Assembly (NCBI GenBank): GCA_012960415.1
Contig: DUBH01000019.1
Location: 52,959-102,709, forward strand
DNA: 49,751 nucleotides
Reading direction: 5' to 3'
From: Henriciella sp.
Lineage (GTDB): Bacteria > Pseudomonadota > Alphaproteobacteria > Caulobacterales > Hyphomonadaceae
A model generated the notes under the pieces. The model saw nothing but the letters and a program-made list of their open reading frames with translations, was not told where the DNA came from and did no database searches. The position numbers and the translations under genes are program-made. This document shows positions 1 through 49,751 of this stretch, one piece after another; position 1 is the stretch's first letter; every line of letters starts with the position of its first letter.

Positions 1-171
1 TTTGGAGTCTGCTTGCCAGACCATTTCGAAGTCATTGTCTGGATCGACGGAGCCATCCTTGGAAGGAAGATCCCGCACGTGGCCGTACGAGGCGAAGACT
101 TTGTAGTCCTTGCCAAGATACTTGTTGATCGTCTTCGCTTTTGCCGGCGACTCGACAACGACAACTTTCAT
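1..171 (-). CDS. topA: DNA topoisomerase I, N-terminal fragment (cut by window edge)
   Basis: Only the first 57 codons lie in the window; the gene continues beyond base 1. The protein begins [20 protein letters not shown] and continues with the SYGHVRDLP segment. This is the N-terminal TOPRIM domain of type IA topoisomerase I, with the conserved ESPAKAKTI block whose Glu is the general acid and metal ligand. The enzyme relaxes negative supercoils by single-strand passage. The ATG at 169-171 is the natural family start. The gene points the same way as lptF-lptG, 70 bases downstream of lptG. Family call is secure; nothing can be said of the missing C-terminal part. Confidence 0.93.
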
Positions 172-241
172 ACAGGGTGACCTCCAGAGCGCGGCGGAAC
201 TTGTGTGCGGTGGCGGCCAGTGTCAACAGGACCGCAGAATC

Positions 242-1360
242 TCATCCGTCTTCGCGGTATGCCAGAACGGCTAGGCTGGCAAAGAGCGCAAAGACGGCAG
301 GTGCCCACGCCGCGATCAGCGGCGGCAACGCACCCGATGCGCCCAGACTGGAGGAGAACTGCATAATGAAAAAGACACCAGCTGCAGCGAGTGACCCGGT
401 TGCCACCAGACGGCTTGTACCGCCGAGCCGCGACATGCGCAGGCAGACCAGCGCGCCGATGAGACCCATTGCCGTAAAAAAGAGCGGCATTGCGGTCAGC
501 CCGTAGAGACGAACCTGAAAGCGTGAGGAGTCGAGGCCAGCCTGACTGGTTTGGCGAATAAAGCCGGGCAGACGCCAGAAGCCGATCGTGTTTGGCGAAG
601 TAAACCGGTCAAGCAGGCGGTCCGGATCGAGATCGGTCGGAATAGCGAGCGTGTCCATCTGCTCCGGTGAGCGGCCGGGAATGTTTTCGACGAGGTTCTC
701 GATCTGCCAAAAGCCATCGGTGATGCGCGCGCGCTCGGCATCGATACGGCGAATGAACTCATAGCGATCGGTCGGGCGTCCATCCTGAAAGACGCGGCCT
801 TCCTCGATCATCTTCACATCCCGAAAGATCTGACCCGTTTCATCGACCGACTGGGCGCTGATGACGATCTGCGAATTGCCATCGCCTTGACGCAGCCAAA
901 CATCCTCCCGGCTGGAATCGACGCGCACACCGCCAGTGATCAGGATGGAGTTTCGTGACTGCTCGAACTGGCTGGATAGCCGCGCGCCAAGAGGGTTGAG
1001 CACCATCATGGAAAAGAGCCCGAGAGCGACCGAGAGCACCATGACGGGCGCAAGAAACTCCCATGCAGAAAGCCCGCTTGCCCGGATGACTGCGAGTTCG
1101 GATCGGGTATTGAGGCGGTTATAGGCAATCATCGCCGCCACAAGGACAGCGAAGGGCAAGGTCTGCTCAATCAGTCCCGGAAGCTTCATGAAGGAGAGAC
1201 CGACCGCTTCCAGTGGCGATAGCTGAACGTCGCCGCCGACCGTCCGAAGCTGCTCGACCACATCGACCAGCATGATGGTGGCCGTGAAGATGGCCAGCAC
1301 GAGCGCCAGCCCGCTAAGCAGCTGCCAGATTATGTATCTCTGGATACGGGTCAGGAACAT
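242..1360 (-). CDS. lptG: LPS export ABC transporter permease LptG
   Basis: The 372-residue protein has the YjgP/YjgQ layout: N-terminal membrane helices (about residues 10-35, 50-80 and 95-120), a large periplasmic beta-jellyroll (roughly 130-270), and three C-terminal helices (about 285-370). LptG pairs with LptF and LptB in the inner membrane to drive lipopolysaccharide onto the LptC-A-D bridge. The segment around residues 85-100, with NRLNTRSELAVIRASGLS, is the typical coupling-helix region where LptB docks. The start ATG overlaps the lptF stop by one base (TAATG), so translation is probably coupled. It is assigned LptG rather than LptF because it is second in the operon and starts with a short RIQRYIIWQ-type segment. 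Confidence 0.92.
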   Translation of the reverse strand: MFLTRIQRYIIWQLLSGLALVLAIFTATIMLVDVVEQLRTVGGDVQLSPLEAVGLSFMKLPGLIEQTLPFAVLVAAMIAYNRLNTRSELAVIRASGLSAWEFLAPVMVLSVALGLFSMMVLNPLGARLSSQFEQSRNSILITGGVRVDSSREDVWLRQGDGNSQIVISAQSVDETGQIFRDVKMIEEGRVFQDGRPTDRYEFIRRIDAERARITDGFWQIENLVENIPGRSPEQMDTLAIPTDLDPDRLLDRFTSPNTIGFWRLPGFIRQTSQAGLDSSRFQVRLYGLTAMPLFFTAMGLIGALVCLRMSRLGGTSRLVATGSLAAAGVFFIMQFSSSLGASGALPPLIAAWAPAVFALFASLAVLAYREDG

Positions 1361-2475
1361 TAGTGAGCCGCTCCCAGAATGCGAGAGGGGACCTTGTTAC
1401 GCCACTTGAAGAAGATGAGCGACAACACAGCGGCGGTCCCAAGCGGTACCAGCCACTGTGCGACATTCGCGCCAATGCTGCTCCGGCTCGCCGATTGTAC
1501 AACGAGCTGGACGATCACGAGCAAAAGCGCGCCGCCCGTCGCGAACGCAATGCGCCGCGAATAACCTCGCCGATTAAAGTCACCGCCCAGCACGGCCATC
1601 ACCGCGATAAGCGCCATGGCAATCGAGACGAGCGGTGTCGTCAGTCGCGCGTTGGCTTCAGAAAGGAAGGCTTCCTGGTCGCGCAGCTCCTGATAGCTCG
1701 TCGTGTCGATATATAAAAGTTCGTGCAGATACCGGTCAGAGGCCTTGAGGACGATGGCAGCATTGTCGTCCACGAAGGGCGTCAGATCGAAGGTCGACTG
1801 GTCAAAGTTCAGGACCGAGAGGGCGCCATTGGCATCGATCTGATGGATCTGGCCTTCCCACATGATGATGCTTGGGACGCCGTCGACTTCGACGAAGCGG
1901 CCGCGCTGGGCGAGATAGTCACGCGAATCGGTTTCGGTCTCGCGATTATCTGAGATGAGCACGCCGATGAGGTCTCCGCCGCGCGACTCGCGGGCAAAGA
2001 CTGTGAGGCCCTCGCCCGCAGTGGTGAATTGTCCGGGGCGAACCAGCGATGTCGCGAGGTCGGTTCGGGCATCCTGTACGGTCTCACGCAACAGGCGCTG
2101 TGCCGTCGGCTGGACCCAGAGATTGACGCCTAGATGAACGATCGCGGCCAGAACGGCGAGCCGCACGATGGGTGAGGCGATATCCCAACGTGTCATGCCC
2201 GCAGCGCCGGCAACAACAACTTCATTATCGCGGTGCAGCTTGTTGAGAGACCAGATCGTGGCGACGAAAACGGCAAGCGGCGTCAACAGCGCGATAACTT
2301 GCGGTGCCCCGAGCGCAACGATGGTAAAGTAAGTCAGTGCCGACTGGCGGTTTTCTACGATGATGTCGGTCTGCGACAGACCCTGCGCCAGGATCGCCAG
2401 GAGGGTCAGGCCGCCCACAATGATCAAGACAGAGCGAAACACTTGCCTGAAAAGATAGCTCTGAATGCGTTTCAT
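1360..2475 (-). CDS. lptF: LPS export ABC transporter permease LptF
   Basis: The 371-residue protein starts MKRIQSYLFRQVFRSVLII, the typical LptF opening, followed by three membrane helices, a periplasmic jellyroll (about 125-265) and three more helices. It is the partner of LptG in the LptB2FG extractor of lipopolysaccharide. The NKLHRDNEVVVAGAAGMTRW stretch near residue 90 is the coupling-helix segment equivalent to that in LptG. I chose the ATG at 2473-2475 over an upstream ATG at 2511 because the extra 12 residues are not family-like. It is divergent from pepA, with about 97 bases between starts, so the two promoters share that gap. lptF-lptG beside pepA and holC is a common proteobacterial arrangement. 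Confidence 0.92.
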   Translation of the reverse strand: MKRIQSYLFRQVFRSVLIIVGGLTLLAILAQGLSQTDIIVENRQSALTYFTIVALGAPQVIALLTPLAVFVATIWSLNKLHRDNEVVVAGAAGMTRWDIASPIVRLAVLAAIVHLGVNLWVQPTAQRLLRETVQDARTDLATSLVRPGQFTTAGEGLTVFARESRGGDLIGVLISDNRETETDSRDYLAQRGRFVEVDGVPSIIMWEGQIHQIDANGALSVLNFDQSTFDLTPFVDDNAAIVLKASDRYLHELLYIDTTSYQELRDQEAFLSEANARLTTPLVSIAMALIAVMAVLGGDFNRRGYSRRIAFATGGALLLVIVQLVVQSASRSSIGANVAQWLVPLGTAAVLSLIFFKWRNKVPSRILGAAH

Positions 2476-2572
2476 TGCGCCTTTGAATACAGTTTTTTGT
2501 GTGCGTGGCACTGCCTAGCGAGTTGATTGGCGCGCGTCGATGCTTAGTTTTCGCTTCAAACGGAGTTTATTC

Positions 2573-4039
2573 ATGAAAATCACATTTGCTGAACAAGCAG
2601 AAACCGAAATTGTCGCGTTTGTAATCGATCAGGATGGCGGTCTGCCTGATGCCGCTGCGTCCCTCGACGAATCAAGCGGCGGCCTGCTGAGCGAAGCGCT
2701 CGGCCAGAAACGCTTTACAGGTAAGCATGGCCAGACAGCTGTCGTCGTTCTGCCAAAGGGCGCATCTGCTCGCCGCGCAATTCTCATCGGTGGTGGCAAG
2801 CCAGCCGACCGCGATGCCCGCGCCCAGGAAAAAATCGGCGCGCTTCTGGTCAAAAGCCAGGCCGGCAGCGGCTTTAAATCGCTCGCCGTTTATGCCGACG
2901 ATGCCGAGTTTGCCGCACGCGTCGCAATCGGTGCGAAGCTTGCGTCCTACCGTTTCGACGACTTCTTTACCAAGCTGAAGGATGACGACAAGCCGAGCCT
3001 CAAGACGTTTACGCTCGTCACCAGCGACGAAAAAGCGGCAAAGGCCAAATGGAAGCCGCTCGATGCTGCGGCCGATGGCACCTTCCTTGCGCGCGATCTG
3101 ATGAACACTCCGCCAAACGTGCTCTATCCGGCGACCTTTGCCGAGAAGATCAAGGAACTCGAAAAGCACGGCATCGAAGTTGAGATCCTCGGCGAAAAGG
3201 AAATGGAAAAGCTGGGCATGGGCTCGCTGCTTGGTGTCGGCCAGGGCTCAGTGAAGGAATCCAAGCTCGGCATCATGAAATGGATGGGCGGCAAGAAGGG
3301 CGACGCGCCTGTCGCGCTTTGCGGTAAGGGCGTCTGTTTCGATACTGGTGGTATCTCGCTGAAGCCAGGACCGGGCATGGAAGCGATGCGCGGCGACATG
3401 GGCGGTGCAGCTGCCGTGACTGGTGCGATGCTCGCGCTGGCAAAGCGCAATGCCAAGGCCAATGTGGTTGGTCTCGTAGGCCTCGTAGAGAACATGCCTG
3501 ACGGCAATGCAATCCGTCCCGGCGATATCCTAACCTCGGCTTCCGGCCAGACGATCGAAGTTCTCAACACCGATGCCGAAGGCCGCCTCGTTCTCGCGGA
3601 CGTGCTCTGGTACGCCCAGAAAGAATTCAAGCCGAAATCCATCGTCGACCTCGCGACGCTCACCGGCGCGATTGTCATCTCGCTTGGTCACCACCATGCC
3701 GGTCTTTTCACCGACAATGATGAGATGGCCGAGCAGCTGACCAAGGCAGGTCTTGCCGAAGGTGAGCGTGTCTGGCGCCTGCCGATCGGGCCGGAATATG
3801 ACCGCCAGCTGAAGTCGCAATTTGCCGACATGAAAAATATCGGCGGCAAGTCTGCTGGTTCCATCACGGCGGCGCAGTTCCTGAAGCGCTTCGTCAATGA
3901 AGGTCAGGCCTGGACCCACCTCGATATCGCAGGCGTTGCCTGGGTCGAGACCGAGAAGTCGCCGCTCGATCCGAGCTGGGCATCTGGCTACGGCCCGCGC
4001 CTCCTTGATCGGTGGATCGCCGATAATTACGAGGGCTGA
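2573..4039 (+). CDS. pepA: Leucyl aminopeptidase (M17 family)
   Basis: 488 residues, the usual M17 length. It releases N-terminal amino acids from peptides using two metal ions, and assembles as a hexamer in the cytoplasm. The N-terminal alpha/beta domain covers about 1-165 and the catalytic domain the rest. Visible signatures are GKGVCFDTGGISLKP (near residue 250, metal and catalytic Lys region), MRGDMGGAAAV just after it, and NTDAEGRLVLAD (near residue 332), the PROSITE-type M17 motif with Asp and Glu ligands and catalytic Arg. An upstream in-frame ATG at 2540 exists, but CGGAG at 2561-2565 points to the ATG at 2573. The protein is lysine- and alanine-rich. It may also act as a DNA-binding protein, as in E. 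coli, but nothing here shows that. Confidence 0.95.
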   Translation: MKITFAEQAETEIVAFVIDQDGGLPDAAASLDESSGGLLSEALGQKRFTGKHGQTAVVVLPKGASARRAILIGGGKPADRDARAQEKIGALLVKSQAGSGFKSLAVYADDAEFAARVAIGAKLASYRFDDFFTKLKDDDKPSLKTFTLVTSDEKAAKAKWKPLDAAADGTFLARDLMNTPPNVLYPATFAEKIKELEKHGIEVEILGEKEMEKLGMGSLLGVGQGSVKESKLGIMKWMGGKKGDAPVALCGKGVCFDTGGISLKPGPGMEAMRGDMGGAAAVTGAMLALAKRNAKANVVGLVGLVENMPDGNAIRPGDILTSASGQTIEVLNTDAEGRLVLADVLWYAQKEFKPKSIVDLATLTGAIVISLGHHHAGLFTDNDEMAEQLTKAGLAEGERVWRLPIGPEYDRQLKSQFADMKNIGGKSAGSITAAQFLKRFVNEGQAWTHLDIAGVAWVETEKSPLDPSWASGYGPRLLDRWIADNYEG

Positions 4040-4044
4040 TCGAC

Positions 4045-4332
4045 ATGAAGAAGGCCGTGCCACTCGAGGAGTTTGTTACGGCCTTCGGCGATGTCGTTGG
4101 TGTATCTTGTACGCGTGAAACCTGGCTTTACCGAGACTTGCGGATAGACGATGATGAGCTTGGTTGGGCTTTCATGGAAATGGCCGCGGCGGGACATCCC
4201 ATTCCTTCCGAATTCGAAATTGACCCTTACAAATACCTGCCTGACTGCGGGGGCTGGCCATTCAACAAGCAATGCGCTGACCTCACGCTTCGCGAATTGT
4301 ACGCTTTCAGTCAGTTTGAGGTCCGTTCATGA
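4045..4332 (+). CDS. Small unknown protein, weakly DUF1493/acyl-carrier-like
   Basis: 95 residues, starting 5 bases after the pepA stop and overlapping holC in an ATGA junction, so it sits in a pepA-X-holC operon. The sequence has an acidic LRIDDDELGWAFMEMA helix-like block, an EIDPYKYLP block and LTLRELYAF near the end. From memory this order (D-rich loop, then a Y-P segment, then LT..EL) resembles the DUF1493 family, thought to be acyl-carrier-protein-like. There is no clear DSL phosphopantetheine serine, so a carrier role is unproven. By eye it is less GC-rich than its neighbours, and in relatives I remember pepA and holC as direct neighbours. It may therefore be a late insertion. Confidence 0.7.
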   Translation: MKKAVPLEEFVTAFGDVVGVSCTRETWLYRDLRIDDDELGWAFMEMAAAGHPIPSEFEIDPYKYLPDCGGWPFNKQCADLTLRELYAFSQFEVRS

Positions 4333-4799
4333 CTGAAGCCAGTAGGGCTGAGTGGTGGTTCTATCATCTCAAGCGGACGACGCTTGAGCAGGCGGCTGGT
4401 CCACTTCTTGAAAAATGTCTGGAGCGGGGCTGGCGCGTACTCGCCGTCAGCCCCGATATCCGCCGCCGCGGTGCGCTCGATGCGGCTCTTTGGACTTACG
4501 ACGACCAGAGCTTTTTGCCCCACGGTCAGGCCGAAGCGGCAGGCCTCGACCCGGCGCGCCAGCCGGTTCTGATCGCTGAAAAGCCAGAAAATCTGAATGA
4601 GGCCGCCGTCGCACTACTTATGGACGGCGCCGACATGCCCGTCGACGCGTCCTATACGCGGTGCATGGTGATGTTCGACGATGGCGATACGCCGGTGCGC
4701 AACAAGGCGCGCAAGATGTTCAAGGCGGCATCGGATGCGGGGCTTACCACCCGCTACTTCCAGCAGACGGAACAGGGCGGCTGGAAAGAAGCTGGCTAG
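4329..4799 (+). CDS. holC: DNA polymerase III chi subunit
   Basis: 156 residues with the HolC layout: EWWFYHLKRTTLEQAAGPLLEK at the start, a central VLAVSPD.RR...LD..LWTY block (about 38-60), DDQSFLPHG (about 60-68), PVLI near 80, and a final FDDGD segment (about 120). Chi is a clamp-loader accessory protein that links the replisome to single-strand binding protein. The LWTYDDQSFLPHG segment is a strong family marker. Its start overlaps the stop of the preceding small gene by ATGA, so expression is likely coupled with pepA. Its 3' end overlaps by 4 bases the stop of a small membrane-protein gene on the other strand. Confidence 0.93.
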   Translation: MTEASRAEWWFYHLKRTTLEQAAGPLLEKCLERGWRVLAVSPDIRRRGALDAALWTYDDQSFLPHGQAEAAGLDPARQPVLIAEKPENLNEAAVALLMDGADMPVDASYTRCMVMFDDGDTPVRNKARKMFKAASDAGLTTRYFQQTEQGGWKEAG

Positions 4800-4984
4800 G
4801 TTCTCGGTGGGCTGCTCGGTCTCGAGATCAGCAGAATGATCAGCGAGACCACGGTGACGATACCGAGTGTTCCCATGATTTCTGCGCCATAAGCGGGAAC
4901 GGTGCCGGTCCAGAGCCAGATAAGCGCATAGATTGCCGAGATCAGCACAGCCAGCGCGATCATCAATCTCAAAATACCGGTCAT
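4796..4984 (-). CDS. Small two-helix membrane protein, function unknown
   Basis: 62 residues with two hydrophobic stretches, about residues 6-26 (MIALAVLISAIYALIWLW) and 36-55 (TLGIVTVVSLIILLI), joined by a short loop and ended by a basic SRPSSPPRT tail. It looks like a small inner-membrane protein. I take the ATG at 4982-4984 because AGAGGA lies about nine bases upstream on this strand; an in-frame ATG at 5005 would add seven residues. It is convergent with holC, with the stop codons overlapping by four bases. No family is recognised. The hydrophobic pattern and ribosome site support it as real, but small size keeps this moderate. Confidence 0.6.
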   Translation of the reverse strand: MTGILRLMIALAVLISAIYALIWLWTGTVPAYGAEIMGTLGIVTVVSLIILLISRPSSPPRT

Positions 4985-5131
4985 GGGCTGAAGTCCTCTT
5001 CTCAAGCGGTAATCTCGCCTGACTCTAGTGGTTGAAGCCCAGTCTGTCAGCAGGAGTTGCCCGACTGCGGCCTGCTCGCTATAGGCCGCGCGAGAGTTTC
5101 ACCCAAAGCAAGACTATTGAAGGAGCCATTC

Positions 5132-5554
5132 ATGGCTATCCAACGCACTTTTTCGATCATCAAGCCGGACGCGACCGAGCGCAACCTGACCGGCGCCGTC
5201 AACGCTGTCATCGAGAAGGCAGGCCTGCGCATTATCGGCCAGCGTCGTATCCAGATGACCCGCGCACAAGCTGAGCGCTTCTACGACGTCCACAAGGAAC
5301 GCCCGTTCTTTGGTGAGCTGGTTGACTTCATGACCTCCGGTCCAGTCGTCGTTCAGGTTCTCGAAGGCGAGAACGCCGTCAAAGCGTACCGCGATGTCAT
5401 GGGCGCAACCAACCCGGCCGATGCCGATGAGGGCACGATCCGCAAGCTCTACGCAAAGTCGATCGGTGAGAACTCGGTTCACGGCTCCGACAGCGAAGAA
5501 AACGCTGCCCTAGAGATCCGCCAGTTCTTCTCTGAGGCTGACATCGCAGGCTAA
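5132..5554 (+). CDS. ndk: Nucleoside diphosphate kinase
   Basis: 140 residues, the normal bacterial length. The enzyme moves the gamma phosphate from ATP to other (d)NDPs through a phospho-histidine. Visible features are [12 protein letters not shown] at 4-14 (substrate-binding Lys11), the RPFF segment at 57-60, and NSVHGSDS with the phosphorylated His117. The ATG at 5132 follows AAGGAGCC at 5120-5127 with correct spacing, so the longer in-frame start at 5057 is rejected. It is monocistronic, ending in a strong terminator 27 bases after the stop. Confidence 0.97.
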
Positions 5555-5580
5555 TCGCCCGTCAGCATCAATGAATTGGG

Positions 5581-5614
5581 AGCCCTCTCGTCTTCGGCGG
5601 GAGGGCTCTTTCTA
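5581..5614 (+). terminator. Rho-independent terminator after ndk
   Basis: AGCCCTC at 5581-5587 pairs with GAGGGCT at 5601-5607. The stem extends inward by a few more pairs around a TCTTCGG-type loop, and the hairpin is followed by CTTTCTATTT. It lies 27 bases after the ndk stop and upstream of the BLUF gene promoter, so it separates the two transcription units. Confidence 0.85.
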
Positions 5615-5618
5615 TTTG

Positions 5619-5657
5619 GTAAACGCAGATTAACCATTATCGCGCGATAGTTGATTC
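5619..5657 (+). promoter_or_regulatory. Candidate CtrA box, 12-bp palindrome and GANTC site upstream of the BLUF gene
   Basis: GTAA at 5619-5622, seven bases, then TTAA at 5630-5633 matches seven of eight positions of the CtrA consensus TTAA-N7-TTAA. The second half reads TTAACCAT, the known CtrA octamer. Directly downstream, TATCGCGCGATA at 5638-5649 is a perfect 12-bp palindrome. GATTC at 5653-5657 is a GANTC CcrM methylation site. All lie within 64 bases of the start at 5683. The base patterns are seen; regulation by CtrA, GcrA or another factor is inferred. Confidence 0.5.
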
Positions 5658-5682
5658 GTCTGAGCATGGAGGATCCGCGCGG

Positions 5683-6123
5683 ATGAAACGTTTGATCTAT
5701 CTGTCGAAAGCCCGCCCTTCGCTGCGCGATGATACGCTATACGACCTGCTCGCGGCTGCACGCGACCACAATCGCGAGGCGTCAATCACAGGTCTGCTCA
5801 TCCATCAGGAGCAGCTCTGCCTGCAGGTGATTGAAGGCGACGAGTCGGCGGTTCGCGATTGCTATGCCCGCATCCGGCGGGACTGGCGCCATGAAAACTG
5901 TCAGGTGATCTTCCACGACGATGTACCGGGAAGGCTCTTTACGGGCTGGCCATTGGCCTACCGCGCTGGACGCGACCTTGAGCGCGGGCAGGTGCGGCAA
6001 CTGGCGGATATCGTCGAATGTGCGACACGGCTCGCGGCAAAGCCGACCGATTCCGATCGCTGGGCTATGGATGTGTATCTGCGGGCGCTGCTCGACAGCT
6101 TCAGCGCGCTGACGGTGCAGTAA
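5683..6123 (+). CDS. Short BLUF-domain blue-light sensor
   Basis: 146 residues, of which about 1-95 form a complete BLUF domain that binds FAD and senses blue light. The key photocycle residues are present: Tyr6 (LIYLS), Asn30 (DHNREASITG) and Gln48 (LCLQVIEG), plus Trp89 (FTGWPLAY). The rest, about 96-146, is helical. There is no GGDEF, EAL or cyclase output domain, so this is the PixD/BlrB kind of short BLUF protein that signals by protein contact. The start follows GGAGG at 5668-5672. No partner (PixE-like or anti-repressor) is adjacent. Its end overlaps the convergent purN end by 23 bases. A CtrA-like box lies just upstream. Confidence 0.92.
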   Translation: MKRLIYLSKARPSLRDDTLYDLLAAARDHNREASITGLLIHQEQLCLQVIEGDESAVRDCYARIRRDWRHENCQVIFHDDVPGRLFTGWPLAYRAGRDLERGQVRQLADIVECATRLAAKPTDSDRWAMDVYLRALLDSFSALTVQ

Positions 6124-6694
6124 TCATCCTACATGCATCGGCGAGCGCGCGCGGATAAAGCTCGTGCTCGGCGATCAGGACGCGCGCGGCCAGGCTGTCC
6201 GGCGTATCTCCTGCCTTCACCGGCACGCGGGACTGTCCGATAATCGCCCCTTCATCGACGCCCTCAGTCACCCAATGCACCGTGCAGCCGGCTTCGCTGT
6301 CGCCTGCGTCGATAGCGCGGGCATGCGTATCAAGACCCGGATAGGCGGGAAGCAGCGACGGGTGGATGTTCACCATACGGCCTTCCCATTTGCCGACGAA
6401 CCATGGCGTCAGCACGCGCATGAAGCCGGCGAGCGCGATGATGTCGATTTCGTGCCGTGTCAGCGTTTCGTGAAGCGCTTCCTCAAAGGCGCGGCGGTCA
6501 TTGTACTGCTTGTGCGGAATAAGGGCTGTTTCGACGCCGAAGCGCTTAGCTGTCGCCAGCCCTGGCGCACCTTCTCTATTCGCGATCACCAGTCTTGGCT
6601 TTGCCGGGTACGACTCGTCGACAGAGGCGTTCAGCAGGCTCTCCATGTTGGAGCCGCGGCCTGAAATCAGGATGCCGAGATTGAGCCGGTTCAT
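6101..6694 (-). CDS. purN: Phosphoribosylglycinamide formyltransferase
   Basis: 197 residues. It transfers the formyl group of 10-formyl-THF to GAR in purine synthesis. Markers are the nucleotide loop ISGRGSNMESLL (10-21), AGFMRVLTPWF (near 90), the catalytic NIHPSLLPAYPGLDTH block (near 108, with Asn and His), and the catalytic Asp in TEGVDEGAI (near 144). Its ATG overlaps the purM TGA (ATGA), the classic purM-purN coupling. The C-terminal end runs 23 bases into the convergent BLUF gene. Confidence 0.95.
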   Translation of the reverse strand: MNRLNLGILISGRGSNMESLLNASVDESYPAKPRLVIANREGAPGLATAKRFGVETALIPHKQYNDRRAFEEALHETLTRHEIDIIALAGFMRVLTPWFVGKWEGRMVNIHPSLLPAYPGLDTHARAIDAGDSEAGCTVHWVTEGVDEGAIIGQSRVPVKAGDTPDSLAARVLIAEHELYPRALADACRMITAPSAR

Positions 6695-7716
6695 GCGGGA
6701 ACGAGATCACCAATGACGACCGGATTCTCGCCGACGGCTTGAAGGTCTGCGATTGCACGCTCTGCCTGATCGGGTGAGACGGCGAAGACAAGACCGATGC
6801 CCATATTGAAGGTGCGATGCATCTCGTCCTCGGCGACATTGCCTTCTTCCTGAAGCCAGCGGAAAATATCCGGTAGCGGCCATGCAGCCCGGTCGAAACG
6901 CGGGGTCAGATCATCTGGCAGCATGCGAGGCACGTTCTCGGTCAGACCGCCGCCCGTGATGTGGGCGAGCCCCTTGATCCGCTCATTGCGGATGAGCGGC
7001 AGGGCAGCGTGCGAGTAGAGGCGGGTCGGCGTGAGCAGAGCCTCGCCAAGGGGCTTGTTGCTGAACGGTGCCGTTGCATCCCACTTCAGGCCTGTGCGCT
7101 CCACAATCCGGCGGATGAGCGAATAGCCATTGGAGTGCGGGCCAGAGGAGGCAATTCCGATCAGGACGTCACCGGCTTTCATTTCGGCAAAGCGAGGCAG
7201 GACATTCTCGCGCTCAACCGCGCCCACGACGAAACCTGCAAGGTCATAATGGCCGGGCGGATACATGCCCGGCATCTCGGCAGTCTCACCGCCGACGAGG
7301 GCGCAGCCAGCTTGTCTGCAGCCTTCAGCGATACCGGAAATCACGGCCTCGGCGATTCCCGCATCGAGCTTCCCGCAAGCGAAATAGTCGAGGAAGAACA
7401 GTGGCTCTGCGCCCTGCGCCAGCACATCATTTGCGCACATGGCAACGAGGTCGATCCCGACCGTGTTGTGGATGCCGGTTTCGAAGGCCAGCATCAGCTT
7501 CGTGCCAACACCATCGGTGCCTGAAACCAGGATCGGATCCTTCCAGTTCTCCTTCTTCAGGTCGAACAGGGCGCCGAAGCCGCCAAGGCCGCCCATGACG
7601 CCTGCGCGGCGGGTTGCCTTGGCCAATGGAGAGATCGCATCGACAAGGCGTTCGCCTGCCTCAATGTCGACACCAGCGTCCTTATAGGAGAGAGAGGGTT
7701 TGTCTTTTGAAGTCAT
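6691..7716 (-). CDS. purM: Phosphoribosylformylglycinamidine cyclo-ligase (AIR synthetase)
   Basis: 341 residues from the ATG at 7714-7716, matching family length; an upstream ATG at 7761 would add 15 atypical residues. PurM closes the imidazole ring of AIR with ATP. Markers are SYKDAGVDIEAG near the start, GGFGALFDL (about 45), VSGTDGVGTKLMLAF (about 65-80), VGGETAEMPGMY (about 140) and ITGGGLTENVPRML (about 245). It is the first gene of purM-purN, transcribed divergently from the DUF2066-hdaA-ppk-ppx run with about 110 bases between starts. Confidence 0.96.
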   Translation of the reverse strand: MTSKDKPSLSYKDAGVDIEAGERLVDAISPLAKATRRAGVMGGLGGFGALFDLKKENWKDPILVSGTDGVGTKLMLAFETGIHNTVGIDLVAMCANDVLAQGAEPLFFLDYFACGKLDAGIAEAVISGIAEGCRQAGCALVGGETAEMPGMYPPGHYDLAGFVVGAVERENVLPRFAEMKAGDVLIGIASSGPHSNGYSLIRRIVERTGLKWDATAPFSNKPLGEALLTPTRLYSHAALPLIRNERIKGLAHITGGGLTENVPRMLPDDLTPRFDRAAWPLPDIFRWLQEEGNVAEDEMHRTFNMGIGLVFAVSPDQAERAIADLQAVGENPVVIGDLVPA

Positions 7717-7826
7717 GGGCAAGCGCGTTACCATGTGGATGAATGTTCGGCCAGCCGACATGGCGGTTCCATCGTGCCAGCGGCCTTGCTAAGGACATTT
7801 CCAACCGGAGTCGGAAAGGCGACCAA

Positions 7827-8843
7827 ATGACCAGACGAATCCTTCTGATGTTTGCTGTGGTATTTTTTGCAGCGGGCACTGCGGCGGCCCAGCTGCGCGA
7901 TATCTATACGATCCGGGAGATCGAAGTCGAGGAAACCGCTGGCAGCGTGATCCAGGCCCAGCAGGAAGCTTTCGCCTCTGCACGCGTCAAAGGTGCCTAC
8001 CGACTTTTCGAGCGCCTCACACTCCCGGAAGACCGCTCTGGCAAGTTATCGTCGGGCGCGGTGAGCGCAGCCGTTGCAAACCGTCTCGCGGTGGCTGTCG
8101 ACGTTGAAGAGGAAGAGCGCGGCGGCGGCAAATATGTCGGCAAGCTCGCCGTGGTCTACAATCCGACCAATGTCCGCGAATTCCTCGATGAGCGCTCTAT
8201 TCCCTATATCGATCAGCTGGCGCCGAAATCCGTTGTCTTCCCGGTCCGCAGCTCTGCAAACGCCGTCGCATGGAATTCAGCCTGGCCTAATTCGTCGCGC
8301 GGACGTCTCGCGCCGTTCGAGACCTCACGTGGCACGTCGGCGACGACCTCTTCGGTCTGGCAGGAGTTGCAGGGCGACGTCATGGCGGCAAATGCCCGCC
8401 GCGCCATTAAGGCTGAGCTTCTCGGCGATGCAGGTAGCTACCGCGTCCGTCTGATCAGTGTCACGGCTGCAGGCGAAACCGATCTTGGCACGACAGGGTC
8501 GGCTGCGACCTTGGAAGCGGCCGCTGAAAACGCTGCCGACCTCCTCGATACCGTCTGGAAGCGTTCGGCAATCATCCGCTCGGGTGAGCGTACGCCGGTC
8601 GAGGCCACCGTTCTCTTCACATCCCTTCCTGAGTGGAATTCGCTGCGCAGCGCGCTGGCACGTTCCCCGCTGGTATTTGGCTTCGAGATCGTCGGCCTAT
8701 CGCGTCAGGGCGCTGTGGTGCGTTTCGCCTATGCCGGTGAACGTGACCAGTTCATTGCTGGCCTGCGTGAACGCGGCCTCATGGCTGATACTGACGATAT
8801 GGGCTGGGTGATGACCTCTGCGGTAACGCGCGCGCCGAGCTAG
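7827..8843 (+). CDS. DUF2066 exported protein
   Basis: 338 residues with a clear signal peptide (MTRRILLMFAVVFFAAGTAAA, cut before Gln). The mature part starts LRDIYTIREIEVEETAGSV, then AFASARVKGAYRLFERLT. This is the DUF2066 opening, found in alphaproteobacteria and gammaproteobacteria next to purM/hdaA genes. Function is unknown; it is presumed periplasmic. I chose the ATG at 7827 because it gives the signal peptide directly. Five bases separate it from hdaA, so the two are likely one operon. The family call rests on remembered sequence and context. Confidence 0.82.
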   Translation: MTRRILLMFAVVFFAAGTAAAQLRDIYTIREIEVEETAGSVIQAQQEAFASARVKGAYRLFERLTLPEDRSGKLSSGAVSAAVANRLAVAVDVEEEERGGGKYVGKLAVVYNPTNVREFLDERSIPYIDQLAPKSVVFPVRSSANAVAWNSAWPNSSRGRLAPFETSRGTSATTSSVWQELQGDVMAANARRAIKAELLGDAGSYRVRLISVTAAGETDLGTTGSAATLEAAAENAADLLDTVWKRSAIIRSGERTPVEATVLFTSLPEWNSLRSALARSPLVFGFEIVGLSRQGAVVRFAYAGERDQFIAGLRERGLMADTDDMGWVMTSAVTRAPS

Positions 8844-8848
8844 TTCTG

Positions 8849-9559
8849 GTGTCACGCACGGACCATCCCCAACGGAAAAGCCGTCAGCTCAAGTTCGAAT
8901 TCCCCGGTAAGGGGCATACGCTGGACACGCTGGCGGTCACCGACGCCAACAGGACCGCGATTGCGCTTCTGAAACGCTGGCCTGACTGGCGCACAGCCGC
9001 GTTCTGCCTTGTGGGCGATGAACTGTCCGGGCTGACGACAGCGGCGCAGGCCTGGTGCGAGCTTGCGGGCGGTTCAATGCTGGGGGCGAAGGCGCTGTCC
9101 AAGCTTTCGCACAAGAAGATCGACGCGATTGCGAACACCCCTATCGCGGTTGACCGGGCCGATCTTGTGGAGAATGACGACAACCTCCTGTCGCTTATCA
9201 ATCTGTCTGCCAGTCATGGCGGGTCATTGCTGCTGACGGGACGGGTCCCACCGGCGCGCTGGCGCACGCGTCTTCCGGACCTGCAGTCGCGGCTCAGCGC
9301 GATGACCTTGATCGAACTTGGGCCACCGGACGATGAAATGATCTCGATCCGTCTCAGGGCTGCAATGAAACGCCGCTACCTGAAACTACCGGACGAGGTG
9401 GAGTCCTATCTGATCATCCGGCTCGAACGCAGCTATGCGGCCATTGAAAACTTCGTGGAAAATCTTCACGAAATGAGTGACGGGCGTGAGGTAACAGTTC
9501 CTCTCGCCCGGGAAATTCTGGACGAGATGGACGGCACGCGCCCGCTGTTTGACGACTAG
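8849..9559 (+). CDS. hdaA: HdaA, DnaA-related regulator of replication initiation
   Basis: 236 residues with a GTG start at 8849, five bases after the DUF2066 stop. HdaA acts with the DNA polymerase clamp to stimulate DnaA-ATP hydrolysis and prevent re-initiation. The protein resembles the AAA+ part of DnaA without the DNA-binding domain. RQLKFEF at about 12-18 resembles a beta-clamp binding motif at the expected N-terminal place. LDELPPDD-like and sensor-2-like regions are replaced by ELGPPDDEMISIRLRAAMKRR (about 156-175), the typical Hda C-terminal segment. The Walker A region is degenerate (VGDELSGLTT), as is common in this family. It is followed 23 bases later by ppk. Confidence 0.85.
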   Translation: MSRTDHPQRKSRQLKFEFPGKGHTLDTLAVTDANRTAIALLKRWPDWRTAAFCLVGDELSGLTTAAQAWCELAGGSMLGAKALSKLSHKKIDAIANTPIAVDRADLVENDDNLLSLINLSASHGGSLLLTGRVPPARWRTRLPDLQSRLSAMTLIELGPPDDEMISIRLRAAMKRRYLKLPDEVESYLIIRLERSYAAIENFVENLHEMSDGREVTVPLAREILDEMDGTRPLFDD

Positions 9560-9582
9560 ATGGGACAGGCAAGAGGCAGCCG

Positions 9583-11781
9583 ATGAGCACGACGGAAACA
9601 ACGTCCCGGGAAAAAGTGCCGACGCGCACTGGAAAGTCCTTGATCGATCAGCCCCAGAGGTTTTTGAACCGGGAGCTGTCCTGGCTGAAGTTCAATGAGC
9701 GGGTGCTGGAAGAAGCGCACAACGTCTCGCATCCCTTGCTTGAGCGCCTTCGCTTCCTTTCGATATCCGCAAACAATCTGGATGAGTTCTTCATGGTCCG
9801 ATATGCGGGCTTGCGCGAGCAACTTCGTGCTGGCGTGATGCGTACGAGCCAGGATGGGATGACGCCTTCCCAGCAGGTCGAAGCCATCGAGAAGCAGTCA
9901 GCCAAACTGATGGAGGCCCAGCAGGCCTGCTGGCGTGAAGTACGCGGATTGCTCGATGAAGAGAAGATTGAGGTCAAGCGGATTGGTGAGCTCACCAAGA
10001 CCGATCTTGGCTGGCTGCGTGATCATTTCGAAAGCCATATCTTCCCGATACTGACCCCCCAGGCGGTCGATCCGGCACATCCGTTCCCATTCATTCCAAA
10101 CCTCGGCTTTGCGGTGGCTTTCCAGCTGGCACCTGAGAGCGCTGGTGAAGCGATGGTCGGCCTTGTGCCCATGCCGGCCTTCTCGCCGCGCTTCATTCGC
10201 CTGCCGGACAGAAATCGCCAGTCGGTCCGTTTCGTCCGTCTCGAGAGCGTCATCGCGACCTTCATGGACATGCTGTTTCCGGGCTATCGCTCACTCGGGC
10301 ATTGCGTCTTCCGCATCGTCCGCGACAGCGATATCGAGGTCGAGGAAGAGGCCGAAGACCTCATCCACGAGTTCGAGATCCTGCTGAAGCAGCGCCGCCG
10401 GGGCCGGATCGTACGTATCCACATCGATGGGGATGCGCCCGAAGAGCTTGAGAAATTTATCACTCGCGAAATCGGCTCCGAGCCTCGCGATGTGATGATT
10501 CTTCATGGCCTGCTTGGCATGAAGAACCTCTCAGAGCTGATTATCGACGACCGGATGGACCTGCAGTTCAAACCGTATGAGCCGCGCTACCCCGAACGCA
10601 TCCGGGAGATGGGAGGCGACTGTTTTGCCGCCATCAAGGCGAAGGATTTCGTTGTTCACCACCCGTACGAGTCGTTCGATGTCGTTATCCAGTTCATCCG
10701 TCAGGCGGCGATTGACCCCGATGTCGTCGCGATCAAGCAGACGCTGTACAGAACGACGTTGAACTCTCCCATTGTCGCGGCGCTGCAGGAAGCGGCCGAG
10801 ATGGGCAAAAACGTCACCGCCCTGGTCGAGATCAAGGCGCGCTTCGACGAGGAAACCAATCTGCGTCTTGCCCGTGATCTGGAGCGGGCAGGGGTCCAGG
10901 TCGTCTATGGCTTTCTCGACTACAAGACCCACGCAAAGGTCTCACTCGTGGTGCGACGCGAGGGCGGAAAGCTCGTTTCCTACACGCACTTTGGCACGGG
11001 CAATTACCACCCTGTGACAGCGCGAATCTATACCGATCTCTCGCTTTTCACATCTGATCCGGCGCTCGGCCGCGATGCGAACAAGCTTTTCAACTACATC
11101 ACCGCTTACCGTGAACCGCCTGAAAAGGCACCGGATTTCGACAAGATCGCCATGTCGCCGCGCACGCTTGAGCCACATCTCATCGAGATGATCGACCATG
11201 AGGCCGAGAATGCGAAGGCCGGCAAGCCGAGCGGCGTCTGGGCGAAGATGAATTCGCTTGTCGATGGCGATGTCATCGATGCGCTTTATCGCGCAAGCCA
11301 GGCGGGCGTGCCCATCGTTCTTGTTGTACGCGGCATTTGCTGCCTTCGTCCCGGCGTGCCGGGTCTTTCAGAAAACATACAGGTGAAGAGTCTGATCGGC
11401 CGTTTCCTCGAACACTCGCGGATCGTCTGCTTTGCGAATGGTGAGAATCTGCCATCGGCACGGGCGAAAGTGTGGATTTCGTCGGCGGACTGGATGCAGC
11501 GCAATCTCAAGCGCCGGGTCGAAGCCCTGGTGCCGATTGAAAACCCGACCGTGCATCGTCAGGTGCTGAACCAGATCATGATCGCAAATCTCAATGACGA
11601 CGAGCAAAGCTGGGAGATGGACGGCGACGGCGAGTTCCACCGTCTGCGCCCGCCTGAGCGTGGCAAGGGTTTTAGCGCGCACCGCTACTTCATGGAGAAT
11701 CCGTCGCTGTCTGGCCGGGGCAACGCACTCGTCGTCTCGATTCCGCCAAGGCTCGCGCCGAAGAAGCGGGGCTCTAAATGA
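9583..11781 (+). CDS. ppk: Polyphosphate kinase 1
   Basis: 732 residues, typical of PPK1. It polymerises the gamma phosphate of ATP into polyphosphate and works in reverse. The N-terminal domain shows RFLNRELSWLKFNERVLEEA (about 24-43) and SANNLDEFFMVR (about 64-75). The catalytic domains show AIKQTLYRT (about 385) and KTHAKVSLVVRREGG, holding the phosphorylated histidine. The THFGTGNYHPVTARIYTDLS segment near 475 holds the second conserved His. The stop overlaps the ppx start by ATGA, so kinase and phosphatase are translationally coupled. It belongs to DUF2066-hdaA-ppk-ppx. Confidence 0.96.
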   Translation: MSTTETTSREKVPTRTGKSLIDQPQRFLNRELSWLKFNERVLEEAHNVSHPLLERLRFLSISANNLDEFFMVRYAGLREQLRAGVMRTSQDGMTPSQQVEAIEKQSAKLMEAQQACWREVRGLLDEEKIEVKRIGELTKTDLGWLRDHFESHIFPILTPQAVDPAHPFPFIPNLGFAVAFQLAPESAGEAMVGLVPMPAFSPRFIRLPDRNRQSVRFVRLESVIATFMDMLFPGYRSLGHCVFRIVRDSDIEVEEEAEDLIHEFEILLKQRRRGRIVRIHIDGDAPEELEKFITREIGSEPRDVMILHGLLGMKNLSELIIDDRMDLQFKPYEPRYPERIREMGGDCFAAIKAKDFVVHHPYESFDVVIQFIRQAAIDPDVVAIKQTLYRTTLNSPIVAALQEAAEMGKNVTALVEIKARFDEETNLRLARDLERAGVQVVYGFLDYKTHAKVSLVVRREGGKLVSYTHFGTGNYHPVTARIYTDLSLFTSDPALGRDANKLFNYITAYREPPEKAPDFDKIAMSPRTLEPHLIEMIDHEAENAKAGKPSGVWAKMNSLVDGDVIDALYRASQAGVPIVLVVRGICCLRPGVPGLSENIQVKSLIGRFLEHSRIVCFANGENLPSARAKVWISSADWMQRNLKRRVEALVPIENPTVHRQVLNQIMIANLNDDEQSWEMDGDGEFHRLRPPERGKGFSAHRYFMENPSLSGRGNALVVSIPPRLAPKKRGSK

Positions 11782-13277
11782 GGCTAGCGCTGCAGCCGGA
11801 AAAAGCTGCCGTTGTAGATATCGGCTCGAACTCCGTCCGGCTCGTCATTTACGAGGTTACGGGCGCGGCGGCGCTTCCATACTTCAACGAGAAAGTGCTT
11901 GCTGGGCTGGGGCGCGGTCTGCCCGAGACAGGAAGATTATCGCCTGAAGGTGTCGTCGAAGCCGTGGCCGCAATCCGTCGCTATCGGGCGATCCTGACCG
12001 GTCTTGGCGTGACACAGGTGACGGCAGTCGCAACTGCCGCCGTCCGCGACGCAGAAGACGGGCCCGAATTCGCTCGCATGGCGGCCACCGAGCTGGGTGC
12101 TAGACTTCGTATCCTGCCGGGGCCGGAGGAAGGGCGACTCTCGGCGCTTGGCGTCCGCTCTGGCTTTGACCAGCCTGATGGGCTCGTCGGCGATCTCGGC
12201 GGCTCCAGCCTCGAATTCCAGCCCATCTCGCCCGCTGGTCAGGACGGGCACGGCGAGACCCACAAACTTGGCCCCTTCTCCATGCCGCATGGCGATGATG
12301 CGAAGCCTACAGAACGACGCAAGGCTATTCGCAAGGTCCTGAAATCATCCGAGCTTATCAATCAAGGGCATCGGAGGCTCTATGCGGTAGGCGGCTCCTG
12401 GCGCGCATTGGCCAGCATCCACATGGATCTAAAGGCCTATCCGCTCGCCATCCTGCATGGCTACCGGATGACGGGCCCCGCTATCCGTTCCGTCGTCCGG
12501 ACAGTGCTTGCCACACAACGTGACAAGGAACTCGCTAGCCGTATCTCCAGCCTCGTTGGGCGTCGTTACGACACGATTATCCACGCCGCGCTCGTCCTTG
12601 ATGAAGTCTTTGATGCAGGCGGGTTCAAGGAAGTCCTGATTTCGGCAAATGGTCTGCGCGAAGGTGTTCTTTTTGACCGGGGTGAAAAGCTGCTATTCGA
12701 AACGATGCGAGAGCCGTTCGGCGATGCGCTGATCGACGGGACGATCGCTTTCCTCAGACTTGAAGAATCCCAGCTGGCCTTCGGAGAGGCGCTCTACAAG
12801 TTTATCCGGCCGGTCCTGCCGCGCTCACATGCGCGCCAACGCCTGTTCAAGGCAGCCTGTCTGATGGCGGATTGCGGTGGGCGTTTTCATCCCGACCATA
12901 GAGCCGACATGGCCTATTATCTGATCCTGCGCTCGCCCATACGCGGGATCACGCATGATGAGCGCGTGCTTCTCGCCCACGCGACGGGTGCGCGCTACAC
13001 GCACAAATTTCAGCGCCCGAAGCCGTTCGCAGGGCTCGGCCTCGAATCCGATGACCAACTCGCACGGATCATGGGAGCAGCCATGCGACTTGGCGCGGTT
13101 TACTCAGGGCGTTCAGCGCCACTTCTCAAGCAGGTGAAGCTGAAGACATCGAAGTCGAAACTCATCCTTGAGGTTCAGCCGAGCGCTGAGGACATGATCT
13201 CAGGCACCGTGAAGAAGCGTTTCGAGCAACTCGCCACTTTCATGGATCTCGACGCCCAGATTGTGACTGCCGAATGA
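11778..13277 (+). CDS. ppx: Exopolyphosphatase / guanosine pentaphosphatase
   Basis: 499 residues of the ASKHA fold. It removes terminal phosphates from polyphosphate and in relatives also converts pppGpp to ppGpp. Markers are VVDIGSNSVRLVIYE (about 13-27, phosphate-1 loop), TAAVRDAEDGPEF (about 86-98), and GDLGGSSLEFQPI (about 138-150, phosphate-2 loop). The C-terminal half carries the HD-like helical domain of long Ppx proteins (SHARQRLFKAACLMADCGGR, about 350-370). It ends 15 bases from the convergent RNase D region. Confidence 0.94.
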   Translation: MRLALQPEKAAVVDIGSNSVRLVIYEVTGAAALPYFNEKVLAGLGRGLPETGRLSPEGVVEAVAAIRRYRAILTGLGVTQVTAVATAAVRDAEDGPEFARMAATELGARLRILPGPEEGRLSALGVRSGFDQPDGLVGDLGGSSLEFQPISPAGQDGHGETHKLGPFSMPHGDDAKPTERRKAIRKVLKSSELINQGHRRLYAVGGSWRALASIHMDLKAYPLAILHGYRMTGPAIRSVVRTVLATQRDKELASRISSLVGRRYDTIIHAALVLDEVFDAGGFKEVLISANGLREGVLFDRGEKLLFETMREPFGDALIDGTIAFLRLEESQLAFGEALYKFIRPVLPRSHARQRLFKAACLMADCGGRFHPDHRADMAYYLILRSPIRGITHDERVLLAHATGARYTHKFQRPKPFAGLGLESDDQLARIMGAAMRLGAVYSGRSAPLLKQVKLKTSKSKLILEVQPSAEDMISGTVKKRFEQLATFMDLDAQIVTAE

Positions 13278-13292
13278 GCCGAGTGCCCTGTC

Positions 13293-13907
13293 TCAGCTTT
13301 TGGGTTCGAAAAGGCGGACCTGACCGCTCTCGAAGGAAAGCGCGAGTTTGCCCGTGAGCAGGGCGCGCGCCTTCTTGCCGAACACATCATAGCGCCAGCC
13401 TGATAGAGCAGGGATATCCTTGTCCGTCTCGCCGCGCGCGATGCGCTCGATGTCAGCGGCGTTCGCAATAAGACGAGGAACCACCTCTACATCCTCGCTG
13501 ACATATTTCAGGAGGACTTTGAGCATCTCAGGTGCGCCGGCGGGGGTTTGCGGGTTTTGCTTGCGCGGCGGAGCCGGCGGGGCATGGGCGTCCGGGTCTG
13601 CGAGCGCGGTTTCCACTGCCTGCATCAGGCCATCGGCATTGCGCGAGCGGATGAAGCCCTTAGGCACAGCACGCAGTCTGTCGAAATGGTCTTCCGACTT
13701 CGGCTTCTGGTCTGCGATTTCCTGAATGGCATCATCCTTCAGGATACGCCGGCGCGGGCGGTCCAGCGTTTGCGCCTGACGCTCGCGCCATTCTGCCACC
13801 GACGCAAACACGGCAAGATATTCCTTGTGGGTCTTGCGAACTTTCAGTCGTTGCCAGGCATTTTTCGGATCGGTGTCATACAAGGCCGGGTCAGAAATGC
13901 TGGCCAT
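13293..13907 (-). CDS. rnd: RNase D, C-terminal HRDC part, cut off from the catalytic part by an in-frame TAA
   Basis: 204 residues from ATG 13905-13907, in the same frame as the catalytic fragment upstream. Only TAA (13911-13913) and one GAG codon separate them. The sequence MASISDPALYDTDP, then WQRLKVRKTHKEYLAV and WRERQAQTLDRPRRRILKDD, is the normal middle of alphaproteobacterial RNase D, where the HRDC RNA-binding domains begin (about residues 10-80). The two parts with the two codons between them total 390 residues, the usual family length. Either the gene is newly broken, the stop is read through, or the ATG restarts translation (TAAGAGATG). A sequencing error is also possible. Alone, this part has no nuclease residues. 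Confidence 0.75.
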   Translation of the reverse strand: MASISDPALYDTDPKNAWQRLKVRKTHKEYLAVFASVAEWRERQAQTLDRPRRRILKDDAIQEIADQKPKSEDHFDRLRAVPKGFIRSRNADGLMQAVETALADPDAHAPPAPPRKQNPQTPAGAPEMLKVLLKYVSEDVEVVPRLIANAADIERIARGETDKDIPALSGWRYDVFGKKARALLTGKLALSFESGQVRLFEPKS

Positions 13908-13910
13908 CTC

Positions 13911-14465
13911 TTAAGCGATCCATTCCATCCGTCCGCGCTTTTCAAGCTCGTCGCGCATCCAGAGATAGGCGTCGCGCAGGTGGGTTACGTCGCCAAGCGC
14001 ATAGGCGAGCTGCTTGTCCGACAGGGGACGGCGCTTCCAGTCGGTAAACTGGCTCGATTTGTCGATATGCTGGCGGAGGACGCGCTGGATCAGATTGTCA
14101 TATGAAATCGAATCGCCAAGGCCGAGCGCCATGGCCGCAACCTGCGTGTCGAAAACCGGCGCAGGCGGCGTACCGATCAGCTTGTTGAAGATTTCCATGT
14201 CCTGGCGGGCGGCGTGAAATACCTTCACGCGTGAGGTGTCGGCCAGAAGGTCCAAGAAAGGTTTGAGATCGATCTCATCGGCCTTGGGGTCGATGACACC
14301 TTCCACGCCCGGTGCAGATGCCTGGATCAGGCAGAGCTCCGGCCAGAAGGTCGTTTCGCGGTGAAATTCGGTATCGACACAGATGAAATCACTCGCCGAA
14401 AGCGAATCGCAGAACTTTTGCAGCTCTTCCTGCTGTGTAATCGGCGTCAGCGTCTTGTCAGTCAT
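13911..14465 (-). CDS. rnd: RNase D, N-terminal DEDDy exonuclease part
   Basis: 184 residues from the ATG at 14463-14465; an upstream ATG at 14534 adds atypical residues. All catalytic residues of a DEDDy 3'-5' exonuclease are visible: Asp31 and Glu33 (CVDTEFHRE), Asp89 ([11 protein letters not shown]), and Tyr155 and Asp159 (YALGDVTHL). RNase D trims 3' ends of tRNA and other small RNAs. The protein stops right after GRMEWIA, where relatives continue with E-E-M. The catalytic domain is thus whole, and short stand-alone RNase D proteins of about 200 residues exist in alphaproteobacteria, so it may be active alone. Divergent from aspS, 88 bases apart. Confidence 0.85.
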
Positions 14466-14553
14466 GGCGCGCACGCGTATCGCATCCGCACAACAATGGC
14501 GAGGGGAAGGTTCACAAATCCTCTCAGACCTCAAGAATCCTCGGAGCGAGATA

Positions 14554-16389
14554 ATGCACGCTTACCGCACCCATACCTGCGGCGAACTCACCAAGTCTGA
14601 TGTTGGCGCCACGGTGAAACTTTCCGGCTGGCTGCACCGCCGCCGCGAGCATGCCGGCGCGCTGTTCATCGACCTTCGCGACCATTACGGCCTTACGCAG
14701 GTCGTGGTGTACCCGAATGCAGCCTTCTATGAAGACGCCAAGCGCGCGACGGCCGAGAGTGTGCTGACGGTCACCGGCAAGGTAATTGCGCGCGATGCTG
14801 AAGCGGTCAACCCGGAGCTGCCGACCGGTGAGGTGGAGCTTCCTGCCGAGACGCTGAACATTGAAAGCGCCGCAGCCAAGCTGCCGCTGCCTGTGTTCGC
14901 TGAACCGGACTATCCTGAAGAAATCCGCCTCAAGCATCGTTATCTCGATCTGCGGCGTGAGACGCTGCACAAGAACATGATCCTGCGTAGCCAGATCATT
15001 GCGAGCCTTCGCCGCCGCATGATCGAACAAGGCTTCACCGAATATCAGACTCCAATCCTGACGGCCTCCTCGCCGGAAGGCGCGCGCGACTTCCTCGTGC
15101 CGTCGCGCCTGCACCCGGGTGAATTCTACGCGCTCCCACAGGCGCCGCAGCAGTTCAAGCAGCTGCTCATGGTGTCCGGCTTCGACCGTTACTTCCAGAT
15201 CGCGCCATGTTTCCGCGATGAGGACGCCCGCGCTGATCGCTCACCAGGTGAGTTCTACCAGCTCGATATCGAGATGAGCTTTGTTGAGCAGGAGGACGTC
15301 TTCCAGGCGATCGAGCCAGTGATGCGCGGCGTCTTCGAGGAATTCGCAGACTGGCAGGGCAAGGGCCGCACCATGCCGGAAGGCGCGTTCCCGCGCATTC
15401 CATATGCCGAAGCCATGGCGAAGTACGGCTCTGACAAGCCGGACCTGCGCAACCCGATCGAGCTTGCCGACGTCACCGACTTCTTCGCCGATGAAAGCAA
15501 AACGGGCTTTTCCATTTTCGCGAAGATCATCGCAGGTGGCGGCAAGGTTGTTGCCATTCCTGCGCCAAAGGCCGCCGAGCAGAAGTCCCGCAAATTCTTC
15601 GACGACCTAGACAAGTGGGCAAAAAAGGAAATGCAGGCACCCGGCCTTGGCTATGCTCGTCTGAAAGAGGCCGATGGCGGCGGTGTCGACAGCCAGGATC
15701 CCGTGCTGAAGAATTTCGACGCCGATCACCTCAAAGCCTTCCTTCAGCAACTTGGGCTGGGCGCAGGCGACGGTATCTTCTTCTCCGCTGGCAATCACGA
15801 CGCCGCTTACAAGCTGGCCGGCGCTGCCCGTAACAAGGTCGGCGAAGAGCTGGAGCTCATTGAGCAAGGCATCTTCAAGTTCTGCTGGATCGTTGATTTC
15901 CCGATGTATGAGTGGGACGAGGATAACAAGAAGATCGACTTCTCGCACAACCCGTTCTCGATGCCGCAGGGCGGCATGGAAGCGCTTGAGCAGGCAGACA
16001 CAGTTGAGAAGCAGCTGGAGCTGAAGGCCTTCCAGTACGATATCGTCTGCAACGGCGTGGAGCTGTCCTCCGGAGCCATCCGGAACCATCGCCCTGATAT
16101 CATGCTCAAGGCCTTTGAGCTCGCTGGCTATGGCGCCGACGTCGTCGAGGCAGAGTTTGGCGGCATGCTGAACGCGTTCCGCTATGGCGCCCCGCCGCAC
16201 GGCGGCATCGCACCGGGCGTTGACCGTATCGTCATGCTGCTCGCTGAGGTCGACAATCTGCGCGATGTGACGCTGTTCCCGATGAACCAGCAGGCACGCG
16301 ACCTGATGATGCAGGCTCCATCGCCGGTCGATGACAAGCAGCTTCGCGAGCTACACATCCGTCTTGCGCCGCAGGCCAAGAAGGACTGA
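14554..16389 (+). CDS. aspS: Aspartyl-tRNA synthetase (bacterial type)
   Basis: 611 residues. The N-terminal OB-fold anticodon domain (about 1-110) has [20 protein letters not shown]. Class II motif 2 is [20 protein letters not shown] (about 218-237), preceded by the [20 protein letters not shown] loop. The bacterial GAD insertion covers about 310-430, and motif 3 is [16 protein letters not shown] (about 550-565). It charges tRNA-Asp; alphaproteobacterial forms are often non-discriminating and also charge tRNA-Asn, but I cannot judge that here. The start at 14554 is chosen because [12 protein letters not shown] is the family opening and GGAGCGAG precedes it. The gene ends in a terminator. Confidence 0.96.
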
Positions 16390-16423
16390 GCGCGGTCAGC
16401 TTGATTGTACATAGATAGAAAAG

Positions 16424-16453
16424 CGCCCTCTGATTGCTCGGAGGGTGTTTTTT
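16424..16453 (+). terminator. Terminator after aspS, probably bidirectional
   Basis: CGCCCTC (16424-16430) pairs with GAGGGTG (16441-16447), with one G-T pair, and is followed by seven T residues. On the other strand the same hairpin is followed by CTTTT, so it could also end the pentapeptide gene whose stop codon (16452-16454) lies right beside it. Confidence 0.8.
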
Positions 16454-17231
16454 ATTGACCGGCTGTCTGGATCAGACCGCCGCGCAGCTCTTCGGTTCCT
16501 GGAAGCCGGACGGCCTGACAGGATAGAAGCGCAATGCCAGCTGGTACGTTGGTATTCTCGCCAGCGCAGCTGCCTTCGAAGATAGTGCTCTCAAGGCCCG
16601 TCGCGCCCTCAAAGCTGACATTGATCAGCCGGATGTTGGTCAGTCGCGCGCCATGCAGGTCTGCATTTGCGAAAGAGGTGCCGTTCAGGATCGCGTTGTT
16701 GAACTGGGCCTCGCGCAGGATGGCGCCGTCAAAGATTGCGCCGGTCAGATTGGCGCCGGAGAAATCTGTTCCTGACGCGCGCGCGCGCGAAAAATCTGTC
16801 CCCGTCGCGTTCGCCACGCCAAGGCGTGCGCCCGTGAGATGTGTGTCTGAAAGTGAGGCGCCTGAGAGGTTCACATTGAGCAGGCTGGCCCGCTCAAAGC
16901 GTGAGCCTTCGAAACGGGTGTTGGACAGTCTGGAGCCATCAAGCGTTGCACGGCGGAAATCAGTGCCCTTCGCCATCGCGTCCGAAAGGTCGATATTCAG
17001 GGCGCGCGTTCCGCGCAGGAAAGCGCCCGACACGTTGGCCTTGGGATAGTGCGCGGCAGAGATATCTCCGCCGGACATGTTACGTCCGCGAAGGTCGCAG
17101 CTTACGCATGAGCCACCATAGGAGGGGGCCCAAGAGACGCGCGTCGACTTTGACTGCGCGTTTGCCGCGCCGGACGCGACCCCGCAAGCAGCAAGTGCCA
17201 GAATGACAGACAAGCGACTAAATCTAAGCAT
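16452..17231 (-). CDS. Exported pentapeptide-repeat protein (first of two)
   Basis: 259 residues. A signal peptide (about 1-25, ending SGAANA before Gln) exports it. From about residue 47 to 225 it is built of A(D/N)LXX-type pentapeptide repeats, for example NMSGGDISAA, TRFEGSRFERASLLNVNLSG and TDFSGANLTGAIFDGAIL. These predict a right-handed quadrilateral beta-helix. Cysteine pairs flank the repeats: GGSCVSCDLRG (near 41-44) before them, and SCAGEN...PAGIALLSC (about 223-239) after them. The cap with PAG between cysteines is shared with the next gene. Function is unknown; the exported site argues against the gyrase-protection role of Qnr-like proteins. Confidence 0.88.
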   Translation of the reverse strand: MLRFSRLSVILALAACGVASGAANAQSKSTRVSWAPSYGGSCVSCDLRGRNMSGGDISAAHYPKANVSGAFLRGTRALNIDLSDAMAKGTDFRRATLDGSRLSNTRFEGSRFERASLLNVNLSGASLSDTHLTGARLGVANATGTDFSRARASGTDFSGANLTGAIFDGAILREAQFNNAILNGTSFANADLHGARLTNIRLINVSFEGATGLESTIFEGSCAGENTNVPAGIALLSCQAVRLPGTEELRGGLIQTAGQ

Positions 17232-17312
17232 GCAGCGTATTTACGAGGTCTCGAGCCCGCTTTGAACTGAATTCCCGGTAATGACTGTAGACAGATGCGG
17301 GTGTGTGTCTCT

Positions 17313-17801
17313 CTAGCCGCACCTTGGGATCGTCAGCCCGGCAGGCAGGCGGGTCGCCTGATCACCGCATGCCTGGCGCAATTGTGCTTGCGTCAGACCT
17401 TTGGCGAGGCGGAAGTCTGCGCCGGAAAGATTCGCGCCAGCAAGGCTGGCGCCCGCGAAGTTTGAAGACCCGAAATAGCCACCGACCAGCGTTGCGCTTT
17501 CAAGGTTCGCATTCGAGAAATTCGAGGCGTTGAACCGCACGCCGAACATGTTGGTGACCGAAAGGTTGGTGCCGCGCAAATTCCAGTTGTCGAAAGTGGA
17601 CAGCTGCATGTCGCTCTGGCGAAGGCGTGCACCTGAGACGTTGATGTTGGCGATATCGAGATAGGCAAGATCTGCCTGGAAGAGGTTGCATCCGGGGCAG
17701 GATTGGCCGTTGCGCACCTTGGTGATTTCGCTGGCGTCCTGCGCCGTTGAAGGCAAGGTGAGGGCGGCAAACGCGAAAGCGGTCAGGAAATGTTTCAGCA
17801 T
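17313..17801 (-). CDS. Exported pentapeptide-repeat protein (second of two)
   Basis: 162 residues with a signal peptide (about 1-20, LTLPSTAQ). Then comes QSCPGCNLFQADLAYLDIAN, the same Cys-X2-Cys-(D/N)L entry motif as its neighbour. About 15-20 pentapeptides follow (for example NASNFSNANLESATL and NFAGASLAGANLSGADF). It ends QACGDQATRLPAGLTIPRCG, again a Cys...PAG...Cys cap. It is shorter than the first copy but has the same plan, so the pair probably arose by duplication. Both are on the minus strand, 81 bases apart, downstream of the TSCPD gene. Function is unknown. Confidence 0.87.
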   Translation of the reverse strand: MLKHFLTAFAFAALTLPSTAQDASEITKVRNGQSCPGCNLFQADLAYLDIANINVSGARLRQSDMQLSTFDNWNLRGTNLSVTNMFGVRFNASNFSNANLESATLVGGYFGSSNFAGASLAGANLSGADFRLAKGLTQAQLRQACGDQATRLPAGLTIPRCG

Positions 17802-17869
17802 GGCACACCTGTGGAGCTGGGAATGAGACTTACCCGGCTCTCACGCAATCGCGCTGCCAGATTCCCCAC

Positions 17870-20149
17870 TTAGTTGAATCCGGATTCAGAGCGTGTCGGT
17901 TCATTACATGTTGCGCAATGGGCCACACGCTCGTCGCCGGTCGCCATCAGCGTGAAGCTTGAACAGTTCGGGCACGGGTCGCCCAGATAGTCTTCTTCAT
18001 CCTCATCCTCCTCGCTGGCGGACGCAGATGCCGCTTCGTCGCGTTCGGCGCGCTTGCGATCCAGAATGACGATATTATCTGGCAGCTGACCGCGAGAGAA
18101 GCCGCGCGAAATGAACTGGACCGCCTCATCGGGAAGCGGTTGCGGCCCTTCGCGGGTGCCATCCTTGAGGCCGCGGCCAAGGCCATCATGACTGACATCT
18201 TCGCCAAGTTCAGCAAGGTCATCACGGCGCAGATAGGAGATGGCCAGCTCCCGGAAGATATAGTCGAGGATCGAGGTTGCCTTGGTGATACGATCATTGC
18301 CTGTCACTTCACCTGCCGGCTCGAACCGGGTGAACACGAACGCGTCGACATATTCATCCAACGGCACGCCATATTGCAGACCGAGAGACACGGCGATCGC
18401 GAAATTGTTCATCAGCGACCGGAAGGCAGCGCCTTCCTTATGCATGTCGATGAAGATCTCACCCAGTGCTCCGTCGGCGAATTCGCCAGTGTGAAGGTAG
18501 ACCTTGTGGCCCCCAACGGTTGATTTCTGGATATAGCCCTTGCGGCGGTCTGGCAGTCTCGTGCGGCGGGCTGGCTTGCCGGTCGCGTCGAGCCCATCCG
18601 GGCTGAAGCCCGCCTGCGTCATCGCCCGGGCTTCTTCGGCGTGAAGGTCCTCAGCAAGCTCCATGATCGCGTTCATACGGTCCGATGCTGCGCCGTCTTC
18701 AATACGGTCGCGGGCGCGCAGATAAAGCGCAATGCCAGCCTCAAGGGCGGCTGCGCGGTCGTCATGCTCGTCCCAATCGCTCGCATCGACGCAAACAAGA
18801 GCGCCGCTTGCGGCGAGCGGCACGGCCACAGCAAATTCGAAAGCGCGGGGAACAGGCAGTGTGATGCCATGCTTGAGCAGTACTTCGCGCGCAATCGTTT
18901 CCGAGGCCGCACCCACGGCCGCATCTGCGGCGGCGATCTCGTCATCGGAAAAGCCGATCATCCCTAGAAGGGGGCGCCCATCTGTATCAAAGCTTTCAGG
19001 CGCAAGCTTGAGACGCGAAGCAATGACATCGTCGCCCAGAACCCAGCGAGAGAAGGCCGCGCCTAGTGGCAGGCCTTCCTTCAGCGCATTACGCACGCGG
19101 ATGATCGCTTCGCCTGAGAAACCGCGGGCCTTCAGCGCGTCGCTATCAATGCCGTCCAGCCTGTCGAGGTCACAGCCTGCATCAAGGGCGCTGCGCAATT
19201 CGTCTGCGGCTTCAGGCGACAGGCGCAGCAGCGCCGTGATGGCGGCGGGCGAAGGACTTGCGCCTGCCTCCTCTGCCGCCTGGACGAGCGCAATTTCGCC
19301 CGACAGGCCGCCGCTTGTGGGCGCAAATTCTGTTTCATCGCTGGCCCGCAGAGGCATGGCAGCGAGGCGCAGGCCACTGACAGGTTTAAAGTCGTCTACG
19401 TTCGCACCAAGCAGCGTTGCTGTTTCAGCAGAAAGCTTCCAGCCAGATACAAGGCAGGCGAGCGCCTCACAGAGCGCGCGGCCTTTCTCGACGAATGAAG
19501 CGTCGTCCGTTGCGCCAAGCGCGAGCGCGCCCGCCGCAACGCCGTGCAGGATGACCATCACAGCTTCATCCGGCACAAGCTTTGGAAGCGAGGCCAGCGT
19601 GTCATGCAGCAGGCTGGCTTCCAGGCCTTGCTCTGAGATGAAGGCTGAAACGTCCAACGCGCAGGCGGGCATGTCGCCAGAGGGGACAGTGCCTGGCCAG
19701 ACACTGAGGCTGATACCTTCGTCGAGGGCGTGATCTGCGAGGGTGGGGACATCCAGATACTGCGACGCCTCAAGACCAACGGGCAGCTGCTCGTTGGTCG
19801 CCATGGCGCTGCTTCTCAGCCAGCGCTCTAGGCCCAGGAAACCATCAGGGTGGGTGATGCCCGCTTCGATCATTTGCGCGGGCAGCCCCGCGTTCAGCGC
19901 TTCGGCGAGCTCTGCATTCTTCGGGGCAACACCCAGCTGTTCGACCAGATCGGCGAGACCCAGCCGTGCTTCCTTTTCTAACCGGTCGCTCGTGCGCGAA
20001 TCCATCGCCTCGCGAAGCGCAGCCGTTCCGTCTGCGGCAAAACGCCTTTGCGGCAGCAGAACGAGCGTCTCTAGCGGCAGGACCGGACTGACGCGTCCTG
20101 ACTGCATTGCATCACGGAAGACCTTGTCTGCATGCTGCTGTCGGCTCAT
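17870..20149 (-). CDS. TSCPD-domain protein derived from class II ribonucleotide reductase, no catalytic barrel
   Basis: 759 residues. Residues about 538-648 match the C-terminal TSCPD domain of vitamin-B12-dependent NrdJ very closely ([58 protein letters not shown]). The tail has a zinc-ribbon pattern with Cys726, Cys729, Cys745 and Cys748, like the NrdJ tail. Upstream, [20 protein letters not shown] (about 365-385) and [11 protein letters not shown] (about 405-415) look like degenerate versions of the linker before the NrdJ TSCPD domain. I find no B12-binding or active-site cysteine region. The N-terminal 300 residues are acidic and alanine-rich and not recognised. Best read as an NrdJ paralogue that lost catalysis; a regulatory role is inference. 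Confidence 0.8.
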
Positions 20150-20315
20150 ATCGTCTATCTCTCACATCGGTGTCGGCCGGTCCTCTTCATCGCCTGATGG
20201 GTGATGCAGAAGGCTTGACGGCCCGTTACAGATATTGTGAGCCGATCCATAACTGGATTCGCCGCAGGACCTGCTCCATATTCCAGATTGCGCACAGAAG
20301 TTTCAGGATCGCGAT

Positions 20316-20705
20316 ATGCTCAAACTCTTCACTTGGTGGAATGGCGTCACGCTAGGCGGCCTCTTCGATATCAAACGCCGTAGCGATTACGTCGGCACCG
20401 ATGATTACGGCAACAAGTACTATGAGGACCGCAAGGTCTCCATCGAACGCCGCAACCGTCGCTATGTCGTCTATAAGGGCCTCGCAGAGCCGTCCAAAGT
20501 GCCTGCGGAGTGGCATGGCTGGCTTCACCACACGCTGGATGAGCCACCAACCAAGACGCCGCTCAATCGCCGCGCATGGGAAACCGACCACAAGCCAAAC
20601 ATGACAGGCACGCTGTTTGCCTACCGCCCGAAGGGTGCGCTCAGCGAAGGCGGAAACCGCCGCAAGTCTGATGCTGATTATGAGGCTTGGACCCCAGATG
20701 CGTGA
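20316..20705 (+). CDS. NADH:ubiquinone oxidoreductase subunit NDUFA12 family
   Basis: 129 residues matching the B17.2/NDUFA12 accessory subunit of complex I, which in bacteria occurs mainly in alphaproteobacteria. Typical segments are FTWWNGVTLGGLFDIKRRSD, YVGTDDYGNKYYEDRK, RRYVVYKGLAEPSKVPAEWH, and GWLHHTLDEPP, with the PNMTGT segment near the end. It binds at the peripheral arm near the quinone site. It overlaps the next gene by eight bases and starts the NDUFA12-MCE-DUF2155 run. Divergent from the TSCPD gene across 166 bases, in which I could not identify a convincing promoter. Confidence 0.95.
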   Translation: MLKLFTWWNGVTLGGLFDIKRRSDYVGTDDYGNKYYEDRKVSIERRNRRYVVYKGLAEPSKVPAEWHGWLHHTLDEPPTKTPLNRRAWETDHKPNMTGTLFAYRPKGALSEGGNRRKSDADYEAWTPDA

Positions 20706-21357
20706 ATCCGTTCTCGAAACAATCATCGGCGCGCTCGTGCTGGGCGTCGCCGCTTTCTTCATGTGGTTCGCCATCGGCAACGGCACCGATCGCGCGGAAG
20801 CTTCGTCAGGCACGGTAGAGCTAGGCGCGCGCTTCAACAGTGCAAAGGGCATCAATGTCGGCACGGAGGTCAGCATGGCTGGCGTTAAGGTCGGCACGGT
20901 GCGGAATATCCGGCTGAACACCGAGCGCGCCGAAGCGCTTGTAACGCTCGCTATAAGCCGCGACCTCGTTCCGCTGGACGATGGTACAACTGCGCGCATC
21001 CAGTCCGAAGGCCTTCTCGGTGGGAATTACATCAATCTCGAGCCAGCGTCCGGCTTTGGCCAGATCGAGCCTTGCCCGCAAGGTGAGGAGCTTTTTGGCG
21101 AAACCGGTTGCGGTGAGATCCTCTACACGCAAGGCAGCGTCGACCTTCTGACGCTGATGGCGTCATTTGCGAACGGGGGCGGTGATGATGATAGCTCATC
21201 GTCGTCCGGCTCATATGACGATGGGATGGACACGCCGGCTTCAGATCGCAGCGACGCTAACGCGTCAGAAGATGATGCCGATCTGGACACAGAATCTCCC
21301 GATTCCGATGGCTCTGTCAGCGAGACCGAGGACGATTCGGCAGGAGACTCACAGTGA
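20698..21357 (+). CDS. mlaD: MCE-domain (MlaD-like) lipid transport protein with acidic tail
   Basis: 219 residues. One N-terminal membrane helix (about 8-27, IIGALVLGVAAFFMWFAI) anchors a single MCE domain (about 40-125: VELGARFNSAKGINVGTEVSMAGVKVGTV, GLLGGNYINLEP). MlaD proteins form periplasmic hexamers that carry phospholipid between membranes. The last 55 residues are an acidic Ser/Asp-rich low-complexity tail (SSSSGSYDDG, DADLDTESPDSDGS). The usual partners MlaE, MlaF and MlaC are not adjacent, so the rest of the transporter must lie elsewhere. The start ATG at 20698 lies inside the end of NDUFA12. The end overlaps DUF2155 by ATGA. Confidence 0.88.
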   Translation: MRESVLETIIGALVLGVAAFFMWFAIGNGTDRAEASSGTVELGARFNSAKGINVGTEVSMAGVKVGTVRNIRLNTERAEALVTLAISRDLVPLDDGTTARIQSEGLLGGNYINLEPASGFGQIEPCPQGEELFGETGCGEILYTQGSVDLLTLMASFANGGGDDDSSSSSGSYDDGMDTPASDRSDANASEDDADLDTESPDSDGSVSETEDDSAGDSQ

Positions 21358-21959
21358 AACGCCTTTTCTGCACCGCAGCCATTGCCGCGCTGACCCTGAG
21401 CGGGGCTGCCGCGCAGGAAGACACAATCTCTGACGAAAGCTCCGCCGAGACCGAAATGGCCTCGGACCAAGAGATGGAAGAGGAAGAAGAGGCGAGCAAC
21501 GCGCCGAGTTATTCGCAGGAACGGATGGCGACGCTGCGGGCGCTGGACAAGATTACGGGTCGTTCCGCTGACTTTGAGATCGAAGTCGGCAACCCAATGG
21601 TCTTCGGCGTGCTTGAAATCGACCTCAAGGTCTGTTTCCAGACGCCGCCTGAGGAGCCGCCGGAGAGCGCCGCTTTCCTCCAGATCGTGGAGGCTGACTA
21701 TGTCGAGACCAACACGCTCACAGAGCCACGCCTCGCATCTGAGGTCCGCGCCGAGATGAGCGATGTCGAGGCACCTGCTGACGCTCCGGCCGTGACCGAA
21801 ATCGAAGAAGATGCAACGGGGCCGCTATTCTCTGGCTGGATGTTCGCGTCGACGCCGGGTCTCAGCGCGCTCGAACATCCTGTCTATGATGTCTGGGTAA
21901 TCAGGTGCAGGCAGCCTTCGCCGGAAAGCCTGTCCTCGCCGGTCGTACCTGACGAATAG
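21354..21959 (+). CDS. DUF2155 exported protein
   Basis: 201 residues with a signal peptide (about 1-20, SGAAAQ). A Glu-rich low-complexity stretch follows (EMASDQEMEEEEEAS, about 35-50). The conserved domain then begins: MATLRALDKITGR, FEIEVGNPMVFGVLEIDLKVCFQTPPEEPPESAAFLQI, and later PLFSGWMFASTPGLSALEHPVYDVWVIRC. This is the DUF2155 signature of alphaproteobacteria. An insert of about 45 residues (120-165) and a short tail lengthen it. Function is unknown. Start coupled to mlaD (ATGA). Its last 76 bases overlap the aat gene on the other strand. Confidence 0.88.
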   Translation: MKRLFCTAAIAALTLSGAAAQEDTISDESSAETEMASDQEMEEEEEASNAPSYSQERMATLRALDKITGRSADFEIEVGNPMVFGVLEIDLKVCFQTPPEEPPESAAFLQIVEADYVETNTLTEPRLASEVRAEMSDVEAPADAPAVTEIEEDATGPLFSGWMFASTPGLSALEHPVYDVWVIRCRQPSPESLSSPVVPDE

Positions 21960-22552
21960 AAGTCGCCTTCATGCGATAGCGCCGCTTCAAGGCGCTTCAT
22001 GAAGTCTGCCTTTTTCATTTCTATCAGTCCGAACTGCTCAAGGTGCGGATTGTGAAACTGCGCATCCAGCAACTGATATCCGCCAGCAATCAGACGGGCG
22101 ACGAGATGGACCAGCGCGATCTTTGATGCGTCGGTTGCGCGCGAAAACATGCTCTCGCCAAAGAATGCCGCACCCAGCGAAACGCCATAAAGCCCACCGA
22201 CCAGATCCCCATCCTCGTCCCAGCACTCAATTGAGTGGGCATAGCCGCGCTTATGGAGCGAGCTGTAGAGGTTCTGGATCGGCACGTTGATCCACGTCGT
22301 GGGACGATCAGCGGTGCCTTCAGCGCAGCCTTCCATGACGCGGCTGAACGCCTGGTCGATGGTGACGCGGTAAGGGTCCTTGCGGACCGTCTTGCGCAGG
22401 CGCCGCGGTACGTGAAATTCATCTAGCGGGAGAACGCCCCTGATCTCCGGAGAGATCAGGAACAGGTTCATGTCCTCGCGCGAATCGGCCATGGGAAAGA
22501 CTCCCTGCCGATAGCAGTCGAGCAGCATGTCCGCATTGAACCGGTCTGACAT
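21884..22552 (-). CDS. aat: Leucyl/phenylalanyl-tRNA-protein transferase
   Basis: 222 residues. It adds Leu or Phe to N-terminal Arg or Lys of proteins, marking them for ClpAP (N-end rule). Markers are CYRQGVFPMAD (about 12-22), FHVPRRLRKTVRK (about 46-58), the DRPTTWIN segment (about 82-90), CWDEDGDLVGGLYGVSLGAAFFGESMFS (about 110-137) and QFHNPHLEQFG (about 164-174). It ends ITQTS, a usual family ending, so the 76-base overlap with DUF2155 is real for both proteins. It is followed upstream by accC and accB on the same strand. Confidence 0.95.
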   Translation of the reverse strand: MSDRFNADMLLDCYRQGVFPMADSREDMNLFLISPEIRGVLPLDEFHVPRRLRKTVRKDPYRVTIDQAFSRVMEGCAEGTADRPTTWINVPIQNLYSSLHKRGYAHSIECWDEDGDLVGGLYGVSLGAAFFGESMFSRATDASKIALVHLVARLIAGGYQLLDAQFHNPHLEQFGLIEMKKADFMKRLEAALSHEGDFYSSGTTGEDRLSGEGCLHLITQTS

Positions 22553-22576
22553 ATGTCCAGCGTTCGTTGAGGCCGC

Positions 22577-23917
22577 TTATTTGGCAGCGAGGAAGCGCTC
22601 CAGCCAGTGAATGTCGTATTTGCCGTCGACGACGTCCTGGGCTTCGACGAGGCGCTGGTGCAGCGGCAGCGTCGTATTCACGCCCCCGACCACCATTTCG
22701 TCGAGCGCACGCCGCAGGCGCATGATGCACTCATTGCGCGTCCGACCATGCACGATCAGCTTGCCGATCAGGCTGTCGTAGTTTGGCGGGATCTTGTAGC
22801 CGGCATAGGCTGCGCTATCGAGGCGTACATCCGGGCCGCCCGGCGCGTGGAAGTCGGTGATCGTGCCGGGGGACGGTGCAAACGTCTCTGGATGCTCAGC
22901 ATTGATCCGGCACTCGATCGCATGGCCGACGAGCATCACGTCTTCCTGCGTGAAGGAGAGCTTCTTGCCGTCGGCAATGCGGATCTGTTCGCGCACCAGA
23001 TCGATGCCGGTGATCATTTCTGTCACCGGGTGTTCCACCTGCAGGCGGGTGTTCATCTCGATGAAGTAGAAGTTCCCATCCTCATAGAGGAACTCCATCG
23101 TGCCGGCACCGCGATAGCCAATCTTCGCAACTGCGCGCGCGACGATCATGCCGATCTCTTCACGCTGGGCCTGATTGAGGGCAGGGGACGGCGCTTCCTC
23201 AAACACTTTCTGGTGGCGACGCTGCAACGAGCAATCGCGCTCCCAAAGGTGCGCCACGTTCCCGTGCTCGTCAGCGATCACCTGGATCTCGATGTGGCGC
23301 GGTGTTGTCAGGTATTTCTCAAGATAGACGGCGTCGTCGCCAAAGGCAGCTTTCGCTTCATTCTTGGCTGCGCGGATCGAATTCTCGAGATCTTTTTCTG
23401 TCTTGGCGACACGCATGCCGCGCCCACCGCCACCGGCAGCAGCCTTGATCAGGACCGGATAGCCGATCTTCTTGGCAATCTTCTTGGCATCGCCAATGCT
23501 GGAAACACCGCCATCGGAGCCTGGAACGACAGGTACCCCAGCATCGATCATCGCCTGCTTGGCAGCGATCTTGTCGCCCATAGTGCGTATATGCTCGGCT
23601 TTTGGACCGATAAATATCAGGCCGTGGGCCTCAACCATTTCGGCAAACTGGGCGTTCTCGGAGAGGAAGCCATAGCCAGGGTGAATGGCGTCAGCATTGG
23701 TGATCTCGGCGGCGGCAAGGATCCGTGATTTCTTCAGATAGCTTTCAGAAGACGGCGCAGGGCCAATGCAGACGCTTTCGTCCGCAAGGCGCACAGCCAT
23801 AGCGTCGCGGTCAGCTTCGGAATGGACCACAACGGTGGAAAGGCCCATTTCCTTGCACGCGCGGTGGATGCGCAGGGCGATTTCGCCGCGATTGGCGATG
23901 AGGACTTTCTCGATCAT
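22577..23917 (-). CDS. accC: Acetyl-CoA carboxylase biotin carboxylase subunit
   Basis: 446 residues, standard for AccC. It carboxylates the biotin of AccB with ATP and bicarbonate, the first step of fatty-acid synthesis. The biotin carboxylase N-domain starts [20 protein letters not shown]. The ATP-grasp domain has the glycine-rich loop [13 protein letters not shown] (about 160-172). [20 protein letters not shown] (about 285-304) is the catalytic metal-site block. The C-domain starts near 335. It lies ten bases downstream of accB. Confidence 0.97.
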
Positions 23918-23927
23918 GCCGCTAGCC

Positions 23928-24404
23928 TCACTCGATGACGATCAGCGGTTCGCCGAACTCCACAGGCTGGGCGTCCTGCACGATGATTTCCTTCACCGTG
24001 CCGGCCTGCGGTGCTTCGACGGGGTTAAACGTCTTCATGGCCTCGACCAGCATCAGCGTGTCGCCCTTTTTCACCTTGTCGCCAACCTGAACGAAGGCTT
24101 TCGAGCCCGGCTCAGGCGAAAGATAGACGGTGCCGACCATCGGGCTGGTGACGGCGTTGACGGAGACTGGTGCTGCGGTCTCTGCCGGTGACGGAGAGGC
24201 GGCTGGTGTGGCCGGGGCTGCAGCCGGGGCCGGCGCTGCTGCATACTGGATCGGGGCGGGGGCGGCTTGCATCGGGCTCGCCTTGCTGACCCGGATGCGA
24301 AGGCCTTCATGCTCGACTTCAACCTCGCCAAGGTCTGCATCCCGAAGGATCGCGGCGAGTTCCCGGACTAGGCCGGTGTCGAGGCTGTTCTTTGCGGTGC
24401 TCAT
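23928..24404 (-). CDS. accB: Biotin carboxyl carrier protein of acetyl-CoA carboxylase
   Basis: 158 residues. The N-terminal helical part (about 1-45) is followed by an Ala/Pro-rich linker (about 48-80, low complexity, [20 protein letters not shown]). The biotinyl domain is at about 82-158. The biotinylated lysine is in [14 protein letters not shown], near residue 124. I take the ATG at 24402-24404, as MSTAKN is the usual kind of opening; an in-frame ATG at 24422 would add six residues. It forms accB-accC with aroQ just upstream, a conserved order in alphaproteobacteria. Confidence 0.95.
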
Positions 24405-24418
24405 CAGATTGCGTGTCC

Positions 24419-24850
24419 TCAAGCTTTCATTCTTATCGCAGCTTCGAGCGCGACTTCATACCCATGAGGGCCTAGCCCTGCAATCGAAGCCATAGCTGCG
24501 GAAGCCACATAATTTGTCTGGCGAAACGCTTCGCGCGCCGCCGGGTTTGACAGGTGAACCTCAATCAGAGGAGCGGTGCAAGCGCGCAAGGCATCGTGCA
24601 GCGCGACAGAGGTATGCGTATATGCTCCAGCATTGAGGATCAGGCAGCTTGCCTCGCGGGAGGCTTCCTGGACCCAGTCGACCAGCTGGCCCTCACTATT
24701 GGTCTGGCGGAACTCCAGCGCTCTTTCGCCCGCTTTTTCTCGCAGACGTGATTCGATGTCCGCGAGCGTGTCGCGCCCATAGATTTCCGGCTCACGTGTA
24801 CCCAGAAGGTTGAGATTAGGTCCGTTAAGGACATAAATCGGCTTGTTCAT
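24419..24850 (-). CDS. aroQ: 3-dehydroquinate dehydratase, type II
   Basis: 143 residues. It dehydrates 3-dehydroquinate in the shikimate pathway. Markers are [19 protein letters not shown] (about 6-24; the catalytic Tyr is in EIYG), [14 protein letters not shown] (about 45-58), [17 protein letters not shown] (about 73-89) and [14 protein letters not shown] (about 97-110, His region). The ATG at 24848-24850 is chosen because [12 protein letters not shown] is the family start; longer in-frame starts run into the thiS promoter region. It is 14 bases upstream of accB and divergent from thiS. Confidence 0.96.
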
Positions 24851-24913
24851 GGCTTCCGTTTGCGCGCGTTTCCAAGGCAAGGCAAGCCATTGATCCCGAG
24901 AGGAGTGCTCCAG

Positions 24914-25114
24914 ATGCAAGTGTTCGTGAATGGTGATGAATTCCAAATCGAGGATGGCGCGAGCCTGTCTGATCTCGTTGCAAGGCTGACCGATGATCCA
25001 CGTGGCATGGCCATTGAGCGCAATCGGGAGATCGTACCGAAGTCGCTGCACGCGTCGACCATACTGGAGCCGGGTGACAGGCTCGAAGTTGTGCAATTTG
25101 TCGGCGGCGGCTGA
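24914..25114 (+). CDS. thiS: Sulfur carrier protein ThiS
   Basis: 66 residues of ubiquitin-like fold ending VGGG. The C-terminal Gly-Gly is adenylated and thiocarboxylated to carry sulfur for thiazole synthesis. [22 protein letters not shown] and the final [16 protein letters not shown] are standard. The ATG at 24914 follows AGGAG at 24901-24905. It is near thiG but separated from it by an SRPBCC gene. I saw no TPP-riboswitch core in the 63 bases upstream. Confidence 0.93.
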
Positions 25115-25189
25115 CCTTCCCTAACGGTCTGCCTTTTAGCCGCCCAAGTGCGGTGATAGGCCTCCAAGTAGATTTATCAGGAGCATGTC

Positions 25190-25687
25190 ATGGCGAAAAA
25201 GATGAAAACGCTTGAGGAAGTTGGCGAAGCGTTCATCGCGGATCCGTCCAAGACGAAGCTTGTGCGCCATGAGTTCCCTTTTCCTCGCGAAGTCGTCTGG
25301 AATGCACTCCTTGACGGCGAAACCTGGACGAAATGGCTGCCCATCACAAAGGTCGAATGGACGTCGCCGCAGCCTTTCAAGGTCGGCACGACGCGAACGG
25401 TCTGGATTGGTGAACAGGCCGTCGAGGAAGTCTTCTTCGCCTGGGAAGACAACAAGCGCATGGCCTTCCGCTTCGACAAGACGACGCTTCCCTTGAAAGC
25501 GTGCGTCGAGGACTATCAGCTTGTGAATACACCGGGGGGCTGCCGTCTCGACTGGCGCTTCCGGGCCAAGGCCCCCTTCGTTCTGGGGCCGCTCATCTCA
25601 GGTCAGATGAAGTCGGGCATTAAGAAGGGCCTGCCACAACTCGAAGCCTATATTCGCGATAACCCGGCTAAGTTCGGTCTTTCCTGA
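25190..25687 (+). CDS. SRPBCC (START/Bet v1-like) family protein
   Basis: 165 residues. From about residue 22 it shows the SRPBCC opening KLVRHEFPFPREVVWNALLDGETWTKWLP, then a beta-sheet region, and a C-terminal helix (SGQMKSGIKKGLPQLEAYI, about 137-155). This fold binds hydrophobic ligands in a deep cavity. The ligand cannot be told from sequence. The start follows AGGAGC at 25180-25185. It lies between thiS and thiG on the same strand, with 75 and 66 bases around it, so it may be co-transcribed, but nothing shows a thiamine role. Confidence 0.82.
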   Translation: MAKKMKTLEEVGEAFIADPSKTKLVRHEFPFPREVVWNALLDGETWTKWLPITKVEWTSPQPFKVGTTRTVWIGEQAVEEVFFAWEDNKRMAFRFDKTTLPLKACVEDYQLVNTPGGCRLDWRFRAKAPFVLGPLISGQMKSGIKKGLPQLEAYIRDNPAKFGLS

Positions 25688-25753
25688 TCGGCATATCAGT
25701 TCTGACACCCGCCCCCCTAGCGTTGCACGGGATTGTCACATACCTAGCAGGCC

Positions 25754-26527
25754 ATGACAGACGACACGCTCAAGATCGCCGGGCGCGAGTTCAAATCGCG
25801 GCTCATTATTGGCACAGGCAAGTACAAGTCCTACGCCCAGAACGCAGAAGCCGCTGAGGCGGCTGGCGCAGAAATGGTCACGGTCGCCCTGCGGCGTGTG
25901 AACCTGTCCAATAAGGATGAGGACCGGCTGCAGGACCACGTTTCACCGGACAAATATACCTATCTGCCGAACACGGCAGGCTGCTTTACGGCGGATGATG
26001 CGGTCCGCACACTGCGCCTGGCACGCGAAGCTGGCGGCTGGGATCTCGTAAAGCTTGAAGTCCTGTCGGACCAGAAGACGCTTTATCCTGACATGGAAGA
26101 AACGCTGAGCGCAGCGAAAGCGCTCATCGCTGATGGCTTCCAGGTCATGGTCTATTGCTCCGATGACCCGGTTTATGCCCGCAAACTCGAAGAGGCTGGC
26201 TGCTGCGCGATCATGCCGCTCGGCTCGCTGATCGGGTCGGGTCTTGGGATTCAGAACCCGCTCAATATCCGGTTGATCGTGGAGCAGGCGCGTGTGCCGG
26301 TCATTGTCGATGCAGGTGTGGGTACCGCGTCTGATGCAGCAATGGCGATGGAGCTTGGCTGCGACGGCGTTCTGATGAACACGGCCATCGCTGAGGCGAA
26401 GGATCCTGTCCGCATGGCGCGCGCTATGAAGCATGCGGTCATTGCGGGCCGCGAAGCCTATCTGGCCGGTCGGATGGGCCGTAAGCGCTATGCTGACCCA
26501 TCCTCTCCACTGGCTGGACTGATTTAG
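25754..26527 (+). CDS. thiG: Thiazole synthase ThiG
   Basis: 257 residues of TIM-barrel fold. ThiG combines 1-deoxyxylulose 5-phosphate, dehydroglycine and ThiS-thiocarboxylate into the thiazole of thiamine. Markers are [13 protein letters not shown] (about 15-28), [20 protein letters not shown] (about 75-95), [10 protein letters not shown] with the Schiff-base lysine (about 99), [16 protein letters not shown] (about 155-170) and [27 protein letters not shown] (about 185-211). The glycine-oxidase partner ThiO is encoded about 6 kb away in this window. Confidence 0.96.
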
Positions 26528-26528
26528 C

Positions 26529-27278
26529 CTAGCTTGCCTGCTCGACGGCGGCGTCCAGCATCTGGGTCACAGCTGCCTGGTTCGCACCCGAAACAAGCTG
26601 GTCGCCAACGAGGAAGGCTGGAGTGCCGTCAATGCCAACGCGTCGGGCGAGCATCTTGTTGTCTGCAACGACCTTCTGCAGGCGGACAGACCCCATGTCA
26701 GCGCGCATACGTGCGACGTCGACGCCTGCACGCTCTGCGGCCGCATCAATCTCGTCCGGCGTGAAGCCGCTCGAATTGTCGAGATTCATCAACTCGCGGT
26801 GCATTTCAGCGTAGCGGCCCTGTTCGCCCGCCGCGAGCGCTGCAAGCGCTGCCTTTTCGCTCTCTGGAGACAGAATTGGGAATTCCTTGAAGATGACGCG
26901 GACCTTCCCGTCATAGGCATCAGGGATGTCCATCGTCCATTCCATCGAACGCTTACAGAAGCCGCAGCGATAATCGAAGAACTCCACCATGGTCACCGGC
27001 GCATCATCAGGGCCGATGGAATAATCAGCGTCGCTTTCATAGAGATCTGCTGACGCTGACGCGATCGCCTGACGGGAAACCTCAGCTTCCTGTGCATCAG
27101 CGCGCTGCTGCAGCTTGATAATCGCCTGTTCGATGATTTCCGGGTTTTCCAGAATATAGTCGCGCACAATCTCTTCGATCTCTTCGCGGTTTTGCGGTGT
27201 GCCACTGTCCTGCTGCGCGCAGGCCGGGGTGAAGGCAAGGAAGGAGAATGCGGCCAGCTGGGCCAGTTTGAAGGTCAT
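26529..27278 (-). CDS. Exported DsbA/ScsC-like thiol-disulfide oxidoreductase
   Basis: 249 residues. A signal peptide ends near residue 22 (FTPACAQQ). A charged helical segment follows (about 30-65, EEIEEIVRDYILENPEIIEQ), like the N-terminal oligomerisation helix of ScsC/BdbD-type proteins. The thioredoxin fold starts near 88. The active site is Cys105-Gly-Phe-Cys108 (FDYRCGFCKRS), and the cis-proline loop is GIDGTPAFLVG near residue 218. It oxidises or isomerises disulfides in the periplasm. No DsbB is adjacent. It faces thiG tail to tail (one base between stops). Confidence 0.93.
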   Translation of the reverse strand: MTFKLAQLAAFSFLAFTPACAQQDSGTPQNREEIEEIVRDYILENPEIIEQAIIKLQQRADAQEAEVSRQAIASASADLYESDADYSIGPDDAPVTMVEFFDYRCGFCKRSMEWTMDIPDAYDGKVRVIFKEFPILSPESEKAALAALAAGEQGRYAEMHRELMNLDNSSGFTPDEIDAAAERAGVDVARMRADMGSVRLQKVVADNKMLARRVGIDGTPAFLVGDQLVSGANQAAVTQMLDAAVEQAS

Positions 27279-27385
27279 GTCTCGTCCTGTATCGAATTTG
27301 TTCGGTGGATGTCGTTACCCGCGATTCATTGAGTTTGTCTCAACACAGCCGCAGACCGGCGACTGACGATCGCGTGATCGGCGTC

Positions 27386-28747
27386 CTAGCCGCGGCGACG
27401 CCAGTAATCCTGGTTCTCGGGTAGGGCAGGGTCTGTGACGTTCCGGATATCGTTTGCCCGGCGGGCCTGCGACGTGCCTTCTTCAAGGTCTTCGATGGCG
27501 CGGCGTGCAAAGATATGGGCGCGGGGATAGTCGCCAATATGATAGGCAGATTCAGCGGTCGCGAGCTCTGCTTCGGCGCGCCGTCCCTGCTTTTCCAGCG
27601 CAGACGCGAGCTGGTTCCAGGCGAAGGAATTGTCCGGCTCCTTGATCAACGCATCGCGCAAGGCTTCTTCGCCTGCCTCCAGATCGCCTTCCTCAGCGCG
27701 GGCAATCAGCGAGCGACCGTAATTGATGAGCAGGAGCGGGTGGCCGGGCAGATATTCCAGTGATTTCGCGTGCGGTTCGACCGACTCAGCGGCGCGGCCC
27801 ATCTCGAACAGGGCCTGACCTTTCAGCTCCCAATAATAGGGATTCTCTGGGAACTCTTCGAGCAAAGAGTCGATTTCGGTCAGCGCTGCGGACATGTCCG
27901 ATGACTGCATGGACGCGATTGCCCGGGCGTACCTCGCAGGCTCGCTGTCATCGCCGCGCGGATATTTCTGATAGACCCGTGCGAGCGGCTCAAGAAAGCC
28001 GATCAACTTGGCCTGCATCAGTTCAAATTCGCGGACGGTTTGTGGGTCCGGTTCGACATCCATCAGGCCTGTATCTTCTGCCAGGGCACGCGTCGTCCTG
28101 ATCCGGTCGGAGGCGAGCGGGTGAGAGCGGAAATACGGATAGCGACGCGATTCCGAGAGGACTTCCTGAACGCGGTACTTGTTGAAGAAGTCGACGATGC
28201 CACGCGGTGACTGGCCGAGTTGGGCCAGATACGAAACGGCTGCTGCGTCTGCCGTGGCTTCTTCGGCGCGGGTGTGGACGAAGAAGTTCAGCGCTGCAAA
28301 CTGCTGTGAGCTTGCGATCAGCGCAGCGCCCGCGTCCCCCGCGCCAGCGGCCATGGCGAGGACACCAAGGCCGATCGAGATGAGAGCCGGGCGGCTGGCC
28401 ACATTTGCGGCGCGGGACCGCGAGATGCTGTGGCCGCAGGCAATATGGCAGGTCTCGTGGGCGATCACACCCTTGATTTGCCCGGGCGCGTCGGCGGCAA
28501 TCAGCAGTCCGGTATGAAGGTGAATGCGCTGGCCATTCGCGACGAAGGCGTTCAGCTCCGGGTCGTTGATGATGTAAAGGCCGACATCGTCGGGGTCGAG
28601 ACCGGCCACTTCCAGGATCGGATCGGTCCAGTTGCGCAGCGTCGTTTCGATTTCGGCATCGCGGATCAGGCTCTGCGCAGAGGCCGTCATTACGGCAGCT
28701 GCGGTGAGCGCTGCGGCAAGCGCGCCCTTTAGAAAACGTGTCGGCAT
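27386..28747 (-). CDS. Exported M48 metalloprotease with C-terminal TPR domain (BepA-like)
   Basis: 453 residues. A signal peptide (about 1-24, MTASAQ) is followed by an M48 protease domain with zinc motif His97-Glu98-X-X-His101 (AHETCHIACGH). A further Glu ligand is likely in TRAEEATADAAAVSYL (about 155-170). The C-terminal half (about 290-440) is made of tetratricopeptide helices (NPYYWELKGQALFEMGRAAESV, NSFAWNQLASALEKQGRRAEA). This is the layout of BepA/YfgC, which degrades or matures outer-membrane proteins such as LptD. I chose the ATG at 28745-28747, where the signal peptide begins. It is upstream of the DsbA-like gene, so both may serve envelope protein quality. Confidence 0.92.
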   Translation of the reverse strand: MPTRFLKGALAAALTAAAVMTASAQSLIRDAEIETTLRNWTDPILEVAGLDPDDVGLYIINDPELNAFVANGQRIHLHTGLLIAADAPGQIKGVIAHETCHIACGHSISRSRAANVASRPALISIGLGVLAMAAGAGDAGAALIASSQQFAALNFFVHTRAEEATADAAAVSYLAQLGQSPRGIVDFFNKYRVQEVLSESRRYPYFRSHPLASDRIRTTRALAEDTGLMDVEPDPQTVREFELMQAKLIGFLEPLARVYQKYPRGDDSEPARYARAIASMQSSDMSAALTEIDSLLEEFPENPYYWELKGQALFEMGRAAESVEPHAKSLEYLPGHPLLLINYGRSLIARAEEGDLEAGEEALRDALIKEPDNSFAWNQLASALEKQGRRAEAELATAESAYHIGDYPRAHIFARRAIEDLEEGTSQARRANDIRNVTDPALPENQDYWRRRG

Positions 28748-28829
28748 GGAACCTCGCCTCTTATTCAGGGGAAAGCCTATGTGATGATTGCGGCTTTGGC
28801 GAGGCCAGCAGCAGCAGCTTACTGAAATG

Positions 28830-29849
28830 TCAGACAGATACGGTCTGCGGGGCAGCGAAGACGAATTCAGGCGCGAGAGAGACCGCCAGCTTGTCGCCAG
28901 CTTTTGGCGTGAACGGGCCAAGCGCAAGCGCGTGTATGGTCTCTGCGTCAGTGAGCTTGAGCTCAATTTCGATCAGCGAAGACGTGCGCTGAGCGGCCAC
29001 GACCTCAAGCATCGCATCACCCGCCGGATCGAGCCGGACCGCTTCCGGGCGCAGGCAGTATGTCTCGGCTGGGGGCACCTTTGCCTGCCAGTTCTCCGGC
29101 AGCGCGCCGCGTCGAACCGAACGCAGCGGGCCGAGTGCGCGCGCGACGCTCATGCTCACCGGTTTGAGGTAGAGCGCTTCTGGGGTGTCTTCCTGCAGGA
29201 TGACACCGTCGGACATGACCGCAACGCGGTCTGCCGCGCGCATCGCCTCTGACGCGTCATGGGTCACTAGAAGGGCAGGGATGCCGGCTTCGGCAACCGC
29301 GGCGAGGGCTGTGCGACGAACTTCTGACTTCAGCGTCACGTCGAGGCCTGAGAATGGTTCGTCCATGAGGATCGCTACCGGTTGGGCAGCCAGCGCACGC
29401 GCGATCGAGACGCGCTGCTGTTCGCCGCCAGACAGCTCGTGCGGGTAAGCCTTAGCGCGATGGGACAGGCCGAGGCGATCAAGCCAGTGACGGGCAGATT
29501 CGCGCCGTTCGTTCTTGCTCTGCCGCGTCAGGCCAAACCCCACATTGTCGATGGCATTGAGGTGCGGAAACAGCGCGAAGTCCTGAAAGATCAGACCAAT
29601 CTGCCGCTCTTCTGCGGGGACATGCTTGGACAGGCTGGAGACAGGCACATTGCCATGCAGAATCTCCCCTGCATCGACCGGCTCAAGACCAGCAAACAGG
29701 CGCAGCAGGGTCGATTTGCCCGCCCCGGACTGGCCGAGCAGCGCCGTAATCTTTCCAGGCTCAAGCGTCAGCGAAGCGTCTTGCACAACGGCACGGCCAT
29801 CATAGCGGCGGGTGACGCCGCGCGCGTGAATTGGTTGAAGAATGCTCAT
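28830..29849 (-). CDS. fbpC: Ferric-iron ABC transporter ATP-binding protein
   Basis: 339 residues. The ATPase domain covers about 1-235: Walker A GQSGAGKST (about 39-47), Q-loop IFQDF, signature LSGGEQQRVSIARAL (about 138-152), Walker B ILMDEPFSGLD, and the His switch LLVTHDASEA. A TOBE-like C-terminal domain follows (about 240-335). It forms the motor of the importer with the overlapping permease gene (ATGA-type, four bases). Its assignment to iron comes from the neighbours. Confidence 0.9.
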   Translation of the reverse strand: MSILQPIHARGVTRRYDGRAVVQDASLTLEPGKITALLGQSGAGKSTLLRLFAGLEPVDAGEILHGNVPVSSLSKHVPAEERQIGLIFQDFALFPHLNAIDNVGFGLTRQSKNERRESARHWLDRLGLSHRAKAYPHELSGGEQQRVSIARALAAQPVAILMDEPFSGLDVTLKSEVRRTALAAVAEAGIPALLVTHDASEAMRAADRVAVMSDGVILQEDTPEALYLKPVSMSVARALGPLRSVRRGALPENWQAKVPPAETYCLRPEAVRLDPAGDAMLEVVAAQRTSSLIEIELKLTDAETIHALALGPFTPKAGDKLAVSLAPEFVFAAPQTVSV

Positions 29850-31468
29850 CCAGCCGCCCTTGATTGACCGGCACGTGTTAGCTGCAATGAGAGGAGAACA
29901 ACAGGGCCAAGTCCTGCTGCTGTGATGAGAAGCGATGGAAGTGTCGCAGCCGCGAGACGCTCATCCGAAGCATAGGCGAAAGCCTGCACGGCCAGCGTAT
30001 CCCAGTTGAAGGGACGCAGCATGAGCGTGGCGGGCAGCTCCTTCAGCATCTCGACGAACAGGATGATCGCGGCCGCAGACGCCCCTGACATGGCGACAGG
30101 CAGCTCGACCCGCACAAGTCGCTGAAACCGGCTTGCGCCGAGACTGCGGGCGGCATTGCCGAGGCTGGCTGGTGCGCGAGAGAATGCGGCATTCAACGGC
30201 TCTGCGCCGGCGGCGGTAAAGCGGCTGGCATAGATCCAGACGAGGAAGATGAGCGCAGCCGGTCCGGCAACCGAAAAGCCCGTCCATGACAGGATGAAGA
30301 GCGCACCGAGCGCCAGCACGATGCCGGGCGCGGCATAGCCTGCACCCGCTGCAAATCGGCCGATGAACTGGCTGAAGCGGTTCTGACGCGCGCCGATCGT
30401 GATGGTGAGCGCCAGCACGAATGCGGCGGCCGATCCCGCGAGGGCGAGTGTCAGGGAATTGAAGAAGGGCCGGAGGATTTGCCCTTGCCCGAGCCCTGTC
30501 TCGGCGCTGACCCAGATGAGGCGGGTGACGGGTATAACGAAGCTGAGCAGGAGGACGAGAGAACAGCCAATCGCGACGGCCCAGCCGGAGAGGGCGCCGA
30601 GTTTCTGGCGACGCGGCGTGCGCCAGCGTGTTGCCGTTTGCTGAATCCCGCCGCGTCCGCGCGCGATCCGCTCAATGAACTGGAGACCGAATGCGATAAG
30701 GATCAGCAGCACGGCCAATCGCGCCGCAACCGCAGGTTCACTGAAGCTGTGCCAGGCGCGGAAGATGCCAACGCTGAGCGTCTGGACGCCCAGATAGCTT
30801 GCCGCACCATAATCGGCGGCCGTTTCCATCAGGGCGAGGGCAAGCCCTGCAAAGATCGCCGGGCGAGCTGCAGGCAGCGCAACTTGAAGGAATAGCCTGC
30901 GCGGCGATGCGCCTAGGCTGCGCGCAGCCTCCATCGTGCAGAGCGACAGATTGGAGAAGGCCGCCCGCGCCGTCAGATAGGCATAGGGAAACAGCGCGCT
31001 TGCCATCACAAAGGAAAGACCGGGCACCGAATAGACGTTCGGGAACCAGTAATCGCGTGCCGAGAGCCCGGTGATATCGCGCAGCAGCGACTGGATCGGC
31101 CCGGCGACATCTGCTGCATCCGCCCAGGCATAGGCGAGCACATAGCCCGGCGCCGCTAGCGGCAGGATGAGCGCCCACTCAAAGAAGCCGCGCCCGGGGA
31201 ACTCATTCAGGCTGACAAACCACGCCGTCGGAACCGCAAAGAGAAGGATCAGCGCCGCCGTGAGCACGATCACCGCCAGCGTCGTCATCGTGTAGCCGAG
31301 CAACTGCGTCGATACGATGTGCATCCACGCATCCCCGCCGCCGCCAATGACGCCGGTAAATAGCGCAAACGCGACCGGCGCGCCAATCAGGCAGGCCGCA
31401 GCCAGCGTGATCAGCGCGACCGGATTGAGGCGCGGAAGTTGAAATGAGGATGCCCGGATGGCCTGCAT
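29846..31468 (-). CDS. fbpB: Ferric-iron ABC transporter permease (fused two-domain)
   Basis: 540 residues with about twelve hydrophobic helices in two halves, each with a permease EAA loop: MEAARSLGASPRRLFLQVALP (about 181-201) and NAARSLGASRFQRLVRVELP (about 440-460). Such fused permeases are typical of the FbpB/ThiP group that takes up ferric iron or thiamine. The adjacent binding protein favours iron. The ATPase gene overlaps its end by four bases, and the binding-protein gene ends nine bases before its start, giving the order binding protein-permease-ATPase. Confidence 0.92.
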   Translation of the reverse strand: MQAIRASSFQLPRLNPVALITLAAACLIGAPVAFALFTGVIGGGGDAWMHIVSTQLLGYTMTTLAVIVLTAALILLFAVPTAWFVSLNEFPGRGFFEWALILPLAAPGYVLAYAWADAADVAGPIQSLLRDITGLSARDYWFPNVYSVPGLSFVMASALFPYAYLTARAAFSNLSLCTMEAARSLGASPRRLFLQVALPAARPAIFAGLALALMETAADYGAASYLGVQTLSVGIFRAWHSFSEPAVAARLAVLLILIAFGLQFIERIARGRGGIQQTATRWRTPRRQKLGALSGWAVAIGCSLVLLLSFVIPVTRLIWVSAETGLGQGQILRPFFNSLTLALAGSAAAFVLALTITIGARQNRFSQFIGRFAAGAGYAAPGIVLALGALFILSWTGFSVAGPAALIFLVWIYASRFTAAGAEPLNAAFSRAPASLGNAARSLGASRFQRLVRVELPVAMSGASAAAIILFVEMLKELPATLMLRPFNWDTLAVQAFAYASDERLAAATLPSLLITAAGLGPVVLLSLQLTRAGQSRAAG

Positions 31469-31477
31469 ATCGAAGCG

Positions 31478-32593
31478 CTAGTTCCAGCCAGCCTCGTCAT
31501 AGATGCGTTGAGCTTCAGACTGGCGCTCGCCGAACGTGTCCAGCGGGGTGTCGCTGTCCTCAAACTCCGGAATGGCGTCCAGACCTTCCGGCCAGGTCAC
31601 ATCTTCGATCACAGGGATTTCCTTGGTCTCGTCGACGAGACGGTGCTGGCCATCTGAGGTCAGCAGGTAGTCGACGAACTGGATCGCCTCATCTGTGTTC
31701 TGCGCATTTGCTGCCATGGCGACGCCGGTGATGTTCACGTGAATGCCCTCGCCGTCACCAAAGCTCGGAAAGGCGAGCTGCGTCGCAGCAGCCGCTTCGC
31801 GGGTCGCATCGGAACCGCTCTGCGTCATGCGAACCCAGTAATAATGGTTCGTGATCGCAATGGAGCAGAGTCCGGCAGCCACCGCTTCAACCTGGTCGGT
31901 ATCGCCGCCCTGCGGCGTACGCGCCATATTGGCGACAACGGCATTCGCCCAGGTCTGAGCTTCTTCAGCGCCCCACTTTTCAACCATCTCCGCAATCAGC
32001 GACAGATTGTAGATGTTAGTGGAAGAACGAACGCAGATTTCACCTTCAAGCGATGGATCTGCGAGATCCTGCCATTCGTCCACCTGGTCCGGGCTGATAC
32101 GCTCTGGGTCATAGGCGACGCCGCGAATGCGGCGCGCAAGGCCAACCCACTGGCGGTCCGGTTCAATAAGGCGCTCGGGTATAAGCGTTTCAAACTCACC
32201 TTCCGGCAGGGGCTGGGTGAGGCCTGCATCCTTGAAGCGCCAGAGGGCGCCAGCATCAGATGCGATAATAAGGTCAGCCGGGCTGTTCTCGCCTTCGGCA
32301 CGCATGGTTTCCAGAAGCTGGTTCGCACCCGCCTCGCGAAAGCGCACACGAATGCCGGTCTGCTCTTCAAATGCCTCATACATCAGCTTGTCGGAGTCAT
32401 AGTGACGGGCGGAGTAGATGTTCAGCGTGCCATTGCTGCCAACTTCGACAGGCGCGGCCGTTGCACTGCTATCCTCGGCGCTTTCCGACACTACATCCTG
32501 ACTGGTTGAGGCAGGCGCTGCGCCGCCGTCCGAGCACGCGGCGAGCAGGGCCGTGAAGCTGACGCTCGCAATTGTTTTCATCGTCGTTTTCAT
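31478..32593 (-). CDS. fbpA: Ferric-iron substrate-binding lipoprotein (FutA/FbpA-like)
   Basis: 371 residues from the ATG at 32591-32593; ATG at 32581 is also possible. The signal peptide ends in a lipobox (ALLAAC, Cys20), so it is probably a lipoprotein in the inner membrane facing the periplasm. The mature part has NGTLNIYSARHYDSDKLMYE, with the His-Tyr pair seen in FutA-type iron binders. Further on is ITNHYYWVRM (about 225), with the double-tyrosine iron ligand motif. This supports Fe3+ rather than thiamine. A Thr/Ser/Ala-rich linker (21-50) follows the lipobox. A Fur-like site lies upstream. Confidence 0.9.
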   Translation of the reverse strand: MKTTMKTIASVSFTALLAACSDGGAAPASTSQDVVSESAEDSSATAAPVEVGSNGTLNIYSARHYDSDKLMYEAFEEQTGIRVRFREAGANQLLETMRAEGENSPADLIIASDAGALWRFKDAGLTQPLPEGEFETLIPERLIEPDRQWVGLARRIRGVAYDPERISPDQVDEWQDLADPSLEGEICVRSSTNIYNLSLIAEMVEKWGAEEAQTWANAVVANMARTPQGGDTDQVEAVAAGLCSIAITNHYYWVRMTQSGSDATREAAAATQLAFPSFGDGEGIHVNITGVAMAANAQNTDEAIQFVDYLLTSDGQHRLVDETKEIPVIEDVTWPEGLDAIPEFEDSDTPLDTFGERQSEAQRIYDEAGWN

Positions 32594-32611
32594 GGACTTG
32601 GCTAAAACACA

Positions 32612-32630
32612 AATGAGAAGCAATCGCAAC
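32612..32630 (-). promoter_or_regulatory. Candidate Fur box upstream of the iron transporter operon
   Basis: On the plus strand, AATGAGAAGCAATCGCAAC matches the 19-base Fur palindrome (AATGAGAATCATTCTCATT) at 14 positions by my count, with the left half AATGAGAA exact. It ends 19 bases upstream of the ATG of the binding-protein gene, within the 135-base gap shared with thiO. The match is seen; binding by Fur is inferred from the iron genes beside it. Confidence 0.42.
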
Positions 32631-32728
32631 TAGCGGCCGTCAGCCTGACGATGATCAAGTCAATCTGTCGCGCTTCTTGTGAGGCAAGCTGGTTGAGCGC
32701 AGCGGCTGGCTTTGCCTAAAAGCGAGAC

Positions 32729-33811
32729 ATGACCGCAGAGCGCGCCTCACCTCAGACAATTGCCATCGCTGGCGCGGGCCTCATTGGCCTTAGCTGCGCG
32801 TTTGAGCTGACCGAGCGCGGGCATGACGTCACGCTGTTCGATCCCAACCCGGCAGAAACGTCGACGGGCTGGGCAGCAGCTGGAATGATCGCGCCGGCCT
32901 ATGAGCTCATGCTGCAGGCTGGGCCAGTGGACACTGCTTTTGCCGCCTTTTGTTTCGAGAGTGCCAAGCTCTGGTCAGGCTTTGCCCAATCGATCAAGCG
33001 GCACACGGGTATCCCCGTCGCGCTCTCAAACGCTCCAACACTGGCGCTGGCCAGACATGCCGACGAGCAGACGCACCTCCATGCTCTCGCTGACGTTCTG
33101 GATGAGCTTGGGCATCGCTCCCGCCGCATTTCAGCAACGACACTTCAGAACCAGTATGGTCTCTCACCCGCGGTCGAGAGCGGCCTGCAGCTGCCAGACG
33201 ACACCCACGTCGACAATCGCCGCGTGATCAGCGCGCTGCGGTGGTTTTTCGTCGGGCAGGGCAAAGTTGTGTCTGCAGCGGTCGAGACGCGAAGCAAGAT
33301 GGAAGAACTGGCAGGCCAGCGCTTTGACGCCGTCATCTGGGCGCGGGGCACCGCAGAGACGGGATCCGAAGCGCAAGTCAAAGGCCAAGCTATCTCGCTC
33401 AGCCCCGTTCAGGGGCAGCCATCCACCGTCCTGCGCTTTGGTGCTCGGTACATTGTGCCCAAAGCCGACCGCACGATTATCGGGGCGACGAGTGAACCAG
33501 ATTTCGCAAACAAGGGTGTCGACCCGGCGGTCGCCGATATGCTTCACGAAGAAGCGGCGCGCGTGCTTCCACAATTGGCGCAAGCGAACAGGCTTGAACA
33601 CTGGGCCGGTTTCCGCCCGCTGGGAACGGCAGAACGCCCGCTCATTGGCCGCAAAGCTGCTGGCGAGTTTATCGCGACCGCGCACTACAGGAATGGCGTA
33701 CTACTTGCGCCTGCGACCGCGAAGCTGATTGCCGATCAGGTCGAAGGCCTTACTTACGAAAGCGCTTATGACGCGTTCGCGCCGGCGCCCGGAAGCGGCG
33801 CGACGGCGTGA
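32729..33811 (+). CDS. thiO: FAD-dependent glycine oxidase, ThiO-like
   Basis: 360 residues of the D-amino-acid oxidase family. It begins with the FAD-binding TIAIAGAGLIGLSCAFELTERGHDVTLFD (GxGxxG, about 10-40), followed by STGWAAAGMIAPAYE (about 50-65). The C-terminal GFRPLGTAERPLIGR and HYRNGVLLAPATAKLIAD (about 285-340) are typical of ThiO. The enzyme makes iminoacetate (dehydroglycine) from glycine for ThiG. thiS and thiG are within 8 kb, supporting ThiO over other oxidases, but it is not in the same operon. Divergent from the iron transporter. Confidence 0.83.
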   Translation: MTAERASPQTIAIAGAGLIGLSCAFELTERGHDVTLFDPNPAETSTGWAAAGMIAPAYELMLQAGPVDTAFAAFCFESAKLWSGFAQSIKRHTGIPVALSNAPTLALARHADEQTHLHALADVLDELGHRSRRISATTLQNQYGLSPAVESGLQLPDDTHVDNRRVISALRWFFVGQGKVVSAAVETRSKMEELAGQRFDAVIWARGTAETGSEAQVKGQAISLSPVQGQPSTVLRFGARYIVPKADRTIIGATSEPDFANKGVDPAVADMLHEEAARVLPQLAQANRLEHWAGFRPLGTAERPLIGRKAAGEFIATAHYRNGVLLAPATAKLIADQVEGLTYESAYDAFAPAPGSGATA

Positions 33812-33868
33812 CACTGGTTCAAACGACCGCGCCATGTTTAGACAGGCGGTTCGAGGAGGAAGAGAGAT

Positions 33869-35041
33869 ATGCATTCGATCGGTGAAATGACTGAAGACCA
33901 GCTTGCCATCCGGGATGCGGTCGAGAAGACCTGCAGCCAGTTCGGCGAGGATTACTGGGCCAAGACAGACGAAACTGGCGACTGGCCGGAAGAGTTCTGT
34001 AACGCCATGGCAAAGGGCGGCTGGCTCGGCGTTGCTTTCCCGGAAGAATATGGCGGTGCAGGCCTCGGTCTCACCGAAGCAGCGCTTGTGATGCAGACCG
34101 TCACGCGCTCTGGTGCCGGCTATTCAGGCGCCTCGGCCATCCACCTCAATATCTTTGGCCCAAAGCCTCTCGAGAAATTCGGCACGCCGGAGCAGAAGCA
34201 GGAAAACCTGCCGCGTATCATCTCCGGCGAGGAGAAGATGTGTTTTGCGGTGACGGAGCCAAACTCCGGCCTCGACACATCCAGCCTCGAAACCAGGGCT
34301 GAGCGGACGAATACCGGCTACACCATCAATGGCCGCAAGATCTGGACGACGGGCGCGCAGCGCGCTGACAAGATTCTGATCATTGCGCGCACCACGCCAA
34401 AGGATCAGGCCTCGAAGCCTTATCTCGGCCTCTCACTCTTTTACACCGACTTTGACCGCGGCAAGATCGACGCCAAGCCGATCCCAAAAATGGGTCGCAA
34501 GGCGGTAGAGTGTAATATGCTCTATCTCGATGGCCTCGAAGTGCCGAAAGAGCACCTGATTGGCGAAGAGGGCCAAGGCTTCAAATACCTGCTTCAGGGC
34601 CTCAACCCGGAGCGCGTTCTCTTTGCGGTAGAATCAGTCGGTCTCGGCTTCGCAGCGCTTGAGCGCGCCACCACCTATGCCAAGGAGCGTGTCGTCTTCG
34701 GCCGTCCGATCGGCCAGAACCAGGGCATCCAGCACCCGCTCGCCCAGCGCTGGGCAGAGCTGAAAGCCGCAGAGCTTCTGGCTTACAAGGCAGCCGGTCT
34801 CTACGATCAGGGCGTCGATTGCGGCGCGGAGGCGAATGCCGCCAAGCTGCTCGGCACCGAAGCTGGCTTCAAGGCGTGCGAAACCGCTGTCCTCACCCAT
34901 GGTGGCATGGGCTATGCCAAGGAGTATCACGTTGAGCGCTATATGCGCGAAGCCATGCTTGCCCGTATCGCGCCGGTCAGCCGTGAGATGATCCTCAACT
35001 TCATCGCCGAACGCGTGCTCGGCCTGCCGAAGAGCTACTGA
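33869..35041 (+). CDS. Acyl-CoA dehydrogenase
   Basis: 390 residues. Three acyl-CoA dehydrogenase domains: helical N (about 5-118), beta middle (122-220, with CFAVTEPNSGLDTS and GRKIWTTGAQRAD), and helical C (about 230-385). It has HGGMGYAKEYHVERYMREA (about 345-365), where the Glu in KEYHVER is at the catalytic-base position. It oxidises an acyl-CoA to the enoyl-CoA with FAD. The substrate is not readable. The start follows GAGGAGGAAGAG. Its stop abuts the stop of the convergent thioesterase with no bases between (TGATCA). Confidence 0.92.
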   Translation: MHSIGEMTEDQLAIRDAVEKTCSQFGEDYWAKTDETGDWPEEFCNAMAKGGWLGVAFPEEYGGAGLGLTEAALVMQTVTRSGAGYSGASAIHLNIFGPKPLEKFGTPEQKQENLPRIISGEEKMCFAVTEPNSGLDTSSLETRAERTNTGYTINGRKIWTTGAQRADKILIIARTTPKDQASKPYLGLSLFYTDFDRGKIDAKPIPKMGRKAVECNMLYLDGLEVPKEHLIGEEGQGFKYLLQGLNPERVLFAVESVGLGFAALERATTYAKERVVFGRPIGQNQGIQHPLAQRWAELKAAELLAYKAAGLYDQGVDCGAEANAAKLLGTEAGFKACETAVLTHGGMGYAKEYHVERYMREAMLARIAPVSREMILNFIAERVLGLPKSY

Positions 35042-35476
35042 TCAATCCCGCTTCAGCGGGCGGCGCATGATCGTGCCTGAAAAGTTCAGGCAGGCCTTGC
35101 CGTCGCCCGTGATGAGTCCCCGCACAAATGTCAGATTTCGGCCAGAGCGCAGCACTTCGCCGCGCGCTTCCATATAGGCGCCTTCGGCTGGGCCTGACAG
35201 GAATTCGGACGTAAAGGCGACGGTCACGCCGTATTCGCCCTCCAGCTGTTCGTGCGCGATGGCGAAGAGAGAAAAGTCGGCGAAGGCCATCAGGCAGCCG
35301 CCATGCACGACGCCGCCCTTGTTCATATGTTTGCGTTCTGCCCGGAAGGCTGCGACCGGGCCTTTCTCGTCGACGCGGAAATAGAACGGCCCGGCCGTCT
35401 CGAACTCAAACGGTTCATCTGGCCATGTTGACCAGCCTTTGAACTCTCCGTCATTGCAAACTTCCCCAGTCACCAT
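35042..35476 (-). CDS. PaaI-type hotdog thioesterase
   Basis: 144 residues of hotdog fold. The catalytic loop HMNKGGVVHGGCLMAFADFSLF (about 58-79) is the PaaI/4HBT signature (H-N-x-x-G-x-x-H-G-G), and GSGLR-like LRSGRNLTFVRGLITGDGK follows. It cleaves acyl-CoA thioesters. I chose the ATG at 35474-35476 because AGGAGG stands seven bases upstream; another ATG at 35497 and a longer frame exist. It is divergent from the second acyl-CoA dehydrogenase and convergent with the first. Confidence 0.9.
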   Translation of the reverse strand: MVTGEVCNDGEFKGWSTWPDEPFEFETAGPFYFRVDEKGPVAAFRAERKHMNKGGVVHGGCLMAFADFSLFAIAHEQLEGEYGVTVAFTSEFLSGPAEGAYMEARGEVLRSGRNLTFVRGLITGDGKACLNFSGTIMRRPLKRD

Positions 35477-35613
35477 CCGTTTTCCTCCTGCATTCATGTT
35501 TCCCAGACGTCCTAGACGGGTGAGGGGGCTGCTGCCAAGCGACGCGGGGCTTTCCCTTCGACATGGCCGCCCCCGAGGCCTATGTTGGCGCAAAACCGGA
35601 TGGGAGAATGAAG

Positions 35614-36774
35614 ATGGCTTTTGATGCTGAAATTCGTCAGGCGCTGATTGAGCAGGTTCGCCGTTTCGTGAGCGAGAAATGTATCCCGCTCGAAGGGCAG
35701 GTCGCTGAAAAAGACGAAGTCCCGCAGGAAATCGTCGATGAGATGAAGCAGCTCGGCCTCTTCGGCCTTGCCGTGCCAGAGCAATATGGCGGCCTTGGAC
35801 TCGATATGGAAACTGAGTGCCTCGTCGCGTTCGAGCTCGGCCGCACCTCGCCAGCCTTCCGTTCTGTCGCTGGCACCAATATCGGCATCGGCAGTCAGGC
35901 GCTCGTCCTTTTCGGGACGGATGAGCAGAAGGAAAAATGGCTGCCGGGCATCGCGGCGGGCGACCTAATCTCCAGTTTTGCGCTCACTGAGCCTGAGGCG
36001 GGCTCGGACGCGGGTAGCCTGCGCACCAAGGCGATCCGGGATGGGGACCACTACGTCGTGAACGGGGCCAAGCGCTACATCACCAACGCGAACAAGGCCG
36101 ATCTCTTCACCGTCATGGCGCGGACTGATCCGGACACGCCGGGTGCCAAGGGTGTTTCGGCATTCATTGTCGACCGGAATACGCCCGGCATCACCGTCGG
36201 CAAGCCGGAGAGCAAGATGGGCCAGCAGGGCGCACATGCCTGTGACGTCATCTTTGAAGACGTGCGCGTGCCGGCAGAAAACATGGTCGGCAAGGAAGGC
36301 GAGGGCTTCAAGGTTGCCATGAGCGTGCTCGACAAGGGGCGGCTCCACATTTCCGCCGTCGCAACCGGTGCGTCCGAGCGGCTCATCAAGGAAATGGTCA
36401 ATTACGCGATGGAGCGGGAGCAGTTTGGTCAGCCGATTGCCCAGCACCAGCTGATCCAGGCGATGATGGCTGACAGCCAGGCCGAGACCTATGCGGCGCG
36501 CGCCATGATTCTCGACGCTGCGCGCCGACGCGATGCGGGCGAAAACGTCACCATGCTTGCTTCTTCGACCAAGCTCTTTGCGTGTGAGGCAACGGGGCGC
36601 GTCGCAGATCGCGCCGTCCAGGTCTTCGGCGGGGCTGGCTATATCACCGATTATGGCATTGAACGCTTCTACCGCGATGTGCGACTGTTCCGCCTCTATG
36701 AGGGCACCTCGCAGATTCAGCAGATCGTCATTGCGCGTGAGCTGATGCGGGCGGCAAAGGCTGACCAGCTCTAG
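35614..36774 (+). CDS. Acyl-CoA dehydrogenase (short-chain-like)
   Basis: 386 residues. MAFDAEIRQALIEQVRRFV opens the helical N-domain; SFALTEPEAGSDAGSLRTKA (about 122-140) and YVVNGAKRYITNANKADLFTV are FAD/substrate segments; QVFGGAGYITDYGIERFYRDVRLFRLYEGTSQI closes the C-domain. In this last block the usual catalytic Glu position (T-E-x-P-x-E-R in SCAD) reads T-D-Y-G-I-E-R, so Asp replaces Glu there unless the base is elsewhere. I chose ATG 35614 since GGGAG at 35602-35606 fits it; ATG 35608 is too close. Confidence 0.9.
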   Translation: MAFDAEIRQALIEQVRRFVSEKCIPLEGQVAEKDEVPQEIVDEMKQLGLFGLAVPEQYGGLGLDMETECLVAFELGRTSPAFRSVAGTNIGIGSQALVLFGTDEQKEKWLPGIAAGDLISSFALTEPEAGSDAGSLRTKAIRDGDHYVVNGAKRYITNANKADLFTVMARTDPDTPGAKGVSAFIVDRNTPGITVGKPESKMGQQGAHACDVIFEDVRVPAENMVGKEGEGFKVAMSVLDKGRLHISAVATGASERLIKEMVNYAMEREQFGQPIAQHQLIQAMMADSQAETYAARAMILDAARRRDAGENVTMLASSTKLFACEATGRVADRAVQVFGGAGYITDYGIERFYRDVRLFRLYEGTSQIQQIVIARELMRAAKADQL

Positions 36775-36808
36775 GCAGGGTAAGTGGCGCGGGAAGGAAG
36801 CGGACACA

Positions 36809-38047
36809 ATGACAGAGAATGAAGATGGGATTCAGGCGTCTGACGTCGGCCTGAATGAAGAGCGGCTGAAGCGAATTCCCGAATTCTTCGCCGACAATTA
36901 TCTCGACACGGGAAAGCTGCCTTGTGTAGCGACTCTGATCTCCCGTAACGGACAGATCGTGCACGAAGCTTATCGTGGCCGCGATGAGCTCGATGGCGGC
37001 GATCCGATCGGGCCTGACACTATCTTCCGGATCTATTCGATGACCAAACCGATCACGTCGGTTGCGGCCATGATGCTGTTCGAAGAGAGCAAGATCCGGC
37101 TCGATCATCCGGTCCACAACTACATCCCTGAATTTGCCGATACCGAAATGTGGGTGAAGGGAACGGTCGATGATTATGAGACCCGAAAACCGCTGCGCCC
37201 GATGGAGATACGTGACCTCTTCACTCACACATCAGGGCTGACCTATGGCTTCCTGATGCAGCATGAGGTCGATGCCCTCTATCGGCGTGAGAAGATTGCA
37301 CGCCCTGATGAGAGCCTCGAAGAGATGTGCAAGCGGCTCGCAAAGCTGCCGCTTCTCTTCTCGCCCGGCACGCGTTGGAACTACAGCCATTCCACTGACG
37401 TGCTCGGTCGCGTGGTCGAAGTTGCTTCAGGAATGAAGCTCGACGAATTCTTCCGTGAACGGATCTTCGGGCCGCTGGGCATGGTCGATACCGACTTCTT
37501 CGTGCCGAAAGAGAAGATCCATCGTCTCATGGCTTGCTATTCTCGCGACCCGCAGACAGGCAAGATCAGCGAGAGCGATGGCAAGGGTGAGGCCTCGCGT
37601 GCCTATCGCCACCAGCCGCCGCTTCTCAATGCGGGCGGTGGGCTCGTCTCCACATTGCGTGACTATCACCAGTTCTGCCTGATGCTCCTTCACGGCGGCG
37701 CGCTTCACGGCACGCGGCTGCTGAGCCCCAAAACGGTTGAGTTCATGCGCATGAACCACCTGCCGGACAATCGCACGATCAAGCAGATGGGCGACAAGAC
37801 CTTCTCTGAGGCTCGCATGGAAGGCAACGGCTTCGGCCTTGGTGGCAGCACGATCGTCAATGTCGCCGATTCCATGCAGCCGGGCTCGGTTGGAACGTTT
37901 AGCTGGGGTGGCCTCGCCAACACTTTCTTCTGGATCGACTATGAAGAAGAGATGATCGCTATCCAGGCGACGCAGATGATCCCTTCGGGCTGTTATCCGC
38001 TTCGTCCGCAGTTCCAGCAGCTTGCCTACGCAGCCATCGAGTGGTGA
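36809..38047 (+). CDS. EstB-like serine hydrolase (class C beta-lactamase family)
   Basis: 412 residues. Ser77-Met-Thr-Lys80 (RIYSMTKP) is the S-x-x-K nucleophile motif, and Tyr192-Ser-His194 (WNYSHSTDVLG) is the Y-x-N/H motif. These belong to beta-lactamase-related esterases and transpeptidase-like hydrolases. There is no signal peptide, so it likely acts in the cytoplasm as an esterase rather than a resistance enzyme. It follows the acyl-CoA dehydrogenase by 34 bases and overlaps the DUF3253 start, suggesting one transcript. Substrate unknown. Confidence 0.9.
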   Translation: MTENEDGIQASDVGLNEERLKRIPEFFADNYLDTGKLPCVATLISRNGQIVHEAYRGRDELDGGDPIGPDTIFRIYSMTKPITSVAAMMLFEESKIRLDHPVHNYIPEFADTEMWVKGTVDDYETRKPLRPMEIRDLFTHTSGLTYGFLMQHEVDALYRREKIARPDESLEEMCKRLAKLPLLFSPGTRWNYSHSTDVLGRVVEVASGMKLDEFFRERIFGPLGMVDTDFFVPKEKIHRLMACYSRDPQTGKISESDGKGEASRAYRHQPPLLNAGGGLVSTLRDYHQFCLMLLHGGALHGTRLLSPKTVEFMRMNHLPDNRTIKQMGDKTFSEARMEGNGFGLGGSTIVNVADSMQPGSVGTFSWGGLANTFFWIDYEEEMIAIQATQMIPSGCYPLRPQFQQLAYAAIEW

Positions 38048-38319
38048 GCGAGGAAGACCGCAAGCGGCGCCAGAAAGCCTCGCTCGATGAGCTGATCGTG
38101 GAACTCGTGTCTGAGCGCGGCGTCGACAAGACCGTCTGCCCGTCTGAAGTCGCGCGCGCCAAACGCGACGAGAATTGGCAGCAGCTCATGGGCGAAATCC
38201 GCGTACGTGCGGTGAAACTCGCAGATGCAGGTCAAATCGCGATCTACAGAAAAGGAAAGCCGGTAGACCCCCATGACTTTAAGGGTGTCTACCGGCTCGG
38301 TCTTCCGGGTTCGGAATAA
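38044..38319 (+). CDS. DUF3253 small protein
   Basis: 91 residues. GTG at 38044-38046 overlaps the upstream TGA stop (GTGA); a second GTG at 38041 is also in frame. It shows LDELIVELVSERGVDKTVCPSEVARA (winged-helix-like) and ends GKPVDPHDFKGVYRLGLP, which is the DUF3253 signature. A nucleic-acid role is possible from the winged-helix resemblance but unproven. A near-perfect inverted repeat (38259-38296) lies in its last codons. It is convergent with the enoyl-CoA hydratase, seven bases apart. Confidence 0.82.
   Translation: MSEEDRKRRQKASLDELIVELVSERGVDKTVCPSEVARAKRDENWQQLMGEIRVRAVKLADAGQIAIYRKGKPVDPHDFKGVYRLGLPGSE
38259..38296. repeat. Strong inverted repeat within the end of the DUF3253 gene
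   Basis: GCCGGTAGACCCCC (38259-38272) and GGGTGTCTACCGGC (38283-38296) are complementary at 13 of 14 positions around a 10-base loop. The hairpin lies 20-60 bases before the convergent stops of DUF3253 and the hydratase. It also encodes the conserved GKPVDPHDFKGVYRLG block, so the repeat may partly be a by-product of the protein sequence. Confidence 0.7.
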
Positions 38320-38326
38320 TGCCCGC

Positions 38327-39115
38327 TTAGGCTTTCTTGAAATCTGCCGGGCGCTTTTCGAGGAAGGCTTTCACGCCTTCTGCAAAGTCCGGTGAGCGGC
38401 CAGCCGTGCGCTGTGCAAAGCGTTCGGCCTGAAGCTGGGCGTCAAAGTCATTGTCTTCCGCCTGCCAGATCAGGTCGCGGATCAAGGCCAGCGCCGTGGT
38501 CGGACCATCGGCAAGCTGCTTGGCGTATTTCTTGGCTTCGTCGAGCAGGCTGTCATCCGAAACGACACGGTTCACAAGACCCCATTCCAGCGCTTGGGCG
38601 GCCGGGATCTTTTCGCCGAACAGCGTCATCTCCATGGCGCGGGCGCGGCCAATGGCGCGGGTGAGGAGATAGGTCGAGCCACCATCAGGCACGAGGCCGA
38701 TGCGGCGGAAGGCCTGGAGGAAATAGGCGCTTTCGGCTGCGACGATGAAGTCGCCAGCGAGCGCGATGGAGCAGCCAACGCCAGCCGCCGCGCCATTCAC
38801 AGCCGTGATGACCGGATGTGGGTGGGTGCGGATCGCCTTGATAAAAGGATTATAGATGCGGTCCAGCTCGCGGCCTGCATCTGGCTTACGCTCAGACTTG
38901 CCGCCGCCCATATTGCCAGAGAGGTTCGCGCCAGAACAGAAGCCGCGGCCATTACCCGTGATGATCGTGCAGCGTGCCGCATCACCAGCTTTTTCGAGCG
39001 CCAGGCTCAGCTCGTCGACGGTGTCGACACCGGCAGCATTCATGGTCTTTGGATCGTTGAACGCGATGATCGCGATATCGTCCTGGACCTCGTAAGTGAT
39101 CTTCTCAAAGCTCAT
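38327..39115 (-). CDS. Enoyl-CoA hydratase/isomerase family protein (PaaG-like)
   Basis: 262 residues of crotonase fold. GRGFCSGANLSG (about 59-70) forms the first oxyanion-hole part; VITAVNGAAAGVGCSIALAGDFIVAAESA (about 100-130) the second; FRRIGLVPDGGSTYLLTRAIGRARAMEMTLFGEKI (about 134-168) carries an Asp in the PDGG segment but not the E-E pair of true hydratases. This pattern is nearer to PaaG/PaaB-like isomerases. The ATG at 39113-39115 follows GGAGGAAGAG. Divergent from the aldehyde dehydrogenase, 141 bases apart. Confidence 0.9.
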   Translation of the reverse strand: MSFEKITYEVQDDIAIIAFNDPKTMNAAGVDTVDELSLALEKAGDAARCTIITGNGRGFCSGANLSGNMGGGKSERKPDAGRELDRIYNPFIKAIRTHPHPVITAVNGAAAGVGCSIALAGDFIVAAESAYFLQAFRRIGLVPDGGSTYLLTRAIGRARAMEMTLFGEKIPAAQALEWGLVNRVVSDDSLLDEAKKYAKQLADGPTTALALIRDLIWQAEDNDFDAQLQAERFAQRTAGRSPDFAEGVKAFLEKRPADFKKA

Positions 39116-39256
39116 CGCAGCTCTTCCTCCTGTGAGATTTGGAGGCGACTGTAGCGTGCTGCGATGGTGGCAAAAACCGTGACGCCGGGGCAATCTTTGG
39201 ATTGGGCGCTAATTCCGGTACACTGCGCTCTAATCATATGGGTTTAGGAGGAAATC

Positions 39257-40690
39257 ATGGCACTTGAAGGCGGACCAGGCGAACTCGGTACAATCCTCGC
39301 AAAACAGAAAGCCGCGCACCTGCGCGATGGCATTCCGTCGGTCGAAAAGCGGATCGACTGGCTGGATCGCTCCATCGATCTTCTGGCGACCCATGGTGAC
39401 AAGCTGAACGAAGCGATGCGCGAAGACTTCGGCCATCGCTCCATGGACCAGTCCAACTTCACAGATATCGCGGGCTCCATTGGCGCGCTGAAGCACGCCA
39501 AGAAGCATGTGAAAACCTGGATGAAGCCAGAGAAGCGTTCGACTGACTTTCCGCTCGGCCTCTTCGGTGCGAAAGCGCGTATCCAGTATCAGCCAAAAGG
39601 CGTGATTGGCGTGATCAGCCCCTGGAACTTCCCGGTGAACCTCACCTTCACGCCGCTCGCTGGCGTTTTCGCGGCTGGCAACCGCACCATGATCAAGCCT
39701 TCTGAGTTCACAGAGCGCACGTCCGAGCTCATGAAACAGCTTTTTGCCGAGTATTACTCGGAAGAAGAAGTTGCCGTGGTGACCGGCGGGCCGGACGTGG
39801 GTGCGGCTTTCTCCAAGCTCGCTTTCGACCACCTCCTCTTCACTGGCGCGACCTCCATCGCCTACCACGTAATGCGCGCGGCTGCCGATAATCTCGTGCC
39901 TCTCACGCTAGAGCTGGGCGGCAAGTCACCGGTCATTCTCGGCGAATCGGCAGATCTCGAAAAGGCCGCCAAACGCATCATGGCGGGCAAGACACTCAAT
40001 GCCGGCCAGATCTGCCTTGCGCCGGACTATGCCTTTGTACCGAAGGACAAGACGCAGGACTTCATCAAGGCCGCCAGCGCTTCGGTGCAGAGCATGTTCC
40101 CGTCGGGCGTAAAGGACAATGATGACTACACCTCCGTCATCAACCAGCGTCACTTTGAGCGTCTGAACAGCTATATCGACGATGCCCGCTCTAAAGGCGC
40201 AGAGATCGTGGACCTCAACCCGCAGCAGGAAGACCTGACCCAGCAACCGCATCACAAGATTGCGCCGACCATCATTGTCGATCCGACCGACGACATGAAA
40301 GTCATGCAGGATGAAATCTTTGGTCCGATCCTTCCGATCAAGACCTACGGCTCCACACAGGAAGCCGTCGATTACATCAACGCGCATCCGCGCCCGCTCG
40401 GCCTTTACTATTTCGGCCAGGACGCAGATGAGCGCGAGCATGTCCTGAACAATACAACTTCAGGCGGCGTCACCGTGAACGACGTCATCTTCCACGTCGC
40501 TCAGGAAGACCTCCCGTTTGGCGGTGTTGGGCCGTCCGGCATGGGCAGTTATCACGGTGTCGATGGCTTCCGTGAGTTCAGCCACCGCAAGTCGGTCTAC
40601 ACGCAGGTCGGCCCGGATCTGATGGCGATTGCGCGCCCGCCATATGGCGAGAAGTACCGCAAACTGGTCGCCGGAAGGCTCAAGAAATAG
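39257..40690 (+). CDS. calB: Coniferyl-aldehyde-dehydrogenase-like aldehyde dehydrogenase
   Basis: 477 residues of the ALDH superfamily. ISPWNFPVNLTFTPLAGVFAAGNRTMIKPSE (about 120-150) is the NAD site; LTLELGGKSP (about 217-226) contains the general base Glu219; NAGQICLAPDYAFVP (248-262) holds the nucleophile Cys253. The QICLAPDYAFVP segment and short C-terminal end are typical of the CalB group. Aromatic or fatty aldehydes are both possible substrates. The start follows TAGGAGGAAATC. It ends in a good terminator. Confidence 0.9.
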   Translation: MALEGGPGELGTILAKQKAAHLRDGIPSVEKRIDWLDRSIDLLATHGDKLNEAMREDFGHRSMDQSNFTDIAGSIGALKHAKKHVKTWMKPEKRSTDFPLGLFGAKARIQYQPKGVIGVISPWNFPVNLTFTPLAGVFAAGNRTMIKPSEFTERTSELMKQLFAEYYSEEEVAVVTGGPDVGAAFSKLAFDHLLFTGATSIAYHVMRAAADNLVPLTLELGGKSPVILGESADLEKAAKRIMAGKTLNAGQICLAPDYAFVPKDKTQDFIKAASASVQSMFPSGVKDNDDYTSVINQRHFERLNSYIDDARSKGAEIVDLNPQQEDLTQQPHHKIAPTIIVDPTDDMKVMQDEIFGPILPIKTYGSTQEAVDYINAHPRPLGLYYFGQDADEREHVLNNTTSGGVTVNDVIFHVAQEDLPFGGVGPSGMGSYHGVDGFREFSHRKSVYTQVGPDLMAIARPPYGEKYRKLVAGRLKK

Positions 40691-40722
40691 GCGGCGCGAA
40701 AGCGCGTGCCTTGAGCAGAGAT

Positions 40723-40752
40723 GGGCCGGAACGATAGTTTCGGCCCTTTTTT
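40723..40752 (+). terminator. Rho-independent terminator after the aldehyde dehydrogenase gene
   Basis: GGGCCG (40723-40728) pairs with CGGCCC (40741-40746). The stem extends inward through GAAC/GTTT around a GATA loop, giving ten pairs, and six T residues follow. It lies 33 bases after the stop at 40690. Confidence 0.92.
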
Positions 40753-40790
40753 GCGCGCACAGGTAGATTCACTATTTTATTTTCCGCTGG

Positions 40791-41939
40791 ATGTTGTTCT
40801 ATCTCGCGGGACTGGCAAGAGGACCTCGCCGCTTGGAGAACAATCGAGAGAAAATCCAGCTCGCTGTGCTCGATCAGCTCGGGGAGGGCATCATCCTTGC
40901 CGACAAGGATGGCAAGATCGTCACGGTCAATCGCGCAGCTGAAGTCATCCACGGCCGAAGCAAGCTGGACGTGGAGCCAGATGATTACAGCGAGAGCTAC
41001 CAGTTGCTGACGCTCGACGAGGACCCCTATCCGCCCGAGAAGCTGCCGCTCACTCTCGCGGTCAAAGAGGCCCGGACAGTCACCGATGTACCATGGAAGA
41101 TCCGACGCCCGGATGGCTCGATCGTGATTGCCGTTGGCACAGCGCGGCCAGTCTTTGGCAAGGATGGAAGCCAGATCGCTTCGGTCCTGACAATGCGCGA
41201 CGAGACCGCCCGTTATCACGCCGAGCACAAGCTTAAGGATGCGCTCGAGGTGAAGGAAACGCTGCTCTACGAGGTCAACCACCGCGTCAGGAACAGCCTA
41301 CAGGTCGTCTCCTCGCTCGTCGCGATGCACATGCGCACGGTCGAGGATGCGGACGCCCGCGAAGCGCTTGACGCCGCACGCCGCCGCATCGACGTCATCA
41401 CCGCCACTCATCGCAGCCTCTACGAACTTGGGACCCATGACTGGGTGGATTGTTCGTATCTTCTGCCGGACCTCTGCAAGCAGATCGTCGACACCTTTTC
41501 TGCCAAGCAGAATATCGTCCTGAAGACCCGCAAGACGGGTGTGGTCGTGCTCGCGGTGAGCCAGGCCGTCTCGCTCTGTCTCGCCGTGACCGAACTCATG
41601 ATCAATGCCTGCAAGTACGCCTTCAAGGGGCGCGCAGCCGGTCGCATCAATCTCGTCATGGAATGCTGTGACGATGACCGGGTGACGGTCAGTGTCACTG
41701 ATGACGGCGTGGGCATCGAGGAAACAGATAGCAATGGCCGAAAGGGCATCGGCTCGATGATCGTGTCCAGCCTGACCCACAGCCTCAACGCGACGGTGGA
41801 GCGGGAAACCGGCCCGCTCGGCACGACGTTCACGATCAGCTTTGTGCGGGTCGAAGAGGGCAATCGCACTGCGCTCGGACTTCCATCCTCACCGCAGAAC
41901 GATCCCCTCGGTCACTGGCAGAAGAACCGGCTGGCGTAA
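40791..41939 (+). CDS. PAS sensor histidine kinase, HisKA_2 type
   Basis: 382 residues. A PAS domain (about 22-140: LDQLGEGIILADKDGKIVTVNRAAEVI) is followed by a HisKA_2 dimer domain with phospho-acceptor His164 in LLYEVNHRVRNSLQVVSSL. An ATPase domain then follows (about 235-360: AVTELMINACKYAFKG N-box; VTDDGVGIEE G1 box; KGIGSMIVSSL G2 box). It has no membrane helix, so it is cytoplasmic. The PAS lacks the LOV flavin-Cys motif. No response regulator gene is adjacent, so it is an orphan. The ATG at 40791 has no strong ribosome site; a later start is possible. Confidence 0.88.
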   Translation: MLFYLAGLARGPRRLENNREKIQLAVLDQLGEGIILADKDGKIVTVNRAAEVIHGRSKLDVEPDDYSESYQLLTLDEDPYPPEKLPLTLAVKEARTVTDVPWKIRRPDGSIVIAVGTARPVFGKDGSQIASVLTMRDETARYHAEHKLKDALEVKETLLYEVNHRVRNSLQVVSSLVAMHMRTVEDADAREALDAARRRIDVITATHRSLYELGTHDWVDCSYLLPDLCKQIVDTFSAKQNIVLKTRKTGVVVLAVSQAVSLCLAVTELMINACKYAFKGRAAGRINLVMECCDDDRVTVSVTDDGVGIEETDSNGRKGIGSMIVSSLTHSLNATVERETGPLGTTFTISFVRVEEGNRTALGLPSSPQNDPLGHWQKNRLA

Positions 41940-41949
41940 CGCTGTTTCG

Positions 41950-43485
41950 CTAGCGCTTCAGGAAGTCCGGAACATCGTCGCCGAACCCGCGCACGCCGTC
42001 AGAGGCGGGCTGAAGCTTGTCGGACTTGTCAGACTTGTTCGAACGCCCACCGCGCGATGATGATCTGGAATTGCGCGGCTTTGCGTCCTTTGCAGGCCGC
42101 TCATCCTTGCGCTCTTCCTTCTTCGCGCTCTTCTTTTCAGGCGTGTCATTGGTCTTGGCTTCCTGCTTTTCAGGAGCGCTTTCATTGGATGACGCCTTGT
42201 CGCCGCCACGCGAGCGACCACGTCCGCCGCTGCTGCGACCACCACGTCCACCGCCGCTGTCGCGGCTTCTGCCACGCCCGCGTCCACGACCACCTGCATC
42301 TTCCGGTAGATTCTCGATCTCTTCAGCAAGACCTGGCACGTCGAGGACTTTGACCTCCTGGTCGATCATTCTCAGGACGCCTTCCCAGGACTTTTCATCT
42401 TCCGGTGTGACGATGGTTACGCTCTCGCCCTTGCGGCCAGCACGGCCCGTACGGCCGATACGGTGGACATAGTCCTCATCCTTCGGCGGCGGGGCATAGT
42501 TGAAGACATGGCTCACATCCGGCACGTCGAGACCGCGTGCGGCAACGTCAGAGGCCACGAGCAGTTTCAGGTCGCCATCGCGGAAACGGTCCAGCGTCTG
42601 CGTGCGGTAGGCTTGCGGCAGGTCGCCATGGATCGCGGCAGCATCAAAGCCATGCTTGTTCAGCGATTTGACAACAATATCGACATTTCGCTTGCGGTTA
42701 CAGAAGACGATCCCGTTCTTCACCTCACGCGACTCGATAATGCGGCGCAGCGCCGTGCGCTTCGCCTTGTCGTCATTGCGCGACAGCTTGACCACAAATT
42801 GCGTGATCGTTTCCGCCGTCTGGGCCTGACGTGCGACCTCGATCTTCATCGGGTCCTTCTGGAAGCGCTGGGCCAGCTTGTTGATCTCTGGCGGCATCGT
42901 TGCCGAGAACAGCAGCGTCTGGCGGCGCGGCGGCAGCAGGGCGCAAATCTTTTCGATATCTGGAATGAAGCCCATATCGAGCATCCGGTCGGCCTCGTCG
43001 ATGACCAGAATCTCAACTCCGGTGAGCAGGATCTTGCCGCGCTCGAACTGGTCGATCAGTCGGCCAGGCGTCGCGATCAGCACGTCGACGCCGCGCATCA
43101 GCTTCTGTTCCTGCTCCTTGAACGATACGCCGCCGATCAGCAGGGCCATTTCAAGCTTCAGGTTCTTGCCATACTTCTCGAAGTTCTCAGCGACCTGCGC
43201 GGCCAGCTCACGTGTCGGCGCAAGGATCAGCGTACGCGGCATGCGGGCGCGGGCGCGGCCACGTTCCAGACGGTGGATCATCGGCAGCACGAATGCGGCC
43301 GTTTTGCCCGTGCCGGTCTGTGCAATGCCGGTTACATCACCGCCAAGGATAACCTGCGGGATGGCCTTCGCCTGGATCGGCGTTGGCGTGTCATAGCCGG
43401 CTTCTTCAATGGCTTGCAGGATTTTGGGACCAAGGCCGAGGGCAGCAAAGGTCGTCTTCGGGATTTCGTTTTCGGTGTCAGTCAA
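41950..43485 (-). CDS. rhlE: DEAD-box RNA helicase with long basic C-terminal tail (RhlE-like)
   Basis: 511 residues, starting with TTG at 43483-43485 (MTDTENEIPKTTFAALGLG). The Q motif is TPTPIQAKAIPQV (about 34-46), motif I is AQTGTGKT (about 58-65), motif II is DEADRMLDMGF (about 157-167), and motif III is SAT. Motif VI is in HRIGRTGRAGRKGE (about 330-343). Residues 395-500 form a long low-complexity tail rich in Arg-Gly, then Lys-Glu, then Ser-Arg repeats (GGRGRGRGRSRDSGGG), probably RNA-binding. It unwinds RNA, for example in ribosome assembly or cold. Convergent with the kinase, ten bases apart. Confidence 0.92.
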   Translation of the reverse strand: MTDTENEIPKTTFAALGLGPKILQAIEEAGYDTPTPIQAKAIPQVILGGDVTGIAQTGTGKTAAFVLPMIHRLERGRARARMPRTLILAPTRELAAQVAENFEKYGKNLKLEMALLIGGVSFKEQEQKLMRGVDVLIATPGRLIDQFERGKILLTGVEILVIDEADRMLDMGFIPDIEKICALLPPRRQTLLFSATMPPEINKLAQRFQKDPMKIEVARQAQTAETITQFVVKLSRNDDKAKRTALRRIIESREVKNGIVFCNRKRNVDIVVKSLNKHGFDAAAIHGDLPQAYRTQTLDRFRDGDLKLLVASDVAARGLDVPDVSHVFNYAPPPKDEDYVHRIGRTGRAGRKGESVTIVTPEDEKSWEGVLRMIDQEVKVLDVPGLAEEIENLPEDAGGRGRGRGRSRDSGGGRGGRSSGGRGRSRGGDKASSNESAPEKQEAKTNDTPEKKSAKKEERKDERPAKDAKPRNSRSSSRGGRSNKSDKSDKLQPASDGVRGFGDDVPDFLKR

Positions 43486-43647
43486 ATTTTGTCTCTTTTC
43501 CGGAGATTGGATGAATTACGCTCGGGGTGGGAGCCGTCCGTATGACGGCCATGGACCGGGCGCTTATCCTTGCCCGGAAGAACATATGGCGCCGCAATAG
43601 CCGAATTTCCGCGGGTGCGAAAGGGTCTGCGTGTCGCGCAAAAGAAT

Positions 43648-43676
43648 TGGCCCGCTTCCAAGGTGGAAGCGGGCCA
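43648..43676 (-). terminator. Terminator after sodB
   Basis: TGGCCCGCTTCC (43648-43659) and GGAAGCGGGCCA (43665-43676) form a perfect 12-bp stem with a five-base loop. On the minus strand it is followed by AATTCTTTT. It is 27 bases downstream of the sodB stop. Confidence 0.9.
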
Positions 43677-43702
43677 TTCAAATACTGTCGATACAATATC
43701 GA

Positions 43703-44308
43703 CTAGCTCGCGTCAGCGAGGTTCTGGTTTGCGAAGTCCCAGTTGACCAGATTTTCCAGGAACGCGTCCATATAGTTCGGGCGCGAGTTCTGGTAGTCGA
43801 GGTAATATGCGTGCTCCCAGACATCCATGGTGAGAAGCGGCGTCGCGCCGTCTTCGGTCACCGGGGTCTCGGCGTTTGGCGTCTTGCGAATGGCGAGCTT
43901 GCCATCCTTCAGGACCAGCCATGCCCAGCCGGAGCCGAACTGGCCGCCGCCAGCTGCCTTGAATTCTTCAGCGAACTTTTCGTAGGAGCCAAAGTCCTCG
44001 TCGATCTTATTTGCGATCGCACCGGTCGGCTTGCCGCCGCCGCCTGGCTTCATGGAGTGCCAGTAGAAGGTGTGATTCCAGACCTGCGCGGCGTTGTTGA
44101 AAAGGCCGGCCTTGGAGCTGTCGCCTGAAGCATCCTTGATGATCTTCTCAAGCGGTGCGTTGGCGTGGTCGGTGCCTTCGATCAGCTTGTTGAGGTTGTT
44201 CACATAGGCCTGATGGTGCTTGCCATAGTGAAAGTTGAGGGTCTCTTCGGACACGTGCGGTGAAAGGGCATCGCGGGAATAGGGAAGAGGTGGAAGATCA
44301 AATGCCAT
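43703..44308 (-). CDS. sodB: Superoxide dismutase (Fe-type)
   Basis: 201 residues. Metal ligands are His27 ([10 protein letters not shown]), His79 ([12 protein letters not shown]), Asp162 and His166 ([12 protein letters not shown]). The [11 protein letters not shown] block is characteristic of the iron form. It converts superoxide to hydrogen peroxide and oxygen in the cytoplasm. The start is ATG at 44306-44308 after AGGAGTGACCAC. The gene is divergent from the NDUFAF6-like gene, and a 16-bp palindrome lies between them. Confidence 0.96.
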
Positions 44309-44332
44309 GTGGTCACTCCTTGCTGTATTGCT

Positions 44333-44348
44333 GCCTTTTATAAAAGGC
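44333..44348. promoter_or_regulatory. 16-bp perfect palindrome between sodB and the NDUFAF6-like gene
   Basis: GCCTTTTATAAAAGGC is a perfect 16-base palindrome with no loop, 25 bases upstream of sodB and 15 bases upstream of the divergent gene. TATAAA-like -10 elements read in both directions within it. It could be an operator for a dimeric regulator (for example an iron or oxidative stress factor), or merely a symmetric promoter core. The sequence is seen; the function is inferred. Confidence 0.5.
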
Positions 44349-44362
44349 GTTTGCTCACAGAT

Positions 44363-45022
44363 ATGGTTGCCATGACGATTAGTTCCACCCCGCCGGACCC
44401 TGAAATATGGGCGACTATCGACAGAAGGCTGCGGACAGGCGACGAAGACCGCTGGCTTTCGTCGCGCTATGCAGAGCCTGACGCACGCAATGATCTCATC
44501 GCCCTCTATGCCTTTTGCTGGGAGCTGGCGCGCGTCCGCCTCATCGTGACTGAGCCGACGCTTGCCGCCATTCGTTTTCAGTGGTGGCGAGACGCCCTGG
44601 CAGAGCTTGAAGAGGGGCGTCCGCCGCGCGCCCACGATGTGGTCTCAGTGGTCGCTGTGATGCTGGATCGGTCCGCTCTGACCACGGCCGATCTCGTTTC
44701 GATCATCGATGGATACGAAGCTGCCTTCGAGCAGAACGACCGCGCGCTTGAGCCGGAAGCCGTAATCGCCCGCTATGCCTCAAGCATTGTCGCGCCGTCA
44801 GTCGACCTCGGCTCCGACGTCGAAAACCTCGCGCTCGAATTCGCTGCAGCGCGAAGAGGTGACGCAGTGGCGTCACCCGCGCCGATCACGCCCCTGCCGT
44901 CTTCTGTCCTGCCTTCGCTTGCGCATCTCCGATTGCGCAAGCTGTATGCTCGAGGCGCTGCGCCGCGCCCGCTATCGAAACGGCTCAGCGTGTTCCGAGC
45001 CGTGCTTTCCGGGAAAGTCTAG
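44363..45022 (+). CDS. Squalene/phytoene synthase superfamily protein, NDUFAF6-like
   Basis: 219 residues from the ATG at 44363; ATG at 44372 is also possible. [31 protein letters not shown], then [16 protein letters not shown], match the family. The Asp-rich D-x-x-x-D prenyl-diphosphate motif after YAFC is absent (ELARVRLIV instead), so it is unlikely to make phytoene or squalene. Such short alphaproteobacterial forms resemble NDUFAF6, a complex I assembly factor of mitochondria. It stands alone, without other carotenoid genes. Complex I subunit NDUFA12 is encoded elsewhere in this window. Confidence 0.82.
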
Positions 45023-45140
45023 GCACATCCAGCTTGGCGCGTGACATCGAAAATCAATAAAGCTAAAGTCTTTTGATCGGGCCGTCGTCGGCCACGCGCC
45101 GCACGCTCCGGCGCATCAAAACTCGATCGAAGGACACGTC

Positions 45141-48035
45141 ATGAAGCTCAGGGCCTGCACAGCGCTTGCAACCATTCTCACACTGGCCGTAACACCTGCG
45201 ACGGTCGCCGCGCAGCAGGCCGAGTCTGTCGAGGCGCAGACCAGCGTCGCAGAAGAGGTCGCTGCGGCACCTGAGTTTGAAATCGAGTTTGAGAAATTCA
45301 CGCTGGAAAACGGCCTCGAAGTCATACTGCAGGTCGACAGGTCTGACCCAATCGTCGCCTTCTCCACCGTCGTCCATGTTGGCTCTAACCGCGAGCGTCC
45401 GGGCCGGACGGGCTTTGCACACTTCTTTGAACACATGGCGTTCAACGATTCGGAAAACGTGCCGCGCGGCTGGAACCGCAAGGCCATCCCCGATTGGGGC
45501 GGCAGCCGCAATGGCGGCACATGGTCGGACGGCACCATCTACTATGAAGTCGTCCCGAAAGACGCGGTCGACAAGATCCTCTGGATCGACTCCGACCGTC
45601 TTGGCTACATGATCAATACGGTGACCGAAGCGGCGCTCGAGCGTGAGAAGCAGGTCGTCAAGAATGAGAAACGCGAGCGGGTCGACAACCAGCCTTATGG
45701 CTACACCCAGGAAGTCATCCGCAAGGCGCTTTACCCGGAAGGCCACCCATACAGCTGGACAGTGATCGGCCAGCTGCCAGACCTGCAGGCTGCGACGCTC
45801 GATGACCTGAAGGAATTCTATACCGAATATTACGGGGCAGGGAATGCGACGCTCGCCATTGTTGGTGACATAGACATCGAAGAAATGAAGGGAAAGGTCC
45901 AACGCTGGTTCGGCGAAATCCGCCGCGGCCCAGATGTTGAGCCACTCACGCCGATGCCTGTCTCGCTCGAAGAGACCAAGTCCTTCTGGTTCGAGGACAA
46001 TTTCGCGACACTGCCAGAACTTCGCCTGACATTCCCGACGGTCGCATCCTATGACGAAGATGAGCAGGCCCTGAACGTCCTCGCCCGCCTCATCGCAGGC
46101 ACGAAGAACTCACCACTCTACCGCGAGATCGTGGAGGAGCAGGCGCTCGCCCCGGATGTCTCGGCCTATAATAACAGCATGGAACTCGCCGGGGAGTTTG
46201 TCTTCCGTGTACGTGCAAAATCCGGAACGGACCTTGATGCCGTCAAGGCGGCGCTCGATGCCGCGCTCACCGACTTCGAAGATAATGGCGTAAACGAGCT
46301 CGACCTGGAGCGTATCAAGGCCGAGCAGGAAACAATTCTGTACAATAAGCTTTCGACCGTTCTGGGCAAAGCCAACCAGCTTGCCACGGATAATGAGTTT
46401 GCAGGCGACCCGGCCAACTCAATCCGCACGGCGGAGTTGCTGCGCGCTGTGACGGCTGAAGACGTGATGCGGGTCTACGAGACCTATATCAAGGACAAGC
46501 CGTCCATCATCACCAGCTTCGTGCCGCAGGGCGAAACGGCTCTCGCGCTGGAAGGTGCTGAACAGGCCGAAGTCTGGATTGAGGATGTGCGCTCTGACGT
46601 CGCCAGCGAGGAAGTTTCTCAGGGCGAAGAGGCTGAATATGAGAAGACGCCAAGCCAGTATGACCGCTCCGAGCCGCCCTTTGGTGAGCTTCCGCTGATC
46701 GAGATGCCCGAAGTCTGGCAGGCATCGCTCGGCGAAGGCGCAGAGCTCTTCGGCATCGAGAATGACGAGCTGCCACTGGTCACCTTCGATATCGTCTTCG
46801 ACGCTGGTTCCTGGCTCGACCCGCAGGATAAGGTAGGCACGGCAAACCTTGTCGCGGAAATGCTGAATGAGGGCACGGCTACGAAGACACCAGCCGAACT
46901 GGAGCAGGCCATCGGTCTTCTCGGCTCCGGTGTGAGCATCAGCGCTGGCGCGACCAGTGTCACAATCAGCGCGACATCCCTTGCCCGCAATTTCGAAGAG
47001 ACCGTCGCGCTCATCGAAGAAATGATCTCGTCGCCGCGCTGGGGTGAGGAAGACTTCGAGCGTGAGAAGTCAGCCGCCCTCACGACCATCCGCGACCGCC
47101 AGGCCAATCCGCAATACATTGCTGCGGGCGCCTTCGCGCAGCTGATCTATGGCGCGGACCATCCGCAGGGGCGCTTCAGCATTGGAACGGAAGAGAGCGT
47201 CAGCGCAATCGAGCTTGATGATCTCAAATCCTACTTCGACCAGATGCTGGCCAGCGATGTGCGCATGCATATTGCCGGCGACGTCTCGCAGGCCCGCGCC
47301 GAAACCGCCTTTGCGGGCGTCGCAGGCTTGCTCTCTAATGAAGACACTGCGCGGCCAGACTACGAGGTCGCTGAACAGGACGATGAGGGCAAAGTCTACT
47401 TCATCGACGTGCCAGGATCGAAGCAAAGTGTACTGAATATCGGTAAGCTGATCGTCCCCACGACCGATCCGGACTACAAGCCTATTGATTTCGCCAATGA
47501 GAAACTCGGCGGCGGCATTAGCGGCGACCTTGCCCAGGTCCTGCGCATCGAGAAGGGCTATACCTATGGTGCCTATTCCTATCTGAGTGACGGCACCGAG
47601 CCGCAGACCTTCAGGATCGGCACCAGCGTTCGCGCCAATGCGACGGGTGCATCGCTCGATGTCATTCGCGAAATGCTGCAGGATTACGGGCCGACCTTTG
47701 ACGATGACGCCGTAGAGCTCACCCGCCAGAAAGTCGTGAAGGCGAACACGCGCGCCTTCGAAAGCCTCAACGCGAAGCTCGGCATCCTGCATGAGATTAG
47801 CGAATACGACCGCCCGTTTGACTTCGTTGAGCAGGAGCAGCAGGCGCTCCTTTCCATGCCGCGTGAGGAATATCAGCGCGTGATCAGCGAATATCTCGCA
47901 GAGCCCCAGATGACCTGGGTTATCGTGGGCGATGGCGAGACCCAGCTTGAGCCTGTGACCGAGTTTGCGGGCGGGGAAGTCACCGTCCTCGACATTCACG
48001 GCCAGCCTGTCGAACAGGCCGCCGCTGACGAATAA
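45141..48035 (+). CDS. Exported M16 zinc metallopeptidase (two-domain, pitrilysin/PqqL-like)
   Basis: 964 residues. A signal peptide (about 1-25, TVAAQQ) sends it to the periplasm. The zinc motif His94-Phe-Phe-Glu97-His98 (GFAHFFEHMAF) is in the first M16 half, and the third ligand Glu is likely in EREKQVVKNEKRERVDN (near 170). The second half (about 515-940) lacks the zinc motif (TANLVAEMLNEGTA) but has the R/Y motif LRIEKGYTYGAYSYLS near residue 805. That is the normal active-plus-inactive pairing. The repeated architecture supports a degrading peptidase of unknown substrate. It ends 40 bases from the convergent efflux gene. Confidence 0.93.
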   Translation: MKLRACTALATILTLAVTPATVAAQQAESVEAQTSVAEEVAAAPEFEIEFEKFTLENGLEVILQVDRSDPIVAFSTVVHVGSNRERPGRTGFAHFFEHMAFNDSENVPRGWNRKAIPDWGGSRNGGTWSDGTIYYEVVPKDAVDKILWIDSDRLGYMINTVTEAALEREKQVVKNEKRERVDNQPYGYTQEVIRKALYPEGHPYSWTVIGQLPDLQAATLDDLKEFYTEYYGAGNATLAIVGDIDIEEMKGKVQRWFGEIRRGPDVEPLTPMPVSLEETKSFWFEDNFATLPELRLTFPTVASYDEDEQALNVLARLIAGTKNSPLYREIVEEQALAPDVSAYNNSMELAGEFVFRVRAKSGTDLDAVKAALDAALTDFEDNGVNELDLERIKAEQETILYNKLSTVLGKANQLATDNEFAGDPANSIRTAELLRAVTAEDVMRVYETYIKDKPSIITSFVPQGETALALEGAEQAEVWIEDVRSDVASEEVSQGEEAEYEKTPSQYDRSEPPFGELPLIEMPEVWQASLGEGAELFGIENDELPLVTFDIVFDAGSWLDPQDKVGTANLVAEMLNEGTATKTPAELEQAIGLLGSGVSISAGATSVTISATSLARNFEETVALIEEMISSPRWGEEDFEREKSAALTTIRDRQANPQYIAAGAFAQLIYGADHPQGRFSIGTEESVSAIELDDLKSYFDQMLASDVRMHIAGDVSQARAETAFAGVAGLLSNEDTARPDYEVAEQDDEGKVYFIDVPGSKQSVLNIGKLIVPTTDPDYKPIDFANEKLGGGISGDLAQVLRIEKGYTYGAYSYLSDGTEPQTFRIGTSVRANATGASLDVIREMLQDYGPTFDDDAVELTRQKVVKANTRAFESLNAKLGILHEISEYDRPFDFVEQEQQALLSMPREEYQRVISEYLAEPQMTWVIVGDGETQLEPVTEFAGGEVTVLDIHGQPVEQAAADE

Positions 48036-48042
48036 TCATTGC

Positions 48043-48074
48043 GCGCGCCGGACACCCAACCGCGTCCGGCGCGC
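48043..48074. terminator. Hairpin between convergent M16 and efflux genes
   Basis: GCGCGCCGGAC (48043-48053) and GTCCGGCGCGC (48064-48074) form a perfect 11-bp GC-rich stem with a ten-base loop, exactly between the two stop codons. There is no long T run on either side, so it is a less certain terminator for both strands. Confidence 0.55.
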
Positions 48075-49751
48075 CTATCTCGCTTGCGATGGATCCAGCT
48101 TCGGCTTCGGCATGAAGGCCAGAAAGCCAAGCACGATGACGAACCAGATTCCGATGACGAGGAAGCAGTCGCGAAAAGCGTAGACAGCTGCCTCACTGGA
48201 TATCTGGCGTCCAAGCTCACCGAATGCCGACTGGAATGCCGGCAGCTGCGGCATGCCGTTCCGCTCCAGCTCGCGCGCAATCTGGACATGGGTGTAGGAG
48301 AGCTGTGCATTTGCTTCATTGATGCCGGAAGCCAGATGTTCGCCATGAAAGATGAGCCGTCTCTGCAGCAGGATGGCGAGCAGATTGACGCCAAACGCTC
48401 CGCCAATCTGCATGAGGAAGGATGCGCCGCCCGTTGCAGACGCCAGCAGCGGCGGCGGCACGGCGCGCACCGCCGTCGTGTTCGCGGGCGGCATGCAAAA
48501 ACTGATCCCGATGCGGCTGAGCACGATCCAGAACACCAGCGTCCAGTAAGGCGTCAGCGCGGTCACATGCGATAGCAGGAAGGCCGACGTCCCGAACGAG
48601 ATGATGCCGAAAGCGAGCAGCCAGCGCACATCCACCTTGTCCGTCAGGCGTCCGGCAATCGGGAACCCGATAACCATGGCAAGCCCTGCCGGGATCATCA
48701 TCACGCCCGCTGCCGTCGGCGAATAATGCTGCACCAGCTGCACAAAGAGTGGGATCATGTATGTCGAGCCGTAGATCGCGATCCCCGTCGCCGAGATGAC
48801 GAGCCCTGCCGACCAGAACTGGCGATAGGTGAAGATCTTCGGGTTCAGCGCGGGGAAGGGATGGCGCCGCTCCCAGAAATAGAAGGCGATTCCTGCGATA
48901 AAGCCGACCGCAAACTTGATAAGGGAGATATCCGAATCCCAGCCGTCACGATTGCCGCCCGCAAAGCCGGACAGGAAGGACACGGCCGATACGCTGAGAA
49001 GGATCAGGCCCTGCCAGTCGAGCGGGCGTTTCTCAGCTTGCTGCGCCGGGTCTGCCTTTGGCATTAGCAGAGGTGCTGCTGCCAGCGCCAGAAGAGCCAG
49101 CGGTACCGTCGCGACAAAGACCAGCCGCCAGCTCGACAGGTCCACGGCGACGCCGCCCAGCGCGGGTCCAAACGCAGGCGCCAGCACGACACCGATCGAG
49201 AAGATGCCGATCGCCGTCCCGCGCTGCTTGTCGGGGAAAGTCTGGAAGATCAGGAACATCGACATGGGCTGCAGCAGACCCGCCGCCATGCCCTGCATTG
49301 CCCGCGCCACGATGAGGAGTGCAAGCGTGTTGCTGACCGCGCCAAGAAGCGAGCCAGCCACGAACATCAGCATGCCGAATATGTAAGTGGCACGTGGTCC
49401 GTATGCGGACATAGCCCAAGCATTCGCGAGCATCGCAATCGTAGAAGAGGCGAGAAACGCCGTCGACATCCATTGCGCCTGATCCTGTCCAAGGCCGAAG
49501 GCCCCGATGATGGCGGGCAGGGCGACATTGATGGTCGTCGCCGCCAGCAGTGTCGACATGGACCCGATCAGCATCGAGAAGAGCAGAAACCAGCGATAGG
49601 ACGCCCCGAACTGGGCGAAGCGCTTGGCGTCGATATCTATCGCGACCGCAGGGGTGAGATTCCCGAAGGCATGGAGCGCACCTGGAAGGTGCCCATATTC
49701 AGTATTGTTGATGGGTATATGACCGTGAACGGCGGCGGCAAATACGCCTTG
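48075..49751 (-). CDS. DHA2-family multidrug efflux MFS transporter (5' end outside window)
   Basis: The stop is at 48075-48077 and the frame is open to the window edge. A start at the ATG of 49572-49574 would cut into the first membrane helix (WFLLLSMLIGSMSTLL), and no ATG, GTG or TTG lies in frame between it and the edge, so the true start is probably beyond the window. It has about fourteen predicted helices. ALPAIIGAFGLGQDQAQWMSTAF and GALSNTL-like regions fit the EmrB/QacA (DHA2) family, with motif C-like GPALGG (near the fifth helix). It exports hydrophobic drugs by proton antiport. An EmrA partner may lie beyond the edge. Confidence 0.9.
   Translation of the reverse strand, partial: QGVFAAAVHGHIPINNTEYGHLPGALHAFGNLTPAVAIDIDAKRFAQFGASYRWFLLFSMLIGSMSTLLAATTINVALPAIIGAFGLGQDQAQWMSTAFLASSTIAMLANAWAMSAYGPRATYIFGMLMFVAGSLLGAVSNTLALLIVARAMQGMAAGLLQPMSMFLIFQTFPDKQRGTAIGIFSIGVVLAPAFGPALGGVAVDLSSWRLVFVATVPLALLALAAAPLLMPKADPAQQAEKRPLDWQGLILLSVSAVSFLSGFAGGNRDGWDSDISLIKFAVGFIAGIAFYFWERRHPFPALNPKIFTYRQFWSAGLVISATGIAIYGSTYMIPLFVQLVQHYSPTAAGVMMIPAGLAMVIGFPIAGRLTDKVDVRWLLAFGIISFGTSAFLLSHVTALTPYWTLVFWIVLSRIGISFCMPPANTTAVRAVPPPLLASATGGASFLMQIGGAFGVNLLAILLQRRLIFHGEHLASGINEANAQLSYTHVQIARELERNGMPQLPAFQSAFGELGRQISSEAAVYAFRDCFLVIGIWFVIVLGFLAFMPKPKLDPSQAR

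Follow-up and report, generated by a model that had tools for sequence, protein, structure and literature searches.

What should one make of a gene whose final residues are nearly those of NrdJ, the B12-dependent class II ribonucleotide reductase (RNR) that makes DNA precursors, when the part that would carry out the catalysis cannot be picked out by eye? Such a gene occupies positions 17870..20149 of the minus strand in the 49,751-nucleotide stretch of Henriciella sp. DNA analysed here (the window; positions 52,959 to 102,709 of contig DUBH01000019.1, assembly GCA_012960415.1). The original prediction described a paralogue of NrdJ that had kept only the accessory end, attached to a region of unknown fold, and had taken on a new role. 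Here, we argue that the gene is almost certainly a decayed, non-catalytic nrdJ, and that nrdJ quite likely decayed in place into a pseudo-reductase (the pseudo-RNR) whose non-catalytic, TSCPD-based scaffold was kept by selection.

The open reading frame (ORF) runs uninterrupted for 759 amino acids and is a real, intact gene; no promoter-like sites were found, and the two terminator-like sites are fewer than the shuffle mean. Judged by homology over its length, the protein is NrdJ-derived, as had been proposed. Its TSCPD domain (residues 526-645; 18215..18574, minus strand, as are all parts of the gene) is nearly identical to that of NrdJ and matches PF12637 over residues 542-636 with 38.9 bits against a gathering cut-off of 22.8. 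The zinc ribbon (17906..17974) follows, with Cys726, Cys729, Cys745, and Cys748 exactly where they had been predicted and invariant in all rows of a 26-row alignment. Upstream of the TSCPD domain lies a degraded NrdJ linker (residues 301-525; 18575..19249), whose predicted resemblance is real: residues 301-412 match NrdJ of R. sphaeroides at E 0.014, and in profile comparison the match to NrdJ begins at residue 312.

The barrel is indeed unrecognisable if one has only the single sequence. For residues 1-480 (18710..20149), the AlphaFold2 model has ten-residue pLDDT means of 70-96, mostly 84-96, and of the 50 Protein Data Bank (PDB) entries that VIA-align gives for this model, 49 are RNRs and one is a glycyl-radical enzyme. 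Profile comparison connects the same residues to the RNR barrel by way of homologues from Maricaulis and Caulobacteraceae; in the control for this chain, reversing the profiles on both sides left the scores almost as high as before, as it should. Together, the predicted model and the profile chain indicate a decayed, shrunken RNR barrel, the fold that one looks for in a class II NrdJ (NF005736). This region thus has a predicted fold, and far more than the accessory end was kept, for the whole of NrdJ appears to have decayed colinearly. The score of the whole protein against NF005736 is 296 bits, far under the curated cut-off of 1737, while a full NrdJ (L159) reaches 1921.6 bits. We also observed a YebC/TACO1 N-terminal-like motif (PF20772) in alphaproteobacterial NrdJ (residues 345-413 of L081, E 5.6e-7, below the curated cut-off), a weak one in L042 of Maricaulis (E 0.001), and, at about 19859-19927, an aligned trace of it in the window protein.

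For the active site, we take the roles and positions of the redox cysteines and of the N-x-C-x-E radical motif to be those familiar from the RNR literature. We aligned 22 NrdJ with 38 barrel-less proteins, a hand-picked part of 156 collected ORFs. All 22 NrdJ have both redox cysteines of the active site, and all have N, C, and E at their places in the radical loop. In the 38 barrel-less rows, which include the window protein (L001), the same columns hold gaps or other residues, the alignment of these columns being unsure in Hyphomonadaceae; two rows have a C at the radical column, without the N and the E. The catalytic columns are lost in 38/38, which bears out the predicted absence of the radical-site cysteines. 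In the window protein, the missing finger loop that carries N-x-C-x-E and the radical cysteine would fall at about residues 150-166 (19652..19702, with the exact boundary estimated from the alignments).

Including Henriciella sp., 96 of 101 genomes carry a homologue, either decayed or full NrdJ. By open-frame length, and counted by hand, 84 of the 101 have the barrel-less form (in four of five families), 12 have NrdJ, and five have neither. All 61 genomes of family f1 are barrel-less (G029 as a 323-aa fragment only), as are all ten of f3; f2 has eight barrel-less and two without a homologue, f4 has five barrel-less, two NrdJ, and three without, and in f5 all ten carry true NrdJ. That 84 genomes share this form, as judged from ORF length, rules out a fusion or sequencing artefact, including a fused fragment of a normal nrdJ. 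None of the decayed-form matches in the 101 genomes has an internal stop, the one flagged (G032) being the terminal stop. Among complete ORFs with distinct C-termini, counted stop to stop, the 58 with six-cysteine tails measure 1196-1350 aa and the 79 with four-cysteine tails 749-1061 aa, and the two ranges do not overlap.

Some records need care. We excluded L049 (2-2119) from the 38 aligned rows and from the set of 81 distinct C-termini discussed below: its contig-cut start, the first 219 residues, shares 91% identity with a Paracoccus barrel, its contig is labelled Brevundimonas, and since a Paracoccus-like NrdJ barrel piece is joined to a four-cysteine tail, it is probably a chimeric MAG contig. 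L048, L057, and L068 are contig-cut with unreadable tails, and L180 has 100 N inside the TSCPD domain. Beyond these genomes, 185 of 289 in a class-wide draw gave a match and, among the matches listed, most ORFs have the 1170-1370 aa of full NrdJ by length; the short ORFs outside the order, also among the matches listed, include G356 (918 aa) and G358 (1059 aa). Two short frames from another alphaproteobacterial family, G148:C4:44923-45567 (282 aa) and G379:C8:49483-50124 (289 aa), show similarity to the TSCPD and zinc region alone and are possibly NrdJb-like split genes. A scan of viral contigs gave 35 loci, most of them similar to the C-terminal part, and none of the 16 records from a plasmid search reached 80% query coverage.

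The neighbourhood bears on whether the gene is a copy of nrdJ or nrdJ itself. Downstream and co-oriented are two genes for pentapeptide-repeat proteins with signal-peptide-like starts, judged by eye (17313..17801 and, in the same block, 16452..17231, both on the minus strand); upstream lies a divergent NDUFA12 gene (20316..20705, plus strand), a synteny marker common to true nrdJ loci, and past it are biotin carboxylase (accC) with a further gene at its side, type II dehydroquinase, and thiG. The two pentapeptide genes have homologues in 46/60 and 45/60 comparison regions and NDUFA12 in 48/60. In the 18 true-NrdJ regions, where some of the tabulated marker positions are shadow ORFs, as in the decayed regions, pentapeptide genes occur in ten, downstream as they are here, NDUFA12 in eight, and both in five (L045, L159, L160, L162, and L165); regions without any marker gene number 5/18 for true NrdJ and 2/43 for the decayed form (L183 and L189). 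Since the decayed gene occupies the block that holds true nrdJ in relatives, nrdJ itself seems to have decayed in place, and by synteny the gene is the nrdJ orthologue at its ancestral locus. A paralogue of true NrdJ is ruled out, as a search of the genome at E<=1 turned up no full NrdJ. In a tree of the TSCPD domain, all 38 barrel-less rows cluster (98/93 support) with eight NrdJ from the same groups or neighbouring ones; the tree needs three label changes and does not reject one clade for the barrel-less form (p-AU 0.373), so one origin of the decay and several are both compatible with it.

Why, then, was such a gene kept? Among the 38 barrel-less proteins, mean pairwise identity is 85% in the TSCPD domain, 22% in residues 1-300, and 27% in the linker, against 82%, 67%, and 57% among the 22 NrdJ; the zinc-ribbon stretch (720-752) is less well kept, at 42% versus 76%. 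The same residue is found at a level of at least 95% in both classes in 69 of 120 TSCPD columns. Across seven species pairs, dN/dS is 0-0.025 in the TSCPD domain and 0.065-0.42 in residues 1-300, with several dS values near saturation. Constraint on the TSCPD domain is extreme, and the protein is conserved, as had been proposed. The gene has lost its active site, yet most of the sampled families in the order of Caulobacter retain it with one end hardly altered, so it probably does a different job than ribonucleotide reduction; with active-site residues lost while TSCPD stayed constrained, the new, non-reductase role that had been predicted is very probable.

We picture the history as follows. 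An ancestor within the order probably had RNRs of both class I and class II, and ribonucleotide reduction would have been left to class I. The NrdJ barrel would then have shed its catalytic segments and shrunk, while the C-terminal TSCPD domain and a structural zinc ribbon would have stayed under very strong selection. Since active NrdJ needs the matching region to oligomerise, the product may, by analogy, be a non-catalytic scaffold whose TSCPD domain forms oligomers or binds some conserved partner. Long class II C-termini are described in the accessible part of PMC9669993 as an IscU-like domain plus a zinc finger, the former with no reported role and with a dimerisation that may explain higher oligomers; that of PMC9531940 has no mention of TSCPD. 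For our C-terminal model, the best Foldseek hit in the PDB (E 0.31) is not a confident one. A domain used for docking alone should have co-varied with so changed a barrel, and TSCPD did not, which suggests that it associates with itself or with an external partner. The most economical reading is that selection keeps TSCPD as a module for oligomerisation or partner binding, and a TSCPD scaffold function of some kind is likely. Nothing that we observed points to the DNA binding that had also been suggested. Full-length homology, the loss of active-site and redox cysteines, the shared locus, intact ORFs, and the TSCPD constraint are the observations on which we build.

The foremost alternative is a special case of the scaffold, in which the dead barrel or its TSCPD domain joins NrdA as a regulatory subunit and tunes NrdAB, perhaps through dNTP-dependent assembly; we regard it as unlikely, at something like one chance in a handful. 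It would suit the RNR complement of Henriciella sp., where we found no other relative of the 759-aa protein, no full NrdJ, and no class II N-terminal domain (PF08471) at E<=1, and no NrdD at E<=0.001. A single ORF of 647 aa, which we take to be NrdA, accounts for the only barrel match, and there is one NrdB-type ORF; class I NrdAB is, judged from these ORFs, the only RNR found in the genome. More widely, a PF02867 reductase is present in 93/93 good-quality genomes, its assignment to class I coming from a two-piece match and open-frame length rather than genome by genome. The accessible text of PMC5704485 adds that in NrdJd of S. nassauensis the C-terminal domain is needed for the higher oligomers induced by dATP and dGTP. 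On the other hand, the only NrdA- and NrdB-type ORFs are on contig C83 and the window is on C19, so the gene has no nrd neighbour, as had been noticed from the window; and the five of 101 genomes that lack the pseudo-RNR still have a PF02867 reductase.

The upstream regions also speak against such a regulator. With a general NrdR-box consensus and near-copies counted among the decayed genes, an NrdR-like box with at most two mismatches precedes 14/58 true nrdJ and 0/89 decayed genes (Fisher p 8e-7). Only 1/11 true nrdJ of the same order has the box, so its loss is not attributable to the decay. An NrdR-box-like palindrome (two mismatches to the same consensus) lies just upstream of Henriciella sp. 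nrdA, at about 2882-2897 of L002. A broader proposal, that the TSCPD domain of class II RNRs has a second function independent of ribonucleotide reduction and that a pseudo-RNR of Caulobacterales and relatives, probably including Caulobacter crescentus, is kept for it alone as a dNTP- or cell-cycle-linked regulator of class I DNA-precursor supply, we hold to be speculative and similarly doubtful.

An IscU-like TSCPD domain freed for cluster or persulfide traffic, that is, an Fe-S or sulfur-transfer protein, is improbable. There is no cysteine in residues 526-690, so the cluster-ligand cysteines of IscU/SufU are missing.

Could the C-terminal domain instead re-reduce another reductase, as a donor of the NrdJb kind? 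In P. aeruginosa, NrdJb is a separate C-terminal domain that mediates dithiol exchange (PMC4520616, accessible text), and a further PF02867 reductase of 582-828 aa (E 8e-118 or better) was observed in 10/101 genomes, with a weaker one in G060. One of these (L148, among L148-L151) is of the NrdJ_Z type with its own six-cysteine tail; the decayed protein is also kept in nine of the ten genomes. The tail argues strongly the other way. Of the six cysteines of an NrdJ tail, C1, C2, C4, and C5 are kept in 38/38 barrel-less rows and C3 and C6, the redox pair, in 0/38; the window protein likewise keeps four. All 81 distinct barrel-less C-termini collected have lost the redox pair and kept the four zinc-assigned cysteines, and the six-cysteine pattern is missing from all 82 distinct four-cysteine C-termini. 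For S. nassauensis NrdJd, the accessible text of PMC5704485 proposes the four retained positions as zinc ligands (zinc content was lower in three of four ligand mutants) and C3/C6 (Cys933/Cys945) as the electron shuttle, and reports that all six cysteines were required for activity with TCEP. No class II barrel partner was found in Henriciella sp. either, and we treat the electron donor as ruled out by the lost redox pair, a very slim chance aside.

A vestigial gene in slow, functionless decay might explain the fast divergence of residues 1-300 and the linker and the absence from five genomes; dN/dS values below one half even in residues 1-300, the far lower ones in the TSCPD domain, and the lack of internal stops in the decayed-form matches from the 101 genomes make it slightly less credible still. 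An active reductase with relocated catalytic residues would fit the predicted barrel, and we give it almost no credence, given a score far under the NrdJ cut-off and no invariant or nearly invariant cysteine in residues 1-525 across 26 rows.

The preferred reading, a decayed nrdJ kept for a TSCPD scaffold, reaches into Caulobacter. In the genus of G073, taken as Caulobacter, 40/41 genomes have a homologue, and none of the open frames, some of which are truncated by contig ends, exceeds 977 aa; in this set, G125 has two TGA within its match. The Caulobacter vibrioides control genome gave a TSCPD match, for which the score relative to the cut-off is not stated, and none to PF08471, which full NrdJ matches at E 7.5e-38 to 1.1e-43. 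Presuming that C. crescentus belongs to C. vibrioides, we infer from the genus and this control genome, rather than from its own sequence, that CCNA_01966 is barrel-less. With the barrel-less form in 84/101 genomes and four of five families, the name NrdJ is probably a misannotation and the protein probably not a B12-dependent reductase. This runs contrary to the accessible text of PMC6538847, where CCNA_01966 is given as NrdJ in the nucleotide-reduction pathway; in that of PMC5869019, a table in the section on RNAs co-purifying with GsrN names it "vitamin B12-dependent ribonucleotide reductase". For these families, such a label would wrongly predict B12-dependent DNA synthesis. With barrel chemistry and redox pair lost and TSCPD nearly invariant, the family separates the job of TSCPD from ribonucleotide reduction and makes its function a testable question in the laboratory model Caulobacter crescentus.

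Dead reductases have a precedent in some herpesviruses, whose catalytically dead homologues of the RNR large subunit are RNR-derived and reused for another role; those are viral, class I derived, and of unrelated history. For bacteria, we found no description of a dead class II RNR in titles and abstracts among the matches listed, a scope in which subscription journals are mostly not included. P. aeruginosa NrdJb consists of only the C-terminal domain and works with NrdJa (PMC4520616, accessible text), whereas the pseudo-RNR has a dead barrel attached, has lost the redox pair, and has no NrdJa-like ORF that we could find. S. nassauensis NrdJd shares the four proposed zinc cysteines with the pseudo-RNR, which lacks the counterparts of Cys933 and Cys945. 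The closest relative is alphaproteobacterial NrdJ (NF005736/PRK07562; R. sphaeroides 7b9p/7b9q): the locus, domain order, predicted barrel, linker, zinc-type cysteines, and near-identical TSCPD domain are alike, but the pseudo-RNR is shorter, scores far lower on the NrdJ model, and is without the finger loop, the catalytic cysteines, and the redox pair.
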